A program made the position numbers and the translations under genes. A stretch of DNA of 64,000 bases from Halobellus captivus (GTDB lineage Archaea; Halobacteriota; Halobacteria; Halobacteriales; Haloferacaceae). Positions within the stretch are counted from its first letter, which is position 1, and the number at the start of each line of letters is the position of its first letter. Under the pieces are notes generated by a model. That model saw only the letters and a program-made list of their open reading frames with translations, had not been told where the DNA came from and made no database searches. The stretch is taken from contig NZ_RDQE01000009.1 of the NCBI RefSeq assembly GCF_003697845.1, forward strand, positions 62,001 to 126,000, written 5' to 3'. This document shows positions 1 through 64,000 of this stretch, in pieces.

Positions 1-26
1 GAGTCATCCGTGAACACACATCGACG

Positions 27-34
27 AATAAATA
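27..34 (+). promoter_or_regulatory. TATA box of the dap/lys operon
   Basis: The AT-only octamer aataaata ends 25 nt before the dapD ATG. That is the spacing at which a haloarchaeal TATA box gives a leaderless or nearly leaderless transcript. If dapA and dapB lie further upstream, outside the window, this would be an internal promoter. Confidence 0.6.
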
Positions 35-59
35 CCGTCGGTCGGCATCAGGGGGAACA

Positions 60-899
60 ATGACGCTCGAATCCGACGTGTCCGACCTCTGGCGACGATA
101 CGAGGGCGGGCTCTCGGCCGCGGAGACGACCGCCGACGACGTGGCGGTCCTCGACGACTTCCTCGCGGCGCTGGAGGCCGGCGAGGTACGCGCCGCCGAG
201 AAGACCGGCGACGACGTGACGAGTTGGGAGGCGAACGAGTGGGTCAAACGGGGGATCCTGCTCAACTTCGGGCTGCGAGAGACCGAGCCACGCGAGTACG
301 GCGGCGTGACCTACTACGACGTGTTGCCGCTGCGGAACACCGACGACCTCGCGGAACGCGGCACCCGGAACACCCCGGACGGGACCGTGCTCCGCCGCGG
401 GGCCTACCTCGGGAGCGACTGTATCCTGATGAGCCCGTCGTTCCTCAACATGGGCGCGTACGTCGGCGACGGGACGCTCGTCGACTCCTGTGACACGGTC
501 GGCTCCTGCGCGCAGATCGGCGCGGACGTGAAACTCGGCGCGAACACCCTGATCGGCGGCGTGCTGGAGCCGATCGAGGACGCGCCCGTCGTGATCGAGG
601 ACGGCGTCTCGCTCGGGGCGGGCTGTCGGGTCACGAGCGGGTTCCGCGTCGGCGAGGGCTCGATCGTCGGCGAGAACACGCTCCTCACGCCGCGGATCCC
701 CGTCTACGACCTCGTCGAGGAGGAAGTGATATACGGCCACCTCCCCGGTGAGCGGCGGGCGTTCACGCGGATGGTGGAATCGTCCGTCGGCGACCACGAC
801 CTCTTCGAGGGCGGCGCCTACAAGCCCGCGGTCGTCGCCACCCACGTCGAGGAGGAGACGCTCGAGGCGACCCGGCGCGAGGGGGCGCTCCGGGAATGA
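60..899 (+). CDS. dapD: 2,3,4,5-tetrahydropyridine-2,6-dicarboxylate N-succinyltransferase
   Basis: This 279-aa cytosolic enzyme transfers succinyl from succinyl-CoA to tetrahydrodipicolinate in the succinylase branch of the diaminopimelate/lysine pathway. An N-terminal helical region is followed by a left-handed beta-helix of hexapeptide repeats (about residues 105-215, for example MGAYVGDGTLVDS and IGADVKLGANTLIGG), typical of trimeric acyltransferases. Length matches the family. The start follows the TATA box at the leaderless distance. It is first in a four-gene operon; its stop overlaps the lysA start by 4 nt (ATGA), which suggests translational coupling. A desuccinylase-like gene in the same operon supports the succinyl rather than the acetyl variant. 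Confidence 0.95.
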   Translation: MTLESDVSDLWRRYEGGLSAAETTADDVAVLDDFLAALEAGEVRAAEKTGDDVTSWEANEWVKRGILLNFGLRETEPREYGGVTYYDVLPLRNTDDLAERGTRNTPDGTVLRRGAYLGSDCILMSPSFLNMGAYVGDGTLVDSCDTVGSCAQIGADVKLGANTLIGGVLEPIEDAPVVIEDGVSLGAGCRVTSGFRVGEGSIVGENTLLTPRIPVYDLVEEEVIYGHLPGERRAFTRMVESSVGDHDLFEGGAYKPAVVATHVEEETLEATRREGALRE

Positions 900-2263
900 C
901 GGCGAGGACGCCGGACGGATCCGACGCGAGCGCCCCCGGTGGCGACGGTTCGAGTGCGGATCCCGTCGTCCGACGCACGGACGACTGGGACGCCGACCGA
1001 CTCCACGAACTCGCCGCCGAGCACGACACGCCGCTGTACGTCCAGGACCTCGATCGGGTTCGCGAGAACTGCGAGCGCCTGCTCGCCGCGTTCCCCGACG
1101 CGGACGTGCGGTACGCGGTCAAGGCACACACCGGCCGCGCGGTGTTGGAGACCGTTCGCGAGGCGGGACTCGACGCCGAATGTGCCTCCGCCGGCGAACT
1201 CGACCGCGCGCTCGCGGCCGGCTTCGGCGGCGATCGGCTCCACTACACCGCGGTCAACCCGCCCGCCCGCGACCTCGACCACGTCGTCGACGTCGCGGAC
1301 CGGGAGCCGGACCTCACGATAACGGCCGGCGCGGTCGACACGCTCGACCGGCTGGCCGAGCGGGGCTACGACGGCCGGCTCTGTCTCCGGGTGAACCCCG
1401 GCGTCGGCGCGGGCCACCACGAGAAGGTCCGGACCGGCGCGGCCCCGAAGTTCGGCGTCCCCTACGACCGGGCCGCGCGAATCGCCCGCGAGGCGGCCGG
1501 GCGGTTCGACGTGGTCGGGATCCACGCGCACGCTGGCTCCGGGATCGACCCCGACCAGCTCGACAGCCACCGGGAGCTCGTCTCGCGGATGGGAGAGCTC
1601 GCGCGGGAGCTGATCGACGCGGAGTCGGACGGCGACGCGAGCGCACGGGAATCGGATCCCCTCGATCTCGAGTACGTCGACGTCGGCGGCGGCTTCGGCG
1701 TCCCGTACCACGAGGACGACGAACCGCTCGACCTGCCCGCCGTCGCGGAGGCGACGCGGGACGCGGTCGGCGACCTCCCGGGGCTCGCGCTCGCGATCGA
1801 GCCCGGCCGGTACGTCGTCGCCGACGCGGGCGTCCTCCTGACGCGGGTGAACACGGTGAAGCCGACGCCGGGAGGGACCGTCGTCGGCGTCGACGCCGGG
1901 ATGACGGACCTCCTCCGTCCCGCGATGTACGACGCCTACCACCCGATCCGGAACCTCGGCGGGGCCGACGGCGAGCCGGCCCCGGCGGATCGGGAGGAGA
2001 CCGCCGTCACCGTCGCAGGACCTATCTGTGAGACCGGCGATACCTTCTGTACGAACCGCGCGAGCGCGCGGCCGGCCCGCGGGGACCTCCTCGCGGTCGG
2101 GATCGCGGGCGCGTACGGATACGAGATGGCGAACCAGTACAACTCGCGGCCGCGGCCCGCGGAGGTCGCGCTGGCGGACGGGGAGGCGACCGTCGTCCGG
2201 CGGCGCGAGCGGCTCGCGGACCTCACGACGGTCGAGCGGGAGTCGGCGGAGGTGGAGCGATGA
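896..2263 (+). CDS. lysA: Diaminopimelate decarboxylase
   Basis: The 455-aa PLP enzyme converts meso-diaminopimelate to L-lysine, the last step of the pathway. It is a fold-type III (alanine-racemase-like) decarboxylase. VRYAVKAHTG holds the PLP lysine at about K76, followed by HAHAGSGI, the glycine-rich DVGGGFGVPY and IEPGRYVV phosphate-binding loops, and GPICETGDTF with the active-site cysteine contributed across the dimer. Residues 1-25 are a polar extension that may be disordered. Both ends overlap neighbouring genes by 4 nt. The gene sits before dapF although its product acts after it. No base-composition anomaly is visible. Confidence 0.95.
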   Translation: MTARTPDGSDASAPGGDGSSADPVVRRTDDWDADRLHELAAEHDTPLYVQDLDRVRENCERLLAAFPDADVRYAVKAHTGRAVLETVREAGLDAECASAGELDRALAAGFGGDRLHYTAVNPPARDLDHVVDVADREPDLTITAGAVDTLDRLAERGYDGRLCLRVNPGVGAGHHEKVRTGAAPKFGVPYDRAARIAREAAGRFDVVGIHAHAGSGIDPDQLDSHRELVSRMGELARELIDAESDGDASARESDPLDLEYVDVGGGFGVPYHEDDEPLDLPAVAEATRDAVGDLPGLALAIEPGRYVVADAGVLLTRVNTVKPTPGGTVVGVDAGMTDLLRPAMYDAYHPIRNLGGADGEPAPADREETAVTVAGPICETGDTFCTNRASARPARGDLLAVGIAGAYGYEMANQYNSRPRPAEVALADGEATVVRRRERLADLTTVERESAEVER

Positions 2264-3243
2264 GCACCCACGCCGTTCCGGTCGAGAAGTACCACGGCAC
2301 GGGCAACGACTTCCTCGTGGTCGACGCCGCCGAGGGCGTCGGCGACCGGGCGGCGTTCGCCCGGGCGTACTGCGACCGCGAGACGGGGATCTCGGCCGAC
2401 ACGGTCGATGAGAGCGGCTCGAGGACGGACGGCCGGACCGATTCGAAGGACTCGAGCGACGACCACGCCGGCCGTCGCGGCGCCGACGGCGTCCTCTTCC
2501 TGGAGATCGGCGAGCGCTATCGGCCGACCCGCGTCGTGATGACGCTCGTCCAGCCGGACGGCTCGACGGCCGCCATGTGCGGCAACGGGGCGCGCGTCGT
2601 CGCCCGCTGGGCGCACGACCGAACCGGCGAGCACGAGTTCATGATCGACACGCAGGCGGGGACCCGCCGGGCGACCGTGAGTCCCGACTCCGCTTCGGCG
2701 ACCATCGAGATGGGGACGCCGCGATTCGACCCGGCCGCGATGCCCGTCGACCGCGACGAGCCGCTCGTCGAGGAGGAGATCGAGGGACTCACCGTCACCG
2801 CCGTCGACACCGGCGTTCCACACGCCGTGGCGTTCCTCGAGGGTGGACGCGACGCCCCCGACGGGATCGACGCGGTCGACATCGACACGGTCGCGCCGCC
2901 GGTCAGACACGCGGACGTCTTCCCGCAGGGCGCGAACGTGAACCTGGCCGCGGTCGTCGACGAGGGGACGGTCGCCGGCGACGCGGAGGGAGACGATCAC
3001 CCGGCCGTCATCGATCAGCGCACCTTCGAGCGCGGCGTCGAGGGTGAGACGCGCTCGTGCGGCACCGGAGCGGTCGCCGTCGTCGCGGTCGCCCGCCGGT
3101 TGGGCCTGATCGACGGCGACACGGCGGTGACCCGGCCGCCGGGCGGCGAGTTGCGCATTACGGTCCCGGACGACGACCACGCGACGCTGACCGGTCCGGT
3201 CGCCCGCGAGTTCTCGGGACGGGTCGCGGCCGATCCGCGATGA
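2260..3243 (+). CDS. dapF: Diaminopimelate epimerase
   Basis: This PLP-independent epimerase interconverts LL- and meso-diaminopimelate. Both catalytic cysteines are visible: C107 in MCGNGARVVARW and C267 in GETRSCGTGAVAVVAVARR. KYHGTGNDFLVVD is the N-terminal signature. At 327 aa it exceeds the usual 270-290. Much of the excess is an acidic, Ser/Asp/Arg-rich stretch at about residues 49-72 that splits the normally continuous GIGADG motif into GISADT and RRGADG. Haloarchaeal DapF proteins may carry a shorter spacer here; the length seems unusual. It overlaps lysA and dapE by 4 nt each. Confidence 0.94.
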   Translation: MSTHAVPVEKYHGTGNDFLVVDAAEGVGDRAAFARAYCDRETGISADTVDESGSRTDGRTDSKDSSDDHAGRRGADGVLFLEIGERYRPTRVVMTLVQPDGSTAAMCGNGARVVARWAHDRTGEHEFMIDTQAGTRRATVSPDSASATIEMGTPRFDPAAMPVDRDEPLVEEEIEGLTVTAVDTGVPHAVAFLEGGRDAPDGIDAVDIDTVAPPVRHADVFPQGANVNLAAVVDEGTVAGDAEGDDHPAVIDQRTFERGVEGETRSCGTGAVAVVAVARRLGLIDGDTAVTRPPGGELRITVPDDDHATLTGPVAREFSGRVAADPR

Positions 3244-4499
3244 CCGACGCCGCCGACCCCGGCGACGACCTCGCTGGGAGCGGCTTCGACCCGATCGGGT
3301 TCCTCGAGGCGGCCGTCTCGACCCCCTCACACGAGGACGTCGCGGAGATGCGTCGACTGCTCGTGGAGACGCTCGAGGGGTTCGGCGTCGACGTCGCCGT
3401 CGACGAGGCCGGCTGCGTCGTCGCCGAGAAGGCCTCCCCGAACCCCGAAAACGGCCCGCACGTCGTCGCGAACACCCACATCGACACCGTCACACCACAC
3501 GTCGCGTTCGAACGTGATCGGGCCGCGACCGGTCCGGAGGCCGGGACGACGGCGGACGACGAGAGAACCGCGAACGACGCGGAAACGGACGGGACCGACG
3601 TGATCCGGGGTCGCGGGGCGTGTGACGCCAAGGGACCGCTGGCGGCGCTCCTGTACGGGTTCCTCGCGGCCGATCCGGATCGAGGTCGGCTCACGCTGGC
3701 GGTGACGCCCGACGAGGAGACGCTCTCTCTCGGGGCCGCGGCGCTTTCCGGGAAGCTTTCGGGAGGCGAGGACCGCCTCGACGGCGACCTGTACCTCGTC
3801 GGCGAGCCCACGGGTCTCGACGTCTGTACGGCCGCGAAGGGACGGTTCCAGGGACGCGTCGAGCTCTCGGGCGAGGCGGCACACGCCGCCGAGTTCGCCG
3901 GCGCGAACGCGGTCGCGGCCGCCGAGGGTGCGCTCGCCGCCATCCGTCGGTTCGACGAGGACGCGGAGGACCACCCGCAACTCGGCGCGCCGAAGCTCAC
4001 GCCGACCGTCGTCGAGGGCGGCGGGGCGACGAACCAGGTGCCCGCCGACTGCGCGATCACGGTCGACCGGCGGAGCGTCCCGCCGGAGACCGCGGAAGGG
4101 TTCCGCAGCGGCCTCGCGGACGCGGTCCGAACGGCGGTCGGCGCGACGGACGGGAGCGCGGCGAACGTCGACGTCGACGTCTCCCTCACCGACCGCGAGT
4201 CCCCGTTCTTCGAGGCGTTCTCGACCGATCCGGACCACGAGTTCGTCCATCTCGTCGCGACGGCGGCGCGGACCGCGACCGTGGGGCTCCCGGGGAGCCG
4301 CGGCGGCGAGGTCCGCCCGTTCGGCGCGGCCACGGAGGCGTCGTACTTCGCGCCGGCTCCCACGGTCGTCTTCGGGCCGGGTGACCTCGCGGACGACGCC
4401 GGCGCGGTGGCCCACGCCGAACGCGAGTACGTCAGGGTCCGCGAGGTCGAGGCCGCGGCCGCGACGGTCGCGAGCGTCCTCGATCGCGTGCTCGGGTGA
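3240..4499 (+). CDS. dapE: M20-family succinyl-diaminopimelate desuccinylase
   Basis: This 419-aa zinc peptidase-fold hydrolase most likely removes succinate from N-succinyl-LL-diaminopimelate. M20 metal and catalytic motifs are in order: ANTHIDT (H80, D82), GRGACDAKGPLAA, TPDEETLS (Glu pair) and a C-terminal VAHAEREYV histidine. A lid-domain segment runs from about GRFQGRVELSG to ITVDRRSVPP. The start is the ATG overlapping the dapF stop. M20 enzymes are hard to tell apart by sequence: ArgE or LysK-type deacylases look alike, and the DapE call rests mainly on the dapD-lysA-dapF operon. It is the last operon gene; the next gene faces the other way. Confidence 0.85.
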   Translation: MTDAADPGDDLAGSGFDPIGFLEAAVSTPSHEDVAEMRRLLVETLEGFGVDVAVDEAGCVVAEKASPNPENGPHVVANTHIDTVTPHVAFERDRAATGPEAGTTADDERTANDAETDGTDVIRGRGACDAKGPLAALLYGFLAADPDRGRLTLAVTPDEETLSLGAAALSGKLSGGEDRLDGDLYLVGEPTGLDVCTAAKGRFQGRVELSGEAAHAAEFAGANAVAAAEGALAAIRRFDEDAEDHPQLGAPKLTPTVVEGGGATNQVPADCAITVDRRSVPPETAEGFRSGLADAVRTAVGATDGSAANVDVDVSLTDRESPFFEAFSTDPDHEFVHLVATAARTATVGLPGSRGGEVRPFGAATEASYFAPAPTVVFGPGDLADDAGAVAHAEREYVRVREVEAAAATVASVLDRVLG

Positions 4500-4554
4500 G
4501 ACGCCGGCGTGAGGGACGGATCGGCCGGGTCGGACGGCCGCGGGTCGCCGCGAG

Positions 4555-4962
4555 CTATCCGATGAAGAAGTCGATCGCGTCGCCGGTCGACTGGCCCTTG
4601 TACAGCTCCGAGTAGCCGCAGTTCGCACACGAGACGACGACGAACCGGCGGTTCTGGACGTCGAACAGCTTCGTGAGACCGGTCCCGCTCGTCGCGATCT
4701 CGTCGGTCTCCGTCTCCTCGCCGCCGCACTTCGGACAGCCGGCGTCGCCGTCGGATCCGAGGGTCTCCGGGTCGGCGTCCGCACGGCTCTCGTTCCAGGC
4801 GCGGTTCCCGTCGTCGTACTCCGCGCGGCCGGGTCCGGGTCCGTCGTCGGTCGAGTTGTCGTCCGTGGGACCGTCATCAGCGGGGCTGCCGTCCGCTGAT
4901 TCGTCGTCAGTCGGGTCGTCACCGAAGACGGAGTAGTTCGTGTCGCTCTCGTCGGAGGGCAT
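4555..4962 (-). CDS. Zn-ribbon nucleic-acid-binding protein (DUF2082-like)
   Basis: The 135-aa protein has an acidic, low-complexity N-terminal half (Asp, Ser and Gly rich, residues 1-70) and a C-terminal zinc ribbon: CPKCGG, then ATSGTGLTKLFDVQNRRF, then SCANCGYSELYKG. The ribbon matches the bacterial and archaeal family of small predicted nucleic-acid-binding proteins (DUF2082, COG3478). The acidic half looks like a haloarchaeal addition and is probably disordered. A TATA-like cgataaagg at 4985-4993 (read on the minus strand) lies about 25-30 nt before the ATG and fixes the start. The target nucleic acid and the pathway are unknown. Confidence 0.75.
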   Translation of the reverse strand: MPSDESDTNYSVFGDDPTDDESADGSPADDGPTDDNSTDDGPGPGRAEYDDGNRAWNESRADADPETLGSDGDAGCPKCGGEETETDEIATSGTGLTKLFDVQNRRFVVVSCANCGYSELYKGQSTGDAIDFFIG

Positions 4963-5029
4963 CGATCCGACGCTGAACCGTCGTCGATAAAGGTTTTCCG
5001 GCGACGCGGCTCACGGCGGTCCGACGACG

Positions 5030-5527
5030 CTACAGCAGGAAGCGGTCCTCGTGCTCGTCGATGTCGACGAAGTCGTCGACGGCGGCGACGAGTTCGTCGG
5101 CCGTGGAGCTGCCGAGGCCGATCGCTTCCACGCGGACGCCCTCGTGTCTGAGGTGCGAACAGAGCCTGGCGAAGTCGCCGTCGCCGGTACACAACACCAC
5201 GGTGTCGACGTGGTTCGCGAGCGTCACCGCGTCGAGGCTCATCCCCACGTCCCAGTCGGCCTTCTTCGAGCCGTCGGCGAACGTCTTGATGTCCTTGATC
5301 TTGGCCTCGAAACCGATGTCGCGTAACGCCTCGAAGAAGCTCTCCTCCTCCGGCGAGTCCGCACGGATCACGTAGGCGATGGCCCGGACCAGAGACCGGT
5401 CGCGGACCGCCTCCTCGAGCAGCGCCGAGTAGTCGATGTTCCGGGAGTATCGACTCTGTGCGGAGTGATAGAGGTTCTGTGAGTCGGCGAGGACGCCGAC
5501 GCGCTGTGCGGGATGAGTGTCGACCAT
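5030..5527 (-). CDS. NYN/LabA-type PIN-like protein
   Basis: The 165-aa protein belongs to the NYN (LabA/DUF88) branch of the PIN nuclease superfamily. VGVLADSQNLYHSA near the N-terminus, KKADWDVGMSLDA in the middle and CTGDGDFARL supply the acidic metal-binding residues expected at the active site. The C-terminal AADELVAAVDDFVDI-like region matches the end of the domain. I start at the ATG giving MVDTHPAQRVGVLADSQ; a longer upstream reading is arginine-rich, low-complexity and atypical of an acidic haloarchaeal protein. Family members are thought to act on RNA, but the substrate is unknown. It diverges from the levansucrase gene. Confidence 0.8.
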   Translation of the reverse strand: MVDTHPAQRVGVLADSQNLYHSAQSRYSRNIDYSALLEEAVRDRSLVRAIAYVIRADSPEEESFFEALRDIGFEAKIKDIKTFADGSKKADWDVGMSLDAVTLANHVDTVVLCTGDGDFARLCSHLRHEGVRVEAIGLGSSTADELVAAVDDFVDIDEHEDRFLL

Positions 5528-5626
5528 ACGTGACCGACCGTCGGCATCGATTAGGGTCTTGGGATCCGGCGCGAGCGCGTGTCGAGCCCGTCCCGCCCAG
5601 CCGATTTTTAACGGGTGTAGTAACCG

Positions 5627-5634
5627 TTTTTTAT
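5627..5634 (+). promoter_or_regulatory. TATA box of the levansucrase gene
   Basis: A T-rich box (ttttttat) ends 20 nt before the ATG at 5655. An imperfect inverted repeat with arms aacgg (5610-5614) and ccgtt (5624-5628) overlaps it and could be an operator. The promoter supports the ATG at 5655 over the in-frame ATG at 5517. Confidence 0.5.
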
Positions 5635-5654
5635 CCGACCGTCGAACGGCCGGT

Positions 5655-6962
5655 ATGGCGAACGACCGCGACGACCGCGACGACCGTGACGGCCGCGCCG
5701 CCTGGACGCGGGAGGCCGCCGGCCGGATCGAGCGCTCCGACGACGCCGTCGCGCCGATCATCTACCCGCCGGAGACGGATCGATTCGAGGGGTTCCACGT
5801 CTGGGACACGTGGCCGATGCGGAACCGCGACGGGAGCCTCGCTGAGATCGACGGCTACCGCGTCGTCTGTGCACTCACGGCGACCGACGACCTGCTTCCG
5901 GGCAAGCGTCACGACGTGGCGTCGATCCACTACTTCACCTCGCCGGACGGCGAGTCGTGGAGCCACGGCGGCCCGCTCTTCTCCGGCGACGCGCTCGGGT
6001 CCCGACAGTGGGCCGGCTCCACGACGTACGACGACGGTGACGTCTACGCCTTCTACACCGCCGCGGGCGAGCGCGACGAGGGCGAACTCGCGTACACCCA
6101 GCGGATCGCGGGCGCGACCAGCGGAACGGTCAGCGTCGACGACGACGGACTCCGGATCGGAGGCGAGTGGGACCACGAGGTCCTCCTGGAGCCCGACGGC
6201 GAGTACTACGAACGCGAGGACCAGTCGCGGGGCATGACCTACACGTTCCGCGACCCGTGGTTCTTCGAGGACCCCGAGAGCGGCGAGACGTACCTCCTCT
6301 TCGAGGCGAACACCCCGATACCGGAGGGGGCGGCTCCCTGTGGGGGCGACGCCGAGGCCGCGTCGTTCAACGGAAGCGTCGGGATCGCGCGCTCGCCGAC
6401 CGGCGATCCGACCGAGTGGGAGCTGGAGCCGCCGCTTCTCGACGCCGTCTGCGTCAACCAGGAGCTGGAGCGCCCCCATCTCGTCGTCCGCGACGGCACC
6501 TACTACCTGTTCGTCTCGAGCCACCAGCACACGTTCGCGCCGGGTATCGTCGGCTACGACGCGCTGTACGGCTTCGTCGCCGACGACCTCCGCGGCGAGT
6601 ACCGGCCGCTGAACGGGCACGGCATGGTGGCGACCAACCCCGCGAACGCGCCGTTCCAGTCGTACTCCTGGACCGTCTACGACCACGGCGACGAGGTGCT
6701 CGTGGTCAGTTTCTTCAACTACTACGAGTACGTCGGCGAGAGCCTCGACGGGATCGCGGACCTCCCCGAGAGCGAGCAGCGCCGCCGGTTCGGCGGAACA
6801 CTCGCGCCGACCCTCCGGGTCGGCCTCGACGGAGACCGGACCGAACTGATCGGAACCCTTCGGCACGGGTCCCTCCCGCTCCCGTCCGAGGAGCTCTCTC
6901 CCGTCGACCGCGGCGGCCGACCGCGCGGGACGGATCGGGACGGCGGTTCCTATCGGTCGTAG
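5655..6962 (+). CDS. GH68 levansucrase/inulosucrase-type fructosyltransferase
   Basis: This 435-aa glycoside hydrolase family 68 enzyme splits sucrose and transfers fructose to water (invertase activity) or to a growing fructan. The five-bladed beta-propeller triad is visible: nucleophile D51 in HVWDTWPMRN, transition-state stabiliser D200 in FRDPWFFED, and acid/base E272 in NQELERPHLV. No Sec or Tat signal and no membrane segment is seen, which is odd for an enzyme normally secreted; the product is either cytosolic or exported by an unrecognised route. GH68 is mainly bacterial, so ancient transfer is likely, but G+C and acidic character match the neighbours. Confidence 0.9.
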   Translation: MANDRDDRDDRDGRAAWTREAAGRIERSDDAVAPIIYPPETDRFEGFHVWDTWPMRNRDGSLAEIDGYRVVCALTATDDLLPGKRHDVASIHYFTSPDGESWSHGGPLFSGDALGSRQWAGSTTYDDGDVYAFYTAAGERDEGELAYTQRIAGATSGTVSVDDDGLRIGGEWDHEVLLEPDGEYYEREDQSRGMTYTFRDPWFFEDPESGETYLLFEANTPIPEGAAPCGGDAEAASFNGSVGIARSPTGDPTEWELEPPLLDAVCVNQELERPHLVVRDGTYYLFVSSHQHTFAPGIVGYDALYGFVADDLRGEYRPLNGHGMVATNPANAPFQSYSWTVYDHGDEVLVVSFFNYYEYVGESLDGIADLPESEQRRRFGGTLAPTLRVGLDGDRTELIGTLRHGSLPLPSEELSPVDRGGRPRGTDRDGGSYRS

Positions 6963-6999
6963 TCGGTCGAGATCCTCGCTGTTCCTCTTCCCTTCCGTT

Positions 7000-7794
7000 T
7001 CAGCCGTCGAGCGCCGGCAGCGACGTCACGTCGACCCGGGCGGCTTCGGGCGGCTCCGCGTCCACGTCGTCGACGACGGCCAGGTCCCCGCGAGGTTTCG
7101 ATCCCGGCTCCGGGCCCGATCCCGGCCGCGCGCCCGTCCCCGTTTCCTCCACTCGGTCCCCGAGGACGACCACGCCCCCGCGGGCGAGCGGCGCGATCAC
7201 GCCCGCCGCGAGCGCCCGCGGGTCCGCGAACGTCGTCCGGACGACGACCCGCGTGCCGGCGTCGATCCCGTGGTCCGCGGCCGCGGCCTCCGCTGCGTCG
7301 ACGAGCCGACCGTGCGAGACGGTCCCGTGATCGCCGCGGACGACGGGGTCGTCCGGCGAGACCGTCGACGGCGGCATCGCGGGGTTCTCGCTCCAGAGCT
7401 CCTGCTCCCAGTGCGTCGTCTCGGGACGCTCGGGCGGCCCGTCGAAGACGGCGAGGTTCGTTCCGGGCGGCGGGTCGACCGTCGGCTCGGCCGCGACGGG
7501 GGCCACCACGACCCGGTCGCCGGCGTCGACACCCGCAGCCGGATCGAACCGGACCGCCGCGCCGAGGCCCGCCGCACCGAGGAACGCCAGCGTGGTGTGA
7601 AGTCCCGGCGTCGGGTCGACCGCGACCGTCGACCCCTCGCGCGCGCCGAGATAGCGAAGCACGTTCGCCGCCTTGTACGCGTTGGTGATCAGATCGTGAG
7701 CGGTTCGTTCGCGGCCGTCCGCCGTGACGAGCGCGGGATCGCGGCTCCGCCGGTCGCGCACGAGCAGGTCGCCGACGACGTCGAGCGTCACCAC
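7000..7794 (-). CDS. Shortened acyl-CoA-synthetase-like (ANL fold) protein
   Basis: The 264-aa protein resembles the N-terminal half of AMP-forming acyl-CoA synthetases. The match is strongest at residues 8-75 (RERTAHDLITNAYKAANVLR, then TTLAFLGAAGLGAAVRF, the usual substrate-domain helix and strand). The AMP-binding P-loop (TSGTTGxPK) and the C-terminal lid with its catalytic lysine are missing, so full adenylation is unlikely. It starts with two consecutive GTG codons; the upstream one is 1 nt after the stop of the cupin gene, indicating translational coupling. It reads as an intact, acidic haloarchaeal protein rather than a decayed gene. Function is unknown. Confidence 0.6.
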   Translation of the reverse strand: MVTLDVVGDLLVRDRRSRDPALVTADGRERTAHDLITNAYKAANVLRYLGAREGSTVAVDPTPGLHTTLAFLGAAGLGAAVRFDPAAGVDAGDRVVVAPVAAEPTVDPPPGTNLAVFDGPPERPETTHWEQELWSENPAMPPSTVSPDDPVVRGDHGTVSHGRLVDAAEAAAADHGIDAGTRVVVRTTFADPRALAAGVIAPLARGGVVVLGDRVEETGTGARPGSGPEPGSKPRGDLAVVDDVDAEPPEAARVDVTSLPALDG

Positions 7795-7795
7795 G

Positions 7796-8116
7796 TCAGG
7801 GCGCGCCCGCCACCACCATCCGGGAGCCGTCCGCCTCGAACGAGAGCGTGCGGCTCGACTCGGGGTCGACGCGGACCGCGTCGCCGGCGGCGAGCGCGAC
7901 GGACTCGTCGTCGACCTCCATCGTCGCCTCGCCCTCGAGGAGGACGTACACCTCCTCCTGGCCGTCCTCGGCGTGGTCGTGTTCCATGCCGTCCCAGTCG
8001 GCGTCGCCCTCGACGACGGTGACGCCGAGTTCGGCACAGTCGAGCGCCTCGCGCAGGAAGTACATGCCGGGCGCTTTCGGTTCGACGGCCGTGTAGCTGA
8101 CTTCGTCGTAGCCCAT
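7796..8116 (-). CDS. Cupin-domain protein
   Basis: The 106-aa single-domain cupin carries conserved motif 1 (MEHDHAEDGQEEVYVLLEGE, His and Glu metal ligands) and motif 2 (LAAGDAVRVDPESSRTL, in which the usual His is replaced). Such proteins bind a metal or small ligand and serve as isomerases, dioxygenases or sensors; nothing here identifies which. I chose MGYDEVSYTAVE as the start; an in-frame ATG at 8137 adds seven residues and cannot be excluded. It forms a two-gene unit with the acyl-CoA-synthetase-like gene, 1 nt away. Confidence 0.75.
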   Translation of the reverse strand: MGYDEVSYTAVEPKAPGMYFLREALDCAELGVTVVEGDADWDGMEHDHAEDGQEEVYVLLEGEATMEVDDESVALAAGDAVRVDPESSRTLSFEADGSRMVVAGAP

Positions 8117-8207
8117 ACCGTACGATGGGGTCGCCATCCCGAAAAAGCTACCCTCGGAATCGGGGTCGCCGTCGCAGGTCGCGGCTCGGTCCCGCGATCG
8201 CAACCCC

Positions 8208-9371
8208 TCAGAACGAGCTCTTCAGCTTCTCGAAGAAGCCGCCGCCGACGTCGATGTCCTCGCCGCCGGCCTCCGCGAACGCCTCCAGCGCCTCGCGCTG
8301 CTCCTCGTTGAGCGACTCGGGGACGACGACGGCCACCTGGACGTAGAGGTCCCCGCGTCCGCGACGCCGGAGGTGGGGCATTCCCTTCCCCTTCAGCCGG
8401 AACGTCTCGCCGCTCTGGGTACCCGCGGGCACGTCCATCTCGACGGTGCCGTCGACCGTCTCCACGTCGACCGTGTCGCCGAAGACCGCCTGCGGGAACG
8501 AGACCGCCTCGTTGACGCGGAGGTCGTCGCCGTCGCGCTCGAACCGGTCGCCGACGTCGACGTCGACCTCGATCAGGAGGTCGCCGTTCGGACCGCCGTT
8601 CTCGCCGGGCGCGCCCTCGCGTTCCATCCGGAGGCTCTGACCCGACTGGATGCCCGCCGGCACCTCGACGGTGAGCGTGGCCTCCTCGCGGACGACCCCG
8701 TCGCCGCCGCAGTCGGCACAGTCCTCGCTGTACACCTCACCCGTTCCCTCACACCGCGGGCAGGTGGAGGTCTGCTGGACGCGCCCGAGCGGCGTCTGCT
8801 GGACCTGCCGGACCTGCCCCTGGCCGTTACACTGCGAACACGTGCTCACGTCGGCGTCCGGCGGGTGTCCGTCGCCGCCGCAGGTGTCACACCGCGTCGG
8901 GCGCGTGATCGTGAACTGCTTTTCGGTCCCCTCGAACGCCTCCTCGAGGTCGACCGTGAGGCCCGTCCGGAGGTCGCTGCCCTGGCGCGGCCGGTCGTCG
9001 CGGCGACCGCCGCGGCCGCCCGAACCCCCGCCACCGCCGAAGAACTGGTTGAAGATGTCCTCGAAGCCGCCGGCGCCGCCGGCGCCGCCGAACGGACCGC
9101 CCGCGCCGCCGGGGCCGGCTCCGCCGCCGGTCGCGCCGCGTTTGTCCGCCTCGGTGAACCGCTCGTGGCCGAGCTGGTCGTACTGCTGGCGCTTCCCTTC
9201 GTCCGTGAGCACCTCCTTGGCCTTCTGTATCCGCTTGAACCGCTCCTCGGCGTCGTCGTCGTCGCTGACGTCGGGGTGGTGTTTCGCGGCCTTCTTCCGG
9301 TACGCCTTCTTGATCTCGTCCTCGCCGGCGTCCCGGGAGACACCCAAGACGTCGTAGAAGTTCTCGCTCAT
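8208..9371 (-). CDS. dnaJ: Chaperone DnaJ (Hsp40)
   Basis: The 387-aa type I J-protein stimulates the DnaK ATPase and delivers unfolded clients. It has an N-terminal J domain with the HPD tripeptide (KHHPDVS), a Gly/Phe-rich linker (about residues 75-110), four CxxCxGxG zinc modules (CDTCGGDG, CSQCNGQG, CPRCEGTG, CADCGGDG) and two substrate-binding beta domains. The length is standard. It lies 68 nt downstream of dnaK in the same direction, so it is probably co-transcribed. No grpE lies between or beside the two genes; the exchange factor must be encoded elsewhere. Confidence 0.97.
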   Translation of the reverse strand: MSENFYDVLGVSRDAGEDEIKKAYRKKAAKHHPDVSDDDDAEERFKRIQKAKEVLTDEGKRQQYDQLGHERFTEADKRGATGGGAGPGGAGGPFGGAGGAGGFEDIFNQFFGGGGGSGGRGGRRDDRPRQGSDLRTGLTVDLEEAFEGTEKQFTITRPTRCDTCGGDGHPPDADVSTCSQCNGQGQVRQVQQTPLGRVQQTSTCPRCEGTGEVYSEDCADCGGDGVVREEATLTVEVPAGIQSGQSLRMEREGAPGENGGPNGDLLIEVDVDVGDRFERDGDDLRVNEAVSFPQAVFGDTVDVETVDGTVEMDVPAGTQSGETFRLKGKGMPHLRRRGRGDLYVQVAVVVPESLNEEQREALEAFAEAGGEDIDVGGGFFEKLKSSF

Positions 9372-9439
9372 GCGTTACGTTGTTGGAGTGGTCGTAGCTG
9401 GGTCGTGTTAAGCGGCGTGGCCGAGGGCGGAACGCCGAG

Positions 9440-11377
9440 TTACTCCTCGTCGTCCTCGTCGTCGACGTCCTCGAAGTCGGCGTCGACGTACTCCTCGTCG
9501 TCCCCCGTACCGTTCGCGCCGGCGGCGCCGGGGCCCGCACCGCCCATGCCGCCCGGACCGGCACCGCCCATGCCGCCCATGCCGCCGGGGCCGGCGCCCC
9601 CCGCGCCGCCCGGACCGGCCTGTGCGGCCTGCTGTTCCTGGTACATCTGCTTGCCGATCTCCTGAAGCTGTTCGGAGAGCGCCTCGGTGACCTCCTCGAT
9701 CTCCTCGGTCTCGGCGTCCTCGTCCTCCAGCGTCTCCTCGACGTCCTCGATCGCCGCCTCGATGTCGGCGACGAGGTCGTCGTCGACGTTCTCCTCGTTC
9801 TCCTCGAGGAGCGTCTCCGCGCGCTGGATCGACGTCTCGGCCTCGTTTCGGGCCTCGATGCGCTCGCGACGGGCCTCGTCCTCCTCGGCGTGTTTCTCGG
9901 CTTCCTCCTGCATCTCCTCGATCTCCTCGTCGGAGAGGCCGACGCCGCCCTCGATGGTGATCGACTCGGCGTTGCCCGAGCCCTGGTCCTCGGCCTCGAC
10001 GTTGACGATGCCGTTCTCGTCGATGTTGAAGGAGACCTCGATCTGCGGGGTCCCCGCGGGCGCCGGCGGGATGCCCGACAGCTGGAAGGCGCCGAGAAGC
10101 TCGTTCTCGTCGGCGATCTCGCGTTCGCCCTGGAAGACGCGGACGTTGACGGAGGTCTGGTTGTCCGCGGCCGTGGTGAACACCTTCGACTCCTCGGTGG
10201 GGATCGTGGTGTTCTTCTCGATGAGCCGCTCGAAGAGGCCGCCCTTCACCTCGATCCCGAGCGAGAGCGGGGTCACGTCCAGCAGCACGATGTCGTCGAC
10301 GTCGCCGGAGAGCACGCCACCCTGGACCGCCGCGCCGAGCGCGACCGCCTCGTCGGGGTTGACGTTCTTCTTCGGCTCCTGGCCGACGAGCTCCTCGACC
10401 TTCGACTGGACCTGCGGCATCCGGGTGGAGCCGCCGACGAGGATGACCTCGTCGATGTCGCCCTTGTCGTAGCCGGCGTCGGAGAGGGCCTGCTCGGTCG
10501 GATCGACGGTGCGCTCGAGGAGGTCGGAGGTGAGGTTCTCGAAGGTCGCGCGCGTGACGGACTGTTCGAGGTGGACCGGGCCGCTGTCGGTCGCGGTGAT
10601 GAAGGGGAGATTGACCGTGGTCTCCTTCTTGTTCGACAGCTCGATCTTCGCCTCCTCGGCGGCGTCCTTCAGCCGCTGGAGCGCCTGCCGGTCGCCGCGT
10701 AGGTCGATCCCGTGGTCGTTCTCGAACTCCTCGGCGATGTGGTCGATGAGCGCCTCGTCCCAGTCGTCGCCGCCGAGGTCGTTGTCCCCGTTCGTGGCGA
10801 CGACCTCGTAGACGCCGCCGCCCAGGTCCAGCACCGACACGTCGAACGTGCCGCCCCCGAGGTCGTACACGAGGACGGTCTGGTCCGACTCGTCGTCGAG
10901 CCCGTACGCCATGGAGGCGGCGGTCGGCTCGTTGACGATGCGCTCGACGTCGAAGCCGGCGATCTCGCCGGCGTCCTTCGTCGCCTGGCGCTGCTTGTCG
11001 TTGAAGTAGGCGGGGACCGTGATCACGGCCTTCTCGACGTCGTCGCCGAGGTACTCCTCGGCGTCGCGTTTGATCTTCTGGAGGATCATCGCCGAGATCT
11101 GCTCGGGGCTGTACTCGTCGTCCCCGATCTCGACCGTGTAGTCCTCCTCGCCCATGTGCCGTTTGATCGACTGGATCGTCCGGTCGGGGTTCTGGACGGC
11201 CTGGTTCTTCGCCGGCTTCCCGACGAGCCGCTCGCCGTCGTCGGAGAAGGCGACGACGGACGGCGTCGTCCGGTCGCCCTCCGCGTTCGCGATGATCTCG
11301 GGCTCGTCGCCCTCCATCACCGCGAAGGCGGAGTTGGTGGTACCGAGGTCGATACCCAGGATCTTGTTGGTCGCCAT
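9440..11377 (-). CDS. dnaK: Chaperone DnaK (Hsp70)
   Basis: This 645-aa ATP-dependent chaperone has an N-terminal actin-fold ATPase ([36 protein letters not shown]), a linker ([10 protein letters not shown]), a substrate-binding beta domain and an acidic helical lid. The tail is Gly/Pro/Met-rich and ends in Asp/Glu. I use [13 protein letters not shown] as the start, not the ATG three codons upstream, because the promoter box at 11404-11412 puts the transcript start at about this codon. It heads a dnaK-dnaJ unit. Bacterial-type DnaK systems in archaea are widely considered old acquisitions; composition here is fully adapted. Confidence 0.97.
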
Positions 11378-11403
11378 CTTGCCCACAAATACCGGCTTGT
11401 GTC

Positions 11404-11412
11404 GGTTAAAGG
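11404..11412 (-). promoter_or_regulatory. Promoter of dnaK
   Basis: Read on the minus strand, cctttaacc forms a TATA-like box 27-35 nt before the dnaK ATG at 11377. The stretch between dnaK and the end of tpiA (11378-11597) holds no gene; this box is the only clear signal in it. Confidence 0.5.
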
Positions 11413-11597
11413 TTACTAGACGCCCCGATATCGGGATCGATCCGATCCCGTCTCCGTCGTGCGGTTTCCTCGATCGTGTTATCCACTCACATCGATGTCT
11501 TTATACTGACCCGCAAGCCCATCCGAGAAACGCGGCCGGAACGTCCCGAACGCTCGGACTCCGAAGGTCCAGGTCCCGAACGCGCGGGCCCGAGGTT

Positions 11598-12242
11598 TCA
11601 GATCCCGGAGACGAGGTCCTCGAGCACCGCCGCCGGGTCGTCGGCCTTGGCGACGCCGGACGCGAGGAGGACGCCGGACGCGCCGAGGTCGCCCGCGGCG
11701 TCCACGTCGTCGCCGGTGGAGACGCCGGCCCCGCAGAACACGTCGACCGCGGGGTCGACGTCCTCGGCCGCCGCGACCGCGTCCTCGACGATCCCGGGGT
11801 CGGCCGTCGCGACGGAGACGTCGCCGCCGATGAGCTCCGGAGGCTCGACGGCGACCGCGTCGGGAGAGAGCGCCGCGGCCGCGCCGATCTGCGCCGGGTT
11901 GTTCGCACAGACGACCGTCTCCAGGTCGGCCCGCTCTGCCGCCCGGACCGAGCCGTCGACGTCGGCGAGCTTGAGCCGGTTCTCCGAGTGGTTGATGAGC
12001 GTCCCCTCGGCTCCGTTGTCGGCGACCGCCTCCGCCAGCGTCGAGCCGGTGTGGGAGCCGTGCGCGTTCGGCGAGACGTGCTGGGCCCACGTCTCCACGC
12101 CCGTCTCCGCGACGCGAGCGAGGTCGGCCGCCTGCGGGGCGACGCCGATCCGCGCGCCGGACGCCTCGGCGACGTCGCGAGCCGCGGTCGCGACCTCGAT
12201 CGGATCACAGGGATACGCCTTGAGGTTCACCAGGATGAACAT
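11598..12242 (-). CDS. tpiA: Triosephosphate isomerase
   Basis: At 214 aa this is the short archaeal form of TIM, which interconverts dihydroxyacetone phosphate and glyceraldehyde 3-phosphate in the cytosol. Active-site residues are visible: Lys in [11 protein letters not shown], His in LINHSENR and Glu in AVEPPELIG, plus the phosphate-binding [11 protein letters not shown] near the C-terminus. A minus-strand TATA box about 25-30 nt upstream fixes the start at MFILVN, as for leaderless messages. The gene stands alone, divergent from the DICT gene. Confidence 0.95.
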
Positions 12243-12265
12243 ACTCGCGGTAACGGGCGGGGCCG

Positions 12266-12272
12266 CAAATAC
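12266..12272 (-). promoter_or_regulatory. TATA box of tpiA
   Basis: ggtattt on the minus strand lies 24-30 nt before the tpiA ATG, giving a leaderless mRNA. On the plus strand of the same gap, ctattaa at 12324-12330 is a likely TATA box for the DICT gene with a short leader. Confidence 0.45.
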
Positions 12273-12380
12273 CTTCGTGGTCCGTGGAGTTTCGTGGTCG
12301 GTGCGGCCTCCCGGAGTAACACTATTAACCCGCGGGGGAGACCGACACACGAACCCGCGTTTCGACGGGTCCGATATCGC

Positions 12381-13157
12381 ATGTCGCTCATCGAGATCAT
12401 CTCCGGGGTGGAGGCCCGCGAAGCCACGCTGACGGTGTTCGATCCGGACCCGACCGTCGCCGAGACGCTCGCGGAGCACTTCGCCGACCGCAACCTCCGG
12501 GTGGTCGCGGAGCGGCCGGCGGAGGGTCCGACGGGGTACGCCGTGCTCGAGCGCGGCGGCGAGTTCGTGACCGCGACCGCGATCGGCGAGCTCCTTCCCG
12601 CCGGCGACGACGCTCCCGACGACGATCCCGTTGATGACGGACCTCGCGACGACGACGACGCCACCCCCCGACGGGTCGGCCGGCCGATCCTCGATCACCT
12701 CGACGAGACGCTCTTCACCTCCTACTCGCATGCGGACATGGTCGCCGCCTCCCGCGAGATCGAGGACCGTGCCTGGCGCGTCGGCGACGGGGAGCTCCAC
12801 GCGGGGTTCCAGACCCTCGACGTCCTGACCGGCGAGTCGAACACGTACGACCGCCTCGGCGGAAGGGACCGTCTCGACGTTCACGCGTACGCGGCCGCCG
12901 AGGGCAACGCGCCGGAAACCGACCAGTACGAGGTTCACATCGGCCGCACAGCGGAGATCCGCGAGACGTGGTTCGTCGCCTACGACGGCGGCAGCTTCGA
13001 CGGCGCGAAGTGCGTGCTGCTCGCCGAGGAGCGCGAACCGGGCCGGTTCTACGGCTTCTGGAGCTACGATCCCGACACGGTCGATCGGGTCATCGACTAC
13101 CTGACGGACCGGTACTGGGGGTCCGAACCGCGGGACGAAGACGACGCAACGGCCTGA
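12381..13157 (+). CDS. DICT-domain sensory protein
   Basis: The 258-aa protein looks like a haloarchaeal DICT-domain protein (a sensory domain first noted in diguanylate cyclases and two-component proteins). It opens with [21 protein letters not shown] central acidic insert at about residues 76-100 (Asp-rich, Pro-containing) precedes the DICT core ([51 protein letters not shown]). No DNA-binding or catalytic domain is attached, so it probably works as a ligand sensor or partner. It lies 76 nt upstream of a large HTH-10 regulator in the same direction and may serve it; that is inference. Confidence 0.7.
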
Positions 13158-13202
13158 ACCCGTCACTCCGGTCGTCGGATCCCTCGCGGCGATGGGCGGT
13201 GT

Positions 13203-13225
13203 CTTGAACCGTACCGACGTTCAAG
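13203..13225. promoter_or_regulatory. Inverted repeat upstream of the HTH-10 regulator
   Basis: Arms cttgaac (13203-13209) and gttcaag (13219-13225) are perfectly complementary with a 9-nt spacer and end 8 nt before the ATG of the regulator. The same half-site family (gttcaa/ttgaac) reappears just after the gene. This suggests an operator for autoregulation. Confidence 0.5.
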
Positions 13226-13233
13226 GGTGGACA

Positions 13234-16140
13234 ATGATCCTCGAGTCGAGCGCGGCTCCCCGCTCGCGGCTGCTTTTGGTCGGGGACGCGACGTGGACGG
13301 AGCCGTTCGCGGACGCGTTGGAGACGGAGCTCGAAGCGACGGTGCGGACGGTTTCGACGGGCGCACGCGCGCTCGAAGCGATCCGAACTCGGTGGCCCGA
13401 CGCCGTCGTCACCACGAACCGACTGCCCGAGAGCTCCGGGGCCGACCTGGTCCGTTCGATCCGGGACCGCGACTCGACGCTTCCCGTGGTTCTGGCGACC
13501 GCGTACGGAAGCGAGGCGGTCGCGAGCGACGCCGTCGCCGCCGGCGTCAGCGACTACGTCCGCCTCGATCTCGACGACGACCCGGTTCCGAAACTTCTCG
13601 ATCGGATCGGGAGCGCGCTCGAGACTGCGCGACGCGAGCGCGCCCGACACGACCGCGCCAGGCAGTTCGACGCGATATTCCACGACGCGCGGACCGCGAC
13701 GTGGGTGCTCGACGCCGACGGATCGGTCGATCGGATGAACGGGACCGCTCGCGAGTTGTCGCGCGCCCGCATCACGTCGGGAACGGCCGCCGCCGACGGT
13801 CCGGGCGAGGCGGCCGAAACCGCCGCCGAACCCCTCTGGGACCTTCCGCGCTGGGCGGACGCCGATCACGTCCGGGAGGACGTGAGGGGGGTGGTCGAGA
13901 CCGCGCTCGACGGCGGTTTCGGTCGCGCCGTCGTCATCCACGAGCCCGACGGCGACGACCGAGCCGTGATCGAACTGTCCGCGCGTCCGGTCACGGACGA
14001 CCGCGGCGAGTTGATCTCCGTCGTCGTCGAGGGGGTCGACGTCACGGACCACGCCGACGTGGAGCGCGACCTCCGCCGGTCCGAGGAGCTCCATCGGGTC
14101 ACGCTCAACAACATGACCGACACGGTCCTCATCACCGACGAGGACGGCGAGTACACCTACGTCTGTCCCAACGTCCACTTCATCTTCGGATATACCGCCG
14201 AGGAGATACGCGAACTCGGGACCATCGACGACCTCCTGGGCGAGGACCTCTTCGACCGGGAGGCCCTCGCCGCGGAGGGCGTGTTGAAGAACATCGAGTG
14301 TACGGTGAAAGACGAGGCGGGACGCGAGCACACGCTCCTGGTCAACGTCCGGGAGGTGTCCATCCACGACGGGACCCTGCTGTACAGCTGTCGTGACATC
14401 ACCAAGCGCAAACAGCGTGAACGGGCGCTCGCAACCCTCCAGGAGACGGCACGCGAGTTCCTGTACGCCGGAACCGACGCGGAGATCGCCCGGCGCGTCA
14501 CGGCGGACGCCCCGGACGTGCTCGGCCTCGACGCGGGGGCGGTGTACCGGTTCGATCCCGACGCCAACGTGCTCCGTCCGATCGCGTACTCCGACGGGAT
14601 GCGGGAGGTCCACGGACCGCCATCGCCGGTCGATGCGGACGGGGAGACGCTCGTGGGGCACGCGTTCGTCGAGAACGAGCGGCTGTTCCTCGACGACGTC
14701 CACGCCGACGATCGGCTCGCGGACCGGTCGACGGACCTCCGAAGTGCCGCGTTCATCCCGCTCGGGGAGAACGGCGTGTTCGTCGCCGGGACGGCCGCGG
14801 TCGGCGCGTTCGACGAAGTGACGCGGGAGCTCGCCGACCTGCTCGCGGCGACCGCCGAGGCCGCGTTCGACCGCATCGATCGGGAGGAGCGGCTCCGCGA
14901 ACAGGATCGGGAGCTGCAGCGACGAAACGATCGGCTCACGGCGTTGAACCGCATCAACGAGACGATCCGGGAGGTCGACGGCGCGCTCGTTCGCGCGGAG
15001 ACCCGCGAGGAGATCGAACACGCGGTCTGTGAGCTGTTGACCGGCGACGACCGGTTCCGGTTCGCGTGGATCGGGTCGGCGGAGGCCGCCGGCGGGAGTC
15101 TCACCCCGCGTGCGTGGGCCGGCACTGGGCGGGGATACCTCGACGAGCAGTCCGTCCCGGTGGCCGACGACGACGGCGAACCCGCCGGGCGGACCGCGGC
15201 GACGGGCGAGGTGACCGTGATCGGGAACGTCCCGGGCGGACTCCGCGAGGAGGAGTGGCGCAAGGCCGCGGTCTCGCGGGACTACCTCTCCGCGATCAGC
15301 GTGCCGCTCGTCTATAACGAACTGACGTACGGCGTGCTCACCGTCTACGCCGGGGAGCGGGAGGCCTTCTCCGGAATGGTCCGGGAGGTCTTCACCGAGC
15401 TCGGCGAGACGATCGCCTCCGCGATGGGCGCGATCGAGCGGAAGAACGCGCTGGTGACGACGTCGACGACGCGCGTCGAGTTCGCCGTCGACGACCCGTC
15501 GTTCCTCCTCTCGCGGCTGGCGCGTGACGCCTCGTGTACGGTGGCCTATCAGGGCGGCGCACGTCAGACGGAGAAGGGTAGCTACGTCTTCGTCGACGTG
15601 GACGGGGCGGCAGTCGAGACGGTTGCGGCGGTCGCACGGGAGCTCCTCGTGGTGGAGTCCGTCCGGGAGATCAACGCGACGGAGGCGGGGGGCGTGTTGC
15701 GGTTGCGGCTCTCGCGACCCTTCCTCGCACAGGAGCTGGCCGACCACGGGGTCGTGTTTCACAGCGCGTCCGCCACGCCGTCGTCGACGAGCGTCGTCGT
15801 CGACGTTCCCGAGGGCGTCGACGTCTCGCGGATCGGCCGACTTCTGGAGCAGACCTTCGAGGGGACCCGGCTCGTCTCGAAGCGGACCCGGGATCGCACG
15901 GCCGAGGACGACCTCCACTCGCGGTTCCTCGGCGAGCTGACCGACCGACAGCTCGAGGTGATCCAGACCGCGTACTACGCCGGGTTCTTCGAGTCGCCGC
16001 GGGAGCGCTCCGGCGAGGAGATCGCCGAGACGCTCGACGTCTCCTCGTCCGCGTTCTACCAGCACGCCCGTGCAGTCCAGCGAAAACTGTTCTCCGCGCT
16101 CTTCGAGGACCGGAACGCCGACGTCGTCGAGTCGGCCTAA
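13234..16140 (+). CDS. Bacterio-opsin-activator-type PAS/GAF/HTH-10 regulator
   Basis: The 968-aa cytosolic regulator resembles Bat, the light/oxygen regulator of bacteriorhodopsin genes, but haloarchaea have many paralogs and its targets are unknown. In order: a receiver-like domain (about 10-125), PAS-type regions (about 140-280 and 285-395; LHRVTLNNMTDTVLITDEDG), GAF-like domains (about 400-550 and 570-740), a Bat-specific domain (about 745-890) and a C-terminal HTH-10 (LTDRQLEVIQTAYYAGFF; LDVSSSAFYQHARAVQRKL). The receiver lacks its phospho-acceptor Asp: the usual LLD strand end reads AVVTTNRLPE. The ATG after the inverted repeat is preferred to an in-frame ATG at 13192. Confidence 0.88.
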   Translation: MILESSAAPRSRLLLVGDATWTEPFADALETELEATVRTVSTGARALEAIRTRWPDAVVTTNRLPESSGADLVRSIRDRDSTLPVVLATAYGSEAVASDAVAAGVSDYVRLDLDDDPVPKLLDRIGSALETARRERARHDRARQFDAIFHDARTATWVLDADGSVDRMNGTARELSRARITSGTAAADGPGEAAETAAEPLWDLPRWADADHVREDVRGVVETALDGGFGRAVVIHEPDGDDRAVIELSARPVTDDRGELISVVVEGVDVTDHADVERDLRRSEELHRVTLNNMTDTVLITDEDGEYTYVCPNVHFIFGYTAEEIRELGTIDDLLGEDLFDREALAAEGVLKNIECTVKDEAGREHTLLVNVREVSIHDGTLLYSCRDITKRKQRERALATLQETAREFLYAGTDAEIARRVTADAPDVLGLDAGAVYRFDPDANVLRPIAYSDGMREVHGPPSPVDADGETLVGHAFVENERLFLDDVHADDRLADRSTDLRSAAFIPLGENGVFVAGTAAVGAFDEVTRELADLLAATAEAAFDRIDREERLREQDRELQRRNDRLTALNRINETIREVDGALVRAETREEIEHAVCELLTGDDRFRFAWIGSAEAAGGSLTPRAWAGTGRGYLDEQSVPVADDDGEPAGRTAATGEVTVIGNVPGGLREEEWRKAAVSRDYLSAISVPLVYNELTYGVLTVYAGEREAFSGMVREVFTELGETIASAMGAIERKNALVTTSTTRVEFAVDDPSFLLSRLARDASCTVAYQGGARQTEKGSYVFVDVDGAAVETVAAVARELLVVESVREINATEAGGVLRLRLSRPFLAQELADHGVVFHSASATPSSTSVVVDVPEGVDVSRIGRLLEQTFEGTRLVSKRTRDRTAEDDLHSRFLGELTDRQLEVIQTAYYAGFFESPRERSGEEIAETLDVSSSAFYQHARAVQRKLFSALFEDRNADVVESA

Positions 16141-16151
16141 GGGCCCCTGTA

Positions 16152-16198
16152 GGTTCAATATCCAACTACCCAAACGAGATCGGGTTGAACATTGAACC
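16152..16198. promoter_or_regulatory. Repeated GTTCAA-type half-sites
   Basis: ggttcaat (16152-16159) and attgaacc (16191-16198) form a perfect 8-bp inverted repeat with a 31-nt spacer; an extra half-site gttgaac lies at 16184-16190. These match the half-sites before the HTH-10 gene and sit between it and the rubrerythrin-like gene, as if one regulator binds both places. Confidence 0.4.
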
Positions 16199-16269
16199 GC
16201 ACGCTACTCGTGGCTTCCGCCGCTACCGTCCGGTAGAGCATCCGGACCGAACGGTGCTCGCGTATCACA

Positions 16270-16410
16270 ATGAGAGACGTGACCCAAGGAGTCGGTAGAG
16301 AGGCCGCCTACGAGTGTTTCGATTGCGGGAACGTCGTCGACGGGACGAATCCGGGAACCTGTCCCGAGTGCGGGAGCACGATGCGGAACCGCGGGACGCC
16401 GCTCGAGTAA
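16270..16410 (+). CDS. Rubrerythrin-like zinc/iron mini-protein
   Basis: This 46-aa protein carries two CxxC knuckles (YECFDCGNVV and TCPECGSTM) like the rubredoxin-type metal site of rubrerythrin, and little else. Near-identical small proteins (MRDVTQG start, PLE end) occur widely in haloarchaea, often near HTH-10 regulators. The metal may be Zn or Fe; no function is established. It lies 129 nt after the HTH-10 regulator, with its own half-site cluster upstream, and ends 4 nt before the convergent MBF1-like gene. Confidence 0.75.
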   Translation: MRDVTQGVGREAAYECFDCGNVVDGTNPGTCPECGSTMRNRGTPLE

Positions 16411-16414
16411 GCGC

Positions 16415-16939
16415 TCAGTCCTTCCGTTTGACCACGTCGCCGAGCGTCATCGTGCCCGCGTCGTTCGACTCCCAGTCGGCGTCGACCTCCTCGCCCTCGA
16501 CGAGCGAGACGTCGAGCGCGCGCTCGAGTTTCCGCTGGATCTCGTCGGTGGGAAGCGTGTCGCCGCGCTCGAGCTTCCGGATCAGGCTCGCCTTCTCGTT
16601 GAGGTCGTCGGCGAGCTCCTCCTGACTCAGTCCCTTCGACTCCCGCGCCTTCCGGATCCGGTCGTCGTAGTCGGTGGCGATCTCCTCCATGTCGTCGAAC
16701 ATGTCGCGAGGCCGCTGCGAACCGCCCGACGAACCGCCGGATCCGGAGGACGAGGAGGACGACGAGGGGGTCCCCGAACTGGAGCTCGTCGAGTACTTGC
16801 TCCCGGCCGAACTGCTCGGCTCCTCGCGGACCTCCGTGCCGAAGTCCGTACAGGAGCTACACAGCTCCAACTCGGCGCCTTCGACCTTCGTCGTCGTCAG
16901 CGAGGCCTGCTCGGCACCACACATTTCACACTGGGGCAT
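16415..16939 (-). CDS. MBF1-like zinc-ribbon/HTH transcription factor
   Basis: The 174-aa protein has an N-terminal zinc ribbon (CEMCGAEQAS; LCSSCTDFG), a Ser/Gly-rich linker (about residues 45-75) and a Cro/C1-type helix-turn-helix (IRKARESKGLSQEELADDLN; ASLIRKLERGDTLP; LERALDVSL). This order is that of archaeal multiprotein bridging factor 1 (MBF1), the homolog of the eukaryotic co-activator linking regulators to TBP. The start MPQCEMCG is the only ATG before the ribbon. It stands alone and is convergent with the rubrerythrin-like gene. Confidence 0.85.
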   Translation of the reverse strand: MPQCEMCGAEQASLTTTKVEGAELELCSSCTDFGTEVREEPSSSAGSKYSTSSSSGTPSSSSSSSGSGGSSGGSQRPRDMFDDMEEIATDYDDRIRKARESKGLSQEELADDLNEKASLIRKLERGDTLPTDEIQRKLERALDVSLVEGEEVDADWESNDAGTMTLGDVVKRKD

Positions 16940-17092
16940 ACGCGACGGTAACGCAGCCGGTCGTATAAAGGGTGCGCCGCGACGAGCCGGCGGCCGCCGA
17001 CTCGACGGCGAGGGGAACGGTCCCGACGCGTCCCGGTTCCCGGATCGCCGGCCCGCCACGGGACTTATCCCTCGGGCGTGGAGACCGAACGT

Positions 17093-18061
17093 ATGGAGTA
17101 CACGACGCTCGGGAGCACGGGAACGACCGTGAGCCGGCTCTGCCTCGGCTGTATGAGCTTCGGGAGCGGACACGACTGGATGCTCGATCCCGGGGAGGGA
17201 CGGGAGCTGATCGAGCGCGCGCTCGACCTCGGGATCACCTTCTTCGACACCGCGAACGTCTATTCGAACGGAGAGAGCGAGGAGGTCCTCGGGGACGTGC
17301 TCGGCGAGTACGACCGGGACCGTCAGGTCGTCGCCACCAAGGTGTACGGCGAGATGGACGAGTCGAACCCGAACTCCGGCGGGCTCTCCCGGAAGGCGAT
17401 AGAACAGGAGCTCGAGCACAGCCTCGATCGGCTCGGGATGGAGACGGTCGACCTCTACCAGATCCATCGCTGGGACTACGACACCCCGATCGAGGAGACG
17501 CTCGCCGCCCTCGACGACGCGGTCCGTCGCGGGCAGGTCCGCCACGTCGGGGCGTCGTCGATGTGGGCCCACCAGTTCGCCGAGGCGCTCCACACCAGCG
17601 ACCGCGAAGGATACGAGCGGTTCGCCACCATGCAGAACCTCTACAACCTCGCGTACCGCGAGGAGGAACGCGAGATGCTCCCGCTCTGCGATCGGGAGGG
17701 GATCGGCGTGATGCCCTGGAGCCCGGTCGGCGCGGGCTACCTGACGCGTCCCTACGAGGCGGACGACGCGACCACGCGCGGGGAACACGAGACGGACGTC
17801 GGCCGACCGTACCGCGAGGGCGGCGGCGAGGAGATCAACGCCCGCGTCGAGGAACTCGCGGACGAGAAGGGGATGGAGATGGCACAGATCGCGCTCGCGT
17901 GGGTACTGGAGAAGGACGTCGTCGACGCGCCGATCGTGGGAACCTCGAGCGTCGAACACCTCGAGGACGCGGTCGAGGCGCTCGACGTCGACCTCTCGGA
18001 CTCCGACGTGGAGTGGCTGGAGGAGCCCTACGAGCCGGTCCGCGTCTCCGGCCACGAGTGA
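17093..18061 (+). CDS. Aldo/keto reductase
   Basis: The 322-aa NADPH-dependent oxidoreductase is a single-domain TIM barrel. The catalytic tetrad can be placed: Asp and Tyr in FFDTANVYSNGES, Lys in VVATKVYGEMD and His in DLYQIHRWD. The C-terminal IVGTSSVEHLEDAVEALD is the coenzyme-phosphate region. It resembles the YajO/IolS-like group acting on small aldehydes or ketones; the substrate is unknown. I choose the ATG (MEYTTLGSTG) over a GTG five codons upstream because cttatcc at 17064-17070 is placed correctly for a transcript starting there. Confidence 0.9.
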   Translation: MEYTTLGSTGTTVSRLCLGCMSFGSGHDWMLDPGEGRELIERALDLGITFFDTANVYSNGESEEVLGDVLGEYDRDRQVVATKVYGEMDESNPNSGGLSRKAIEQELEHSLDRLGMETVDLYQIHRWDYDTPIEETLAALDDAVRRGQVRHVGASSMWAHQFAEALHTSDREGYERFATMQNLYNLAYREEEREMLPLCDREGIGVMPWSPVGAGYLTRPYEADDATTRGEHETDVGRPYREGGGEEINARVEELADEKGMEMAQIALAWVLEKDVVDAPIVGTSSVEHLEDAVEALDVDLSDSDVEWLEEPYEPVRVSGHE

Positions 18062-18162
18062 GCGGTTCCGGACGAACGAGGACCGGCGGTCCGCTTCGAT
18101 CCCCACGACGGGACCGTGTGTCGCCGTAACAATCATAAGAACCCGCTCTATATCCACACCCA

Positions 18163-18852
18163 GTGGCATCCCGACAGGGCGGGCCGGGGGGCGCCGAGAC
18201 ACCCCGTCCCGGATCGACGGAGCGTCGCACCGCGTCCACGACCGCGCCGCCGGGTCGGAGCCGGCGGGCGACGACGGCCGGCTCCCTCCCGCCGGAGCCG
18301 CGGAGCCCTCGACGCGCGGTCGCCCGATCGCCGGAGGACCCTCCGCTCCGGGACCCGGGTTTGTACGCGCTCACGGACCACTTCCGGAAGCGACTCGAAC
18401 AGCCCGGGAGGTACGTCTCCACGCGGACCGTCACCGACGCGATCCGCCGCGGGCAGCTCCGCTGGAACCGGACCGACGGCTGGCGGTTCGCGCTCGTCGA
18501 GGGCGGGATCCGGTTCGTCGTCGTCGTGGGCGACACCGAGACCGACTCGCCGGTCGTCGTCACCGGCTGGACCGAGGTCGCGGACCGCGAGGCCGCCCTG
18601 GAGGCGGGGCGGTTCGACCCGGTCGACGTCGACACCATCGCGCTCCGGGCCGCGCTCAGCGAGGCGTCCGAGACGGCGATCCCCGACCGGATCCGCCCGC
18701 GTGCAGTCACGCGTCCGTTCGTCGTCGGGGGACACCGGCTGGAGACCGACCCCGGCGAGCCGTTCGTCCGCTGTGTCGAGTGCGGCTGCCGGTTCCGATC
18801 GAAGGAAGCGATCACCTCCCGCCGCTGTCGCGGACCGTCGTCCGGACGGTAG
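18163..18852 (+). CDS. Haloarchaeal hypothetical protein with C-terminal Cys knuckle
   Basis: I do not recognise a named family. Of 229 aa, residues 1-65 are Arg/Pro/Ser-rich and may not all be translated. Residues 66-160 form a compact region (GLYALTDHFRKRLEQPGRYV; RWNRTDGWRFALVEGGIRF; VVVVGDTETDSPVVVTGW) resembling small beta-rich RelE/DUF4258-like domains. The end has CVECGCRFRSKE plus a further Cys, a possible zinc site. The GTG at 18163 is uncertain; a start nearer to LRDPGLYAL is possible, though no ATG is available in frame there. The GTG lies just after the TATA-like tctatatcc at 18147-18155, closer than a leaderless start would need. Confidence 0.55.
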   Translation: MASRQGGPGGAETPRPGSTERRTASTTAPPGRSRRATTAGSLPPEPRSPRRAVARSPEDPPLRDPGLYALTDHFRKRLEQPGRYVSTRTVTDAIRRGQLRWNRTDGWRFALVEGGIRFVVVVGDTETDSPVVVTGWTEVADREAALEAGRFDPVDVDTIALRAALSEASETAIPDRIRPRAVTRPFVVGGHRLETDPGEPFVRCVECGCRFRSKEAITSRRCRGPSSGR

Positions 18853-18971
18853 ACGTCGCGTCCGCGTCGTGATCCACCGAAACGGCCGGAACCGAGACCC
18901 TTGAGGCCCGTATCCGAACCCACGTTCCGCGGTGGCGCGACCGGTGAGCGTCCGGGAGGGCGCGAACCGAA

Positions 18972-19043
18972 CGCGAGGGAGTCGCTGGCGCGGTTCCGCG
19001 CCAGCGACGAGGCTGGGGAGGCGTGAGGTGCGGGACCGTGCGG
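18972..19043. repeat. Palindrome-centred interspersed repeat, copy 1
   Basis: About 72 nt are shared with 53658-53730. The core is a hairpin with 13-bp perfect arms: gtcgctggcgcgg at 18981-18993 and ccgcgccagcgac at 18996-19008, loop tt. Matching flanks are cgcgagggag on the left and gagg-tggggaggc-tgaggtgcgg on the right (dashes mark variable bases). It is non-coding in every frame I checked. Confidence 0.75.
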
Positions 19044-19073
19044 TGTGGTCGGGACTCAGAGAGACAGTCGCGA

Positions 19074-19119
19074 TTCCCGCGAACGAAGTGAGCGGGAAGT
19101 CGGGAGACGGAGTCTCCCG
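19074..19119. repeat. Two adjacent hairpins
   Basis: The first has arms ttcccgc (19074-19080) and gcgggaa (19092-19098) around an 11-nt loop. The second has arms cgggagac (19101-19108) and gtctcccg (19112-19119) around a 3-nt loop. They stand back to back after the palindromic repeat. No T-run follows, so a terminator role is doubtful. Confidence 0.5.
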
Positions 19120-19291
19120 GAAGGACGAATCCCGGCGACACAAGGACCACAGCGAGCAACGCGAGCGAGAACTGAAGCGAGCCGCGGGAGTCCTCGTGAC
19201 CGGGGCTTTGGACGTGTTCACGTCGTTCATCGCTTCGCTCCAGTCGCCCGCGGACGCTACCCATTTCCGCGTCGCGGTCGAACCGGGAGTG

Positions 19292-21223
19292 ATGACCGAC
19301 GACACCGGCGCTCCCGCCGCCGGCGACGATCCTGAAACGTCCTCCGGCGACGATTCCGAGACGCACTCGAGTGACGACTCCGAGATGCCTGACGCTGACC
19401 CCGAAACCCCCACCGACGTTCCGCTCGACCGGTTCCATGAAGCACTCGAGGCCGAGGAGCGTCCCGTCGCGACCGCCAGCGAGGTCGCGCGGCGGCTGGG
19501 GACGACGCAGGCCGCCGCCCGCGACGCCCTCGCCGACCTCGTCGAGCGCGGCGACGTGGACCGCCTCGACGTCGAGAGCGACCCCGTCGTCTTCTACCCG
19601 AGCGACTGGGGCGCGCTGGCTACCCGCGAGCGTGTGGTCGCCTTCCCGAGCCGCCGGGAGATCGTCGTCGACCGACCGACGCAGTTCACCCGGGCGCGGC
19701 TCTCACAGTTCGCGTACCTCGTCGACACGACCGGCACCGAGCCCGGCACGCGGGGGTACCTCTACCGGATCCGCCAGGAGGACGTGTGGGCCGCCCCGTT
19801 CGAGGACGCCGACGCGCTGATCGCGAGCCTGCGGTCCGTCCTTCCGCGTCGGTTCGAGCACCTCGAGGAGTGGATCCGCGACCAGTGGCGGCGCGCGCAC
19901 CGCTTCCGGTTGTACACCCACGAGGACGGCTACGTCGTCCTCGAGGCCGCCAACGAGAGCCTGATGGGCAACGTCGCCGAGAACCACCTCGAGGACGGCC
20001 AGCTCCGCGCGCCGATCTCCGAGACGGAAGCGTGGGTGAACGAGGACGCCGTCGCGAGCGTCAAGCGCGCGCTGTACGACGCGGGCTACCCGGTCGAGGA
20101 CGACCGCGACCTCGAGACGGGCGACCCGGTCGACGTCGACCTCACGACCGATCTCCGGGACTACCAGGAGACGTGGGTCGAGACGTTCCTCGAGTCGCGG
20201 TCGGGGGTGTACGTCGGGCCGCCGGGGTCGGGCAAGACGGTCGCCGCCATCGCGACGATCGCGGCCGTGGGCGGCGAGACCCTGATCCTGGTCCCGTCCC
20301 GCGAGCTCGCCGGGCAGTGGCGCGAGGAGCTGCTGGCCCACTCGACGGTCGACCCCGCCGACGTGGGGCTGTACCACGGGGGGGAAAAGGAGATCCGGCC
20401 GGTCACGATCGCGACCTACCAGATCGCGGGGATGGACCGGCACCGGAGCCTGTTCGACTCGAGGGAGTGGGGCCTGATCTGTTTCGACGAGGCGCACCAC
20501 GTCACCGCGCCGGTGTACTCCCGGACCGCCGAGCTCCAGAGCAAGCATCGGCTCGGCCTCTCGGCGACGCCGGTCCGCGAGACGGGCAGCGAGGAGGAGA
20601 TCTACACCCTGATCGGCCAGCCGATCGGGGCCGACTGGGACGCGCTGTTCGAGGCGGGGTTCGTCCAGGAGCCGGAAGTCGAGATCCGGTACGTCCCCTG
20701 GCGTGAGGAGCTGGCACGAAACGAGTACGCCAGCGCGGACGGTCGGGAACGTCGGCGGCTCGCCGCGGAGAACCCGGCGAAGGTCGAGGAGGTCCGCTAC
20801 CTGCTCGCGGCCCACCGCGACAGGAAGGCGCTCGTGTTCATCGAGTACCTCGACCACGGCGAGGCGATCGCCGAGGCCATCGACGCGCCCTTCATCAGCG
20901 GGGAGACTCCCCATCACGAGCGCGCGGAGCTGTTTCGGCGGTTCCGAGACGAGGAGAGCGACCTCGACACGCTCGTCGTCTCCCGGGTCGGCGACGAGGG
21001 GATCGACCTGCCGAACGCGGAGCTCGCGGTCGTCGCGAGCGGCCTCGGCGGCTCCCGTCGGCAGGGCTCCCAGCGCGCGGGACGGACGATGCGCCCCGCG
21101 GGCTCGGCGCTCGTGTACGTGCTCGCGACCCGCGGGACGAGCGAGGAGGAGTTCGCCCAGCGGCAGATGCGCCACCTCGCGCGCAAGGGAGTGCGGGTGC
21201 GGGAGACGAACACCGCGGAGTGA
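19292..21223 (+). CDS. XPB/Rad25-like superfamily 2 helicase
   Basis: The 643-aa ATP-dependent DNA helicase resembles archaeal XPB, related to the TFIIH subunit used in repair and promoter opening. Residues 1-45 are an acidic tail; 45-95 look like a winged helix; a damage-recognition-like region follows; Walker A GPPGSGKT is at about 309-316 and Walker B DEAH at 399-402, with LGLSATP, VVSRVGDEGIDLP and SQRAGRTMRP as later motifs. The XPB RED motif reads RET (VRETGSEEEIY). ATG 19292 begins the acidic tail; a much longer upstream reading runs through the repeats and is rejected. No bax1 nuclease partner lies next to it. Confidence 0.87.
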   Translation: MTDDTGAPAAGDDPETSSGDDSETHSSDDSEMPDADPETPTDVPLDRFHEALEAEERPVATASEVARRLGTTQAAARDALADLVERGDVDRLDVESDPVVFYPSDWGALATRERVVAFPSRREIVVDRPTQFTRARLSQFAYLVDTTGTEPGTRGYLYRIRQEDVWAAPFEDADALIASLRSVLPRRFEHLEEWIRDQWRRAHRFRLYTHEDGYVVLEAANESLMGNVAENHLEDGQLRAPISETEAWVNEDAVASVKRALYDAGYPVEDDRDLETGDPVDVDLTTDLRDYQETWVETFLESRSGVYVGPPGSGKTVAAIATIAAVGGETLILVPSRELAGQWREELLAHSTVDPADVGLYHGGEKEIRPVTIATYQIAGMDRHRSLFDSREWGLICFDEAHHVTAPVYSRTAELQSKHRLGLSATPVRETGSEEEIYTLIGQPIGADWDALFEAGFVQEPEVEIRYVPWREELARNEYASADGRERRRLAAENPAKVEEVRYLLAAHRDRKALVFIEYLDHGEAIAEAIDAPFISGETPHHERAELFRRFRDEESDLDTLVVSRVGDEGIDLPNAELAVVASGLGGSRRQGSQRAGRTMRPAGSALVYVLATRGTSEEEFAQRQMRHLARKGVRVRETNTAE

Positions 21224-21293
21224 TACGTCGGGGAGCGACCCGGTTTCTCGATGGAGCGTGAATCTTAACAACACCCGTTGTGAATTCCGGGAC

Positions 21294-22358
21294 ATGACCA
21301 GCGCCAACGACGTCGCCGTCGGGATCGTCGGCCTCGGCGGGATCGGCACCCACCACGCGAGACAGTTCCTCGATCGGGACGCGAACCTCGTCGGCGGGAT
21401 GGACATCGACGCGGACGCCCGACGCCGCTTCCACGAGGAGTTCGGGGTTCACGCCTACGAGGAGGCGACGGACCTCTACGACGACTGCGAGGCCGTCCTG
21501 ATCACCACGCCGAACCGGTTCCACGAGGAGTACGCGACGGGGGCGCTGGAGGCCGGCCTCGACGTGCTCCTGGAGAAGCCGCTCGCACACACCCTCGAGA
21601 GCGCGGAACGCATCGCCGACGCCGCGGCCGACGCGGAGGGGTTCTGTATGGTCGGGTTCAACAACCGGTTCCGGAAGCCGGTACAGGTGATCAAACACTA
21701 CCAGGACGAGGGGCGCTTCGGCGAGACGAAACACGTCGAGGCGAACTACGTCCGGCGTCGGGGCGTGCCGGGTCGCGGCTCCTGGTTCACCTCGAAGGCG
21801 GTCGCCGGCGGCGGCGCGCTCATCGACATCGGCGTCCACGCCATCGACCTGGCGCTGTACTTCCTCGACCACCCCGAGATCGTCGAGGTCACCGGCGAGA
21901 CGCGCTCGGAGTTCGGCGGTCGCGACGACTACGCGTACATCGACACGTGGGGGGAAGACGAGGGACCGGAGGGGTTCGACGTCGACGACTCCGCCTCGGC
22001 GTTCGTTCGGGGAGCCGACGGCAGCACCGTCTCGCTGGAGGTCGCGTGGGCCACGAACCGACCGACGACGGACGAGTTCGTGATCCGGGGCAGCGAGGCG
22101 GGCGCGACGTTCGACCGCGGCCGGGACGAACTCACGCTCCACGAGGCGAGCGTCGGCGGCGGGCACCACCTCTCGGACACCGAAGTGGAGACTCGCGACG
22201 ACAACAGCCACGGGGCCGAACAGGACGTCTTCCTCGAGGCCGTCGCGGCGGGCGAGCCCCCCGCGATCAACACGGTCGAGGAGGGACTGGCCGTCCAGCA
22301 CGTGATCGACGCGATCTATCGCTCCTCCCAGACCGGCCGCGCGGTCCGACTCGATTGA
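21294..22358 (+). CDS. Gfo/Idh/MocA-family NAD(P)-dependent oxidoreductase
   Basis: The 354-aa dehydrogenase has an N-terminal Rossmann fold (VGIVGLGGIGTHHARQFL), the family signature EKP with the catalytic-type Lys (LLEKPLAHTLES), and a C-terminal beta-sheet domain with GGGALIDIGVHAIDLALYFL, whose Asp and His are expected at the active site. Members oxidise or reduce sugars, inositols or related polyols; the substrate is not readable from sequence. A box atcttaac at 21261-21268 lies 26-33 nt upstream, supporting ATG 21294, and a short inverted repeat acaac/gttgt (21268-21281) touches it. Confidence 0.9.
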   Translation: MTSANDVAVGIVGLGGIGTHHARQFLDRDANLVGGMDIDADARRRFHEEFGVHAYEEATDLYDDCEAVLITTPNRFHEEYATGALEAGLDVLLEKPLAHTLESAERIADAAADAEGFCMVGFNNRFRKPVQVIKHYQDEGRFGETKHVEANYVRRRGVPGRGSWFTSKAVAGGGALIDIGVHAIDLALYFLDHPEIVEVTGETRSEFGGRDDYAYIDTWGEDEGPEGFDVDDSASAFVRGADGSTVSLEVAWATNRPTTDEFVIRGSEAGATFDRGRDELTLHEASVGGGHHLSDTEVETRDDNSHGAEQDVFLEAVAAGEPPAINTVEEGLAVQHVIDAIYRSSQTGRAVRLD

Positions 22359-22416
22359 ACGGGAGAGCGCGGAGCGGCTTCCGACCGGATCACGAACCTA
22401 TTCGTCGCTGTAGTCC

Positions 22417-23622
22417 GTGGACCCGCGTATCGTGAGCGACTCGCCCGGACCGACGCCGCCCTCCGAACGCATCGTCAGCCTCGACGCGCTCCGCGGCGTG
22501 GCCGTCCTCGGCATCCTCGTGATCAACGTTCGGGTCTTCTCGATGCCCGAGACGACGCTTCTCAACCCCACGGTTTTCGGCGATTTCACCGGGGCGAACT
22601 ACTGGGCGTGGCTCGTCGGCCACGTCCTCGCCGAACAGAAGTTCATCACCCTCTTCTCGGCGCTGTTCGGGGCGGGAATGGTCCTCTTCATCGAGAGCAA
22701 GGAGCGGAAGGACCAGCCCGCCATGCCGCTTCACTACCGGCGGACCGCCTGGCTGATCGCCATCGGCCTGGCACACGCGTACCTGCTCTGGTACGGGGAC
22801 ATCCTCGTCGCCTACGGCTTCTGCGGACTGGCGCTCGTCTTCGCGTACGACTGGGAGCCGCGGGCGCTGGCCGGACTCGCACTGGTCTTCCTGCTCGTCA
22901 CGCCCCTGCTGGAGGTGTTCGCGGGCCTCACCGTCGGCGGCGAGGCGATCGCGGGCCAGTGGGCTCCCGCGGAGTCCGCGCTGCGCGCGGAGGTCGAGAC
23001 CTACCGGAGCGGCTGGCTCGCCCAGTTCGACCACCGCGCCCCGACGTCCTTCGAGCGGCAGACGGTCGGCTTCCTCGGCGGGACGTTCTGGCGGGTCGGC
23101 GGAACCGTCCTGCTCGGGATGTCGCTGTACAAGCGGGGCGTGTTGACCGGCGAGCGCTCCTCGGCGTTCTACCGCCGGCTCGTCGGCGTCGGGATCGTCG
23201 GCGTCGGGATCGTCCTCGCGGGCGTCTGGTACATCGAGGCCAACGACTGGAGCGCGGGCGCGGCGCTGTTCTGGCGGCAGTTCAACTACGTCGGCAGCCT
23301 CCTCGTCGCCGGCGGCTACGTCGGGATCGTCACTCTCTACGCACGGTGGCGGCCGGAGGGGCCGGCCACGCGGGCGTTCGCGGCGGTCGGCCGGACCGCG
23401 TTCACCAACTACCTGCTCCAGACGGTGGTCGCGACCACCGTCTTCTACGGACACGGACTCGGGCTGTTCGGATCCGTCTCCCGCGTCGAGGCGCTCGGGA
23501 TGGTCGTCGCCTTCTGGGCGATACAGGTCGCCCTCTCGGTCGCGTGGCTCCGGCGGTACCGGTTCGGTCCCGTCGAGTGGCTCTGGCGGACGCTCACCTA
23601 CGGCGAGCGTCAGCCGATGTGA
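22417..23622 (+). CDS. DUF418-family membrane protein
   Basis: The 401-aa integral membrane protein matches the DUF418 (YeiB-like) family: N-terminal IVSLDALRGVAVLGILVINV, about ten hydrophobic helices, and the C-terminal DUF418 block GRTAFTNYLLQTVVATTVFYG ending in RYRFGPVEWLWRTLTYGE. The signature SLDALRG suggests relatives of acyltransferase-3-like proteins, but the function is unknown. The start is GTG 22417 (a GTG five codons on is also possible). Its last 29 nt overlap the 3' end of the convergent FAH-family gene. Confidence 0.85.
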   Translation: MDPRIVSDSPGPTPPSERIVSLDALRGVAVLGILVINVRVFSMPETTLLNPTVFGDFTGANYWAWLVGHVLAEQKFITLFSALFGAGMVLFIESKERKDQPAMPLHYRRTAWLIAIGLAHAYLLWYGDILVAYGFCGLALVFAYDWEPRALAGLALVFLLVTPLLEVFAGLTVGGEAIAGQWAPAESALRAEVETYRSGWLAQFDHRAPTSFERQTVGFLGGTFWRVGGTVLLGMSLYKRGVLTGERSSAFYRRLVGVGIVGVGIVLAGVWYIEANDWSAGAALFWRQFNYVGSLLVAGGYVGIVTLYARWRPEGPATRAFAAVGRTAFTNYLLQTVVATTVFYGHGLGLFGSVSRVEALGMVVAFWAIQVALSVAWLRRYRFGPVEWLWRTLTYGERQPM

Positions 23623-24376
23623 CCGCGTCCTCCGTCGAGTCCGCCGAGTCCGCCGGGTCCGAGCCGGCCACGACCCGATTCGAGAGGGTTCCGACGCCCT
23701 CGTAGGTTATCTCGACGCGCTCGCCCGGCTCGACGAGGCCGGGGTTCGCGGGGCTCCCGAACGCGATACAGTCGCCCGGACGGAGGGTGAACCGCCGGGA
23801 GAGATACGAGACGATCTCGTACGGATCGAACAGCATGAGTTCGGTGTTCGCGTCCTGTCGGCGCTCGCCGCCGACCGTCGTGGTCACGTCGATCGCCGTC
23901 GGATCGACGTCCGTCTCGATCCAGGGACCGAGCGGGGCGGAGCCGTCGAACGCCTTCCGTGCGGTCCGGCCGCCCTGGTCGAGGGCGTCGAGGTCGTTCA
24001 TCACCGTGTACCCGCGGACGGCTTCGGGCACGTCCTCGGGATCGAGGTCGCGGCATCGCTCGTCGATCACGGCGACGAGCTCGCCAGCGTAGGTCAGCTC
24101 GTCGGTCCACTCGGGATAGCGAACCGACCGACCGTGTGCGAGGAGGCTCGTCGGCGGTTTGATGAAGAAGTCCGGTTCCTCGGGTCGCTCGTACTCCATC
24201 TGGTCGAGCGTCTCCGCGTAGTTCCTGCCGACGCAGTAGAGCGCGCCGGGCTCACACGGCGGGAGAAGCCGGCCGTCGCGGCCGACCTCGTATCGGCCGT
24301 CCTCGGCGACGACGGCTCCGTCGTCGTATCGACCGGCAACCGGGCCCTCGGGCGTCAACAGGCGAGCGAGTCGCAT
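23594..24376 (-). CDS. Fumarylacetoacetate hydrolase (FAH) family protein
   Basis: The 260-aa FAH-fold enzyme probably hydrolyses or decarboxylates a small oxo-acid. Recognisable parts are YCVGRNYAETLDQM, PDFFIKPPTSLLAHGRSVRY, ELVAVIDERCRDLDPEDV, GYTVMNDLDALD and the C-terminal GDCIAFGSPANPGLVEPGE. The Glu/Asp metal ligands of the family can be placed in TYAGELVAVID and MNDLDA. The catabolic substrate is unknown (acylpyruvate or hydroxyhepta-dienedioate types are alike). Upstream lie three 25-bp tandem repeats. The 3' end overlaps the DUF418 gene by 29 nt tail to tail. Confidence 0.85.
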   Translation of the reverse strand: MRLARLLTPEGPVAGRYDDGAVVAEDGRYEVGRDGRLLPPCEPGALYCVGRNYAETLDQMEYERPEEPDFFIKPPTSLLAHGRSVRYPEWTDELTYAGELVAVIDERCRDLDPEDVPEAVRGYTVMNDLDALDQGGRTARKAFDGSAPLGPWIETDVDPTAIDVTTTVGGERRQDANTELMLFDPYEIVSYLSRRFTLRPGDCIAFGSPANPGLVEPGERVEITYEGVGTLSNRVVAGSDPADSADSTEDAVTSADARRR

Positions 24377-24405
24377 GCCGATCCGTCCTCGCGCGGGCGA
24401 GAAAG

Positions 24406-24480
24406 GTCCGTCGGTGGAGAGCTCTCACTCGTCCGTCGGTGGAGAGCTCTCACTCGTCCGTCGGTGGGGAGCTCTCACTC
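24406..24480. repeat. Three tandem 25-bp repeats, each with a GAGCTC-centred palindrome
   Basis: Units 24406-24430, 24431-24455 and 24456-24480 are identical except for one A-to-G change in the third. Each begins gtccgtcggtgg; units 1 and 2 hold the perfect 10-bp palindrome gagagctctc. The array lies 30-104 nt upstream of the FAH gene start on the minus strand, and its last unit contains the stop codon of the next minus-strand gene. There are no unique spacers, so it is not a CRISPR. Confidence 0.85.
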
Positions 24481-24888
24481 CCCTTCCGCGTTCCCGACGC
24501 CGATCACGACCGCCGACCGGATCTCGAGGGCGGCCTCGAACTCCGCGCGTCGGTCCGTCGTCGACCCCCACCGCTCGACCGCGGTCTCGTGTGCGCGGGC
24601 GACCGCGTCGCGCTCGCGGTCCGACAGGCCCAGACGCGCGCCGATCCCGTCCCAATGGTCGGGCTCGACGAGGAACGTCTCGCGGTCGGGGGCCGCCTCG
24701 ATCCGCTCGTACCGTCGGCGATAGTCGTCGAGGCGCGGTCCGAGATCGGCCTGGACGGACGAGAGGAGCGTCGGGAGTCGATCGGCGGGGACGCTCGCGA
24801 GCGCCGCGGCCTTCAGGAGCGCCGTCCCGTCGATCGGGTGGCCCCCGTCGCCGTTCCCGGTACCGTTTCCGGCGGATCCCGCACCCAT
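24475..24888 (-). CDS. Haloarchaeal hypothetical protein in the MoaD-fusion operon
   Basis: The 137-aa soluble, probably helical protein is of unknown function. After a flexible Gly/Asn-rich start, the core reads GTALLKAAALASVPADRL, LLSSVQADLGPRLDDYRRRY, then DHWDGIGARLGLSDRERDAV. I recall similar haloarchaeal orphans next to MoaD-like genes but cannot assign a domain number. Its ATG overlaps the stop of the upstream MoaD-like gene by 1 nt (TGATG), so the two are likely translated together and may act together. Its stop codon lies in the third unit of the tandem repeat, so repeat change could alter the C-terminus. Confidence 0.65.
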   Translation of the reverse strand: MGAGSAGNGTGNGDGGHPIDGTALLKAAALASVPADRLPTLLSSVQADLGPRLDDYRRRYERIEAAPDRETFLVEPDHWDGIGARLGLSDRERDAVARAHETAVERWGSTTDRRAEFEAALEIRSAVVIGVGNAEGE

Positions 24889-25511
24889 CAGCCGCCGGCC
24901 CGCATCGCCTTCCGCTCGAACTTCGGGAGCAACTCGTCCAGAACCGACTCCTCGCCCGCGAACGAGACGGTCACCTCCGTGAGCGTGATCGACGCCGCCG
25001 CGGTCACCGTCGCCGCGTCGAGCGTCGCGCGCCAGCCCTCGCCGTCCACGCGCGTCGCCGCCGCGGGGTCGTCGGTGCCGACGAGCTCGCCGCCGAGGTT
25101 CTCGAGGTAGTGGGCCGCGAGCCGCCGGGAGATCCCGCGATACGCGACCTCGCGGCGGACCCACCCGGGCTCGGTCGTCGGCTCCGGCGGAGCCTCCGCT
25201 TCTTCGTCGGCGGCGTCACCCTCGATCGTCCCGCCGGCGACGGGCGGAAAGACGGACAGCCGGTCGCCGTCGGCGAGTTCGGTGTCGAGTCCCTGGAGGT
25301 GTAACACCTCACGGCCGTTCTTCAACACGTTGATCTGGGGGGCGAGGTCGCCGTCGACGATCAGCCGACCGTCCATCCCCTCGTACTCCGCTTCCAGCGC
25401 GCGAAGTACGTCTCCGACGTCGGAGCCGTCCTCGAACTCGCGGACGACGGTCTTTCCGCCGGCGGCCTCCCGAAACGTCGCGAAGAACCGCAACTCCAGT
25501 TCCATACCCAC
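24888..25511 (-). CDS. MoaD/ThiS-like ubiquitin-fold protein fused to a second domain
   Basis: The 207-aa protein begins with a beta-grasp domain (residues 1-92; LELRFFATFREAAGGKTVV, INVLKNGREV, DRLSVFPPVAGG) ending in the Gly-Gly that sulfur carriers and SAMPs use for adenylation. In free SAMPs this is the C-terminus; here about 115 residues follow. An acidic linker (about 95-112) leads to a second domain (GWVRREVAYRGISRRLAAHYL; ITLTEVTVSFAGEE), possibly of the DUF1952/MoaD-related type, and the protein ends KAMRAGG, a second terminal Gly-Gly. Processing after residue 92, or use of the new tail, are both conceivable. A putative molybdate/sulfate transporter gene diverges upstream. Confidence 0.75.
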   Translation of the reverse strand: MGMELELRFFATFREAAGGKTVVREFEDGSDVGDVLRALEAEYEGMDGRLIVDGDLAPQINVLKNGREVLHLQGLDTELADGDRLSVFPPVAGGTIEGDAADEEAEAPPEPTTEPGWVRREVAYRGISRRLAAHYLENLGGELVGTDDPAAATRVDGEGWRATLDAATVTAAASITLTEVTVSFAGEESVLDELLPKFERKAMRAGG

Positions 25512-25942
25512 CGATCGGGACGTGGCGGCTTAAAAACGGGCGACACCGGTGGTACCTGTGGGGACGATCCGGCGTGGACGGCCGCGCGTCGGTCCACGCG
25601 AACCGATCCGTCGACGAGGGACGTGCGCGGCTCGACGGGAAGTGGACGTGGTGGCTCGGTGGAAACCCGTCGTCACAAGGGGCTCAGTGGGGGTAACTGA
25701 ATCGTCACTGCCACCACGGATCGGGATACTCGCTAACGACAATAAGTCGTTCGTGATACCTCCAACCCCAGACGGACGCGGACGGGTCGTCGAACGCTTC
25801 GGCGTCGAAAAGCGGAGACGAGTCAGTCTCGTCGTTTCCATTCACGGAGCCTTGGTAACCGAAATTGGGCACGTATCTCCGGAGAATAGCTGGATATGGT
25901 TTCTGAACAGGTTAATGTCTCTCGACGTTTTCTCCCAGTATA
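25512..25942. other. Gene-free divergent promoter region
   Basis: This 431-nt gap separates the MoaD-fusion and transporter genes. Its right half is less G+C-rich than its surroundings. ggttaatgtc at 25910-25919 is a likely promoter element for the transporter, about 24-33 nt before its GTG. An open frame at 25549-25983 is arginine-rich in its first half, overlaps the transporter start and shows no family; I do not accept it as a gene. Confidence 0.5.
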
Positions 25943-27031
25943 GTGGCGTTTTCAACCGAGTACTGGGACGGGGATTCGGTTGAGTTCTCCATTGATGAGT
26001 TCACCGGTGCGATAGGTGATTCGGTTACGGTGTTTCCGGTGGTGGTCGCCATTGCCGCCCTCACGGAGCTCTCGCTGACACGTCTCCTTCTCGGGTTCGC
26101 GGCGTTCCAGATCGTCTGGGGGCTCCACTACGGGCTTCCCATCTCCGTCGAGCCGATGAAAGCGCTCGCGGCGCTCGTGATCGCGGGCGCGCTCACGGCG
26201 AGTGAACTCGCGGTCGCCGGTCTCCTCGCCGGCGTCGTTCTTCTCGTCGTCGGGTCCACCGGAACGCTCGGTCGGATCGAGCGGTACGTGGGCCAACCGG
26301 TGATCCGAGGCGTTCAACTCGGAGTCGGGCTCATCCTTCTCGAAACCGGTATTCGATTGAGTCTCGACGGGCTGACGCTCGCACTCGTCTCGATGGGCGT
26401 CGCGGCGGTCGTGATCCTCGCGGGCTACCGGAAGGCGAGCGCACTCGTCGTTCTCTGCGTCGGCGTCGTCTTTACCGTCACTCGGGTCGGCGTCCCGACG
26501 CCGCAGCTTCCCGCGTTTACCGTGGGTCTTCCGAGCCCTTCGTCCGTCTCCGTGGCGGCGCTCGAAGGGACGGTCGCGCAACTCGCCATGACGGTCGGCA
26601 ACGCCGCCGTCGCCACCTCGTTGCTGCTCTCGGACTACTACGACGCGGACGTCTCCGCCGACGAGCTCTCCACGAGCATGGGCGTGATGAACCTGGTCGC
26701 CGTCCCGCTCGGGGCGATGCCGATGTGCCACGGGAGCGGGGGTGTCGCCGGAAAGTACGCCTTCGGTGCGCGAACCGCCGGATCGAACGTCGTTCTCGGC
26801 GCGATCTACGCGATCGCCGCCGTACTGGCGGTCGGTATCGTGTCGGCGTTCCCCCTGCCGATGCTCGGCGTCGTCCTCGGGCTGATCGCCGTCGAGCTCG
26901 GACGAGCGGGCCTCGACACGGATCACCTGCCGCTCACGATCGGGATCGGGTTGCTCGGTGTGGTAACCAATATCGGCGTTGCGTTCGTGGCGGGTGCTCT
27001 GGGGTACCTTCTCTTCGAACACGGGTCGTAG
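25943..27031 (+). CDS. MOT1/SulP-like putative molybdate or sulfate transporter
   Basis: The 362-aa polytopic membrane protein has about ten hydrophobic helices. The two signature loops of the MOT1 molybdate-transporter branch of the SulP clan are present: YGLPISVEPMKALAALVIAG (about 64-83) and MPMCHGSGGVAGKYAFG (about 259-275). It lacks a STAS domain, as MOT1 proteins do. The likely substrate is molybdate, with sulfate or tungstate as alternatives. The start is GTG 25943, supported by a TATA-like box. It diverges from a MoaD-like gene, which fits a link to molybdenum or sulfur metabolism; that link is inference. Confidence 0.82.
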   Translation: MAFSTEYWDGDSVEFSIDEFTGAIGDSVTVFPVVVAIAALTELSLTRLLLGFAAFQIVWGLHYGLPISVEPMKALAALVIAGALTASELAVAGLLAGVVLLVVGSTGTLGRIERYVGQPVIRGVQLGVGLILLETGIRLSLDGLTLALVSMGVAAVVILAGYRKASALVVLCVGVVFTVTRVGVPTPQLPAFTVGLPSPSSVSVAALEGTVAQLAMTVGNAAVATSLLLSDYYDADVSADELSTSMGVMNLVAVPLGAMPMCHGSGGVAGKYAFGARTAGSNVVLGAIYAIAAVLAVGIVSAFPLPMLGVVLGLIAVELGRAGLDTDHLPLTIGIGLLGVVTNIGVAFVAGALGYLLFEHGS

Positions 27032-27107
27032 GCACTCTCGGTGACACGACCGGCGGAGGATCCCTCCGAAAGGACTTACCGAAGGGGCGAGAATCGTCGC
27101 CCGAGAG

Positions 27108-28586
27108 ATGGCACTCGATACCACACCACCGTGGGGGGACGTGCGGAACTACGTCGACGGCTCCTGGCGGGCGCCGACCGGAACCGACGGGCAGGACGTG
27201 GTCGATCCGGGAACCGGAGAGACGCTCACGCGCGTCGGATTCAGCGCCGAGGAGGACGTCGACGCGGCCGTCCGGGCGGGACGGGACGCGTTCGACGAGT
27301 GGTCGCGAACGCCCGTCGAGGCCCGCATCCAGCCGCTCTTCGAGCTCAAGCGACTCCTCGAGGAGCATCAAGACGAGCTCGCGGAGGTGTTGGTCCGCGA
27401 ACACGGCAAGACGCTCGCGGAGGCCCGTGGCGAGCTTCGCCGCGGCATCGAGAACGTCGAGGTCGCCTGCGGCATTCCCTCGATGATGCAGGCGGGCCAC
27501 CTGCCGAACGCCGCGCCGGACATCGACGAGACCGCGGTCCGCAAGCCGCTCGGCGTCTTCGCGGCGATCACCCCGTTCAACTTCCCCGGAATGATCCCGC
27601 TGTGGTTCCTCCCGTACGCGGTCGCGACCGGGAACGCGTTCGTTCTCAAACCCAGCGAGCGCGACCCCGTCGTCGCCGAACGGCTCTTCGAACTGATCGA
27701 CGAGGCGGGCTTTCCCGACGGGGTCGTCCAGCTCGTCCACGGGAGCGCCGACACGGTGAACGCGATCCTCGACCACGACGGGATCGAGGGCGTCTCGTTC
27801 GTCGGCAGCACGCCCGTCGCGAGACACGTCTACGAGCGCGCCGCCGCGAACGGGAAGCGCGTCCAGGCGCAGGGCGGCGCGAAGAACCACGTCGTCGTCA
27901 CGGAGACCGCCGACCTCGACTTCGCCGCGAAGAAGACCGTCTCCTCGGCGTTCGCGTGCGGCGGAGAGCGCTGTCTCGCGAACGACGTCGTCGTCGTCGA
28001 GGCGGACGTCTACGACGAGTTCGTCGACCGCGTCCTGGCGGAGGCGGAGTCCCGAACCGTCGGCTACGGTCTCGACGACGACACCGACATTGGCGCGCTG
28101 ATCACGCCCGACCACGAGGAGCGCGTCCGCGAGCTGATCGCGAGCGGGATAGACGAGGGGGCGGACCTGCTCTTGGACGGCCGCGACGTCGAGGTCGAGG
28201 GCTACGAGGGCGGCAACTTCCTCGGACCGACCGTGTTCGGGGACGTCGAGCCGGAGATGCGGATCGTCAGAGAGGAGATGTTCGGTCCCGTCCTCGGACT
28301 GCGGTCGGTCGCCGACCTCGACGAGGCGATCGACGTGGTGAACCGGAGCGACTTCGGCAACGCGGCGAGCCTCTTCACGGCCAGCGGGGGCGACGCCCGG
28401 CGGTTCCGCCACGAGGCCGACGTCGGGAACGTCGGCGTGAACGCCGGGACCGCCGCGCCGATGGCGTTCTTCCACTTCGGCGGACGGAAGGACTCCTTCT
28501 TCGGCGACCTCCACGCGCAGGGTGACGACATGATCCGCTTTTACACCGACGAGACGGTCTACATCGAGCGCTGGCCGGACGCGTGA
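27108..28586 (+). CDS. mmsA: CoA-acylating methylmalonate-semialdehyde dehydrogenase
   Basis: The 492-aa NAD-dependent aldehyde dehydrogenase converts methylmalonate semialdehyde to propionyl-CoA and CO2 (valine, thymine and inositol breakdown). Features: ITPFNFPGMIPLWFLPYA, nucleotide-binding GVSFVGSTPVARHVYERAA, GGAKNHVVV, and the catalytic Cys289 in CGGERCLA. The Glu of hydrolytic aldehyde dehydrogenases is absent, as expected for the CoA-acylating type. The C-terminal FFHFGGRKDSFFGDLHAQG is characteristic of this subfamily. A TATA-like ggacttacc about 28 nt upstream supports the start. No valine-pathway partners are nearby. Confidence 0.9.
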   Translation: MALDTTPPWGDVRNYVDGSWRAPTGTDGQDVVDPGTGETLTRVGFSAEEDVDAAVRAGRDAFDEWSRTPVEARIQPLFELKRLLEEHQDELAEVLVREHGKTLAEARGELRRGIENVEVACGIPSMMQAGHLPNAAPDIDETAVRKPLGVFAAITPFNFPGMIPLWFLPYAVATGNAFVLKPSERDPVVAERLFELIDEAGFPDGVVQLVHGSADTVNAILDHDGIEGVSFVGSTPVARHVYERAAANGKRVQAQGGAKNHVVVTETADLDFAAKKTVSSAFACGGERCLANDVVVVEADVYDEFVDRVLAEAESRTVGYGLDDDTDIGALITPDHEERVRELIASGIDEGADLLLDGRDVEVEGYEGGNFLGPTVFGDVEPEMRIVREEMFGPVLGLRSVADLDEAIDVVNRSDFGNAASLFTASGGDARRFRHEADVGNVGVNAGTAAPMAFFHFGGRKDSFFGDLHAQGDDMIRFYTDETVYIERWPDA

Positions 28587-28627
28587 GCCGGGGCAAGGTT
28601 CAAGATCCTCGTCCGATAGCGTGACGT

Positions 28628-30505
28628 ATGGTATCACCGCCCGAATACGGAGTGACGGTACGCCACGACGCGACGGTGGAGACCCGTGACGGGACCGCGC
28701 TCGCGACCGACGTCTATCGCCCGGCCGACCCGGAGACCGGCGAGCCGATCGAGGAGCCGAAGCCGGCCCTGCTCGTGCGAACGCCCTACGACAAGCGCGC
28801 CCGCGAGCGCGTCGAGCAGGCGGGTAACTGGTACGCCGAGCGCGGCTACGTCGTCGCGCTTCAGGACGTCCGCGGCCGATACGCGAGCGAGGGCGAGTTC
28901 TACCTCCTCGTCAACGAGGCCGAGGACGGCGCGGACACGGTCGAATGGCTCGCCGACCGGCCGTACTGTGACGGCCAGGTCGGGACGATGGGCATCTCCT
29001 ACATGGCGTGGGTCCAGAACGCGCTGGCGACACAGCGGCCGCGGGGGCTGGCGGCGATGTTCGTCAACCAGGGGGCGGCGAACGCGTGGAAGGCGACGCT
29101 GCGACACCACGGGGCCTTCGAGCTGCGGTGGCTCACGTGGTCGCTGACTATCGGCGGCGGGTTCGCGAAGCGCGTCCTCGAGAACGAGGACCTCCGCCGA
29201 CGGATCGCCGAGGTCGACACGCGCGACATGCTCGCGAACGAACCGGTACTCCCCGGCCAGTCGCCGCTCTCACACCTCCCGAACTACGAGGAGTACGTCC
29301 TCGACTTCGCGCGGACCCCCGGCGACGACGAGTTCTGGACGGATCCCAGCATCAACTTCGAGGCGCACTACGACGAGAGCGCCGACGTGCCGACCGTCTA
29401 CGCCGGCTCGTGGTACGACTCCTACGCGAAGGCGACCTGCGACAACTTCGAGGGGCTCGCGGACCGGAAGGAGAGCGACCACTTCCTGCTCATGGGCGCG
29501 TGGACCCACGGCGGGCAGTCGACGTGGACCAAGCCGTACTCGGGCGAGACCGCCTTCGGCGACGCGATGACCCGCGACTACCTCCGGACGAAGCTGCGGT
29601 TCTTCGATCACTACCTCAAGGGACGGGACACCTGGGAGGAGCCGCGGGTCCAGTACTTCCGGATGGGATCCGGCGACGGCTCCGCGACCGGGGACGGGCG
29701 ACTCCGTCACGGCGGCGAGTGGAAGGAGGCGACCGACTGGCCGCTCCCGGACGCCGAGTCCACCGCGTACTACGCGCACGGCGACGGCAGCCTCGCGACC
29801 GATCCGCCCGACGACGCCGACTCCTCGACGACCTACGAGTTCGACCCGCGGGACCCGGTCCCGACGCTCGGCGGGAACTGCTCGTCGTACTACACCTTCG
29901 AGCCGCGCGAGGAGCGGATCGAGGACCTCCCGCTCGCGGATCGGCCGACCTTGAGCATCACCGGCCGCGGCGGCTACGACCAGCGGACCCGCCCGGACAC
30001 CTTCGGAGCCGACCCGCCCTACGGGCCGTTGGAGGAGCGGAACGACGTCGTCGTCTTCCGGACGCCGCCGCTGGAGGAGGCCGTCGAGGTCGCGGGCCCG
30101 ATCCGCGTGCGCCTTCACGCCTCGACCGACGCCCTCGACACCGACTTCACCGCGAAGCTGATCGACGAGCATCCGGCGAGCGAGGAGTTCCCTTCCGGCT
30201 TCGCGCTCAACCTCACCGACTCGATCTGTCGGGGTCGCTACCGGAACTACCGCACGGAGCCGGACCTCCTCGACCCCGGCGAGGTGTACGAGTTCGAGCT
30301 GGAGCTGTACCCGACGGCGAACCTGTTCAAGCCGGGCCACCGGATCCGGCTCGACGTCTCGTCGTCGAACTACCCGCGATACGACGTCAACCACAACACG
30401 GGCGGCGACCTCTACGGCGACCGGGAGTACGAGACCGCGACGAACACGATCCACCACGACGCCGACCGCCCGACGCACGTGGAGCTGCCGATCCGGTCCG
30501 GATAG
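28628..30505 (+). CDS. CocE/NonD-family serine hydrolase
   Basis: The 625-aa enzyme has the alpha/beta-hydrolase core of the X-Pro dipeptidyl-peptidase S15/CocE group: YRPA and ALLVRTPYDK at the N-terminus, QDVRGRYASEGEF, and nucleophile Ser124 in GTMGISYMAW. The C-terminal jelly-roll domain (about 400-625) includes GPIRVRLHASTDALDTDFT, LNLTDSICRGRYRN and HRIRLDVSSSNYPRYDVNHN. Substrates are esters, amides or peptides. No signal peptide is seen, so it is probably cytosolic. An unknown gene follows after 4 nt and is probably co-transcribed. Confidence 0.88.
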   Translation: MVSPPEYGVTVRHDATVETRDGTALATDVYRPADPETGEPIEEPKPALLVRTPYDKRARERVEQAGNWYAERGYVVALQDVRGRYASEGEFYLLVNEAEDGADTVEWLADRPYCDGQVGTMGISYMAWVQNALATQRPRGLAAMFVNQGAANAWKATLRHHGAFELRWLTWSLTIGGGFAKRVLENEDLRRRIAEVDTRDMLANEPVLPGQSPLSHLPNYEEYVLDFARTPGDDEFWTDPSINFEAHYDESADVPTVYAGSWYDSYAKATCDNFEGLADRKESDHFLLMGAWTHGGQSTWTKPYSGETAFGDAMTRDYLRTKLRFFDHYLKGRDTWEEPRVQYFRMGSGDGSATGDGRLRHGGEWKEATDWPLPDAESTAYYAHGDGSLATDPPDDADSSTTYEFDPRDPVPTLGGNCSSYYTFEPREERIEDLPLADRPTLSITGRGGYDQRTRPDTFGADPPYGPLEERNDVVVFRTPPLEEAVEVAGPIRVRLHASTDALDTDFTAKLIDEHPASEEFPSGFALNLTDSICRGRYRNYRTEPDLLDPGEVYEFELELYPTANLFKPGHRIRLDVSSSNYPRYDVNHNTGGDLYGDREYETATNTIHHDADRPTHVELPIRSG

Positions 30506-30509
30506 AACC

Positions 30510-30983
30510 ATGTCCGCAGACGACGGAAACGCCGACGGCCGAGGCGACGACGGCCCCGAGGGCGAGATGACGCTCGTCTTCACGCTCTCGGCTGCCCGGT
30601 CGCTCGCCGACCCCGCCGCCGCGTTCGCGGACGCGCGCCGGTGGAGCGCGCGCGTCGGGGTCGTCGCCAACGACACGGACGCCGTCGAGGCCTTCCTCGA
30701 TCGACACGGCCTCGAGAACGACTACGCGCTCCGGGACTGGGACAAGTGGGGGACGCTGGCCGACGTCCGGGAGGCGACCGACACGCCCCGGCACGTGTTC
30801 GTCGGGACCTCCCCGGAGGACCGCCGGCTCGCCGAGACGGTCGGCTGGCAGTTCCGCACGGTGCGCGAGGCGGCCGGAAAGGCCGAGTGGGAGCTCGGCG
30901 AACGGGAACCGTCCGGGAGCGATGCCGACGCGGGAGTGGTCGAGCGGCTCCGGCGAGCGGTGCTCGACCGCCTCCGGAAGTGA
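30510..30983 (+). CDS. Haloarchaeal hypothetical protein
   Basis: This 157-aa acidic protein has no motif I can assign to an enzyme. After a disordered Asp/Gly-rich start (1-25) the core reads MTLVFTLSAARSLADPAAAF, ARRWSARVGVVANDTDAVEA and LRDWDKWGTLADVREATDTP; the end is helical and basic (RLRRAVLDRLRK). The core recalls a haloarchaea-specific DUF of fibrillin-like short proteins, but I am not sure of the number. It lies 4 nt after the CocE-type hydrolase and is probably co-transcribed. An interaction with that enzyme is only a guess. Confidence 0.6.
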   Translation: MSADDGNADGRGDDGPEGEMTLVFTLSAARSLADPAAAFADARRWSARVGVVANDTDAVEAFLDRHGLENDYALRDWDKWGTLADVREATDTPRHVFVGTSPEDRRLAETVGWQFRTVREAAGKAEWELGEREPSGSDADAGVVERLRRAVLDRLRK

Positions 30984-31034
30984 TCCACGGTCGATTCGTC
31001 GGTCGTCGCGCTGGTGCTGTCGAACACGCGGAAC

Positions 31035-31997
31035 TCAGACGCCGTCCGCGATCCGGCGAGCGACGCGGTCGCGGTCCTCGCGGATCCGGTCGACGAGCGT
31101 CGCGACCGACGCCAACACCGGGTGGTCGGGACCGTCCATCGGCTCGTAGAGGTACTCGTAGAAGCCGGCCTCGACGCCGCCGGCGACGCGTTCCGGGGAC
31201 ATCGGTGGGTTCCGAAGCGTCGACTGTCGGTCGTCAGCGAGGTCGTCACACTCCGCCTCGAGGTCGCCGAGCCGCTCCCAGACGTCGATCGAGGCGTCGG
31301 CTCGTCTCCCCCGCGGGATCCCCTCGAGATGCTGGTCCAACCGCCTCCGGCGGCGGTCGATCCCCGAGAGGGTCGCGTCGGCGTCGTCGAGCGCGTCGAG
31401 TTCGACGCCGATCGCGTCCCCGAGCGACCGCCTCGCGGCCGCCGCCCGGCGGCTCCGGTCGACCAGCGCGGACTGTAACCCCGGCGAGAGCGTCCCGTTC
31501 GACGCCAGGGACACGGTGGTGTCCGGGCCGAGCTCCGCCGCGAGGCTCTCGGCGACGCTCTCGTCGTACTCCTCGGTGTAGTGAGGTAACGACATCACGG
31601 TGTCCCGGTACGTGTCGAGGACGCGTCTGAGGCGTTTATCGCCGACCGCGCGCTGCCCGGCTCCCCGACGCCTCCCGACCGCCTGGGTGGCGGCGAACGC
31701 GGACGGTTCCGTCGTCTCCGCGGGACAGGGATCGAGCGCCGCGACGCGGTCGGCGAACTCCTCGAACGCGTCGTGTTCGTCCATGACGCGGCGGCGTTCG
31801 CGGCGGCAGACCGTCTCCGCGTCGCGGACGTACGCGAAGGTGAGGAGCGCGAGCAGCCCCCCGAGCGCGACGGCGGTGACGACGCCGGGGTCGGTCGCCG
31901 CCGCCGACAGCTCACACGAGAGGCTCGTGCACTCGGGTTCCAGGGCGGGCTCGCTCGGGATCCGGAAGGCGACGTCGCCGCCCCGATTGACGCTCAT
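31035..31997 (-). CDS. Membrane-anchored haloarchaeal protein (DUF7260-like)
   Basis: The 320-aa protein has one clear membrane segment near the N-terminus (about residues 34-55, VVTAVALGGLLALLTFAYV), then a long, charged, probably coiled-coil region (RDAETVCRRERRRVMDEHDA; AVGDKRLRRVLDTYRDTVMS) with the block MSLPHYTEEYDESVAESLAAE. It matches my memory of a haloarchaea-only family (possibly DUF7260). The soluble part probably faces the cytosol. The ATG follows a gttttga box overlapping a small inverted repeat. Function is unknown, and it is alone in its transcript. Confidence 0.65.
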   Translation of the reverse strand: MSVNRGGDVAFRIPSEPALEPECTSLSCELSAAATDPGVVTAVALGGLLALLTFAYVRDAETVCRRERRRVMDEHDAFEEFADRVAALDPCPAETTEPSAFAATQAVGRRRGAGQRAVGDKRLRRVLDTYRDTVMSLPHYTEEYDESVAESLAAELGPDTTVSLASNGTLSPGLQSALVDRSRRAAAARRSLGDAIGVELDALDDADATLSGIDRRRRRLDQHLEGIPRGRRADASIDVWERLGDLEAECDDLADDRQSTLRNPPMSPERVAGGVEAGFYEYLYEPMDGPDHPVLASVATLVDRIREDRDRVARRIADGV

Positions 31998-32021
31998 AAT
32001 TTCGTTAACACATCGCACATT

Positions 32022-32034
32022 CAAAACCGTTTTG
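32022..32034 (-). promoter_or_regulatory. Inverted repeat over the promoter of the membrane-anchored protein
   Basis: caaaac-c-gttttg, with 6-bp arms, lies 25-37 nt upstream of the ATG at 31997, exactly where a TATA box is expected. The surrounding 31998-32040 is clearly AT-richer than the genes. It could be promoter and operator in one. Confidence 0.4.
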
Positions 32035-32160
32035 GCAGGTGTCACGCGGCATACATCGGATCCCCGGTCCGGACGCGGTCGGGCCGGATCCCGCCGACCG
32101 ATAGGCGAGTCGCGGACGGCGGGCGACACCGATTTGATCCCCCGCGCCGAACCGCCACGC

Positions 32161-33126
32161 GTGACCACGCAGACGCCGGGCATCCACCACGTGACCGGGA
32201 TCGTCGGCGACGCGCAGGCGAGCGTCGACTTCTACGCGGGGACGCTCGGGCTCCGGCTGCTCCGGACGACGGTGAACTACGAGGACCTCCTCCAGTATCA
32301 CCTCTACTTCGGAACGGGCGCCGGCCGTCCGGGATCGGTCCTCACCGTCTTTCCCGACCCGGAGGGAGTTCCGGGGAGACCCGGGAAGCCGGGGTACGAG
32401 TCGGTCTCGCTCGCCGTCCCATCCGGTTCGTCCGAGTACTGGCGCGACCGACTGACCGACCGCGGCGTCGACGTCGACCGGATCCGTCCGGAGGAACGGT
32501 TCGGCGACCGTGGACTCCGGGTTTCCGACCCCGCCGGGACCGCGGTCGAACTCCTCGAGACGGACGATTCTGGCGATCCGTGGACCGACGGGCCGGTCCC
32601 CGAATCGGCGGCGATCCGGGGACTGTACGGCGCGACCGCGACGCCGACGGACCCGTACGGTGCCGCGAGCGTGCTTGAGACGCTTGGATTCGAATACGAG
32701 GCCGAGATGAACGATCGGGTCCGGTACCGCGCGCCGGGCGAGCGGGCGACCGCCGTCGACCTCCTCGATCGGGACGCACCCTATCTTCGCGAGGGCCCCG
32801 GCACGCTCCACCACGTCGCGGTGCGGGCCCCGGACCGCGAGGCCCTCCTCGGCTGGCACGACCTGTTCCGCGATCGGGAATACGAGGTCTCACGCGTGAA
32901 GGACCGGCACTTCTTTCACTCGCTGTACGTCCGCGGTCCCGGCGGGCTCCTCGTCGAGCTCGCGACGGAGGAGCCGACCCCGGACGGCCCGCGAGGGCCG
33001 GGATTCGCCGATCCCGACGCGGACGGCCACGCGACCGACCGCTACCTTCCTGGCCGGTTCGCCGAGGACCGGGACCTGATCGAGGGACAGCTGCCGCCGA
33101 TCGAGCCGCCGGCGGACGAGGGATGA
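32161..33126 (+). CDS. Ring-cleaving-dioxygenase-like VOC/glyoxalase protein
   Basis: The 321-aa protein has two vicinal-oxygen-chelate halves. Metal ligands of the family can be placed at His in TPGIHHVTGIVG, His in GPGTLHHVAVRAPDRE and Glu in GGLLVELATEEP. It resembles the MhqO/PcpA-type extradiol or hydroquinone dioxygenases with Fe(II). The start is GTG 32161. The next gene starts within its stop codon (ATGA) and encodes an MhqD-like esterase; the pairing is that of the bacterial mhqO-mhqD quinone/electrophile-response genes, so quinone detoxification is a reasonable inference. Confidence 0.82.
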   Translation: MTTQTPGIHHVTGIVGDAQASVDFYAGTLGLRLLRTTVNYEDLLQYHLYFGTGAGRPGSVLTVFPDPEGVPGRPGKPGYESVSLAVPSGSSEYWRDRLTDRGVDVDRIRPEERFGDRGLRVSDPAGTAVELLETDDSGDPWTDGPVPESAAIRGLYGATATPTDPYGAASVLETLGFEYEAEMNDRVRYRAPGERATAVDLLDRDAPYLREGPGTLHHVAVRAPDREALLGWHDLFRDREYEVSRVKDRHFFHSLYVRGPGGLLVELATEEPTPDGPRGPGFADPDADGHATDRYLPGRFAEDRDLIEGQLPPIEPPADEG

Positions 33127-33872
33127 CCCGGACGCTGTCGGAGGTCGAGGGTCCGCACGCCGCCGCCCGGCTCGTCGTCGGGGGCGCGCCCGCCGCGGCC
33201 GCCGAGGTCGCGGTCGTGCTCCTTCACGGACGGGGAGGAACCGCGGACGGGATCGTGCGGCTCGCCGACGAGTTCTACCGGCCGGGCGTGACGTTTCTCG
33301 CCCCCCAGGCTCGCCGGTCGAACTGGTTCCCGGCGAGCCACGACGCCCCGATCGAGTCCAACGAGTCCGCCCTCTCCTCGGCGGTCGACTGCGTCGCCGG
33401 CGCGGTCGCGGCCGCGGGCGACGTGGGGATCCTCCCCGAGCGGACGCTCCTCGTCGGGGTGTCTCAGGGCGGGTGCGTCCTCGCGGCGTTCCTGTGTCGT
33501 CGCCCGCGGCGGTTCGGCGGGGCGGTCGTCGCGTCGGCGGCGCTCCCGGGCGACGATCTCGGTACGTGTCGGGTCGCTGACGGCGGGGAGGGCAGGGATG
33601 AGGAGGCCGATTGGGACGGGGACGGCGAGGACGACGGTGACGGTGCCGGACGCGGGGCCGACCGCGACGGCCCGCTCTCCGGGACGCCCGTCTCGCTCGA
33701 GTCGAGCGAGGCGGACCCGTACGTCTCGTCCACTCGAGTGCGGGAGACGGGTCGGATCCTCGAGGCGGCCGGCGCGGCCGTCTACGTCCGGATCGACTCC
33801 GGGTCGGGTCACGGGCTCTCGGACGCGACGCTCTCGCGGATCGGCGACCGGGTCGACTCGCTCGTTCCGTGA
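33123..33872 (+). CDS. Phospholipase/carboxylesterase-type alpha/beta hydrolase
   Basis: The 249-aa serine hydrolase has an oxyanion-hole motif VVLLHGRGGTADGIVRL, nucleophile Ser in LLVGVSQGGCVLAAF and a C-terminal SGSGHGLSD with the catalytic His. Between core strands at about residues 155-185 there is a Gly/Asp-rich low-complexity insert (DWDGDGEDDGDGAG), unusual inside this compact fold and probably a surface loop before TPVSLESSEADPYV. It overlaps the dioxygenase-like gene by 4 nt, so both are made together; it looks like MhqD. Confidence 0.83.
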   Translation: MTRTLSEVEGPHAAARLVVGGAPAAAAEVAVVLLHGRGGTADGIVRLADEFYRPGVTFLAPQARRSNWFPASHDAPIESNESALSSAVDCVAGAVAAAGDVGILPERTLLVGVSQGGCVLAAFLCRRPRRFGGAVVASAALPGDDLGTCRVADGGEGRDEEADWDGDGEDDGDGAGRGADRDGPLSGTPVSLESSEADPYVSSTRVRETGRILEAAGAAVYVRIDSGSGHGLSDATLSRIGDRVDSLVP

Positions 33873-33884
33873 CGCTCGACGCGC

Positions 33885-34727
33885 TCACTCCATGACGCCG
33901 TCGTCGGTGATCACGGTGTCGATCATCCCGACGGGAGTGGCGTCGTAGCTCGGGTTCTCGATCTCGACGCCCTCGACCGGCTCGCGCATCACTTCCACGG
34001 CGTCGCGGAACTCGTTCTCGAACCGGAACTCCTCTATGGTCTTCGCGCCGGATCCGACCGCGGTGACCGGGACGCCGAGCTCGCGGGCGGTCACGACGAG
34101 CGGGAACGTCCCGACGCGGTTGTAGTAGGTGCCGCCGGTGATACACGTGATCCCGAGCAGGACGCGGTCGCAGTCGCGGAGCGCGTATCCCATCGCACTG
34201 TCGACGACCATCCGCACGTCGACGCGGTCCATCCCGGCCAGCGCGCGCGCCGTCTTCCGGCCGAGGGTCCGCGGGCGCGCCTCGGTCACGTACACCGTCA
34301 GGTGTGCCCCCTCGCTGGCGGCGGTCTCGATCGACTCGAGGACGGTCGTGGAGTAGTCGTGGACCAGAAGGGTGTCGCCGTCGACGATCCGCTCGGCGGC
34401 GTTGGCCGCGGCGGCCGCCTTCGACGTCTCGACGTCCTCGACGACACGGTCGATCACGTCCTCGAGGAGCTGTTTCGCGCCCTCGACCGTGGTCGGCTCG
34501 CCGACGATCGAGCGTTCGACCTCGCGCATCGCGTTGTGCAGCGCGGCGTGCGAGGGGTTCGACCGGCGCAAAACGCCCGCGTTGTGTTCGAGGTCGCGCT
34601 CGAACTCGTCGACGGTGATGTACTCGCGGTCGAGCAGTTCCGCGAGCGACTCCGTCGCCTTCACGGCCACCGCGGAGGTGCTGTGGGTCCGCATCGCCCG
34701 GATCTCGGCGACCGTCTCGTCGATCAT
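33885..34727 (-). CDS. eIF2B-alpha/ribose-1,5-bisphosphate-isomerase family protein
   Basis: The 280-aa member of the eIF2B-alpha/R15P-isomerase/MtnA family has an N-terminal helical domain (VAVKATESLAELLDREYI) and a C-terminal Rossmann-like domain (DGDTLLVHDYSTTVLESI; VYVTEARPRTLGRKTARAL; DSAMGYALRDCDRVLLGI). The conserved Asp before SAMGYA is where the family's catalytic residue lies. In archaea with the AMP/pentose-bisphosphate route the product isomerises ribose-1,5-bisphosphate to ribulose-1,5-bisphosphate; neither AMP phosphorylase nor RuBisCO is in the window, so a regulatory or other isomerase role stays possible. A minus-strand TATA-like box at 34751-34757 fits the start. Confidence 0.78.
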   Translation of the reverse strand: MIDETVAEIRAMRTHSTSAVAVKATESLAELLDREYITVDEFERDLEHNAGVLRRSNPSHAALHNAMREVERSIVGEPTTVEGAKQLLEDVIDRVVEDVETSKAAAAANAAERIVDGDTLLVHDYSTTVLESIETAASEGAHLTVYVTEARPRTLGRKTARALAGMDRVDVRMVVDSAMGYALRDCDRVLLGITCITGGTYYNRVGTFPLVVTARELGVPVTAVGSGAKTIEEFRFENEFRDAVEVMREPVEGVEIENPSYDATPVGMIDTVITDDGVME

Positions 34728-34789
34728 GTCCGGAGAGTCGACGGCCCCGCTAAAAGGGGTTGCGGGGTTTCGTTCCCCCGCCAGCAGGC

Positions 34790-34795
34790 TTATAT
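34790..34795 (+). promoter_or_regulatory. TATA box of the aminotransferase gene
   Basis: ttatat lies 27-32 nt before the ATG at 34823 and so supports that start over an earlier in-frame TTG/ATG-like extension. A separate minus-strand box (cctttta, 34751-34757) serves the divergent eIF2B-like gene; the two promoters are about 35 nt apart. Confidence 0.55.
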
Positions 34796-34822
34796 CGGAG
34801 AACGAACGTGTTCATACACGAA

Positions 34823-36061
34823 ATGAACGAGAGCGACGGGTCGGACGGGTACGCGCACCTGTTCGCCGATCCAGTTCGAGAGACGATGGAAGGTGCCGCC
34901 TACGGGACGTGGCGGGCGATCACGGCGCCGGACGCGGTGTCGCTCGCGTTCGGGTTCCCGTACCCGGACGCGTTGCCGAACGGGGCGGTCGGCGACGCCG
35001 TCGACACGGTCCTGGAGGTCGACCACGAGGACGCGCTCCAGTACGCCGGCGGCGACTACGCGGACGCGATCACGGAGACGGTCGTCGAACGGACCCGTGC
35101 CCGCGGGATCGACTGTTCGGCCGAGGAGGTCCACGTGGCGAACGGCGCGACGCACGCGCTCGATACGGTCGCACAGACCTTCCTCGACCCGGGCGACACC
35201 ATCGCGGTCGAGGCGCCCACGTTCATGGGCGCGATACGGCTGTTCCGCAACTACGACCCCGACATCGAGGGGTACGCGATGGACGCGAACGGCCTCGACG
35301 TCGACGCGTTCGCCGACGACCTCGCGGCCCGCGAGGAGGCGGGCGACCCGCTCCCGAAGCTGCTGTACACGATCCCCGACTTCCAGAACCCGACCGGCGT
35401 GACGCTGTCGACGGAGCGTCGCGAGCGGCTCCTCGAGCTGGCGGAGACGTACGACTTCCTGATCGTCGAGGACGACCCGTACGGCCAGCTCCGCTACGAG
35501 GGCTCGACGCCGCCGCCGCTCAGGTCGCTCGACGAGGACGGCAGAGTGATCCGGGTCGACACGTTCTCGAAGACGATCGCCCCCGGCATCCGGACGGGCT
35601 GGATCGTCGCCGACGAGGCGATAATCAGGGAGCTCGACCGGATCAACGCCGGCGGCGAGAACGTGCTGACGCTGGGGCTCGTCGCCCGCTACTGCGAGGC
35701 GATCGATTTCGAGGCGAACCTCGAGGAGCTGTGTGCGGGCTACCGCGAGCGCCGGGACCGCATGCTCGAGACGCTCGAGGAGCGGATGCCGTCGGGGACG
35801 AACTGGAGCGAGCCCGAGGGCGGCTTCTTCGTCTGGATCGACTTCCCGGAGGGGATCGACGCGGAGGAGCTGCTCCCGACCGCGGCCGACGAGGGCGTGA
35901 CGTACCTCCCCGGATCGTACTTCTACCACGACGGCCGCGGGGACGGTCACGCCCGGATCTCGTTCAGCTACGCCGCGCCCGACGAGATCGAGGAGGCGAT
36001 CGCGGCGCTCGCCCGGGCGACGCGCGCGGAACTGCCGGCCGCCGAGGCCGCCGACGACTGA
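34823..36061 (+). CDS. Class I/II PLP aminotransferase, LysN/2-aminoadipate type
   Basis: The 412-aa fold-type I aminotransferase has GFPYPDALP near the N-terminus, LQYAGGDYADAI, YTIPDFQNPTG (the Asn/Tyr PLP contacts), EDDPYGQLRYEG, and the PLP lysine in DTFSKTIAPGIRTGWI; the C-terminal GGFFVWIDFPE and ARISFSY (substrate Arg) complete the set. The architecture lacks the GntR head of MocR regulators, so it is an enzyme of the 2-aminoadipate/aromatic/branched-chain kind; the substrate is not decided. Its mRNA probably starts only about 10 nt before the ATG. Confidence 0.85.
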   Translation: MNESDGSDGYAHLFADPVRETMEGAAYGTWRAITAPDAVSLAFGFPYPDALPNGAVGDAVDTVLEVDHEDALQYAGGDYADAITETVVERTRARGIDCSAEEVHVANGATHALDTVAQTFLDPGDTIAVEAPTFMGAIRLFRNYDPDIEGYAMDANGLDVDAFADDLAAREEAGDPLPKLLYTIPDFQNPTGVTLSTERRERLLELAETYDFLIVEDDPYGQLRYEGSTPPPLRSLDEDGRVIRVDTFSKTIAPGIRTGWIVADEAIIRELDRINAGGENVLTLGLVARYCEAIDFEANLEELCAGYRERRDRMLETLEERMPSGTNWSEPEGGFFVWIDFPEGIDAEELLPTAADEGVTYLPGSYFYHDGRGDGHARISFSYAAPDEIEEAIAALARATRAELPAAEAADD

Positions 36062-36107
36062 GGCCGGCCGGCGACGGGTGTTTATTCGTACCGCTCCTCC
36101 CGACGGT

Positions 36108-36512
36108 ATGGGTTATCCGGTCACCTACCACTGTCCGCGCTGTGAGACGATCGTCGAGATCGAGCGCGAGGGCTATCTCGCGGACAAGGCGGTGACGCCG
36201 TACCCCTTCGAGGGGTGGACGTACGTCGGCCCCGGCGAGCCCTTCGAGGACGACGCGGCCGACGGCGTCCGGTTCGTCTGTGGCGAGAGCGACGAGGTCG
36301 TCTGGGACCCGCACGCCGACGGCCGAAAAGGATCTACGGCGTCGACCCCGGGATGTGGCGAACCCTTCTATCTCTCGTTCGTCCGCTACGAGGAGGGTCG
36401 AGAGATCGATCCGCGTGCCGAAAGCGAGTTCGTGCGGATCGACCCGGATCCGCGTCCGTCGGGGCCGAAGGGTCCCGACGGTCCGTGCGGTCCCGGCGGC
36501 GGCTTCCGGTAA
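36108..36512 (+). CDS. Haloarchaeal Cys-rich hypothetical protein
   Basis: The 134-aa acidic protein opens with a zinc-ribbon half (VTYHCPRCETIVEIERE) and has further cysteines in FVCGESDEVV, TPGCGEPF and the C-terminal PDGPCGPGGGF, so a structural Zn or Fe-S site is likely. I do not recognise a functional family; short haloarchaeal proteins with the same start exist. tttattcg at 36080-36087 is about 25 nt before ATG 36108, which favours this start over an in-frame ATG at 36078. The mch gene follows after 68 nt. Confidence 0.65.
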   Translation: MGYPVTYHCPRCETIVEIEREGYLADKAVTPYPFEGWTYVGPGEPFEDDAADGVRFVCGESDEVVWDPHADGRKGSTASTPGCGEPFYLSFVRYEEGREIDPRAESEFVRIDPDPRPSGPKGPDGPCGPGGGFR

Positions 36513-36580
36513 CGGCTCGGAGCTCGCACGATCCGGCTCCAACCGGCAAGCCCCTTACGCCCGGACGCGAAAGGGGACGT

Positions 36581-37519
36581 ATGGAGAGCATCAACCGGAC
36601 CGCGATCGAGCTCGTCGACGAGGCGCTCGACTTCGCGGGCGAGCTCGACGTGGCGGGTTACGAGTTGGAGAACGGGGCGACGGTCGTCGACTTCGGCGTC
36701 GAGGCCAACGGCGGGGTCGAGGCCGGCCTGCTGTTGACCGAGATCCAGACGGCCGGACTGGCGAGCGTGAATACCCGCATGGGCGAGGTCGCGGACGCGC
36801 CCCGCGGGTACGTCGAGCTGTCGACCGACCACCCCGCAGTCGCGCTGTTGTGTTCACAGAAGGCCGGTTGGGAGCTGGCGTTCGAGAACGGCTTCGAGGG
36901 GCTCGGTTCCGGGCCCGCCCGCGCGCTCGTCGGCCAGGAGACGGAGTTCGAGCGGGTCGGCTACTACGACTCCTCGGAGTTCGCCACCCTCACGATCGAG
37001 TCCACGTCGCTTCCCGACGAGACGGTCTCCGAGCACGTCGCCGACCTCGCCGAGGTGGACCCCGAGGGCGTCTTCCTCCCGACGTACGCCACCGGCTCCA
37101 CGGCGGGCTCCGTCTCGACCGCGGCGCGGGCGGCCGAGCTCGCGGTCTTTCGCCTGCTCGAGATCGGCTACGAGCCGACCGACGTGCTCTACGCCTCCGG
37201 AAGCGCGCCGATCGCCCCCGTCACCCGCGACGAGGACCTCGCGATGGGCCGGACGAACGACGCGCTGGCGTACGGCGGGGAGGTCCACCTCCAGGTCGCG
37301 CGCGACGACGACCGGTTCGACGAGATCGTCTCCACCGTGCGCGACGACTACGGCACCCCGTTCGTCGAGGTGTTCGAGGACGCCGACTGGGACTTCTACG
37401 AGGTCCCCGAGAGCGTGTTCGCCCCGGCGAAGGTCACCGTCGACGTGGTCGACGGCCCGGTCTACACGGTCGGCGAGACCGACGAGGAGCTGCTCGCGGA
37501 GTCGTTCGGCTACCGCTGA
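36581..37519 (+). CDS. mch: Methenyltetrahydromethanopterin cyclohydrolase
   Basis: The 312-aa cytosolic enzyme interconverts methenyl- and formyl-tetrahydromethanopterin-type cofactors. Family blocks: INRTAIELVDEALDFAGELD, VDFGVEANGGVEAGLLLTEI, SQKAGWELAFENGFEGLGSG, GPARALVGQETEFERVGYYD, LPTYATGSTAGSVSTAARAA and ASGSAPIAPVTRDEDLAMGR. Haloarchaea are not methanogens; in them the gene is thought to serve folate-like C1 metabolism, where it may replace a bacterial-type cyclohydrolase. A TATA-like cccctta lies about 25 nt before the start, and the stop overlaps the next start by 1 nt. Confidence 0.95.
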   Translation: MESINRTAIELVDEALDFAGELDVAGYELENGATVVDFGVEANGGVEAGLLLTEIQTAGLASVNTRMGEVADAPRGYVELSTDHPAVALLCSQKAGWELAFENGFEGLGSGPARALVGQETEFERVGYYDSSEFATLTIESTSLPDETVSEHVADLAEVDPEGVFLPTYATGSTAGSVSTAARAAELAVFRLLEIGYEPTDVLYASGSAPIAPVTRDEDLAMGRTNDALAYGGEVHLQVARDDDRFDEIVSTVRDDYGTPFVEVFEDADWDFYEVPESVFAPAKVTVDVVDGPVYTVGETDEELLAESFGYR

Positions 37520-38061
37520 TGCGGCTCAAACCGGTCCCCGAGCCGCCGGCGGCGCTCGCGGAGATCGCGGAGTTCCAGCGGGCGGTCCCGCTCGTCCCGG
37601 GGAGCACCGACGACTGCTGTGCCCGCCTACGCGACCGACGTGACCTCCCGAACCGCCAGCGCGCGAACGACTGGCTCGCGTTCCTCCGGACGCTCGGGCT
37701 CGTCCGGGAGACGCCCCGAGGATTCGTCCGAACCGACGCCGATCCGACGCCCGAACGCGTCCGTGAGGGCCTTCGCGACGGCGTCCTGTTCGTCCCCGAG
37801 GCGCTTTCGTTGCTGCGGTCCGCGACGCCGGCGGAGCCGGTGACGGCCGACACGCTCTTCGAGGCGACCCGGGAGTCGGTTCCGCGTCACGACCGTGCGC
37901 GCGACGCCGACTGGGAGCGGACCTGGCGCGATCGCGCGGACCGGCTGCTCCGGTGGCTCGCGCTCGTCGCTCTGGCCGCGCCGATCGAAGGCGACGGGCC
38001 GAGGTCCGCGGACGGGAACCACGGAGGCTACGTCGCCGGCGGCGCCCTCGAGGACGCGTGA
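37519..38061 (+). CDS. Haloarchaeal hypothetical, possible winged helix
   Basis: The 180-aa protein begins with its ATG overlapping the mch stop codon by 1 nt (TGATG), a clear sign of co-translation. The sequence (IAEFQRAVPLVPGSTDDCC; ANDWLAFLRTLGLVRETPRG; VLFVPEALSLLRSATPAEPV) suggests small helical repeats with a winged-helix-like core at about residues 10-85, but I cannot assign a family. The C-terminal 30 residues are Gly/Asn-rich and probably flexible. A role with mch is suggested only by the coupling. Confidence 0.6.
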   Translation: MRLKPVPEPPAALAEIAEFQRAVPLVPGSTDDCCARLRDRRDLPNRQRANDWLAFLRTLGLVRETPRGFVRTDADPTPERVREGLRDGVLFVPEALSLLRSATPAEPVTADTLFEATRESVPRHDRARDADWERTWRDRADRLLRWLALVALAAPIEGDGPRSADGNHGGYVAGGALEDA

Positions 38062-38151
38062 GGCGGACGGGTCCGTCCTCGAGCTTCCGATCCGCATCCC
38101 GCGGTTCGACCCCGTGGTAAGCCTTTTGCCCGGAGCCGGAGACGGTTCGGT

Positions 38152-39357
38152 ATGGGACGATTCGACGGGCGACGGCCGCCGGAGACGGTCTCCTACGAGC
38201 CCGCGAGCGTGAAGGACCTCCTCGTGGAGATGAAGGACACGGCAGAGCTCCTCATCGACCTCTCGTACTCCGCGGTGCTCCACGGCAGCCCCTCCGTCGC
38301 GCGGGAGGTCGTCGAGCTCGAACACCGGATGGACGTCCTCCAGATGCGCGCCCGGATGAGCCTCATGCTCGCCGCCCGCAACCCGAAGGAGGCGGAGACG
38401 CTCGCGCCCGTGCTCGGGGTCGTCGGCGCCGCCGACAAGGTGTCCGACGCCGCCGGCGACATCGCGAAGATCGTGCTCGAGGAGATCGGGCTCCCGGACG
38501 CGATGCGCGGCGCGCTCACCGAGGGCGTCGAGACGCTCGTCCGCGGCACCGTCGCCGACGACTCCGCCTACCACGGTCGGACGCTGAAGGACATCGACCT
38601 GGAGTCCGTGACGGGCGTTCGGGTCATCGCGATCCGCCGGGACGACGACTGGATACTCAATCCCGGACCGAAGACGCGGCTGAAACGCGGGGACGTGACG
38701 CTGCTTCGCGGGCCGGAGACCGGCGTCGCGGAGGCGTACCCGACGCTTGCCGGCGAGCCGTTCGAGGCGGACGACCCGGTCGAGCCCGCGATCGACGACC
38801 TCGAACGGGCGGTCGACTCCATCGTCCTGATGAAGAACCTCTCGGAGCTCGCCGTCGACCTCGCGTACGGCTCGGTGCTCTTCGACAACGAGGAACTCGC
38901 GGAGGAGGTGAGCAACCTGGAGATCGAGGTCGACGCCCTCCAGTCCCGGTTCGAGGCGTGGACCCTCCGGGCCGCGAAGGAGGCCGACGACCCCGTCGCG
39001 CTCCGGGGACTCATCCACCTCGGCGTCGCGACCGAGGAGATATCCGACGCCGCCCTCGAGATCACGGAGGGCGTGTTGCGAGACATCGGCGTCCATCCCG
39101 TCGTCGAGATGGCCGTCAGGGAGTCCGACGAGATCATCGCCCGCACGCGGGTCGCGCCGGGAAGCGACCTCGTCGGAACGCCGATCGAGGCCGGCGTCCC
39201 CGCCACCGAGATAGCCACCAGCGTGCTCGCGATCCGCCGTCCGGACGAGGGCTGGCTCGTCGGGCCCGACCTCGACACGACGATCCGCGCCGGCGACGTG
39301 ATCATCGCGAAGGGGACGCGGACCTCCGCCGCGGAGTTCGCGGAGCTGGCGTCGTGA
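38152..39357 (+). CDS. PhoU/TrkA-C tandem protein (K+ transport regulator-like)
   Basis: The 401-aa soluble protein contains two PhoU-like helical bundles, each followed by a TrkA-C (RCK-C) domain: PhoU (about 15-130), TrkA-C (about 135-200; GVRVIAIRRDDDWILNPGPK, LKRGDVTLLRGP), then PhoU (about 215-320; LSELAVDLAYGSVLF) and TrkA-C (about 325-398; TSVLAIRRPDEGWLVGP, IRAGDVIIAKGT). RCK-C domains bind ligands such as cyclic di-nucleotides in other systems and control K+ channels or transporters. It has no membrane segment and must act on a partner. The next start overlaps its stop by 4 nt (GTGA). Confidence 0.85.
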   Translation: MGRFDGRRPPETVSYEPASVKDLLVEMKDTAELLIDLSYSAVLHGSPSVAREVVELEHRMDVLQMRARMSLMLAARNPKEAETLAPVLGVVGAADKVSDAAGDIAKIVLEEIGLPDAMRGALTEGVETLVRGTVADDSAYHGRTLKDIDLESVTGVRVIAIRRDDDWILNPGPKTRLKRGDVTLLRGPETGVAEAYPTLAGEPFEADDPVEPAIDDLERAVDSIVLMKNLSELAVDLAYGSVLFDNEELAEEVSNLEIEVDALQSRFEAWTLRAAKEADDPVALRGLIHLGVATEEISDAALEITEGVLRDIGVHPVVEMAVRESDEIIARTRVAPGSDLVGTPIEAGVPATEIATSVLAIRRPDEGWLVGPDLDTTIRAGDVIIAKGTRTSAAEFAELAS

Positions 39358-39683
39358 GCCGACCGGCCCGCGCCTACTACGAGGCGATAGACGACGGCGA
39401 CTACGACCGGCTCGCGGACCTCCTCGACCCGGGGTTCGTCCACGAGCGATCCGACCGAACCCTCGAGGGACGCGACCGGTTCGTCGCGTTCATGCGCGAC
39501 GAGCGGCCGCTGACCGACACCGAACACGTCGTCGACGCGCTCTACGAGAGCGACCCCGGCGTGGCGGTCCGGGGACGGCTCCTCGACGCCGACGGCGAGG
39601 AGCTGTTCGCGTTCGTCGACGTCTTCGCGGTCGAGGACGGTCGGCTGGCCGGGCTGAAGACGTACGTGCGGACCGACGGGTAG
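39354..39683 (+). CDS. SnoaL/NTF2-like domain protein
   Basis: The 109-aa single-domain cone-shaped fold of the SnoaL/NTF2 superfamily starts RAYYEAIDDGDYDRLADLLD and continues FVHERSDRTLEGRDRFVAFM, ending VFAVEDGRLAGLKTYVR. Such proteins bind small ligands or catalyse isomerisation or hydrolysis; nothing here identifies the ligand. The GTG start lies in the stop codon region of the PhoU/TrkA-C gene (GTGA), so translation is coupled to it. Confidence 0.75.
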   Translation: MSRPARAYYEAIDDGDYDRLADLLDPGFVHERSDRTLEGRDRFVAFMRDERPLTDTEHVVDALYESDPGVAVRGRLLDADGEELFAFVDVFAVEDGRLAGLKTYVRTDG

Positions 39684-39721
39684 TTCGCGACCGCCCACCG
39701 AAGCGGTTCGGAGCCGTCGGC

Positions 39722-41560
39722 CTACTTCTCGTCGACGTGGCGTACTTCGCTGGCGACGCCGCGGGTCGAGTCGACCATCTCGGGCCCGGACATCTCCGCG
39801 CGGCCGACGGCGAACGCCCTCGGCCCCTCGATGACGACCTCGTCGCCGACGCGGATCCCGTCGTCGGCGTCGACGACCCCCGGCGCGAGCACGGAGCCGT
39901 GCGGGACGAACCCGTCGATCTCGACGCGCTTCGTCGGGGCGTCGCTCTCCACCCATCGCCTCGCGCCCGCGAGCGTGAACGAGAGCGTGCCGTACTGCGG
40001 GACCATGGTCGCGAGCTGTTCGCCCGGTTCCCCCTCGCGACCGGCGTCGGGGTCGTCGCCCCACACCTGAAGCTTGGGATAGCGACCCGTGGTGCGGATC
40101 TCGGCGAAGCCGGAGTCGTTCGTCCCGCCGTTGCCCGACCCGTCAGCCCGTCCGCCGAACACCTCGTCGCCCGCGCCGTCCCCGAGCAGGTAGTCGGCGA
40201 TCGCACGGACCGTGTTGTGCTCGCGCTCGCGTTTGCTGTAGGCGGGCTCGCCCGACAGCGCCGCGTTCAACTCCCCGAGCGACTCGTCGGTCGTGGGGTG
40301 GTCGACACAGGTGTACTCGAAGTCGACGTCGATCCCGGGGTCGGCCTCGACCCGTTCACAGACCTCGCGGTAGCCGTGTTCCGGGACGTGAGCGATGACG
40401 CGCGAGTACTCGTTGCGGACCAGGTAGCGGCGGAGCACCTCGGCGACGAAGCCGATCTCGTCCTCGCTCCAGTCGCCGGTCACGACGGCGTCGTAGTGCT
40501 GGGCGGGGTAGGTCGTCTCCAGCTCCTGGGGAACGACCCCGATCGGCGAGGTCATCGAGACGGTGTGGCCGCGCCACTTCACGGCGTCGTGGAACTGGCG
40601 GTGGCTCTGGGAGTCGCTGTACGGCTTCGTCGCCGAACAGGGAACCAACACCAGCGGCTGGTCGGAAAAGCGGTTGCGGTAGCGGCTCGTCACGCGGTCC
40701 GCGAACCGCCGTATCTCGACGCGGTCGAGCGTCTCGGCGGTCGCCGCCGTCACCTCGGCGTCGCGCATCAGCGGCGTCCGTTCCTCGAGGTAGCCCCACT
40801 GGTCGTCGAACTCGCGAAACGCGGCGGTGAGCCACTGGTCGTGGCGGGCCTGCCCCTCGAGATAGTCGCGGAGCCGTCCGGACCGGATCCGCTCGCGGAC
40901 CCGACGAAGCTCGGCGCGGAGCGCGTTCACGTTGTGGTCGGCACAGTCAGCGCAAGTGAACTCCCCGCGGGGCTTCGCGCAGGCCGGGCAGGCACACGGA
41001 AGCTCCTCGAGGTCCTCGAGGAAGTGCTCGGCGTCCGCGGTGAGGTACATCCCCTGCGCTCCCTTCGTTCGCGCGAGCGACGCGTCGACGAGGTCGACCC
41101 CGACGTACGCGAGCGTCGCGACGTTCAGCGGCGTGGCGACGCCGGCGAGGAGAAGCGCCGTGTCGGCCGGCAGCGCCGACTTCGCAGACAGGATCGCGTC
41201 GCGGAACGCCTCGCCGTGGCCGACGAACCCGGACGCGTCCGCGAGGACGTAGGCGTCGGCACCCACGTCACGCGGGGCCTCGGTGTCGACGACCGCGGCG
41301 GTCGGCGCGTCGACCGCGGGATGGTCCACCCGGAACGACTCGCGAACCTCCTCGCGGGTCCCCGCGGGGAACGAGCGGTGCGGTAACACGGTGAGCGCGG
41401 CCTCGTCCCCCTCGGGCACCTCGCGGTCTGCGGTCCAGAGGCTGCCCGCGTCGACGAGGAAGGGGTCCGCGAGCGCCGGCGTGGTCACGGGATCGGCGAG
41501 CCGAAGCTCCCCGATCCGGGCCGCGCCGTCCCGCTCGTGGACCTCGAAGTGGTCGGTCAT
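39722..41560 (-). CDS. arcS: Archaeosine synthase alpha subunit
   Basis: The 612-aa enzyme acts at preQ0-modified G15 of tRNA in archaeosine (G+) biosynthesis. It is a TGT paralog: an N-terminal barrel-like region without the full TGT catalytic motif (LPCACPACAKPRGEFTCADC supplies a Cys-rich Zn site at about residues 190-210), the ArcS core LVLVPCSATKPYSDSQSHRQ, IGVVPQELETTYPAQHYD, and a C-terminal PUA domain (about 530-605; YGTLSFTLAGARRW; GDEVVIEGPRAFAVG). A low-complexity Gly/Asp loop at about 465-480 separates core and PUA. It lies 81 nt downstream of idsA in the same direction. Confidence 0.92.
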   Translation of the reverse strand: MTDHFEVHERDGAARIGELRLADPVTTPALADPFLVDAGSLWTADREVPEGDEAALTVLPHRSFPAGTREEVRESFRVDHPAVDAPTAAVVDTEAPRDVGADAYVLADASGFVGHGEAFRDAILSAKSALPADTALLLAGVATPLNVATLAYVGVDLVDASLARTKGAQGMYLTADAEHFLEDLEELPCACPACAKPRGEFTCADCADHNVNALRAELRRVRERIRSGRLRDYLEGQARHDQWLTAAFREFDDQWGYLEERTPLMRDAEVTAATAETLDRVEIRRFADRVTSRYRNRFSDQPLVLVPCSATKPYSDSQSHRQFHDAVKWRGHTVSMTSPIGVVPQELETTYPAQHYDAVVTGDWSEDEIGFVAEVLRRYLVRNEYSRVIAHVPEHGYREVCERVEADPGIDVDFEYTCVDHPTTDESLGELNAALSGEPAYSKREREHNTVRAIADYLLGDGAGDEVFGGRADGSGNGGTNDSGFAEIRTTGRYPKLQVWGDDPDAGREGEPGEQLATMVPQYGTLSFTLAGARRWVESDAPTKRVEIDGFVPHGSVLAPGVVDADDGIRVGDEVVIEGPRAFAVGRAEMSGPEMVDSTRGVASEVRHVDEK

Positions 41561-41641
41561 ACGTCCCCTCGCCGGGGAACGCTCAACTCTCTTGTGTTCC
41601 GACTCGAGAGGGCGCGGGCCGCGGGAGAAGTGGACCGCGGC

Positions 41642-42688
41642 TCAGTATCCGCGCGTGATGAGGTAGTCAGCGAGGTCCTCGAGGAGCGCGCGCGAGTCGC
41701 TCTCGGGCAACACCTGGAGGTGCTCCTTCGAGCGGGCGGTGAGGTCCGCCGCGGTCTCGCGGGCGTACTCGATCGATCCGGCCTCCTCGAGGACGGCGAC
41801 CGCCTCGTCGACCTCCGCCTCCGTGACCTCGGCGGGCGTCTCGGCGTCGACGAGCCCGTCGACGTCGACGCCCTCCTGGCGGGCGTGAAGCGTGATCAGC
41901 GTCTCCTTTCCCTCGACGAGGTCCGAACCACGCTGTTTGCCCAGCTCCTCGGAGGGGACGGTGAGATCGAGCACGTCGTCCTGGATCTGGAAGGCCCTGC
42001 CCGAGTCGATCCCGTACTGATACAGCGCGTCCGAGATCCCGCCGTCCGCACCGAGCAGGACCGCCGCGGTCGAGGCCGCCGTCCCGTACAACACGGCGGT
42101 CTTCAACTCGACCATCTCGAGGTACTCCTCGGGGAGGATGTCGTCGCGTGACTCGAAGGCGACGTCGAGCGCCTGTCCCTCGCATATCTCCGTACACGTC
42201 GAGGCGAGCAGCCGCATCGCCTCCAGCCCGTCGGCCGGATCCGCGCCGGTCTCGGTCATGATCTCGAACGCCTTCGAGTAGAGCGTGTCGCCGGCGAGGA
42301 TCGCCGTCGACACGTCGTACTTCTCGTGGACGGCCGGGACGCCGCGCCGCAGGTCGTCCTCGTCCATGATGTCGTCGTGGATCAGCGTGAACGACTGGAT
42401 CACCTCGATCGAGACGGCCGCGCGCATGACGTCGACGGGCTCGCCGTCGAGCGCGTCGAACTCGCGGAAGTCGGCGCTCATCGGCTCGATCCCGGCGACG
42501 GCTTCCGCCGCGAGCGTCGTGACCGTCGGCCGGAGTCGCTTGCCGCCCGCCTCGAGGATGTATCGGGACGCCTCGTAGAGCCGCTCCGGATGCTGGACGG
42601 GTAGCTCCTCGTCGATAGCGGCGTTGACCAGATCGCGCCGCTCGCGGATGGCGTCGAGCACCCGCGCCTCCGTCGTCTCGGTCGTCAT
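41642..42688 (-). CDS. idsA: Geranylgeranyl/farnesyl diphosphate synthase
   Basis: The 348-aa trans-prenyltransferase makes C15-C20 prenyl diphosphates for archaeal ether lipids and carotenoids. First Asp-rich motif: [17 protein letters not shown]; second: [12 protein letters not shown]. Basic GGKRLRP binds the allylic/IPP diphosphates. It is all-helical and cytosolic. The ATG overlaps the rnj stop by 4 nt (ATGA). In haloarchaea rnj and idsA are commonly neighbours, often next to mevalonate-kinase-type genes; none is present here, so this cluster may be rearranged or simply split. Confidence 0.94.
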
Positions 42689-44037
42689 TCGACTATCTGG
42701 ACGGTGTTGCCGTTCTGCGTGACGTGGAGGTCACGGCCGAGCTTGTACCCCTGCGACTTGGCGAGGTCCACGTACGGCGACCGGCCCTTGAGGTCCTGGT
42801 GGCCGGGGATGACGTGTTGCGGCTGGAGGGTGTCGAGCATCTCGTAGTGGCCCTCCTCGCGGAGGTGACCGGAGACGTGGATGTCGTCGAAGATTCGAGC
42901 GCCCTGCATCCGGAGCAGCTGCTCGGACTGGTAGCGCTGTCCCTCGTTGGTCGGCTCCGGAATGATACCCGCGCTGAAGACGACCTTGTCGCCGTCCTCC
43001 AGTTCGTAGGGAGTCTCGCCGCGACCCATCCGGGTGAGCATCGCGCGCGGCTCGCCCTGGTGGCCCGTCACGATGGGGAGGAAGTTGCCCTTCCCCTCCT
43101 TCATGATCCGCTTGAACGCGCGGTCGACGGACTTCCGGTGGCCGTACATGCCGACGTCGCCCTGGAAGTCGACGAAGTCGAGGCGTTCCGCGGTGCCCGA
43201 GTACTTCTCCATCGAGCGGCCGAGTAGAACCGGCTGGCGGCCGATCTCGCGGGCGAACTCGACGAGCGACTTCACCCGAGCGATGTGGGAGGAGAACGTC
43301 GTGGCGACGATCCCGCCGGAGTAGTCCTCGACCGACTTGAGCGTGTCGTGGAGGTGCTTGCGCGCGACCGACTCGGAGGGCGTTCGGCCCTTTCGGCCCG
43401 CGTTCGTACAGTCCTCGACGTAGCAGAGGACGCCCTCGTCCTGGCGGCCGATCTCGGCGAAGCGGTCCATGTCGATCGGGTCGCCGATGACGGGCGTGTG
43501 GTCCATCCGCTTGTCGAGCCCGTAGACGATGGCGCCCTCGGGCGTGTGGATCACCGGGTTGATCGCGTCGATGATCGAGTGGGTGACGTTGACGAACTCC
43601 ATCTCGACCTGCTCGGAGTCGCCGATGGCCATCGTGCCGCCGGCCTCCATCTTCACGAGGTCGTTGTCGACCTGGAACTTGCCCTCGTCCGCGATCTGCT
43701 GTTTGACCAGCTCGATCGTGTACGGGGAGGCGACGACCGGCGCGTCGTACCGGTGTGCGAGCTTCGGGATCGCCGCGATGTGGTCGAGGTGACCGTGCGT
43801 CGGGACGATCGCCTGGACGTCGCCCTCCAGGTCGCTCATGATCCGGTCGTCCGGGATCGCGCCCATGTCGATCAGGTCGAGGCTGTGCATCTTCTCGGTC
43901 TCCACGTTGTCGTGGATGAGGACCTTACTGAGGTTCAGACCCATGTCGAAGATGACGATGTCCTCGCCCGCACGGACCGCCGTCATCTGTCGACCGACCT
44001 CTTCGTATCCGCCGATTGTCGCGATTTCGATTTCCAT
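42685..44037 (-). CDS. rnj: Ribonuclease J
   Basis: The 450-aa metallo-beta-lactamase/beta-CASP RNase acts 5'-to-3' on RNA and contributes to mRNA turnover. Signature: [18 protein letters not shown] (Zn ligands), [20 protein letters not shown] at the N-terminus, beta-CASP motifs at [20 protein letters not shown] and [17 protein letters not shown], and the final [15 protein letters not shown] and VIPGHQD histidines. I use [10 protein letters not shown] as start; an upstream in-frame start gives an Arg-rich, unlike tail. The nearest good TATA-like box is far upstream (44205-44214), so a long 5' leader is possible. Its stop overlaps the idsA start. Confidence 0.94.
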
Positions 44038-44337
44038 GGTGTGGTAGTTCGACGCCGTCGTCCGGCGTCTCTCACTGGTTCCCCGCAAAGGAGCCGTCAG
44101 CCCCGGCGTCTAACCGCGTGTCGGTGAAGGCCCCGCTACGGCCGAGCCGGCGTCGGCTCACCGTGTCCCGCGGGAGTGTGGTGTTCGCCGATACACCGTG
44201 GCGTGTTAAAAACGTCCGGGTTCGACGGCGCAGCGTGGAAACGGAGACCCGGGAACGCGGGTTCGACCGTTCTACGGCCGGGCGAAGGCGTCCGCCTCCC
44301 GGTATTTTTAATAGTGCGACGGGAGGCGGTAGGCACA
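44038..44337. other. Divergent promoter region between rnj and lsm
   Basis: This 300-nt gap has no gene. gttaaaaacg at 44205-44214 reads on the minus strand as a TATA-like box (cgttttTAAC); if it drives rnj, the leader is about 140 nt. A small hairpin (arms ggtgt 44180-44184, acacc 44193-44197) lies within that leader. On the plus side tattttta at 44303-44310 serves lsm. Confidence 0.4.
44303..44310 (+). promoter_or_regulatory. TATA box of lsm-rpl37e
   Basis: tattttta ends 27 nt before the lsm ATG, a near-ideal spacing for a leaderless archaeal message; it is the clearest promoter in this part of the window. Confidence 0.7.
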
Positions 44338-44580
44338 ATGAGTGGACGACCCCTCGACGTGCTCGAAGCGTCGCTCGAGGATCCGGTGACGGTACATCTC
44401 AAGGACGGGACGACCTACTACGGCGTTCTGGCCGGCTACGACCAGCACATGAACGTCGTCATCGACCCCGAGGAGAGCGTGAGCGACCGCGTCGACGGCG
44501 ATATCGACGGGGAGTTCGCGGTCGCGATCGAAGACACAACGATTATACGCGGCGATAACGTCGTTTCCATCAAAGCATGA
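44338..44580 (+). CDS. lsm: Lsm (Sm-like archaeal) RNA-binding protein
   Basis: This 80-aa Sm-fold protein forms heptameric RNA-binding rings. Sm1 is seen as [29 protein letters not shown] (given here in two parts: [19 protein letters not shown], then HMNVVIDP) and Sm2 as [12 protein letters not shown]. Asp/Asn and Arg-Gly residues of the uridine pocket are conserved. An acidic insert ([14 protein letters not shown]) sits between Sm1 and Sm2. It is co-transcribed with rpl37e, whose start overlaps its stop by 4 nt; this lsm-rpl37e pairing is widespread in archaea. Confidence 0.95.
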
Positions 44581-44753
44581 CCGGCTCCGGTACGCCCTCT
44601 CAAGGGAAAAAGAACAAGACGGTTCACGTGAAGTGCCGCCGCTGCGGCGAGAAGTCCTACCACCTCACGAAGGAGCGCTGCTCCTCGTGCGGCTTCGGGA
44701 AGTCCGCGAAGCGCCGCGACTACGCCTGGCAGTCGAAGGCCGGCGACAACTGA
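44577..44753 (+). CDS. rpl37e: 50S ribosomal protein L37e
   Basis: The 58-aa basic zinc-ribbon ribosomal protein ([20 protein letters not shown], two CxxC pairs) matches archaeal/eukaryotic L37e in length and in its end, [15 protein letters not shown]. It is one of the few basic proteins in the window, as expected for an rRNA-binding protein. The start lies in the lsm stop (ATGA). Confidence 0.97.
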
Positions 44754-44811
44754 ACCTCCGCCGTTTCTCCGGACGGATCCGCTCCGCGACAGCCACCGCT
44801 CCGTCGCGAGC

Positions 44812-44880
44812 CGACCGGCGCTTCGTCCCGGACCGACGACCACTTCATCCCGACTCGACCGGCGTTTCGTCCCGGATCGG
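44812..44880 (+). repeat. 25-nt direct repeat after rpl37e
   Basis: Two copies of a 25-mer (44812-44836 and 44856-44880, 22 of 25 identical, start cgaccggcg, centre ttcgtcccgga) lie 19 nt apart in the 182-nt gap downstream of rpl37e. Part of the spacer keeps related words (cttcatcccgactcg), as if a longer array had decayed. No gene is seen here. Confidence 0.6.
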
Positions 44881-44935
44881 CGGACTACTCCGCCGCGAGC
44901 CGAACGGTTAACGGCGGGACTCCCCGAGGTCGGAC

Positions 44936-45961
44936 ATGGACCTCTCCATCGTCGACCTCTCGCCGATCCCCGAGGGCGGGACCGCCGCCGACGCCTACGC
45001 CGACACCGTCGAGACCGCGGAGCAGGCGGAACGGCTCGGCTACTCGCGATTCTGGGTCGCCGAGCACCACGGAATGGGCGACCGGCTCGCGGGAACGACC
45101 CCCGAAGTGCTCCTCGGACGCCTCGCTGCCGCCACGGACTCGATCCGGATCGGGTCGGGCGCCGTCCTTCTCAACCACTACAGCCCGTTCAAGGTCGCCG
45201 AGGTCTTCGGCGCGCTCGACGGCCTCGCGCCGGGGCGGATCGACGCCGGACTGGGTCGAGCCAACGGGTCGCCCGCGGCCGACCGCGCGCTCGGCACGGA
45301 CCGGCGGACGAACGATCCCGACGGCGACCACACGGAGAAGATACGTGCGGTCATCAACCACCTGTACGACGCCTTTCCCGCGGATCACGCGTACGCCGAC
45401 CTCGAGATCCCGCGATCCGGAGCCGCCCCGCCGGTCCCCTGGGTGCTCGGGTCGAGCCCGTCGAGCGCGGCGATCGCCGGGGAACTCGGTGCGCGGTACT
45501 GCTTCGCGGCCTTCATCCGCCCGAACCACGCCGAGTCAGCCTTCGAGACGTACCGGGAGCGGTTCGAGCCCTCCGAGCTGACGGACGGTCCCGACGAGCC
45601 GCACGGGATGCTCGCGGTCAACGCGGTCGCCGCCGAGAGCGACGAGGCCGCGGCCCGTCGGCGCGCGCCCGCGGAGGCGACGTACGAGCGGATGCGGCGC
45701 GGCGTGCTCGGGCCGACGCCGTCGGTCGAGGAGGCGATCGACGATCTGGGCGGCGTCCCGGAGCCGACCCCCGCGACGCTCGATCCCGGCGAGTGGCCGC
45801 GGGCGATCTCCGGGAGTCCGGAGACGATCGACGGCCTGCTGTCCCAATTGGCCGACCGCGTCGGCGTCGACGAGGTCATGATCCAGCACGTCGTCCCCGA
45901 CCACGGGGGCGCGCTGCGGTCACACGAGCTGCTGGCGGAGGCCGTGGATCTCGAATCGTGA
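44936..45961 (+). CDS. LLM-class flavin-dependent oxidoreductase (group 1)
   Basis: The 341-aa TIM-barrel luciferase-like monooxygenase (FMN or F420) opens with LSIVDLSPIPEGGTAADA, then RFWVAEHHGMGDRLAGTTPE and the typical GRIDAGLGRANG; PVPWVLGSSPSSAAIAGELG and PETIDGLLSQLADRVGVDEV follow. It falls in the luciferase-like group with AEHH near residue 42. The substrate is unknown and it is not in an operon. A second, distinct LLM protein lies at 61.7 kb. Confidence 0.87.
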   Translation: MDLSIVDLSPIPEGGTAADAYADTVETAEQAERLGYSRFWVAEHHGMGDRLAGTTPEVLLGRLAAATDSIRIGSGAVLLNHYSPFKVAEVFGALDGLAPGRIDAGLGRANGSPAADRALGTDRRTNDPDGDHTEKIRAVINHLYDAFPADHAYADLEIPRSGAAPPVPWVLGSSPSSAAIAGELGARYCFAAFIRPNHAESAFETYRERFEPSELTDGPDEPHGMLAVNAVAAESDEAAARRRAPAEATYERMRRGVLGPTPSVEEAIDDLGGVPEPTPATLDPGEWPRAISGSPETIDGLLSQLADRVGVDEVMIQHVVPDHGGALRSHELLAEAVDLES

Positions 45962-46007
45962 GCGGTCCGTCACGCGGATCGGTTCGAGGAGAAAGATCGG
46001 TCGCCGC

Positions 46008-46223
46008 TCACCCGTCGCTCGGCGGGTTCACGAAGAGCCCATCGAACATCAACGGGGCACAGGCGATCGACGCGATCGCGACGGCGACGGACCGGGCGTC
46101 GAACGCCAGCGTGCCGGCGCCGTATCCGCCGAGAAACAGAAGCGGCATACAGAGGAGGATCAGGTCCGCCCGCGAGACTCGTTCGAAGAACTCGCCGAAG
46201 CGTTCCTCGACGGTTCGGGTCAC
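46008..46223 (-). CDS. Small two-helix membrane protein
   Basis: The 71-aa protein has an amphipathic start (TRTVEERFGEFFERVSRADL) and two hydrophobic helices, about residues 20-37 (ILLCMPLLFLGGYGAGTLA) and 44-62 (VAVAIASIACAPLMFDGLF). It is unrecognised by family. Its GTG overlaps the stop of the upstream RHH gene by 3-4 nt (GTGA), so the pair is translated as a unit; such regulator plus mini-membrane-protein pairs recur in haloarchaea, with unknown function. The upstream reading with many Arg residues is another frame and is rejected. Confidence 0.65.
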   Translation of the reverse strand: MTRTVEERFGEFFERVSRADLILLCMPLLFLGGYGAGTLAFDARSVAVAIASIACAPLMFDGLFVNPPSDG

Positions 46224-46420
46224 TCCATGTACCCCAACTCCCGGAGCTTCCGGGCGATCTGCCGGGCTTCCTCCTCGCCGATCTCGTCGTCCGACTCCAT
46301 CTCCCGGACGACGACGTGTTTCACGAACTCCTTGACCGAGCCGAACGGCTCGTCCTCGATGTACGACTCGACGTCCGCGACGAACTCCTTGCGCAACGAG
46401 ATCGTCGTGTACTCGCTCAC
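46220..46420 (-). CDS. Ribbon-helix-helix-like small regulator
   Basis: The 66-aa protein fits the CopG/Arc fold: a beta strand (EYTTISLRKEFVADVESYI), then helices (GSVKEFVKHVVVREM; EEEARQIARKLRELGYME). Related haloarchaeal CopG-like proteins start MSEYTT. The message is probably leaderless: ctaaaattt sits 25-33 nt upstream on the minus strand. Two direct TAATTACA copies adjoin the promoter and may be its own operator. It could be DNA-binding, or a small structural partner for the membrane protein. Confidence 0.75.
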   Translation of the reverse strand: MSEYTTISLRKEFVADVESYIEDEPFGSVKEFVKHVVVREMESDDEIGEEEARQIARKLRELGYME

Positions 46421-46444
46421 GTCCCGGGGAACGACGGCCGGCCA

Positions 46445-46470
46445 CTAAAATTTAATTACATCTAATTACA
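46445..46470 (-). promoter_or_regulatory. TATA box and direct-repeat operator of the RHH gene
   Basis: ctaaaattt (46445-46453) is the likely TATA box, and taattaca occurs at 46453-46460 and 46463-46470, a 10-bp spacing (one helical turn), as RHH proteins often bind. The stretch is the AT-richest in the neighbourhood and fills the gap between the dys stop and the RHH start. Confidence 0.55.
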
Positions 46471-46472
46471 GG

Positions 46473-47549
46473 TCATTCGACACGCTCGCGAGCCGCGGCG
46501 ACGAGGAGCGGCAACAGCACGGTCGCGTCGCCGTAGACGGAGGCGTTGCGCGCGTCCGTCTCCAGCTTTCCCCACGACCGGGCCTCCTCCAACGTCGCGC
46601 CCGAGAGCCCGCCGGTCGACGGCGGGTCCATCGTTATCTGGACCGCGTAGTCGTACGCCCGCGGGGTCACGAGCATCGTTTGGAGCGTGAAGTTCTTCGG
46701 GACGCCCCCGCCGACGAGCAGGCAGCCCGCGTCGTCGGCGTCGAACGCGAGGTCGGTCAGTTCGGTCATGTCGGCCAGCGCGTCGAGCGTGAAGTCGGCC
46801 GTCTGGCCGTACATCCACGCCTGAAGGCCCAACACCGAGTCCTGGACGGCCGGACAGTAGACGGGGACGTCCGACTCGTAGGCGGCGGCGGCGACGCCGG
46901 CGTCCTCCGCGACGCTCTCCCGTTCGTTCACTGCGGCGTTCGCCCGGCCGAGCTCCGCACACAGCTCCGCTATCGACACGGATCCCTCGCCGTCGAGCGC
47001 CGGGAACACCTCCTCGCGGAGGTGCCCCTCGAACTCGGCGAAGTGCTCCTGGGGGAGATAGACGTTGTAGATGCGGTCGACGCCCTCCTCCCGCAGGGTC
47101 TCGTCGTGTTCGCGAGCCGTCTTCTCGGGGTCGTGCGTGCGGCCGTGGTGGTGTTTCCCGCCGATCGCCTCGATGGTGTCGTGGGTGAGGTTCGCGCCCG
47201 TCGTCACCAGCGCGTCGACGTAGCCGTCGCGGATCAGCTCCGAGACGATCCCGCGCATCCCCGCGGGGACCATCGCGCCCGCGAGCGAACAGAAGACGGT
47301 ACAGTCGTCGTTCCCGAACATCTCGGCGAGCACGTCGCCCGCCTCGTGGACGTCGGCCGCGCCGATCCCGGCCTCGCCGTACGTCTCGAGGAGCTCGCCG
47401 ACGGTCATCCCCGCGCCGACGCGCGCGTGCCCGACGGGATCCTCGCCGAACTCCTCGCGATGGGGGTGAGCGCCGTGTTCCGGCCCGTCCGTCTCGTGGT
47501 CCGCGGCGTCTCCTTGGTGGTCCGCGGCGTCCGTCTCGTCGTCGCTCAT
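46473..47549 (-). CDS. dys: Deoxyhypusine synthase
   Basis: The 358-aa NAD-dependent enzyme moves an aminobutyl group from spermidine (or uses agmatine in some archaea) to a lysine of aIF5A. Blocks: SLAGAMVPAGMRGIVSELIR, DALVTTGANLTHDTIEAIGG, VPVYCPAVQDSVLG, and the active-site lysine in LLVGGGVPKNFTLQTMLV. An acidic, His-rich N-terminal tail (about 1-45) is a haloarchaeal addition. I start at MSDDETD, since the TATA box at 47575-47580 implies a transcript beginning at about 47549; a GTG three codons upstream is less likely. Confidence 0.94.
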   Translation of the reverse strand: MSDDETDAADHQGDAADHETDGPEHGAHPHREEFGEDPVGHARVGAGMTVGELLETYGEAGIGAADVHEAGDVLAEMFGNDDCTVFCSLAGAMVPAGMRGIVSELIRDGYVDALVTTGANLTHDTIEAIGGKHHHGRTHDPEKTAREHDETLREEGVDRIYNVYLPQEHFAEFEGHLREEVFPALDGEGSVSIAELCAELGRANAAVNERESVAEDAGVAAAAYESDVPVYCPAVQDSVLGLQAWMYGQTADFTLDALADMTELTDLAFDADDAGCLLVGGGVPKNFTLQTMLVTPRAYDYAVQITMDPPSTGGLSGATLEEARSWGKLETDARNASVYGDATVLLPLLVAAARERVE

Positions 47550-47567
47550 GTCCGCCACTCCGGCGCG

Positions 47568-47590
47568 CGATCGGTTTAAACGACCGATCG
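47568..47590 (-). promoter_or_regulatory. Inverted repeat flanking the dys TATA box
   Basis: cgatcggt (47568-47575) and accgatcg (47583-47590) are perfect 8-bp inverted arms around ttaaacg; the TATA-like tttaaa is at 47575-47580. The centre is about 30 nt before the dys ATG, so a protein bound here would block transcription of dys. Confidence 0.5.
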
Positions 47591-47627
47591 GTTCCCGGGA
47601 TCGCGGACGGCGGTCGGAGTCCGCGCG

Positions 47628-47900
47628 CTATCCGCCGCTCACCGGCGGGAACAGCGCGAGCTCGTCGCCGGCCTCCAGTCTCGTCCCCATCCCGTCCTCG
47701 TGGTGGACGTTGCTCCCGTTACGGAGCACGTTGATGTGGTCCGCCACCTCGCCGTCGTCGAGGACGCGGTCGCGCAGCGCCGGATGCGCCTCGAGTAGGT
47801 CCTCGAGCGCGTCTCCGACCGTGTCGCCCGGCTCGGCGTCGACCGCGATGACGCGGTCGCCGGCGATCTCCGCGAGGTCCGCGAACAGCTTCCACTCCAT
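47628..47900 (-). CDS. samp1: Ubiquitin-like small archaeal modifier SAMP1
   Basis: The 90-aa beta-grasp protein (MEWKLFADLAEIAG; HINVLRNGSNVHH; GDELALFPPVSGG) ends exactly in Gly-Gly. It matches SAMP1 of Haloferax volcanii from memory, including the start MEWKLFADLAE and the end LALFPPVSGG. SAMP1 is conjugated to lysines by the E1-like UbaA and also carries sulfur for molybdopterin synthesis. Its UbaA is not in the window. It lies between the TrkA-C gene and dys in the same direction; spacings of about 25 and 78 nt make an operon possible but unproven. Confidence 0.92.
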   Translation of the reverse strand: MEWKLFADLAEIAGDRVIAVDAEPGDTVGDALEDLLEAHPALRDRVLDDGEVADHINVLRNGSNVHHEDGMGTRLEAGDELALFPPVSGG

Positions 47901-47925
47901 ACCCGATCCCCGCGGGGACGCGCCA

Positions 47926-49326
47926 TTAGCGTTGTGTCCCGTCCCCACCTCCCGAGCCGTCACTACCCTTCGAGCCGTCCCTACCTCTCGAGCCGTCCCC
48001 GTCCCTCGAGCCGTCACCGTCCGTCGACCGATCCGCGGCACCGGCCGCGTTTCCGGTATCGGCCGCGTCTCCGGCGTCCGCCGCGGTCTCGACGTCCGCC
48101 GAGGTACCCGGCTCGTCGACGGGGGTTCCGTCCCCGCTTTCTTCCCTCTCGGCGCGTTTCGCGCCCGTCTCGAACCGCCGGATCGCGTCGGGCCGGCCGA
48201 CCAGAAACGCCGTGTCGCCGGCCGCGAACGCGTACGCTCGCCGCGGGATCGGCTGGACGGACCCGTCGACGGGACGAACCGCGGCGACGACCGCGCTCAC
48301 CTCGCCGACGGTCGTGCCGACGAGTTCGCTCCCTTCCTCGACCGTCACCGTCGCCATCGTCTCGTCGGCGTTCCGGAGCAGCGAGGCGAACTCGCGGTCG
48401 GCCTGCGGCTCCGCCGGGAGCGTCACCAACCGGTAGCCACCCTCGAGAGAGAGCGCCTCGGCGTCCGACTCGTCGAGCGCGACCGTGGCGGCGTCGCCGG
48501 CGACGCCCCGGAGCTCCCCGGTGGCGACGCGTTCCGGGTCGGGAGCCGCCCGCCAGATCTGGACCATGTCGCCGGCGGTCGCGTTGTTCGGCGGGTCCGC
48601 GGAGAGCGCGACCGCGACCCGGCCGGGCGCGAGCGTCGGGCCGAGCCCGGTCACCCGCGAGCCGACCGCGAAGTACTCGAGCGTCCCGTCCTCGGTGACG
48701 TCGACGTCGACGTAGCCGACTCCGTAGTCCGTCTTCACGCGCTCGACGAGCCGCTCGCGGAGCTGTTCGACCGTGAGACCGCGGGCGAACATCAGCGTCC
48801 GGTCGGCCATCTCGGCCTTCTTTTCCGAGGAGACCGACTCGTAGGTGTCCATGTCCTCGATCGCCTCGGCGGGCGGCAGCGTCACCGGCGTCATCCGACC
48901 CACGGTCCTGACGAACCGGCTCATCTCGCCCTCGATACCCTTCATCCCCGACAGCGCGAAGACGTCGACTGCGAGGCGATCGCCCGCGTACCGACCCACC
49001 GGAGAGACGACGGCCGCGAGCCCGAGCGCGGTCACGTTGAACACGACGGTCTCGACGGTGAGCAGTTCGGCCGTCTCCGCGCTGACGAGCGCCCCGAGCG
49101 ACGTGGTGTTGAGGTACAACGCGACGATCGAGACGCCGAGCAGGACCGCGACGCCCTCCGGTATCTCCGATCGGAAGTACCACCGGTAGACGAGCGCGCC
49201 CGACGCCGACACGATCACCGCGAGGACCGCGAACGTGACGAGCGTGATCGCCGCGGCCCGCGGATCGCCGAACCCCACGCTCGCGGCAGCAACCATCCTC
49301 GAAACGCCTGCGGTGGTCGGCGTCAC
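47926..49326 (-). CDS. Membrane protein with C-terminal TrkA-C domain (second of pair)
   Basis: Of 466 aa, residues 1-115 hold three hydrophobic helices (AAITLVTFAVLAVIVSASGA; GVAVLLGVSIVALYLNTTSL; VETVVFNVTALGLAAVVSPV), then a long soluble region (VDVDVTEDGTLEYFAVGSR; MVQIWRAAPDPERVATGEL) and a TrkA-C-like domain (about 350-410; GTTVGEVSAVVAAVRPVDGS, GDTAFLVGRPDAIRRF). The last 55 residues are Gly/Asp/Ser-rich and probably disordered. It pairs with the upstream TrkA-C gene through a 4-nt overlap (GTGA; GTG start). It is likely a regulator or subunit of ion transport; the ion is unknown. Confidence 0.72.
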   Translation of the reverse strand: MTPTTAGVSRMVAAASVGFGDPRAAAITLVTFAVLAVIVSASGALVYRWYFRSEIPEGVAVLLGVSIVALYLNTTSLGALVSAETAELLTVETVVFNVTALGLAAVVSPVGRYAGDRLAVDVFALSGMKGIEGEMSRFVRTVGRMTPVTLPPAEAIEDMDTYESVSSEKKAEMADRTLMFARGLTVEQLRERLVERVKTDYGVGYVDVDVTEDGTLEYFAVGSRVTGLGPTLAPGRVAVALSADPPNNATAGDMVQIWRAAPDPERVATGELRGVAGDAATVALDESDAEALSLEGGYRLVTLPAEPQADREFASLLRNADETMATVTVEEGSELVGTTVGEVSAVVAAVRPVDGSVQPIPRRAYAFAAGDTAFLVGRPDAIRRFETGAKRAEREESGDGTPVDEPGTSADVETAADAGDAADTGNAAGAADRSTDGDGSRDGDGSRGRDGSKGSDGSGGGDGTQR

Positions 49327-50618
49327 GACGCCACCTCCCCGAAGCGATCGAGCGCCTCGCGGGTGCCGACGACGAACAGTTCGTCGCCCGCCGAGAGCGA
49401 CTGGTTTCCGCTCGGGGCGACGGTCCACTTCGCGTCGTGCCGCGCCGCCAACACCGCGACGTCGTACGCCTCCCGGACGCCCACCTCGCCGATGGTGTGG
49501 CCGTCGAGCGCGCCGCCGGCGACGACGGTCACCTTCCGGAACCGCTTGCCCGCCCGGCGCAACAGCGTCGTCAGCTCGAACTCCCGGCGCGTCCCGCGCG
49601 AGCACACGAGCACCCGCCCGCGCCCGGCCCGCAACAGGGGTCCCGCCTCGGAGCGGTCGACCGCGACGGTCACGCGACCCTCGCCGCCGGTCGTGGTCCC
49701 CGTCTTCGGAGCCGATTCGGGGAGCGACGCCGGCTCTCCCCCGTCGGTTCTGGGATCCTCCGATCGGCCGTCCTCCGGGCGTGGCTCTGCCTCCGGAGTA
49801 TCGCCGCCCGCCGCGGACGTCACGGCGCTGGCACCGCCCCCCTCGACGAGCTTCCCGCCGGACTTCGCCGCCAGAAGCGTTCCCTCTACGGTGAGATCGG
49901 CCGTGACGATCCTGACGAGGTCGCCGCGAGCCAGTCCGGTCGGGACGAGCGCCGGGACCGAGACGCCCCGTTTGCCCTTCGGAACGCGCTTCGAGAGCCC
50001 GCCGGTCGGCGGGGCGGCCGTCACCGTCGCGCGCGCCTCCTCGTCGATCCGGACGCTGACGTCGGCGAGTTCGAGCTCCGTCTTCAGCCGCTCCGCGAAC
50101 CGCGTCTCCAACTCGGTGATCGGTACGTCCGCGGGGAACGTCCACTCGCCGTCGGCGATCGCCCGGCGCGTCTCGGTCGGCAGCGGCGGATATCCCTCCA
50201 TGTCGCCGACCTCGCCCGCGACGGTGACCCGCACTTGGCCGCGTCCGCCGACGAGATCGACGACGTCCGTCGAGAGCGTGCGTTCCCGGAGCTTCCGGAA
50301 GGAGACGCGCTTAGGGACGGCCGCGCCGAGCTTGTCCCCCTGCGCGTGAGCGTACAGCGAGAGCATCAACACGACGAGGATCGCCGTGAGGATCGCCGGT
50401 GCGCGATCGGAGCTACGGATCGTCTGGTCGTTCAACGCGAGCAGTCCGCCGTTCACTCCCGCGAGCGCGAGCGCGAGCGCCACGACCCCGAGCCCGGGGA
50501 TCGTCACTCCGGTGAAGTACTTGAAGATGAACCCCAACACCCCGGCGACCAACGCGGGGATGATCCCCGTGAGGACGCCGAGGTAGATGCCGAACAGGAT
50601 CTCGACGGGCAGAGCCAT
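49323..50618 (-). CDS. Membrane protein with C-terminal TrkA-C domain (first of pair)
   Basis: The 431-aa protein opens with three hydrophobic helices (ILFGIYLGVLTGIIPALVAG; LGVVALALALAGVNGGLLA; PAILTAILVVLMLSLYAHA). A soluble middle part with acidic low-complexity segments (about 245-290) leads to a TrkA-C-like end (about 370-425; HTIGEVGVREAYDVAVLAAR; AGDELFVVGTREALDRFGEV). The architecture parallels the downstream gene: membrane head, beta-rich middle, RCK-C tail. The two are probably a hetero-complex. ttaaac at 50641-50646 about 25 nt upstream marks the promoter, divergent from the K+ channel. Confidence 0.72.
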   Translation of the reverse strand: MALPVEILFGIYLGVLTGIIPALVAGVLGFIFKYFTGVTIPGLGVVALALALAGVNGGLLALNDQTIRSSDRAPAILTAILVVLMLSLYAHAQGDKLGAAVPKRVSFRKLRERTLSTDVVDLVGGRGQVRVTVAGEVGDMEGYPPLPTETRRAIADGEWTFPADVPITELETRFAERLKTELELADVSVRIDEEARATVTAAPPTGGLSKRVPKGKRGVSVPALVPTGLARGDLVRIVTADLTVEGTLLAAKSGGKLVEGGGASAVTSAAGGDTPEAEPRPEDGRSEDPRTDGGEPASLPESAPKTGTTTGGEGRVTVAVDRSEAGPLLRAGRGRVLVCSRGTRREFELTTLLRRAGKRFRKVTVVAGGALDGHTIGEVGVREAYDVAVLAARHDAKWTVAPSGNQSLSAGDELFVVGTREALDRFGEVAS

Positions 50619-50640
50619 ACGCGGATGATCCCCGGAGCAC

Positions 50641-50713
50641 TTAAACCAGTACCGCCGCGGTCGACGGTGGGTTCGGCCGGTCGAACCCCCGCGCCGTCCA
50701 CGAGGGATTTAAG
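50641..50713. promoter_or_regulatory. Divergent promoters of the TrkA-C pair and K+ channel
   Basis: ttaaac at 50641-50646 (minus direction, 23-28 nt before the 50618 start) and gatttaag at 50706-50713 (plus direction, 25-32 nt before the 50738 start) form back-to-back promoters about 60 nt apart. Shared control of the K+-related genes on both sides is plausible. Confidence 0.5.
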
Positions 50714-50737
50714 TCCGGTGTCGGCCACCGGAAGCCC

Positions 50738-51928
50738 ATGGAGCGGAGCCGCGAGTGGGTCTCGGTTCGAGCGTCGGTGCTTCTCACGTTCGCCGTGGCG
50801 CTGCTCTCCATCATCGTCGGACTGTTACACATCAGCGGCTTCAGCGTTCAGGGACCCCTCTCGCCGCACATTCCCGACATCGTCCGACGCACCGTCGGGT
50901 TCACCGGCACGATCACCGGCTTCGCGATGCTCGGGAGCGGGTTCGCGCTGGGGCGCGGGTACCGCGTCGGCTGGCACTCCACCGCGATCCTGCTGCCGCT
51001 GACCGCGATCCAGGGACTGTTACAGGTGTCGGTGTTCTCGCTGCCGCTCGTCGTGCTCTCGCTCGTCTCCGTCCCGGCGCTCGTGATCAACCGGGGGCGG
51101 TTCGACCGGGACTTCACCCCGTCGCCGACGCAGCTGGCCGCCGCGGCGTCGCTCGCGGCGGCCATCTCGTACGGGACCGTCGGATCCTACGCGCTCCGCG
51201 ACGAGTTCGGCGGCGTCGACACGATCGTCGACGCGTTCTACTTCACCGTCGTCACCGCCTCGACGGTCGGGTACGGCGACGTGACCCCCGACACGGGGAT
51301 CGCCAAGCTGTTCGTGCTCTCCGCGCTCGTGATGAACGTCGCCGCGTTCGCGGTCGCCCTCGGGGTCCTGCTCACGCCCGCGATCGAGGCACAGCTCTCC
51401 AAGGCGCTCGGAAAGATGACAGAGAAACAGTTCGACCTCCTCGACGGCCACGTCCTCGTGTTGGGATACGGGGACCTGACGGAACCGATACTCGAAGAAC
51501 TCGAAAAGCGGGACGGTGTCACTTACGCCGTCGTGACGACCGACGAGACCGCCGCACGGCGGCTCGACGAGCAGTCGATTCCCGTACTCACCGCGGACCC
51601 GAGCGACGTGGAGCCGCTCCACCGCGCCCACGTCGAGGACGCCCGCGCGGTCGTGGTCGCGACCGAGGACGACGCCCGCGACGCGCTGGCGATCCTCACC
51701 GCCCGCCAGCTCAACCCCGACGTGCGGATCGTCGCGGCCGCGACCCAACGGGAGAACATCGACAAGCTCCGGCGGGCCGGCGCGGACCAGGTGATCTCGC
51801 CGACGACGCTCGGCGGCCACATCCTGATCGACTGTGCGTTCGAGACGGACGGCGACGCGATGGAGGGAGCCATCGACGACGCGATGGAAGGGGCTCTCGA
51901 CGACGCGTTCGACTCCGGAGAGGGATAG
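50738..51928 (+). CDS. Two-pore-type K+ channel with RCK (TrkA-N) domain
   Basis: This 396-aa protein has helices forming a Kch-like ion channel: several N-terminal segments (VLLTFAVALLSIIVGLLHIS; RTVGFTGTITGFAMLGSGFA) and a pore with the selectivity filter TVGYGD (176-181) preceded by DAFYFTVVTAS. A C-terminal RCK/TrkA-N Rossmann domain (LVLGYGDLTEPILEELEKR; VVVATEDDARDALAILTARQ) binds nucleotide or Ca2+-like ligands. Six or more helices precede the filter, more than in simple KcsA. Its acidic tail (DDAMEGALDDAFDSGEG) is typical of halophiles. It conducts K+, the main osmolyte ion in the salt-in cytoplasm. Confidence 0.88.
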   Translation: MERSREWVSVRASVLLTFAVALLSIIVGLLHISGFSVQGPLSPHIPDIVRRTVGFTGTITGFAMLGSGFALGRGYRVGWHSTAILLPLTAIQGLLQVSVFSLPLVVLSLVSVPALVINRGRFDRDFTPSPTQLAAAASLAAAISYGTVGSYALRDEFGGVDTIVDAFYFTVVTASTVGYGDVTPDTGIAKLFVLSALVMNVAAFAVALGVLLTPAIEAQLSKALGKMTEKQFDLLDGHVLVLGYGDLTEPILEELEKRDGVTYAVVTTDETAARRLDEQSIPVLTADPSDVEPLHRAHVEDARAVVVATEDDARDALAILTARQLNPDVRIVAAATQRENIDKLRRAGADQVISPTTLGGHILIDCAFETDGDAMEGAIDDAMEGALDDAFDSGEG

Positions 51929-51951
51929 CGGTCAGTCCGGTTTGGCCGGTC

Positions 51952-51990
51952 CGGTTCGATCTGGTCGGTCCGATCCGGTGCGGTTCGATC
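51952..51990. repeat. Short direct repeat between convergent genes
   Basis: cggttcgatc occurs at 51952-51961 and 51981-51990 in a stretch of iterated ggtccg/ggttcg words. It occupies the 77-nt gap between the K+ channel and the convergent glycosylase gene, so it may be no more than slippage sequence or the site where both transcripts end. Confidence 0.4.
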
Positions 51991-52005
51991 GGGTCCGACC
52001 CGAAC

Positions 52006-52641
52006 TCACCGACTCCGTCGACCCTTCGTCTGCCGGTAGTCCCGGCTCAACACGTTCTCGCGCATGTGATCGAGAAACGCCGCCGCCTCGTCGTCGGTCA
52101 TCGAGTCCGGCTCGCGCATCGGGACGATCTCGAAGCCGCGCCCGCGGATCGTCGTCGCGTGCTCGCTCTCGACGTCGAAGGAGTCCGGCTGCCGGGTCGT
52201 GTACGCCACCGCGAGCTCGCGGAGCGCCCGATCGCCGACGGCGACGATGATCTGCGGGTTGATCATCCGGATCTCCGCGTTGAGGAACGGCTCGCAGGTC
52301 GTCACCTCCTCGTCGGTCGGGGCCCGATCCGGGTGTCGACAGCGCGTGAGGTTCGTGAAGAAGACGTTCTGAACGTCGGGTTCGGCCGCGCCCGGTGACG
52401 ACCTGACGAAGCCGAGGTCGGCGAAGATCGACTGGACGCGCTCTCCGCCGCCCGCGCCGGTGAAGGGGACCCCGTTCCCTTCGGCGGCCGCCGTGGGTCG
52501 CTCGCCGACGACGAGGAACTCGGCTCCCACGTCCCCGTAGCCGTGGATCACGCGATCGCGGGCGTCGCACAGCCCCTCACAGTTCTCGCAGTCGACGTCC
52601 ATCCCGAACGGGTTCGCGAACTCCTCCTGGGTTGCGTCCAC
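52006..52641 (-). CDS. Family 4/5-type uracil-DNA glycosylase
   Basis: The 211-aa enzyme removes uracil from deaminated DNA. Fe-S-type cysteines are seen in DCENCEGLC at the N-terminus and as Cys in TRCRHPDRAP and TTCEPFL; the 4Fe-4S cluster of family 4/5 uses four such cysteines. Catalytic motif A reads LVVGERPTAAAEGNGVPFTG (the family's GEAPGxxE...GxPFVG form), with a Gly-rich AGGGERV after it. Motif B is seen near IIVAVGDRALRELAV. Motif A differs enough from family 4 that a diverged or UDGb-like activity is possible. It starts at ATG 52641 and stands alone. Confidence 0.82.
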   Translation of the reverse strand: MDATQEEFANPFGMDVDCENCEGLCDARDRVIHGYGDVGAEFLVVGERPTAAAEGNGVPFTGAGGGERVQSIFADLGFVRSSPGAAEPDVQNVFFTNLTRCRHPDRAPTDEEVTTCEPFLNAEIRMINPQIIVAVGDRALRELAVAYTTRQPDSFDVESEHATTIRGRGFEIVPMREPDSMTDDEAAAFLDHMRENVLSRDYRQTKGRRSR

Positions 52642-52724
52642 GACCGTACTGGGGCGTTCCGCGACCTAAATCCTCCGGGGCGTCGCGAGCGGGGACCGGA
52701 TCGGTAGCTCCGAAAAACCCGTCG

Positions 52725-52912
52725 CAGGTGATGAGTTTTGATCCGGTTGCGGTCAATACGACCGCCTTTTTCATCGCCTCAGAATCGGAGATTTCTGCTG
52801 GGCTGCACGAGAGCTCTGCTCTCGTGAACGTCGGATTCCCTCGCTCACTGGGTTCACCTCGGGAACCCGACGAGAAAAAGGTGGATATGCAGTTCTCATC
52901 GACCGGCTGTCG
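52725..52912 (+). repeat. Degenerate intergenic repeat, copy A
   Basis: The left end 52725-52764 (starts caggtgat) matches 53554-53593 at 28 of 40 positions; the right end 52869-52912 (holds gaaaaagg-tggat) matches 53871-53912 at about 86 percent, with only transitions and one indel. Between them lie two hairpins: cacgagagc/gctctcgtg (52806-52814, 52818-52826) and tcggattccc/gggaacccga (52831-52840, 52861-52870). Copies A and B lie in the same orientation on the two sides of the toxin-antitoxin pair. Confidence 0.65.
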
Positions 52913-52939
52913 TATAGCGGTGGGGCGGAGCGCTCTTGG

Positions 52940-53272
52940 TCACTGCCGATCCATTCGACTTCGGTAGTCGTCGAGGTCGTAGGCGTTGTCGTCTTTCGGG
53001 AAGACGGCCACCGCGGTCATCAGGTCGTCACTGATCTCGTACACGACGCGGTACTTGCTGTTCCCGACTCGCTGTCGGTAGAAATTATAGGACTTTGACC
53101 CAGAGAGATACGTCAGGTGTCTTTGTGGGACGCGGCCCCACTGGATCTGGTCTTTCCACTCGTTGATCTTCTTCAGAATCCGTGTCGCACCCTCCGAGTC
53201 ATCCTGCTGGATCTCTTCGATATCGTCAGCCGCTTCCGGGAGAATACGGAGTTTGCTCGGTGAACGCGGCAC
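52940..53272 (-). CDS. RelE/ParE-superfamily toxin
   Basis: The 110-aa basic protein fits the RelE/ParE toxin fold: RILPEAADDIEEIQ (helix hairpin), INEWKDQIQWGRVPQRHLTY, NFYRQRVGNSKYRVVYEI (Arg/Tyr-containing strands used by RelE) and TAVAVFPKDDNAYDLDDYR. RelE relatives cut mRNA at the ribosome; ParE relatives poison gyrase; the sequence does not settle which. It is less acidic than most neighbours. The GTG start lies 1 nt after the antitoxin stop, giving tight translational coupling. Confidence 0.85.
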   Translation of the reverse strand: MPRSPSKLRILPEAADDIEEIQQDDSEGATRILKKINEWKDQIQWGRVPQRHLTYLSGSKSYNFYRQRVGNSKYRVVYEISDDLMTAVAVFPKDDNAYDLDDYRSRMDRQ

Positions 53273-53273
53273 G

Positions 53274-53441
53274 TTACTCGTCGAGGTCGATTCCGAGATC
53301 GGCCGCTACCTCATCTACTGTGAGGAGATCGTCTTCATCGGCTTCGTCGAGCGCTTTACCGCGCTCGGAGAGTACCTCCCGCTCGTCCGGCAACATCTCG
53401 TCCTCAGCCGGTGAATTCGGGGTCTCTCCATCAGTAGCCAT
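53274..53441 (-). CDS. Antitoxin of the RelE/ParE pair
   Basis: This 55-aa protein was found by translating the stretch upstream of the toxin. It begins MATDGETPNSPAEDEMLP and continues with acidic helices (REVLSERGKALDEADEDD; LLTVDEVAADLGIDLDE). It is strongly acidic with a C-terminal helix fit for toxin binding; a recognisable DNA-binding motif is not obvious. The stop TAA is separated from the toxin GTG by one base, antitoxin first, the standard type II order. A 12-bp palindrome lies 22-33 nt before its ATG. Small size and acidity are normal for such antitoxins. Confidence 0.75.
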   Translation of the reverse strand: MATDGETPNSPAEDEMLPDEREVLSERGKALDEADEDDLLTVDEVAADLGIDLDE

Positions 53442-53462
53442 GTTTCACAGTGTGCCCGTCGT

Positions 53463-53474
53463 ACAGTTAACTGT
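53463..53474. promoter_or_regulatory. Palindromic operator of the toxin-antitoxin operon
   Basis: acagttaactgt is a perfect 12-bp palindrome 22-33 nt before the antitoxin ATG on the minus strand. It overlaps the position of the TATA element (gttaac), so a toxin-antitoxin complex bound here would repress its own operon. Confidence 0.6.
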
Positions 53475-53553
53475 TTTCACGAGGGCGTTCGATCCGCGTG
53501 TTCCGGAAGGTCGGCGAGATAATTGGGTCGTCGGGCTCTGTTGAAATCCTCAA

Positions 53554-53912
53554 CAGGTGATATTTTCTGACCCGGCTGTAGTCGATACAGGCGGAGGAAC
53601 GAACGATCGCCGGAGCGGCCGGCGCGCCTCCGAGTGCCTTGACGGGCACGAGGAGCCCGCGAGGGAGTCGCTGGCGCGGAACCGCGCCAGCGACGAGGTT
53701 GGGGAGGCCTGAGGTGCGGAGCCGTGCGGGTTGAGGAGCGGATTCACAGATCGACTGGAGACGATGCCAGCATACGCCGAGCACGGTGAGGCGTTTCACC
53801 GACGGCGTCGAAGACGGGGGAGTTAGCTTTTTCCCTCCAGGGTTTTCGAGGAGCGGTTCCCGAAGGGAATCCGACGATGAAAAAGATGGATGTGCAGTCC
53901 TCACCGACCAGC
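53554..53912 (+). repeat. Degenerate intergenic repeat, copy B
   Basis: Homolog of copy A at 52725-52912, same orientation. Left end 53554-53593, right end 53871-53912. Copy B is about 170 nt longer; part of the difference is the palindrome-centred repeat at 53658-53730, probably inserted. Next to the right end lies a hairpin with arms cggttccc (53854-53861) and gggaatccg (53865-53873), the counterpart of the second hairpin in copy A. Confidence 0.65.
53658..53730. repeat. Palindrome-centred interspersed repeat, copy 2
   Basis: Core arms gtcgctggcgcgg (53667-53679) and ccgcgccagcgac (53682-53694) are the same 13 bp as in copy 1 at 18.98 kb, but the loop reads aa instead of tt. Flanks agree with few changes (cgcgagggag before; gaggttggggaggcctgagg after). 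It lies inside repeat copy B. Confidence 0.75.
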
Positions 53913-53989
53913 CGTTTCACACGAGGTTATGTCTGAAGGACGGGATCTCGACAGGGCCGGTACGGTGGACACGGGAGGGACGGATCGTA

Positions 53990-54217
53990 TCAGGCCGGCG
54001 TGTAGGCGTCGCCCTCGCGGACGACCATGTCCTGTTCCCGAAGCGTCTTCAGGATGCTGTACAGCGACATCTTCTTCATGCCGAGCGAGTCGCCCATCTC
54101 CGAGACCGTCGCGTGCCCGTTGGTCGTCAGATAGAGGTACACCAGCTTCGCGCGCGGAGACTGCAGCTCCGGCGGCAGCGCGGGAGCCGCCGCGTGCGCC
54201 GTCTCTGTCTCTAACAT
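53990..54217 (-). CDS. Small winged-helix DNA-binding regulator
   Basis: The 75-aa single-domain wHTH (SPRAKLVYLYLTTNGHATVS, EMGDSLGMKKMSLYSILKTL, then the wing DMVVREGDAY) resembles MarR/TrmB-like haloarchaeal regulators. I choose ATG 54217 (MLETETAHAA) over ATG 54232: the TATA box tttattat, read on the minus strand at 54244-54251, puts the transcript start near 54221, downstream of 54232. A 9-bp inverted repeat brackets that TATA box and is probably its own operator. No effector domain is attached. Its target genes beyond itself are unknown. Confidence 0.82.
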   Translation of the reverse strand: MLETETAHAAAPALPPELQSPRAKLVYLYLTTNGHATVSEMGDSLGMKKMSLYSILKTLREQDMVVREGDAYTPA

Positions 54218-54235
54218 CTCACTCGATCCCATTCC

Positions 54236-54273
54236 TTCGACGATAATAAATCCCTATTTCAACGATCGTCGAA
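54236..54273 (-). promoter_or_regulatory. Promoter with bracketing inverted repeat
   Basis: ttcgacgat (54236-54244) and atcgtcgaa (54265-54273) are perfect 9-bp inverted arms. Between them, 20 nt hold the TATA box and a purine-rich BRE-like stretch for the wHTH gene. A dimer bound to both arms would cover or loop out the core promoter. Confidence 0.6.
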
Positions 54274-54350
54274 ATAACCGGGACCGACGACGTAGCCCGC
54301 ATCGAGCCGTTTCACGCCGGATATCGCCCTCGTCGAGGGAAGTACCGTAT

Positions 54351-54373
54351 GACGGAATCGGCCGTATTCCGTC
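54351..54373 (-). terminator. Hairpin downstream of sdhA
   Basis: gacggaat (54351-54358) and attccgtc (54366-54373) form an 8-bp stem with a 7-nt loop, about 70-90 nt after the sdhA stop in the direction of transcription. There is no clear T-run behind it; it may be a terminator, a processing signal or an unrelated operator. Confidence 0.35.
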
Positions 54374-54443
54374 GGCACTTTCGACCGACGACGCATAGAG
54401 AACCGTGAACGATTCGCGCCGAAAGTCGGAGCCGACTCCGGCG

Positions 54444-56273
54444 TCAGTACGACCGGACCTTCGGCTCGTACGTCTTGGCCTCGCCCTCGAGGATGGCGGG
54501 CTTGTACCAGAGTTCGGGTTCGCCGTCGTTCCACGAGACGAGCGTGTGTTTCAGCCAGTTCTCGTCGTCACGTTCCTGGCGCTCCTTGCGCCAGTGTGCG
54601 CCCCGGAACTCCCGACGGGCGAGCGCGCCCATCGCCAGCGCCTCCGCGATGTCGAGGACGTTCCGCGTCTCCATCGTGTGGATGAGGTCCGTGTTGAACG
54701 TCCGCGACGGGTCCGAGACGGCGACCTCCGTGTACGCCTCGCGTGCCTCGCGGAGGTCCGAGAGCGACTCCTTGAGCCCCTCCTCCTCGCGGAACACGTT
54801 TACGTTGGCCGTCATCGTCTCCTGGACCGCGGAGCGGATCTCCGCGTGGTTGCGACCCTTGCGTGCGAGGAGGTCCTCGACGCGCTCTCGAGCGCGCTCG
54901 ATCTCCGCCTCCATCAGTCCCTCGGCGTCCGCCGCCACCGCGCCGCCGTCGGCCGCCGCCGGGCCGCGATCGCCGACCGCGCCCACGTCGACCTCGAACT
55001 CGTACTCGGCTGGCTCCCACTCGCCGCGCTTGCCGGTCGGGATCTCCGCCTCGCCCATCTCCCTGCCGGCCGCGTGGTGGCCCGCGCGCTTGCCGAAGAC
55101 GATGAGCTCCGGGAGCGCGTTCCCGCCGAGGCGGTTCGCGCCGTGAACCGACGCGCAGGCACACTCGCCGGCGGCGTAGAGGCCGTCGATGACCGTCTCG
55201 CCGTGCTCGTTCGTCTCGATGCCGCCCATCGCGTAGTGTTGTCCGGGCTTGACCGGCATCGGCTCCGTGAGGCCGTCCGCTCCCTCGAAGTCCTCCGCGA
55301 GATGGAGGATGTTCTCCAGGCGGTCGAGGATACGCTCCTCGCCCAGGTGTCGCATGTCGAGGTGAACGTACTCGTCCTCGATGCCGCGACCCTCGTTGAC
55401 CTCGGTCAGCTCGGCGCGCGAGACCACGTCGCGGGAGGCGAGCTCCCCGTCGTTGTTCGCGTACCCGTGCTCGAACATGAACCGCTCGCCCTTCTCGTTG
55501 TAGAGGATGCCCCCCTCGCCGCGGACGCCCTCCGAGATCAACACGCCCGTCGACGGCAGCGTCGTCGGGTGGAACTGGATGAACTCCATGTCCTCCATCG
55601 GGACGCCGGCGCGGTAGGCCATCGCGACCCCGTCGCCGGTGTTCGCCACCGCGTTCGTGGTGTGGTCGAACACCTGTCCCATCCCGCCGGTGGCCAGGAT
55701 GACGCCGCCGCTCGCGCGGAACCCGTCGACCTCGCCGCGCTGGATGTCGTAGGCGACGACGCCGTGGCAGGTCCGGTCGGCGGGGTCGTCCTCGTCGGTG
55801 ACGACGAGGTCCATCACGTGCCACTCGTCGTACACCGTGATCCCCCGTTTGACCACCTGTTCGTACATCGTGTGGAGCATCTGGTGGCCCGTCTCCGCGC
55901 CCGCGTACGTCGTCCGCGGGAACGAGAGCCCCCCGAAGGGGCGCTGGGAGACGCGGCCGTCCTCCTCGCGCGAGAACGGCATTCCCCAGTGTTCGAGCTG
56001 GATCACTTCCTCGGGGCTCTCCTTACAGAGCGCCTCGACCGCGGGCGCGTCCCCGAGGTAGTCGGATCCCTTCATCGTGTCGTACGCGTGGTCCTCCCAG
56101 GAGTCCGCGTCCCGAAGCGCCGCGTTGATCCCGCCCTCCGCCGCGCCCGTGTGCGATCGCACCGGGTGCAGCTTCGAGACGATGGCCACGTCGGCTCCCT
56201 CCTCTTGTGCCGCTATCGCCGCGCGGAGGCCCGCTCCGCCCGCGCCGACGACGACGACGTCGTGTTCGTGCAT
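54444..56273 (-). CDS. sdhA: Succinate dehydrogenase flavoprotein subunit
   Basis: The 609-aa subunit oxidises succinate to fumarate at a covalently bound FAD on the cytosolic face of the membrane. Visible: FAD-binding DVVVVGAGGAGLRAAIAA, the covalent-FAD His in VRSHTGAAEGGINAALRD, active-site HPTTLPSTGVLISEGVRGEG, DMRHLGEERI and GECACASVHGANRLGGNALP. A Gly/Ala insert (about 435-455) is unusual for bacterial homologs. The gene ends the sdhC-sdhD-sdhB-sdhA unit, 65 nt after sdhB. The electron route is FAD to Fe-S to quinone. Confidence 0.96.
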   Translation of the reverse strand: MHEHDVVVVGAGGAGLRAAIAAQEEGADVAIVSKLHPVRSHTGAAEGGINAALRDADSWEDHAYDTMKGSDYLGDAPAVEALCKESPEEVIQLEHWGMPFSREEDGRVSQRPFGGLSFPRTTYAGAETGHQMLHTMYEQVVKRGITVYDEWHVMDLVVTDEDDPADRTCHGVVAYDIQRGEVDGFRASGGVILATGGMGQVFDHTTNAVANTGDGVAMAYRAGVPMEDMEFIQFHPTTLPSTGVLISEGVRGEGGILYNEKGERFMFEHGYANNDGELASRDVVSRAELTEVNEGRGIEDEYVHLDMRHLGEERILDRLENILHLAEDFEGADGLTEPMPVKPGQHYAMGGIETNEHGETVIDGLYAAGECACASVHGANRLGGNALPELIVFGKRAGHHAAGREMGEAEIPTGKRGEWEPAEYEFEVDVGAVGDRGPAAADGGAVAADAEGLMEAEIERARERVEDLLARKGRNHAEIRSAVQETMTANVNVFREEEGLKESLSDLREAREAYTEVAVSDPSRTFNTDLIHTMETRNVLDIAEALAMGALARREFRGAHWRKERQERDDENWLKHTLVSWNDGEPELWYKPAILEGEAKTYEPKVRSY

Positions 56274-56338
56274 GGTTTGTGGTGTGGTGTGTGGTTAGTG
56301 GTGGTGTCGCTTGAGCGTGTCCCTGGCGTCTCCGGTCG

Positions 56339-57235
56339 TCACCAGAACTTCAGGTTGTTCTTGACCGCCTCGCGTTTCAGCTCCTGGATGTGTTCGGTGA
56401 GCGGGATGTCCTTGGGACACACCTCCGTACAGGAGAACTGGGTCTGACACCGCCAGACGCCGTGCTCCTGCTCGATTATCTCCAGGCGCTTCTGCTTGAC
56501 GTCCTCGCCCTCCCGCTCGTCCATCGCGAACCGGTACGCCTTGTTGATCGCGGCCGGTCCGAGGTACTCGTTGTCGCCGGCGGCGATGTTGCACGAGGAC
56601 ATACACGCGCTACACCAGATACACCGGGTCGACATCTTGATCTTCTCGCGGTTCTCCCTGGTCTGGCGCTGTTCCTCGAGCTCGCCGTCGGGGTACTCGT
56701 TCGTCTGGAAGTACGGCTCGACCGCCTCCATCTGGTCGTAGAAGTGCTCCATGTCGACGACGAGGTCCTTCGTCACCTCGGCGTGTGGCAGCGGCTCCAC
56801 GCGGATCGGCTCCTCGAGCTCGTCGATCTGGGTCTTACAGGCGAGCTTCTGCCCGCCGTTGACGAACATCGCGTCCGAGCCGCAGACCGCCTGCCGGCAG
56901 GAGTGTCGGAAGGTGAGAGAGGAGTCGTAGCTGTCCCGGGCGTACATCAGCGCGTCGAGGACGGTCATCCCCTTGGTGAACGGGACGTGGAAGGTGTCGA
57001 ACCGGGGCTCCTGTTTGCCCTCGACGTCCGGGTCGTACCGGAACACCCGCAGTTCGACCGTGTTCTCGTCGGCCGCCGCCCGCTCGGCCTCCTCGGCCTC
57101 GCGCTGCCGGCGTCGCTCGTCCGCCCGCCGGCGCTTCTCGGCCCGGCGTTCGTCCCCCTTCGAGGGGGCGTCCGTCTCGGTTTCGGCCGCCGTCTCGTCC
57201 GCTTTCTCGGTCTGTTTGGGTATCTGCGTGCTCAT
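56339..57235 (-). CDS. sdhB: Succinate dehydrogenase iron-sulfur subunit
   Basis: The 298-aa subunit carries electrons from FAD to the membrane. Cluster ligands: 2Fe-2S in SCRQAVCGSDAMFVNG plus the following LACKTQID, 4Fe-4S/3Fe-4S ligands in CIWCSACMSSCNIAAG and CQTQFSCTEVCPKDIPL. Residues 1-60 form a charged, probably coiled-coil extension (ERRAEKRRRADERRRQREAE) absent from typical 230-250-aa homologs. The start MSTQIPKQTEKADETAAE is the only ATG before this extension and lies 7 nt after the sdhD stop, so the extension is probably real. Confidence 0.95.
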   Translation of the reverse strand: MSTQIPKQTEKADETAAETETDAPSKGDERRAEKRRRADERRRQREAEEAERAAADENTVELRVFRYDPDVEGKQEPRFDTFHVPFTKGMTVLDALMYARDSYDSSLTFRHSCRQAVCGSDAMFVNGGQKLACKTQIDELEEPIRVEPLPHAEVTKDLVVDMEHFYDQMEAVEPYFQTNEYPDGELEEQRQTRENREKIKMSTRCIWCSACMSSCNIAAGDNEYLGPAAINKAYRFAMDEREGEDVKQKRLEIIEQEHGVWRCQTQFSCTEVCPKDIPLTEHIQELKREAVKNNLKFW

Positions 57236-57242
57236 GGTTCGA

Positions 57243-57614
57243 TCAGTAAAGCGGGATCCCCGCCCACGCGTTCGCGGTCCGGATCCCCTGGACGACCAAC
57301 ACGACGCTCGCGGCGACGAGCGTCCACTTGATGACGGTGCGTTTCGTACCCGTGAGCCCCTGGTTGACGAGGGCGTTGTAGACGCCGTTGACGCCGTGGA
57401 ACGTCGCCGTCAGGAGGAACAACACCATGAGCGAGTAGTAGCTCATGGTCTCCATCCGGCCGGCGCTCATCAGGAAGGACACCTCGTCCGCGTGATGGAC
57501 GAAGTGCAGGAGGAAGAAGTGGAACGCCAACACGACGAGGAGGAACGCGGCCGTGACGCGCTGGAGCAGCCACATCCGCCCGCCCTTGTCGAACGAGGAG
57601 TAGCGCTGTGCCAT
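57243..57614 (-). CDS. sdhD: Succinate dehydrogenase membrane anchor SdhD
   Basis: The 123-aa anchor has three helices (MWLLQRVTAAFLLVVLAFHF; YYSLMVLFLLTATFHGVNGV; KWTLVAASVVLVVQGIRTA). The His in TFHGVNG is the probable heme-b or quinone-side ligand of the HGxxG type. With SdhC it docks the hydrophilic SdhAB and reduces quinone (menaquinone in haloarchaea). It follows sdhC after 1 nt and precedes sdhB by 7 nt. Confidence 0.87.
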   Translation of the reverse strand: MAQRYSSFDKGGRMWLLQRVTAAFLLVVLAFHFFLLHFVHHADEVSFLMSAGRMETMSYYSLMVLFLLTATFHGVNGVYNALVNQGLTGTKRTVIKWTLVAASVVLVVQGIRTANAWAGIPLY

Positions 57615-57615
57615 C

Positions 57616-58041
57616 TCAGAAGGCCCCCGCGATGAACGTCGGAACCGACGCGACCGTGATGGCCCCCGTCAGGATCAGCGACGCGTAGAAGCTCTTGTCC
57701 TGTGACTCCAGTCCGACGCCGAGGTCGACCAACAGCAGGCGCGCGCCGTTGAGCATGTGGAACACCGCGACGGCGAGCAGCCCGACCTCGAGGACCCGAA
57801 CCAAAAGCAGGCCCTCGAGCGAGACGATCGTCTGGGTGTACACGTCGTTGCCCGCCTGCAGCACGGCGGTCTCCGCGCCCGACGCGGGGATCGCCGTACT
57901 CAGGACGGCGATGTGGGTGAAGAGGTACCCGATGAGTACCCACCCCGTAAACTTATGAAATATCCACGCCCACATGCCGGCCTCGAACTCCCGCCAACGG
58001 CTGAAGTCCTCGATGAGGCCTCGATTGTACGACTGACTCAT
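57616..58041 (-). CDS. sdhC: Succinate dehydrogenase cytochrome b556-type subunit SdhC
   Basis: The 141-aa anchor with three helices begins [20 protein letters not shown]. Motif [20 protein letters not shown] (helix 1) and [18 protein letters not shown] (helix 2, SdhC HxxxGxRxL type) identify the family; the His of HMLNGAR is the likely heme ligand. It is the first gene of sdhCDBA. A TATA-like box about 25-33 nt upstream makes the message leaderless. Confidence 0.88.
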
Positions 58042-58065
58042 ACGTAGGGGCTCGGTACTGGGGTC

Positions 58066-58074
58066 GTATAGTAG
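58066..58074 (-). promoter_or_regulatory. TATA box of the sdh operon
   Basis: ctactatac on the minus strand lies 25-33 nt before the sdhC ATG. The gap between here and the cold-shock gene (to 58280) has no accepted gene, only iterated words such as tcgtaccgtacc (58207-58218) with a variant at 58176-58187. Confidence 0.45.
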
Positions 58075-58280
58075 TTACTACCACGGCCGATACCGATCGA
58101 CGACGAGCGGGACGGACCCGTCGATCCCGGGACCGCGATCGACCCTCCCTCCGTACTCTCTCGCATCGTATTCTTTCGTATCGTACCACCCCCTGCCCGG
58201 ACCCTCTCGTACCGTACCTTCTCCCTGTCCGGACGTCTCCGTGTGCCAGCCGTTGTCGCGCTCGGCTCGCTCGCGGAAGC

Positions 58281-58290
58281 CTTTTATGTA
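58281..58290 (+). promoter_or_regulatory. Promoter of the cold-shock gene
   Basis: cttttatgta ends 23 nt before the csp ATG at 58314, a good haloarchaeal TATA placement for a leaderless or very short-leader message. Confidence 0.6.
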
Positions 58291-58313
58291 CTCCTCCCGG
58301 CCGTACGAATGCA

Positions 58314-58508
58314 ATGGCGAAAGGCGAAGTTGACTTCTTCAACGACACTGGCGGCTACGGATTCATCGAGACTGACGACGCGGACGAGGACGTGTTCTTC
58401 CACATGGAGGACGTCGGCGGCCCGGACCTGGAGGAAGGTCAGGAAGTCGAGTTCGACATCGAGGAGGCGGACAAGGGTCCGCGCGCGACGAACGTCACGC
58501 GTCTGTAA
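58314..58508 (+). CDS. Cold-shock-domain protein
   Basis: The 64-aa single CSD nucleic-acid-binding protein has RNP-1-like GGYGFIETDDADEDVFFH and end GPRATNVTRL. Aromatic RNA-contact residues F9/F10, Y15, F17 and F28/F29 are present in homologous order (residue numbers approximate). It is strongly acidic, as in haloarchaeal CspA-like proteins. It binds single-stranded RNA/DNA and may act as RNA chaperone; temperature or salt response is not visible in the sequence. Confidence 0.93.
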   Translation: MAKGEVDFFNDTGGYGFIETDDADEDVFFHMEDVGGPDLEEGQEVEFDIEEADKGPRATNVTRL

Positions 58509-58662
58509 GGCGTCAGACCGTTCCGTTGTATCGGCTTTTCGAACGTCCCACGCTCGGTAGCCACCGCGCCGTGGGAACCGCGGACCAGTTCTCGGCAAAC
58601 GTAACCTGGATCGAGAGCTTCCGGCGAGGCGTACCGCTCACCGATAGGGCTTTGGGCCTTGC

Positions 58663-58680
58663 TGACTGACCGGTCAGTCA
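58663..58680. promoter_or_regulatory. Perfect 18-bp operator of the TetR gene
   Basis: tgactgacc-ggtcagtca is a perfect palindrome with 9-bp arms ending immediately before the ATG of the TetR gene at 58681. Such a site at a transcription start would block RNA polymerase; TetR-type regulators bind just this kind of repeat. Confidence 0.8.
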
Positions 58681-59421
58681 ATGAGCGAGCAGCCGGGCGC
58701 GGCCGACGAGATCATGGACGGCGTCTACCGGGCGCTGTGTAAACACGGCTACGCGGGGCTGACGATGCAGGACATCGCCGACGAGTGCTCGAAGAGCAAG
58801 TCGCTCCTCCACTACCACTACGACACGAAGGAGGACCTCCTCGTGGCGTTCCTCGCACGGGTGATCTCCGACTTCGAGCGTCGCATGAGCCGCGGCGCGG
58901 ACGCGCCGCCGGTCGAGCGGCTCGTCGCGTTCGTCGGCTGGTTCGTCTTCGAGCCGGCCGAGACCGAGCGCGAGTCGTTCCACATCGGGCTCCTCGAGAT
59001 GCGTTCACAGGGGCCATTCAACGACCGGATCCGCGAACAGCTGCTCCGGAGCGACCGGCTCCTCCGTGAGACCGCCGCGGACGTCCTCTCGGACGGGATC
59101 GACGCCGGCGTCTTCCGGGACGTCGACGTCGACGAGACGGCCGCGCTCCTCGTGGCGACGCTCGACGGCGCGCGAACCAGACAGATCACGCTCGGAACCG
59201 GGCTCGGCGGACAGGGCGATCCCGGACCCGGTCAGCCCGACGCCGAGGCCGACATCGCGTACACCCGGACGGTCGCGGAGGCGACGCTCCGACGGATCGT
59301 CGAACCGCTGCTCGCCGAGGGAACGACGCTTCCGTCGCTCGACGAAACGCTCGGGAAACTCACGGCCCGGACCGGGGAGAACCCCGCCGGCTCCGGTCCG
59401 GCGAGCGAGACGCCGGAATGA
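58681..59421 (+). CDS. TetR/AcrR-family repressor
   Basis: The 246-aa dimeric regulator has an N-terminal HTH (YAGLTMQDIADECSKSKSLL, then HYHYDTKEDLLVAFLARVIS) and a helical ligand domain (SFHIGLLEMRSQGPFNDRIR). The C-terminal 35 residues are Gly/Pro-rich and acidic. The ATG directly abuts an 18-bp palindrome, so autorepression is probable. The MFS transporter 94 nt downstream is the likely second target: an efflux pair induced by the substrate. The ligand is unknown. Confidence 0.9.
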   Translation: MSEQPGAADEIMDGVYRALCKHGYAGLTMQDIADECSKSKSLLHYHYDTKEDLLVAFLARVISDFERRMSRGADAPPVERLVAFVGWFVFEPAETERESFHIGLLEMRSQGPFNDRIREQLLRSDRLLRETAADVLSDGIDAGVFRDVDVDETAALLVATLDGARTRQITLGTGLGGQGDPGPGQPDAEADIAYTRTVAEATLRRIVEPLLAEGTTLPSLDETLGKLTARTGENPAGSGPASETPE

Positions 59422-59515
59422 CGCCGGTACGTTCGGACCGCCGTGGCGAGGACGCCCGACGCCCTCGACACTTCGGGCGCGTCACGTACCGTCGGCCGGG
59501 CGGAGGGGGTGACCG

Positions 59516-60898
59516 GTGATCCGGCCTCCCTCGATCGGTCTCTCCCGATTCCCGACCGTGTTGCTCGCGGTGATCGCCAGCACGTTCTTCGTCGGGTTCG
59601 GCGGCGGCGTGGTCTTCCCCATCCTCCCGAACCTCGGCGCGGTCCTCGGCATCTCCGCGTTCATGGTCGGCGTGATCCTCTCCGCGAACCGCTGGGTCCG
59701 GCTCGTCGCCAACGCGCCCGCGGGCGCGCTCGTCGACCGATACGGCACGCGGAAACCCTTCGTGCTCGGGCTGCTCATCGAGGGGATCGCCACCCTCGGC
59801 TACGTCGTCGCGATCGCGTTGCCGCCGGCCGAATCGCTCCGGTCGGCCCTGGCGGGACTGCCCGCGGGATCGATCGGGCCGGTCGCGGTCGGTCCGACCG
59901 AGTGGTTCGCGGTGCTCGAGTTCGTCGTCGCGCCCGAGGCGTGGTTCCTGCTCGCGCGGGTCCTCTGGGGGATCGGGTCCGCCGCGGTGTTCGCGACCGC
60001 CTACACCATCGCCGCGGACGTCTCCGACAGCGGCTCGCGGGGGACGAACATGGGCGTGGTGCGCGGCGGCATCACGATGGGCTTCCCCGCGGGCCTCGTG
60101 CTCGGCGGCGTCGTCTCCTCGCTCGCGGGCAACGTCGCGGCGTTCGTCGTCGCCGCCGCGTTCGCGCTCCTCGCCAGCGTCGTCGCGCACCGGCTCGTTC
60201 CCGAGACGCACGTGACGACCGCCGGCGAGAAGCAGTCCGTCAAGCCGTGGGACGTCGACACCTCGACGCCGGCGGTGACGGTCGGGCTCGTGAACTTCGG
60301 GCTGATGTTCGCGTACATCGGGGCGCTTTTCGCCACCCTCGTCCTGTTCCTCGGCGAGACGGACATCTCGCTTCTGGGGCTCGACCCGCAGGGAACGTCG
60401 GGGTTGTTCATGGCCGGAACCGTGGTCTCCGCGGCGGTGTTCATGTTCGCCGGCGGTCGAGTCTCGGACTCCCGCGAATCGCGGACGCCGATCCTGCTGG
60501 GCTTTCTCGTCGTCTCGTTCGTCGGCTTCCTGCTTCTGGCGCGAGCGGGCTCGACGCTCGAGTTGGGAGTCGCCTGCGTCGCCATCGGCGCGGGACAGGG
60601 CGGGACGAGCGGTCCGATGATGGCGCTTTTGGCCGATCTGACCCCCGACGATCGGATGGGTCGGGCCTCGGGCACCAACAACGTCCTCGGCGACGTCGGC
60701 GGCGGTCTGGGTCCGATGGTGTCGCTCCCGCTCGTCGAGACGGTCGGGTTCACGCCGGTGTACGCGGCGTGTGCGGCCGTGCCGCTGGCGGCCGGGATCG
60801 CGCTGCTCGTCGGCGTCCGTCGGGAGACGGGGACGTTCGTTCCCGGCCGCGACGCCGGCGAGTCGGCCCGCGGGGAGGCGGCGTCGACGGAGGCGTGA
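59516..60898 (+). CDS. MFS transporter (drug-efflux type)
   Basis: The 460-aa permease has about 12 hydrophobic helices. VLLAVIASTFFVGFGGGVVF is helix 1; the MFS motif A equivalent is at AGALVDRYGTRKPFVLGLL. The second half begins near VGLVNFGLMFAYIGALFATL. The start is GTG 59516. Context with a TetR-type repressor suggests efflux of a toxic compound. A hydrophilic end with Glu/Ala (RGEAASTEA) is typical of the organism. The substrate is unknown. Confidence 0.87.
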   Translation: MIRPPSIGLSRFPTVLLAVIASTFFVGFGGGVVFPILPNLGAVLGISAFMVGVILSANRWVRLVANAPAGALVDRYGTRKPFVLGLLIEGIATLGYVVAIALPPAESLRSALAGLPAGSIGPVAVGPTEWFAVLEFVVAPEAWFLLARVLWGIGSAAVFATAYTIAADVSDSGSRGTNMGVVRGGITMGFPAGLVLGGVVSSLAGNVAAFVVAAAFALLASVVAHRLVPETHVTTAGEKQSVKPWDVDTSTPAVTVGLVNFGLMFAYIGALFATLVLFLGETDISLLGLDPQGTSGLFMAGTVVSAAVFMFAGGRVSDSRESRTPILLGFLVVSFVGFLLLARAGSTLELGVACVAIGAGQGGTSGPMMALLADLTPDDRMGRASGTNNVLGDVGGGLGPMVSLPLVETVGFTPVYAACAAVPLAAGIALLVGVRRETGTFVPGRDAGESARGEAASTEA

Positions 60899-61002
60899 GC
60901 CGCACGTCGTCGGACCGTCGACCGCATCCCATCGGACCGTCGGCCGCGTCCGTCGGAACGCCGTATGCGAACCGCTCGCGCCCGCTGGACGAAAGAACAA
61001 CC

Positions 61003-61010
61003 GTTAAAAG
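61003..61010 (+). promoter_or_regulatory. Promoter element of rpl11
   Basis: gttaaaag lies 23-30 nt before the L11 ATG at 61033, fitting a leaderless message. Confidence 0.5.
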
Positions 61011-61032
61011 TCATCGGCGGGTTCGTACGGAC

Positions 61033-61509
61033 ATGGCTGGAACCATCGAAGCGCTCGTCCCCGGCGGGCAGGCCAACCCCGGTCCGCCGCTCGGCCCGGA
61101 GCTCGGCCCGACGCCGGTGGACGTGCAGGACGTCGTGAACCGGATCAACGAGGAGACCGCCGCGTTCGACGGGATGGAGGTCCCCGTCACCGTCGAGTAC
61201 GACGACGACGGCTCCTTCACGATCGACGTCGGCGTCCCGCCGACCGCGGAGCTGATCAAGGACGAGGCCGGGTTCGAGACGGGCTCCGGCGAGCCCCAGA
61301 AGGACTTCGTCGCCGACATGTCCGTCGAACAGGTGAAGAAGGTCGCCGAACAGAAGTCGAGCGACCTGCTGGCGTACGACACGAAGAACGCCGCCAAGGA
61401 GGTCGGCGGCACCTGCGCCTCCCTCGGCGTCACCATCGAGGGCGAGGACGCCCGGACGTTCGACGACCGCGTCGACGCCGGCGACTACGACGACGTCCTC
61501 GAGGCGTAA
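61033..61509 (+). CDS. rpl11: 50S ribosomal protein L11
   Basis: The 158-aa protein of the GTPase-associated centre binds 23S rRNA. Typical: GGQANPGPPLGPELGPTPVD (the Pro-rich N-terminal domain) and LAYDTKNAAKEVGGTCASLG in the rRNA-binding C-terminal domain. In several archaea L11 precedes rpl1-rpl10-rpl12; here the next gene is an unrelated LLM oxidoreductase, so rpl11 is detached from that cluster or at least not followed by it. The start agrees with the promoter. Confidence 0.96.
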   Translation: MAGTIEALVPGGQANPGPPLGPELGPTPVDVQDVVNRINEETAAFDGMEVPVTVEYDDDGSFTIDVGVPPTAELIKDEAGFETGSGEPQKDFVADMSVEQVKKVAEQKSSDLLAYDTKNAAKEVGGTCASLGVTIEGEDARTFDDRVDAGDYDDVLEA

Positions 61510-61650
61510 CGCTCCGGTTCCCCCGGTCGCTCTCACGCTTCCGACGCTTTCTCACCGGGTTTCGACGCCGCGTAACCCTTCCGTACCCTTCGCGAGCGTC
61601 CTGCTTCCGCCTCCGAAGGGGGGATACGTCCCCGCCGCGAAACTCCGCCG

Positions 61651-62574
61651 ATGACCGGTCCGGACCACGAGAACCGGGGGTATCGGAGGCTGTTCGGTTC
61701 CGACGGGCTGACCTTCGGGATCGGCTTTCCGCTCACCGGCGTTCGAGAGTCGACCCCGGCAGTCGACGAGGAGGTGCGGCTCGCGAGCCACGCCGAGTCG
61801 GTCGGCTTCGACGGCCTCTGGGCGCGGGACGTGCCGACCTACTGGCCCCGGTTCGGCGACGCCGGCGGGGCGTTCGACCCCTGGCCGCTGCTCTCGCACG
61901 TCGCCGCCCACACGGACGCCGTCGCGCTCGGCACGTCGAGCGTCGTCCTCCCGCTTCGGCATCCGATCCACGTCGCGAAGTCCGCGGCGACCGTCGACCG
62001 GCTCTCGGACGGCCGGCTCGTCCTCGGCGTCGCCTCCGGCGACCGCGACCCCGAGTACTCGGCGTTCGGCGTCGATCCCGAGGAGCGCGGGACCGCGTTC
62101 CGGGAGCGCGTCGGCGCGATCCGGTCGATCTGGCGCGAGGAGTACCGGTCGATCGCCGGCGAGTGGGGGGCACTCGAGGGCGAGCTCGACGTGTTGCCGA
62201 AGCCGACGACCGACACGCTTCCGCTCCTGCCGACGGGCAACGCCCGCCAGTCGACCGAGTGGATCGCCGAGCACGGCGACGGTTGGCTGTTCTATCACCT
62301 CCCGGAGAAGACGCTCCGGTCGTACCTCGACCGGTGGCGCGGTCTCGCGGGGGAGAAGCCGTTCGCCATCGCCGTCAGGGTCGAACTCGCCGACGACCCG
62401 GACGCCGACCCCGAGCACCTCCATCTCGGGTTCCGCGCCGGCGTCGAGTGGTTCCGGGAGTACTTCCGTGACCTCGAGGAGTACGGCCTCGACCACGCGA
62501 TCGTCGGCCTGCAGGCCGACGATCCGGAGGCCGCGATGACGACGTTCGCCGAGGAAGTCATCGACGAGCTGTGA
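61651..62574 (+). CDS. LLM-class oxidoreductase (luciferase-like)
   Basis: The 307-aa TIM-barrel flavin or F420 monooxygenase-like protein starts YRRLFGSDGLTFGIGFPLTG, continues VGFDGLWARDVPTYWPRFGD and DRLSDGRLVLGVASGDRDPE; the end is VGLQADDPEAAMTTFAEEV. It differs from the 44.9-kb LLM protein in lacking the AEHH block. This form (short end, WPRFGD) resembles a TIGR-type LLM subfamily with no known substrate. It is not obviously in an operon. Confidence 0.83.
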   Translation: MTGPDHENRGYRRLFGSDGLTFGIGFPLTGVRESTPAVDEEVRLASHAESVGFDGLWARDVPTYWPRFGDAGGAFDPWPLLSHVAAHTDAVALGTSSVVLPLRHPIHVAKSAATVDRLSDGRLVLGVASGDRDPEYSAFGVDPEERGTAFRERVGAIRSIWREEYRSIAGEWGALEGELDVLPKPTTDTLPLLPTGNARQSTEWIAEHGDGWLFYHLPEKTLRSYLDRWRGLAGEKPFAIAVRVELADDPDADPEHLHLGFRAGVEWFREYFRDLEEYGLDHAIVGLQADDPEAAMTTFAEEVIDEL

Positions 62575-62632
62575 CCTTCGGTCCGCCGTCGGAACCCGAA
62601 CCGACTTTGCCCGCCCGGTCGCACGGGGAGGC

Positions 62633-63616
62633 ATGACCGGACTCCTCGTCGCCGGCGAGACGCTCATCGACCTCGTTCCGGAGGGTCACGGCCCGCTCGA
62701 CGCGACGGAGACGTTCCACCGCCGAGCCGGCGGCGCGCCGGCAAACGTCGCGGTCGGACTGGCGCGTCTGGGGGACCCGCCGCTGTTCTGGACCCGTGTC
62801 GGCGACGGGCCGTTCGGCGACTACCTCGTCCGGACGCTCGCGGAGGCGGGCGTCCGCGAGGACCTGATCGAGCGGGACCCCGACGCCGACACGACGCTCG
62901 TCTTCGTCAGTCTCGACCCCGACGCCGAGCGGGCGTTCAGCTTCCATCGGAACGGGACCGCCGACACGCGGATGCGGCCGGGAAGCGTCGGCGATGACAC
63001 CCTCGCGGAGACCGAGTGGGTCCACGCCGGCGGCGTCGTCCTCGCGGACGAACCGAGCCGGACGGCGACGTTCGACCTGCTGTCGCGGGCGAACGACGTC
63101 GACGACGCGGTCGTCTCCTTCGACCCGAACGCCCGCCCGGAGCTGTTCGAGGGGACCGACTTCGTCGACACCTGTCGGCGAGCCTTCGGACTGGCGGACG
63201 TGGTGAAGGCTACCGCCGAGGACCTCGTCGCGGCGGGGATCGCGGACCCCAGCGCGGACGACGACGACGCGCCCGCGCTCGCCAGCGCCGTCTGCGACCG
63301 GGGACCGCACACCGCGCTCCTCACCCGCGGTCCCGACGGCGCGCTCGCGCGAGCGACGCCGGAGGCGCCGTGGAACCACACGGACGAGCCGCTCGTGGTC
63401 GAACACGAGGGCTATCCCGTCGAGCCCGTCGACACGACCGGCGCGGGCGACGCGTTCACCGCGGGCGCCATCGCGGCGCTATCGACCGGCGAACCCCTCT
63501 CGGAGGCGCTGGCGTTCGCGAACGCGGTGGCGGCGCGGTCGACGACCGCGAAGGGCGCGATGACGGCGCTCCCGGGCCGGTCGGACGTCGAGGCGATGCG
63601 CGCGGAGACGGACTGA
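62633..63616 (+). CDS. PfkB-family sugar kinase (fructokinase-like)
   Basis: The 327-aa ribokinase-fold ATP-dependent kinase has GGAPANVAVGLARLG (PfkB signature 1), FDPNARPELF, and the catalytic Asp in VDTTGAGDAFTAGAIAAL (signature 2 with anion hole GAGD). It most resembles fructokinases or 2-keto-3-deoxygluconate kinases; which of the two cannot be settled. A GGGGAGG-type ribosome-binding site ends 3 nt before the ATG, rare in this genome and a sign of a leadered message. Fructose phosphorylation could use fructose released by the GH68 enzyme at 5.7 kb, though they are far apart. Confidence 0.87.
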   Translation: MTGLLVAGETLIDLVPEGHGPLDATETFHRRAGGAPANVAVGLARLGDPPLFWTRVGDGPFGDYLVRTLAEAGVREDLIERDPDADTTLVFVSLDPDAERAFSFHRNGTADTRMRPGSVGDDTLAETEWVHAGGVVLADEPSRTATFDLLSRANDVDDAVVSFDPNARPELFEGTDFVDTCRRAFGLADVVKATAEDLVAAGIADPSADDDDAPALASAVCDRGPHTALLTRGPDGALARATPEAPWNHTDEPLVVEHEGYPVEPVDTTGAGDAFTAGAIAALSTGEPLSEALAFANAVAARSTTAKGAMTALPGRSDVEAMRAETD

Positions 63617-63646
63617 CCGGCATCGACTCCAGAGTCCGAGGGCCGG

Positions 63647-63982
63647 TCAGGCCGGGTCCGCCTTCGTCACCTCGACCTCGACGTCGTCGGGATCGACGCC
63701 GATCCGGGCGAACTGGGTCCGGACGTGTTCGCGGGCCGCGGCCACCGCCTGATCGCGGGTGTCGAAGCCGCGGGGCATCGGTTCCTCGAACGCGACGCGG
63801 ATCTCCGACCCGTCGACGAGCAGCGCGGACCCGCCGCTCTCGACCTGATAGAAGGAGTCGCACACCCAGACGTACGCGGCGTCCTCGTCGGGCGCGCCCT
63901 TGTAGGTCGGCGGGTCCTCCCCGCGTTCGAACACCGTCCCGGTGAGGTCGGTCCCCCCGGCGCTGCCGCGAACGAGTATCAT
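63647..63982 (-). CDS. Haloarchaeal hypothetical protein (DUF7113-like)
   Basis: The 111-aa acidic protein starts MILVRGSAGGTDLTGTVFER and continues DAAYVWVCDSFYQVESGG and AREHVRTQFARIGVDPDDVE; it seems to be a small alpha/beta fold conserved in haloarchaea (possibly DUF7113). No active-site motif is visible. It is convergent with the kinase gene, 30 nt away; its promoter would lie at about 63983-64000 and beyond, near the edge of the window. Confidence 0.6.
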   Translation of the reverse strand: MILVRGSAGGTDLTGTVFERGEDPPTYKGAPDEDAAYVWVCDSFYQVESGGSALLVDGSEIRVAFEEPMPRGFDTRDQAVAAAREHVRTQFARIGVDPDDVEVEVTKADPA

Positions 63983-64000
63983 ACCGACGATAGGTGACCG

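Follow-up and report, generated by a model that had tools for sequence, protein, structure and literature searches.

How can a SAMP, which as a free modifier needs an exposed Gly-Gly, come to be encoded with that Gly-Gly inside a longer protein? The question is raised by a gene of Halobellus captivus located in the 64,000-nucleotide stretch of contig NZ_RDQE01000009.1 that was analysed here (the window; positions are counted from its first letter). A first-pass annotation, made from the letters and their reading frames, had seen a domain ending in PVAGG, a long C-terminal stretch beyond it and a second Gly-Gly at the end, and had proposed three options: an internal cleavage that releases a modifier, a second tail that is the active one, or a domain locked as a non-transferable sulfur or MoaE-binding module. 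The layout that it described is correct: PVAGG ends at residue 92 of the fusion, 113 residues follow and the protein finishes KAMRAGG, and the downstream gene does start in the stop codon of the fusion gene. The features of the locus are these:

24888-25505, minus strand: fusion gene, 205 aa
25230-25505, minus strand: SAMP3 domain, residues 1-92, a beta-grasp Ubl ending FPPVAGG (2m19_A, Foldseek and ThiS matches)
25230-25244, minus strand: PVAGG with the internal Gly-Gly, where JAMM1 is proposed to cut; conserved across loci
25158-25229, minus strand: acidic linker of ~24 residues, with low pLDDT and no in-frame start codon
24891-25157, minus strand: C-terminal domain, predicted beta-alpha-beta3-alpha, fits arCOG06308, present in 120/121 SAMP3 loci
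24891-24911, minus strand: KAMRAGG, the C-terminal Gly-Gly, abutting the stop in 120/120 loci
24886-24890, minus strand: TGATG, where the fusion stop and the ATG of the next gene share one base
24475-24888, minus strand: companion gene, a conserved neighbour, ~115-165 aa in its family, predicted alpha/beta
25943-27031, divergent: MOT1-like transporter gene (MFS_MOT1 PF16983, E 3e-44)

By homology, the fusion starts at the ATG at 25505 (MELELRFFATF) rather than at the GTG at 25511. Its first domain had been called MoaD-like with a SAMP-type tail, and it is indeed a Ubl, but specifically SAMP3 and not a generic MoaD or SAMP1. It matches 2m19_A, the Haloferax SAMP3 HVO_2177, at E 1.2e-34, compared with E 5e-11 for SAMP1; Foldseek gives 66% identity to 2m19, and ThiS (PF02597) is matched at E 3.7e-17. 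Judged by its sequence, the first domain is an orthologue of HVO_2177 in the beta-grasp region. The two share this domain and the FPPVAGG tail at ~66% identity, and HVO_2177 is a reported UbaA-dependent protein modifier. However, the solved Haloferax protein stops at its Gly-Gly, whereas the Gly-Gly in the window is internal and would become a C-terminus, as expected of a SAMP3, only if the protein were cleaved. NCBIfam labels the domain SAMP1 (NF041918) despite its orthology to SAMP3; because this entry captures SAMP3 orthologues too, the SAMP1 and SAMP3 labels in databases are mixed. The true SAMP1 of the genome also lies within the window (47628-47900) and ends PPVSGG at its stop.

Extensions were also seen in other SAMPs. 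SAMP1 has a tail of 4-8 residues after PPVSGG, for example TVGR or SAPR, at loci L218-L221, L223, L231 and L232. SAMP2-like proteins (VLRLIKGG) at L246, L249 and L254, which belong to three genomes of a single genus, continue in frame by 185-219 residues into a stretch that by eye is peroxiredoxin-like, and are another natural SAMP fusion. HVO_2176, a cell-shape gene adjoining samp3 in Haloferax, was set aside as unrelated to the fusion.

The second domain fits arCOG06308, a number that we assigned by description. In the passages of Makarova and Koonin (2010; PMC2948915) that treat it, arCOG06308 is TBP-like with a C-terminal GG, is confined to Halobacteria, has a MoaD-like gene and two small genes as neighbours, and is predicted to be a Ubl analogue. 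The domain in the window is likewise small and haloarchaeal with a C-terminal GG, in a neighbourhood of a Ubl and small uncharacterized genes, whereas those passages describe a separate small protein and mention neither a fusion to SAMP3 nor a tie to the tungsten-type aldehyde oxidoreductase (AOR). When the C-terminal domain was searched as a profile across the phylum (295 genomes), 39 genomes had it, every one of them from the window's own order (Halobacteria), and no relatives outside Halobacteria turned up in the sample. Pfam and NCBIfam gave no family for the window's domain, and its sequence profile matched no solved structure. In a Foldseek search with the AlphaFold model of the whole fusion (pLDDT 84.7, falling below 50 in the linker at residues 91-105), the best structural match over both domains was the two-domain, MoaD-related Thermus protein 1v8c (E 1.1e-11 over 193 columns, a score of which the MoaD part probably bears much). 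In this protein, too, a second domain comes after a MoaD-like one with FPPVAGG, but the sequence link between the C-terminal domains is weak, with DUF1952 (PF09189) matching 6 of 46 relatives (best E 2.9e-4) and not the window protein. The topology of the C-terminal domain in the model and the match to 1v8c, for which both domains were searched together, are compatible with a TBP-like fold. HVO_2178, a candidate for the Haloferax gene of this domain, is not mentioned in the literature searched. Extra copies of the TBP-like domain are located away from samp3 at G076:C1:720256-720498, G043:C1:49707-49955 and G094:C1:2164903-2165088.

We searched 243 genomes of Halobacteria and fetched 120 loci, and loci added later bring the SAMP3 total to 150; tail counts come from motif scans of the fetched loci and are not a full census. 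One SAMP3-hit locus (G013) had no motif in the scan. In most haloarchaea SAMP3 and its partner are separate neighbouring genes, adjoining or near each other in almost all non-fused loci, and the partner is present in 120 of the 121 fetched SAMP3 loci. Among the 150 SAMP3 genes, 76 end exactly at the Gly-Gly, 55 have a tail of 1-44 residues and 19 are fused. In 74/150 loci, then, a tail or a fusion covers the Gly-Gly, so that the form encoded is frequently a SAMP3 precursor. Many Halorubrum relatives have an ATGA overlap between the stop of SAMP3 and the start of its partner, and the protein there runs one residue past the Gly-Gly. Named genomes with the fused form include Halorubrum cibi, aquaticum, alkaliphilum, rubrum and halodurans; in H. 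kocurii, persicum and amylolyticum the genes are split and the tails short. A FastTree built from both domains shows seven changes of the fused state, of which at least four are forced by well supported branches. Linker length ranges from 3 to 47 aa across fused loci. Because the linker of the window, like most others, contains no in-frame ATG, GTG, TTG or CTG, the partner in such loci would most simply be made only as part of the fusion.

Where samp3 and the partner are 1-3 kb apart (L092, L110, L082, L104, L123), a gene named by eye as an AzlC-like permease lies between them. At L141, the interval between samp3 and the TBP-like gene holds an opposite-strand ORF ending PFIFCC, 36-498 bases past the samp3 Gly-Gly, that resembles the CC-ended Ubl arCOG00539 of PMC2948915.

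Conservation was examined at both Gly-Gly ends. Of 120 loci, 119 have PPVAGG and one has PPIAGG, and in all 120 KA[MVIL]R[AS]GG immediately precedes the stop, as it does in every further locus where the partner was found. An alignment of 18 fused proteins, whose linkers cannot be aligned, shows FPPVAGG without variation and KA[M/I]RAGG retained, so that both ends, as conserved motifs, are beyond chance. The first-pass annotation had held that its module and two-tail ideas would fail if homologues lacked the C-terminal Gly-Gly and varied at PVAGG and the transporter was no frequent neighbour; for the two motifs we found the opposite, and both tails are real. Conserved residues before the junction and free variation after it give this position the look of a processing site, where the chain may be cut.

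JAMM proteases are the candidates for such a cut. In vivo, HvJAMM1 cleaves a linear fusion of SAMP1 to MoaE, and it can reportedly also cleave SAMP3-MoaE conjugates (PMC4443979); the archaeal CsJAMM cuts SAMP precursors (PMC6043591). In those systems, as here, a Ubl has a covered Gly-Gly, whose release needs a JAMM there and would need one here; however, the partner there is MoaE or a short tail, whereas the partner in the window itself ends in Gly-Gly. A JAMM gene is present in 239 of the 243 genomes. We classed JAMM proteins by motif and length, split by an E-value threshold, into a strong group (EVCGVL...GFYHSHP; JAMM1-like) and a weak, near-universal one (JAMM2-like). The genome of the window encodes JAMM1-type and JAMM2-type proteases, two ThiF/E1-like genes and MoaE, and thus combines a JAMM gene with residues beyond a Ubl Gly-Gly, as a precursor would lead one to expect. 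Among near-complete genomes (~90% or more, by the tool's completeness figure), covered SAMP3 is seen in 68 of the 121 that have a JAMM1-type protease and in 0 of the 20 that lack one (Fisher 5e-7, ancestry ignored). However, JAMM1 changes only five times on the tree, with three independent pairs. These numbers are too small to give significance when ancestry is taken into account, and shared ancestry alone may therefore explain the pattern. Three genomes with covered SAMP3 and no clear JAMM1 match are 59-87% complete. Among the three options, comparison of the loci favours internal cleavage, because SAMP3 and the partner are separate genes in most haloarchaea and PVAGG is still invariant after fusion.

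What this protein might serve is suggested by its co-occurrence with the tungsten-type AOR. With AOR defined as PF01314 and SAMP3 called at E below 1e-18, 173 of 243 genomes have both, 66 have neither, 4 have AOR only and none has SAMP3 only; three of the four exceptions are genomes 78-88% complete. AOR follows SAMP3 in 10 of the 11 genera in which SAMP3 varies (two-sided sign test, p 0.002, mixed genus omitted) and is located within ~5 kb of it in 64/121 loci, although in the window and in most fused Halorubrum loci AOR is not beside the fusion gene. A SAMP1 query, in contrast, matches 54 of 59 genomes, AOR-less ones included, and shows no tie to AOR. MoaD proteins tied to AOR are known elsewhere (PMC1779556; AorD/AorE of Aromatoleum, PMC6365974; Ubls of Thermococcus, PMC11323500). 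They share with the present family a MoaD-like protein, a tungsten AOR and a proposed part in cofactor maturation, and the window's SAMP3 family likewise co-occurs with AOR or adjoins it, but the haloarchaeal set adds a TBP-like Gly-Gly partner and a conserved companion gene. We infer a role of SAMP3 in maturation or control of the AOR cofactor. In Haloferax, DMSO reductase reportedly does not require SAMP3 (PMC4443979), which means that a cofactor role, if there is one, must be specific to AOR or regulatory.

The companion had been taken for an orphan, a description that does not hold: it belongs to a conserved family found on the same strand beside the C-terminal domain in 105/121 loci, and in most loci its start is within 4 bases of the stop of that domain. 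Its AF2 model is confident (pLDDT 88.9, pTM 0.81), a fold search against the PDB returned no match under E 0.9 and nothing meaningful, and neither Pfam nor NCBIfam matched the window's protein, nor did Pfam match any of 40 relatives under E 0.01. The modelled structure is possibly a new fold. The divergent transporter is of the molybdate type by family, as had been proposed. As a member of the module it was ruled out, being near samp3 in only 2/121 loci; the proposed trio of orphan, fusion and transporter is not supported. The suggestion of a molybdenum- or sulfur-linked module stands as a molybdenum/tungsten link through AOR co-occurrence, but the transporter can no longer be counted in its support.

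Four things can be read directly from the genomes: what the first domain is, that the fusion is in frame, that both Gly-Gly ends are retained, and that SAMP3 closely tracks AOR. The explanation that we prefer, and hold to be reasonably probable, is that the fusion is a precursor joining SAMP3 to its usual neighbour, the TBP-like protein fitting arCOG06308, and that it is cut after PVAGG by JAMM1 and serves AOR. Cleavage by the JAMM1-type protease would yield SAMP3 with a usable Gly-Gly end and a second product that bears the linker and ends RAGG, a Gly-Gly end already free. The E1-like UbaA would then activate SAMP3, and possibly the second tail too, and the pair, together with the companion gene, would help to mature or control the tungsten/molybdenum cofactor of AOR. 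A bolder version, in which one translation product gives beta-grasp SAMP3 and the TBP-like protein, two Gly-Gly modifiers or sulfur carriers whose folds are unrelated, for a dedicated AOR cofactor pathway, making the fusion a natural double-Ubl polyprotein, we put forward only tentatively.

Alternatively, the chain may stay whole and its internal Gly-Gly never be freed, with the C-terminal RAGG as the active tail or the TBP-like domain docking to AOR or MoaE, and with SAMP1 as the free modifier. We consider this rather unlikely. It would agree with Thermus 1v8c, a protein of the same two-domain make-up whose structure was solved as a single chain and which speaks against cleavage; with the 120 loci, in which no residue is ever found beyond the C-terminal Gly-Gly and the SAMP3 Gly-Gly is often extended; and with the normal SAMP1 of the genome, whose PPVSGG abuts its stop. 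However, a dead internal tail should drift, whereas PVAGG is invariant in fused copies and the residues after it vary freely. Moreover, close relatives switch between fused, tailed and free forms, which suggests that processing makes these equivalent.

In MoaD-like proteins the conservation of the tail also reflects binding to MoaE. The internal Gly-Gly could therefore be kept only for folding or non-covalent binding, the fusion merely setting a 1:1 ratio of cooperating domains, and the adjoining of the two genes almost everywhere is what cooperating parts would lead one to expect. We regard this as improbable, since a tail that enters an active site needs a free end, which the fusion would block, and the low model confidence at the junction agrees with a site that is flexible and exposed. 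A sequencing or assembly error that joined two genes is hardly credible: one indel could fuse the ATGA-overlapping genes of split Halorubrum relatives, whose second gene is in another frame, but in-frame fusions with different linkers occur in 19 loci of several families and in five further named Halorubrum or related genomes and MAGs, and the linkers resemble halophilic protein (30% Asp+Glu), that of the window offering no in-frame start.

Given the natural fusions and tails, many haloarchaeal SAMPs may need maturation by JAMM, which would give JAMM1 a role besides removing SAMPs from their targets. The invariant RAGG end of the partner supports the predicted Ubl of a different fold. Finally, SAMP3 is a known archaeal modifier that, unlike SAMP1, tracks AOR almost perfectly, and this points to a part in maturing or controlling a tungsten enzyme.
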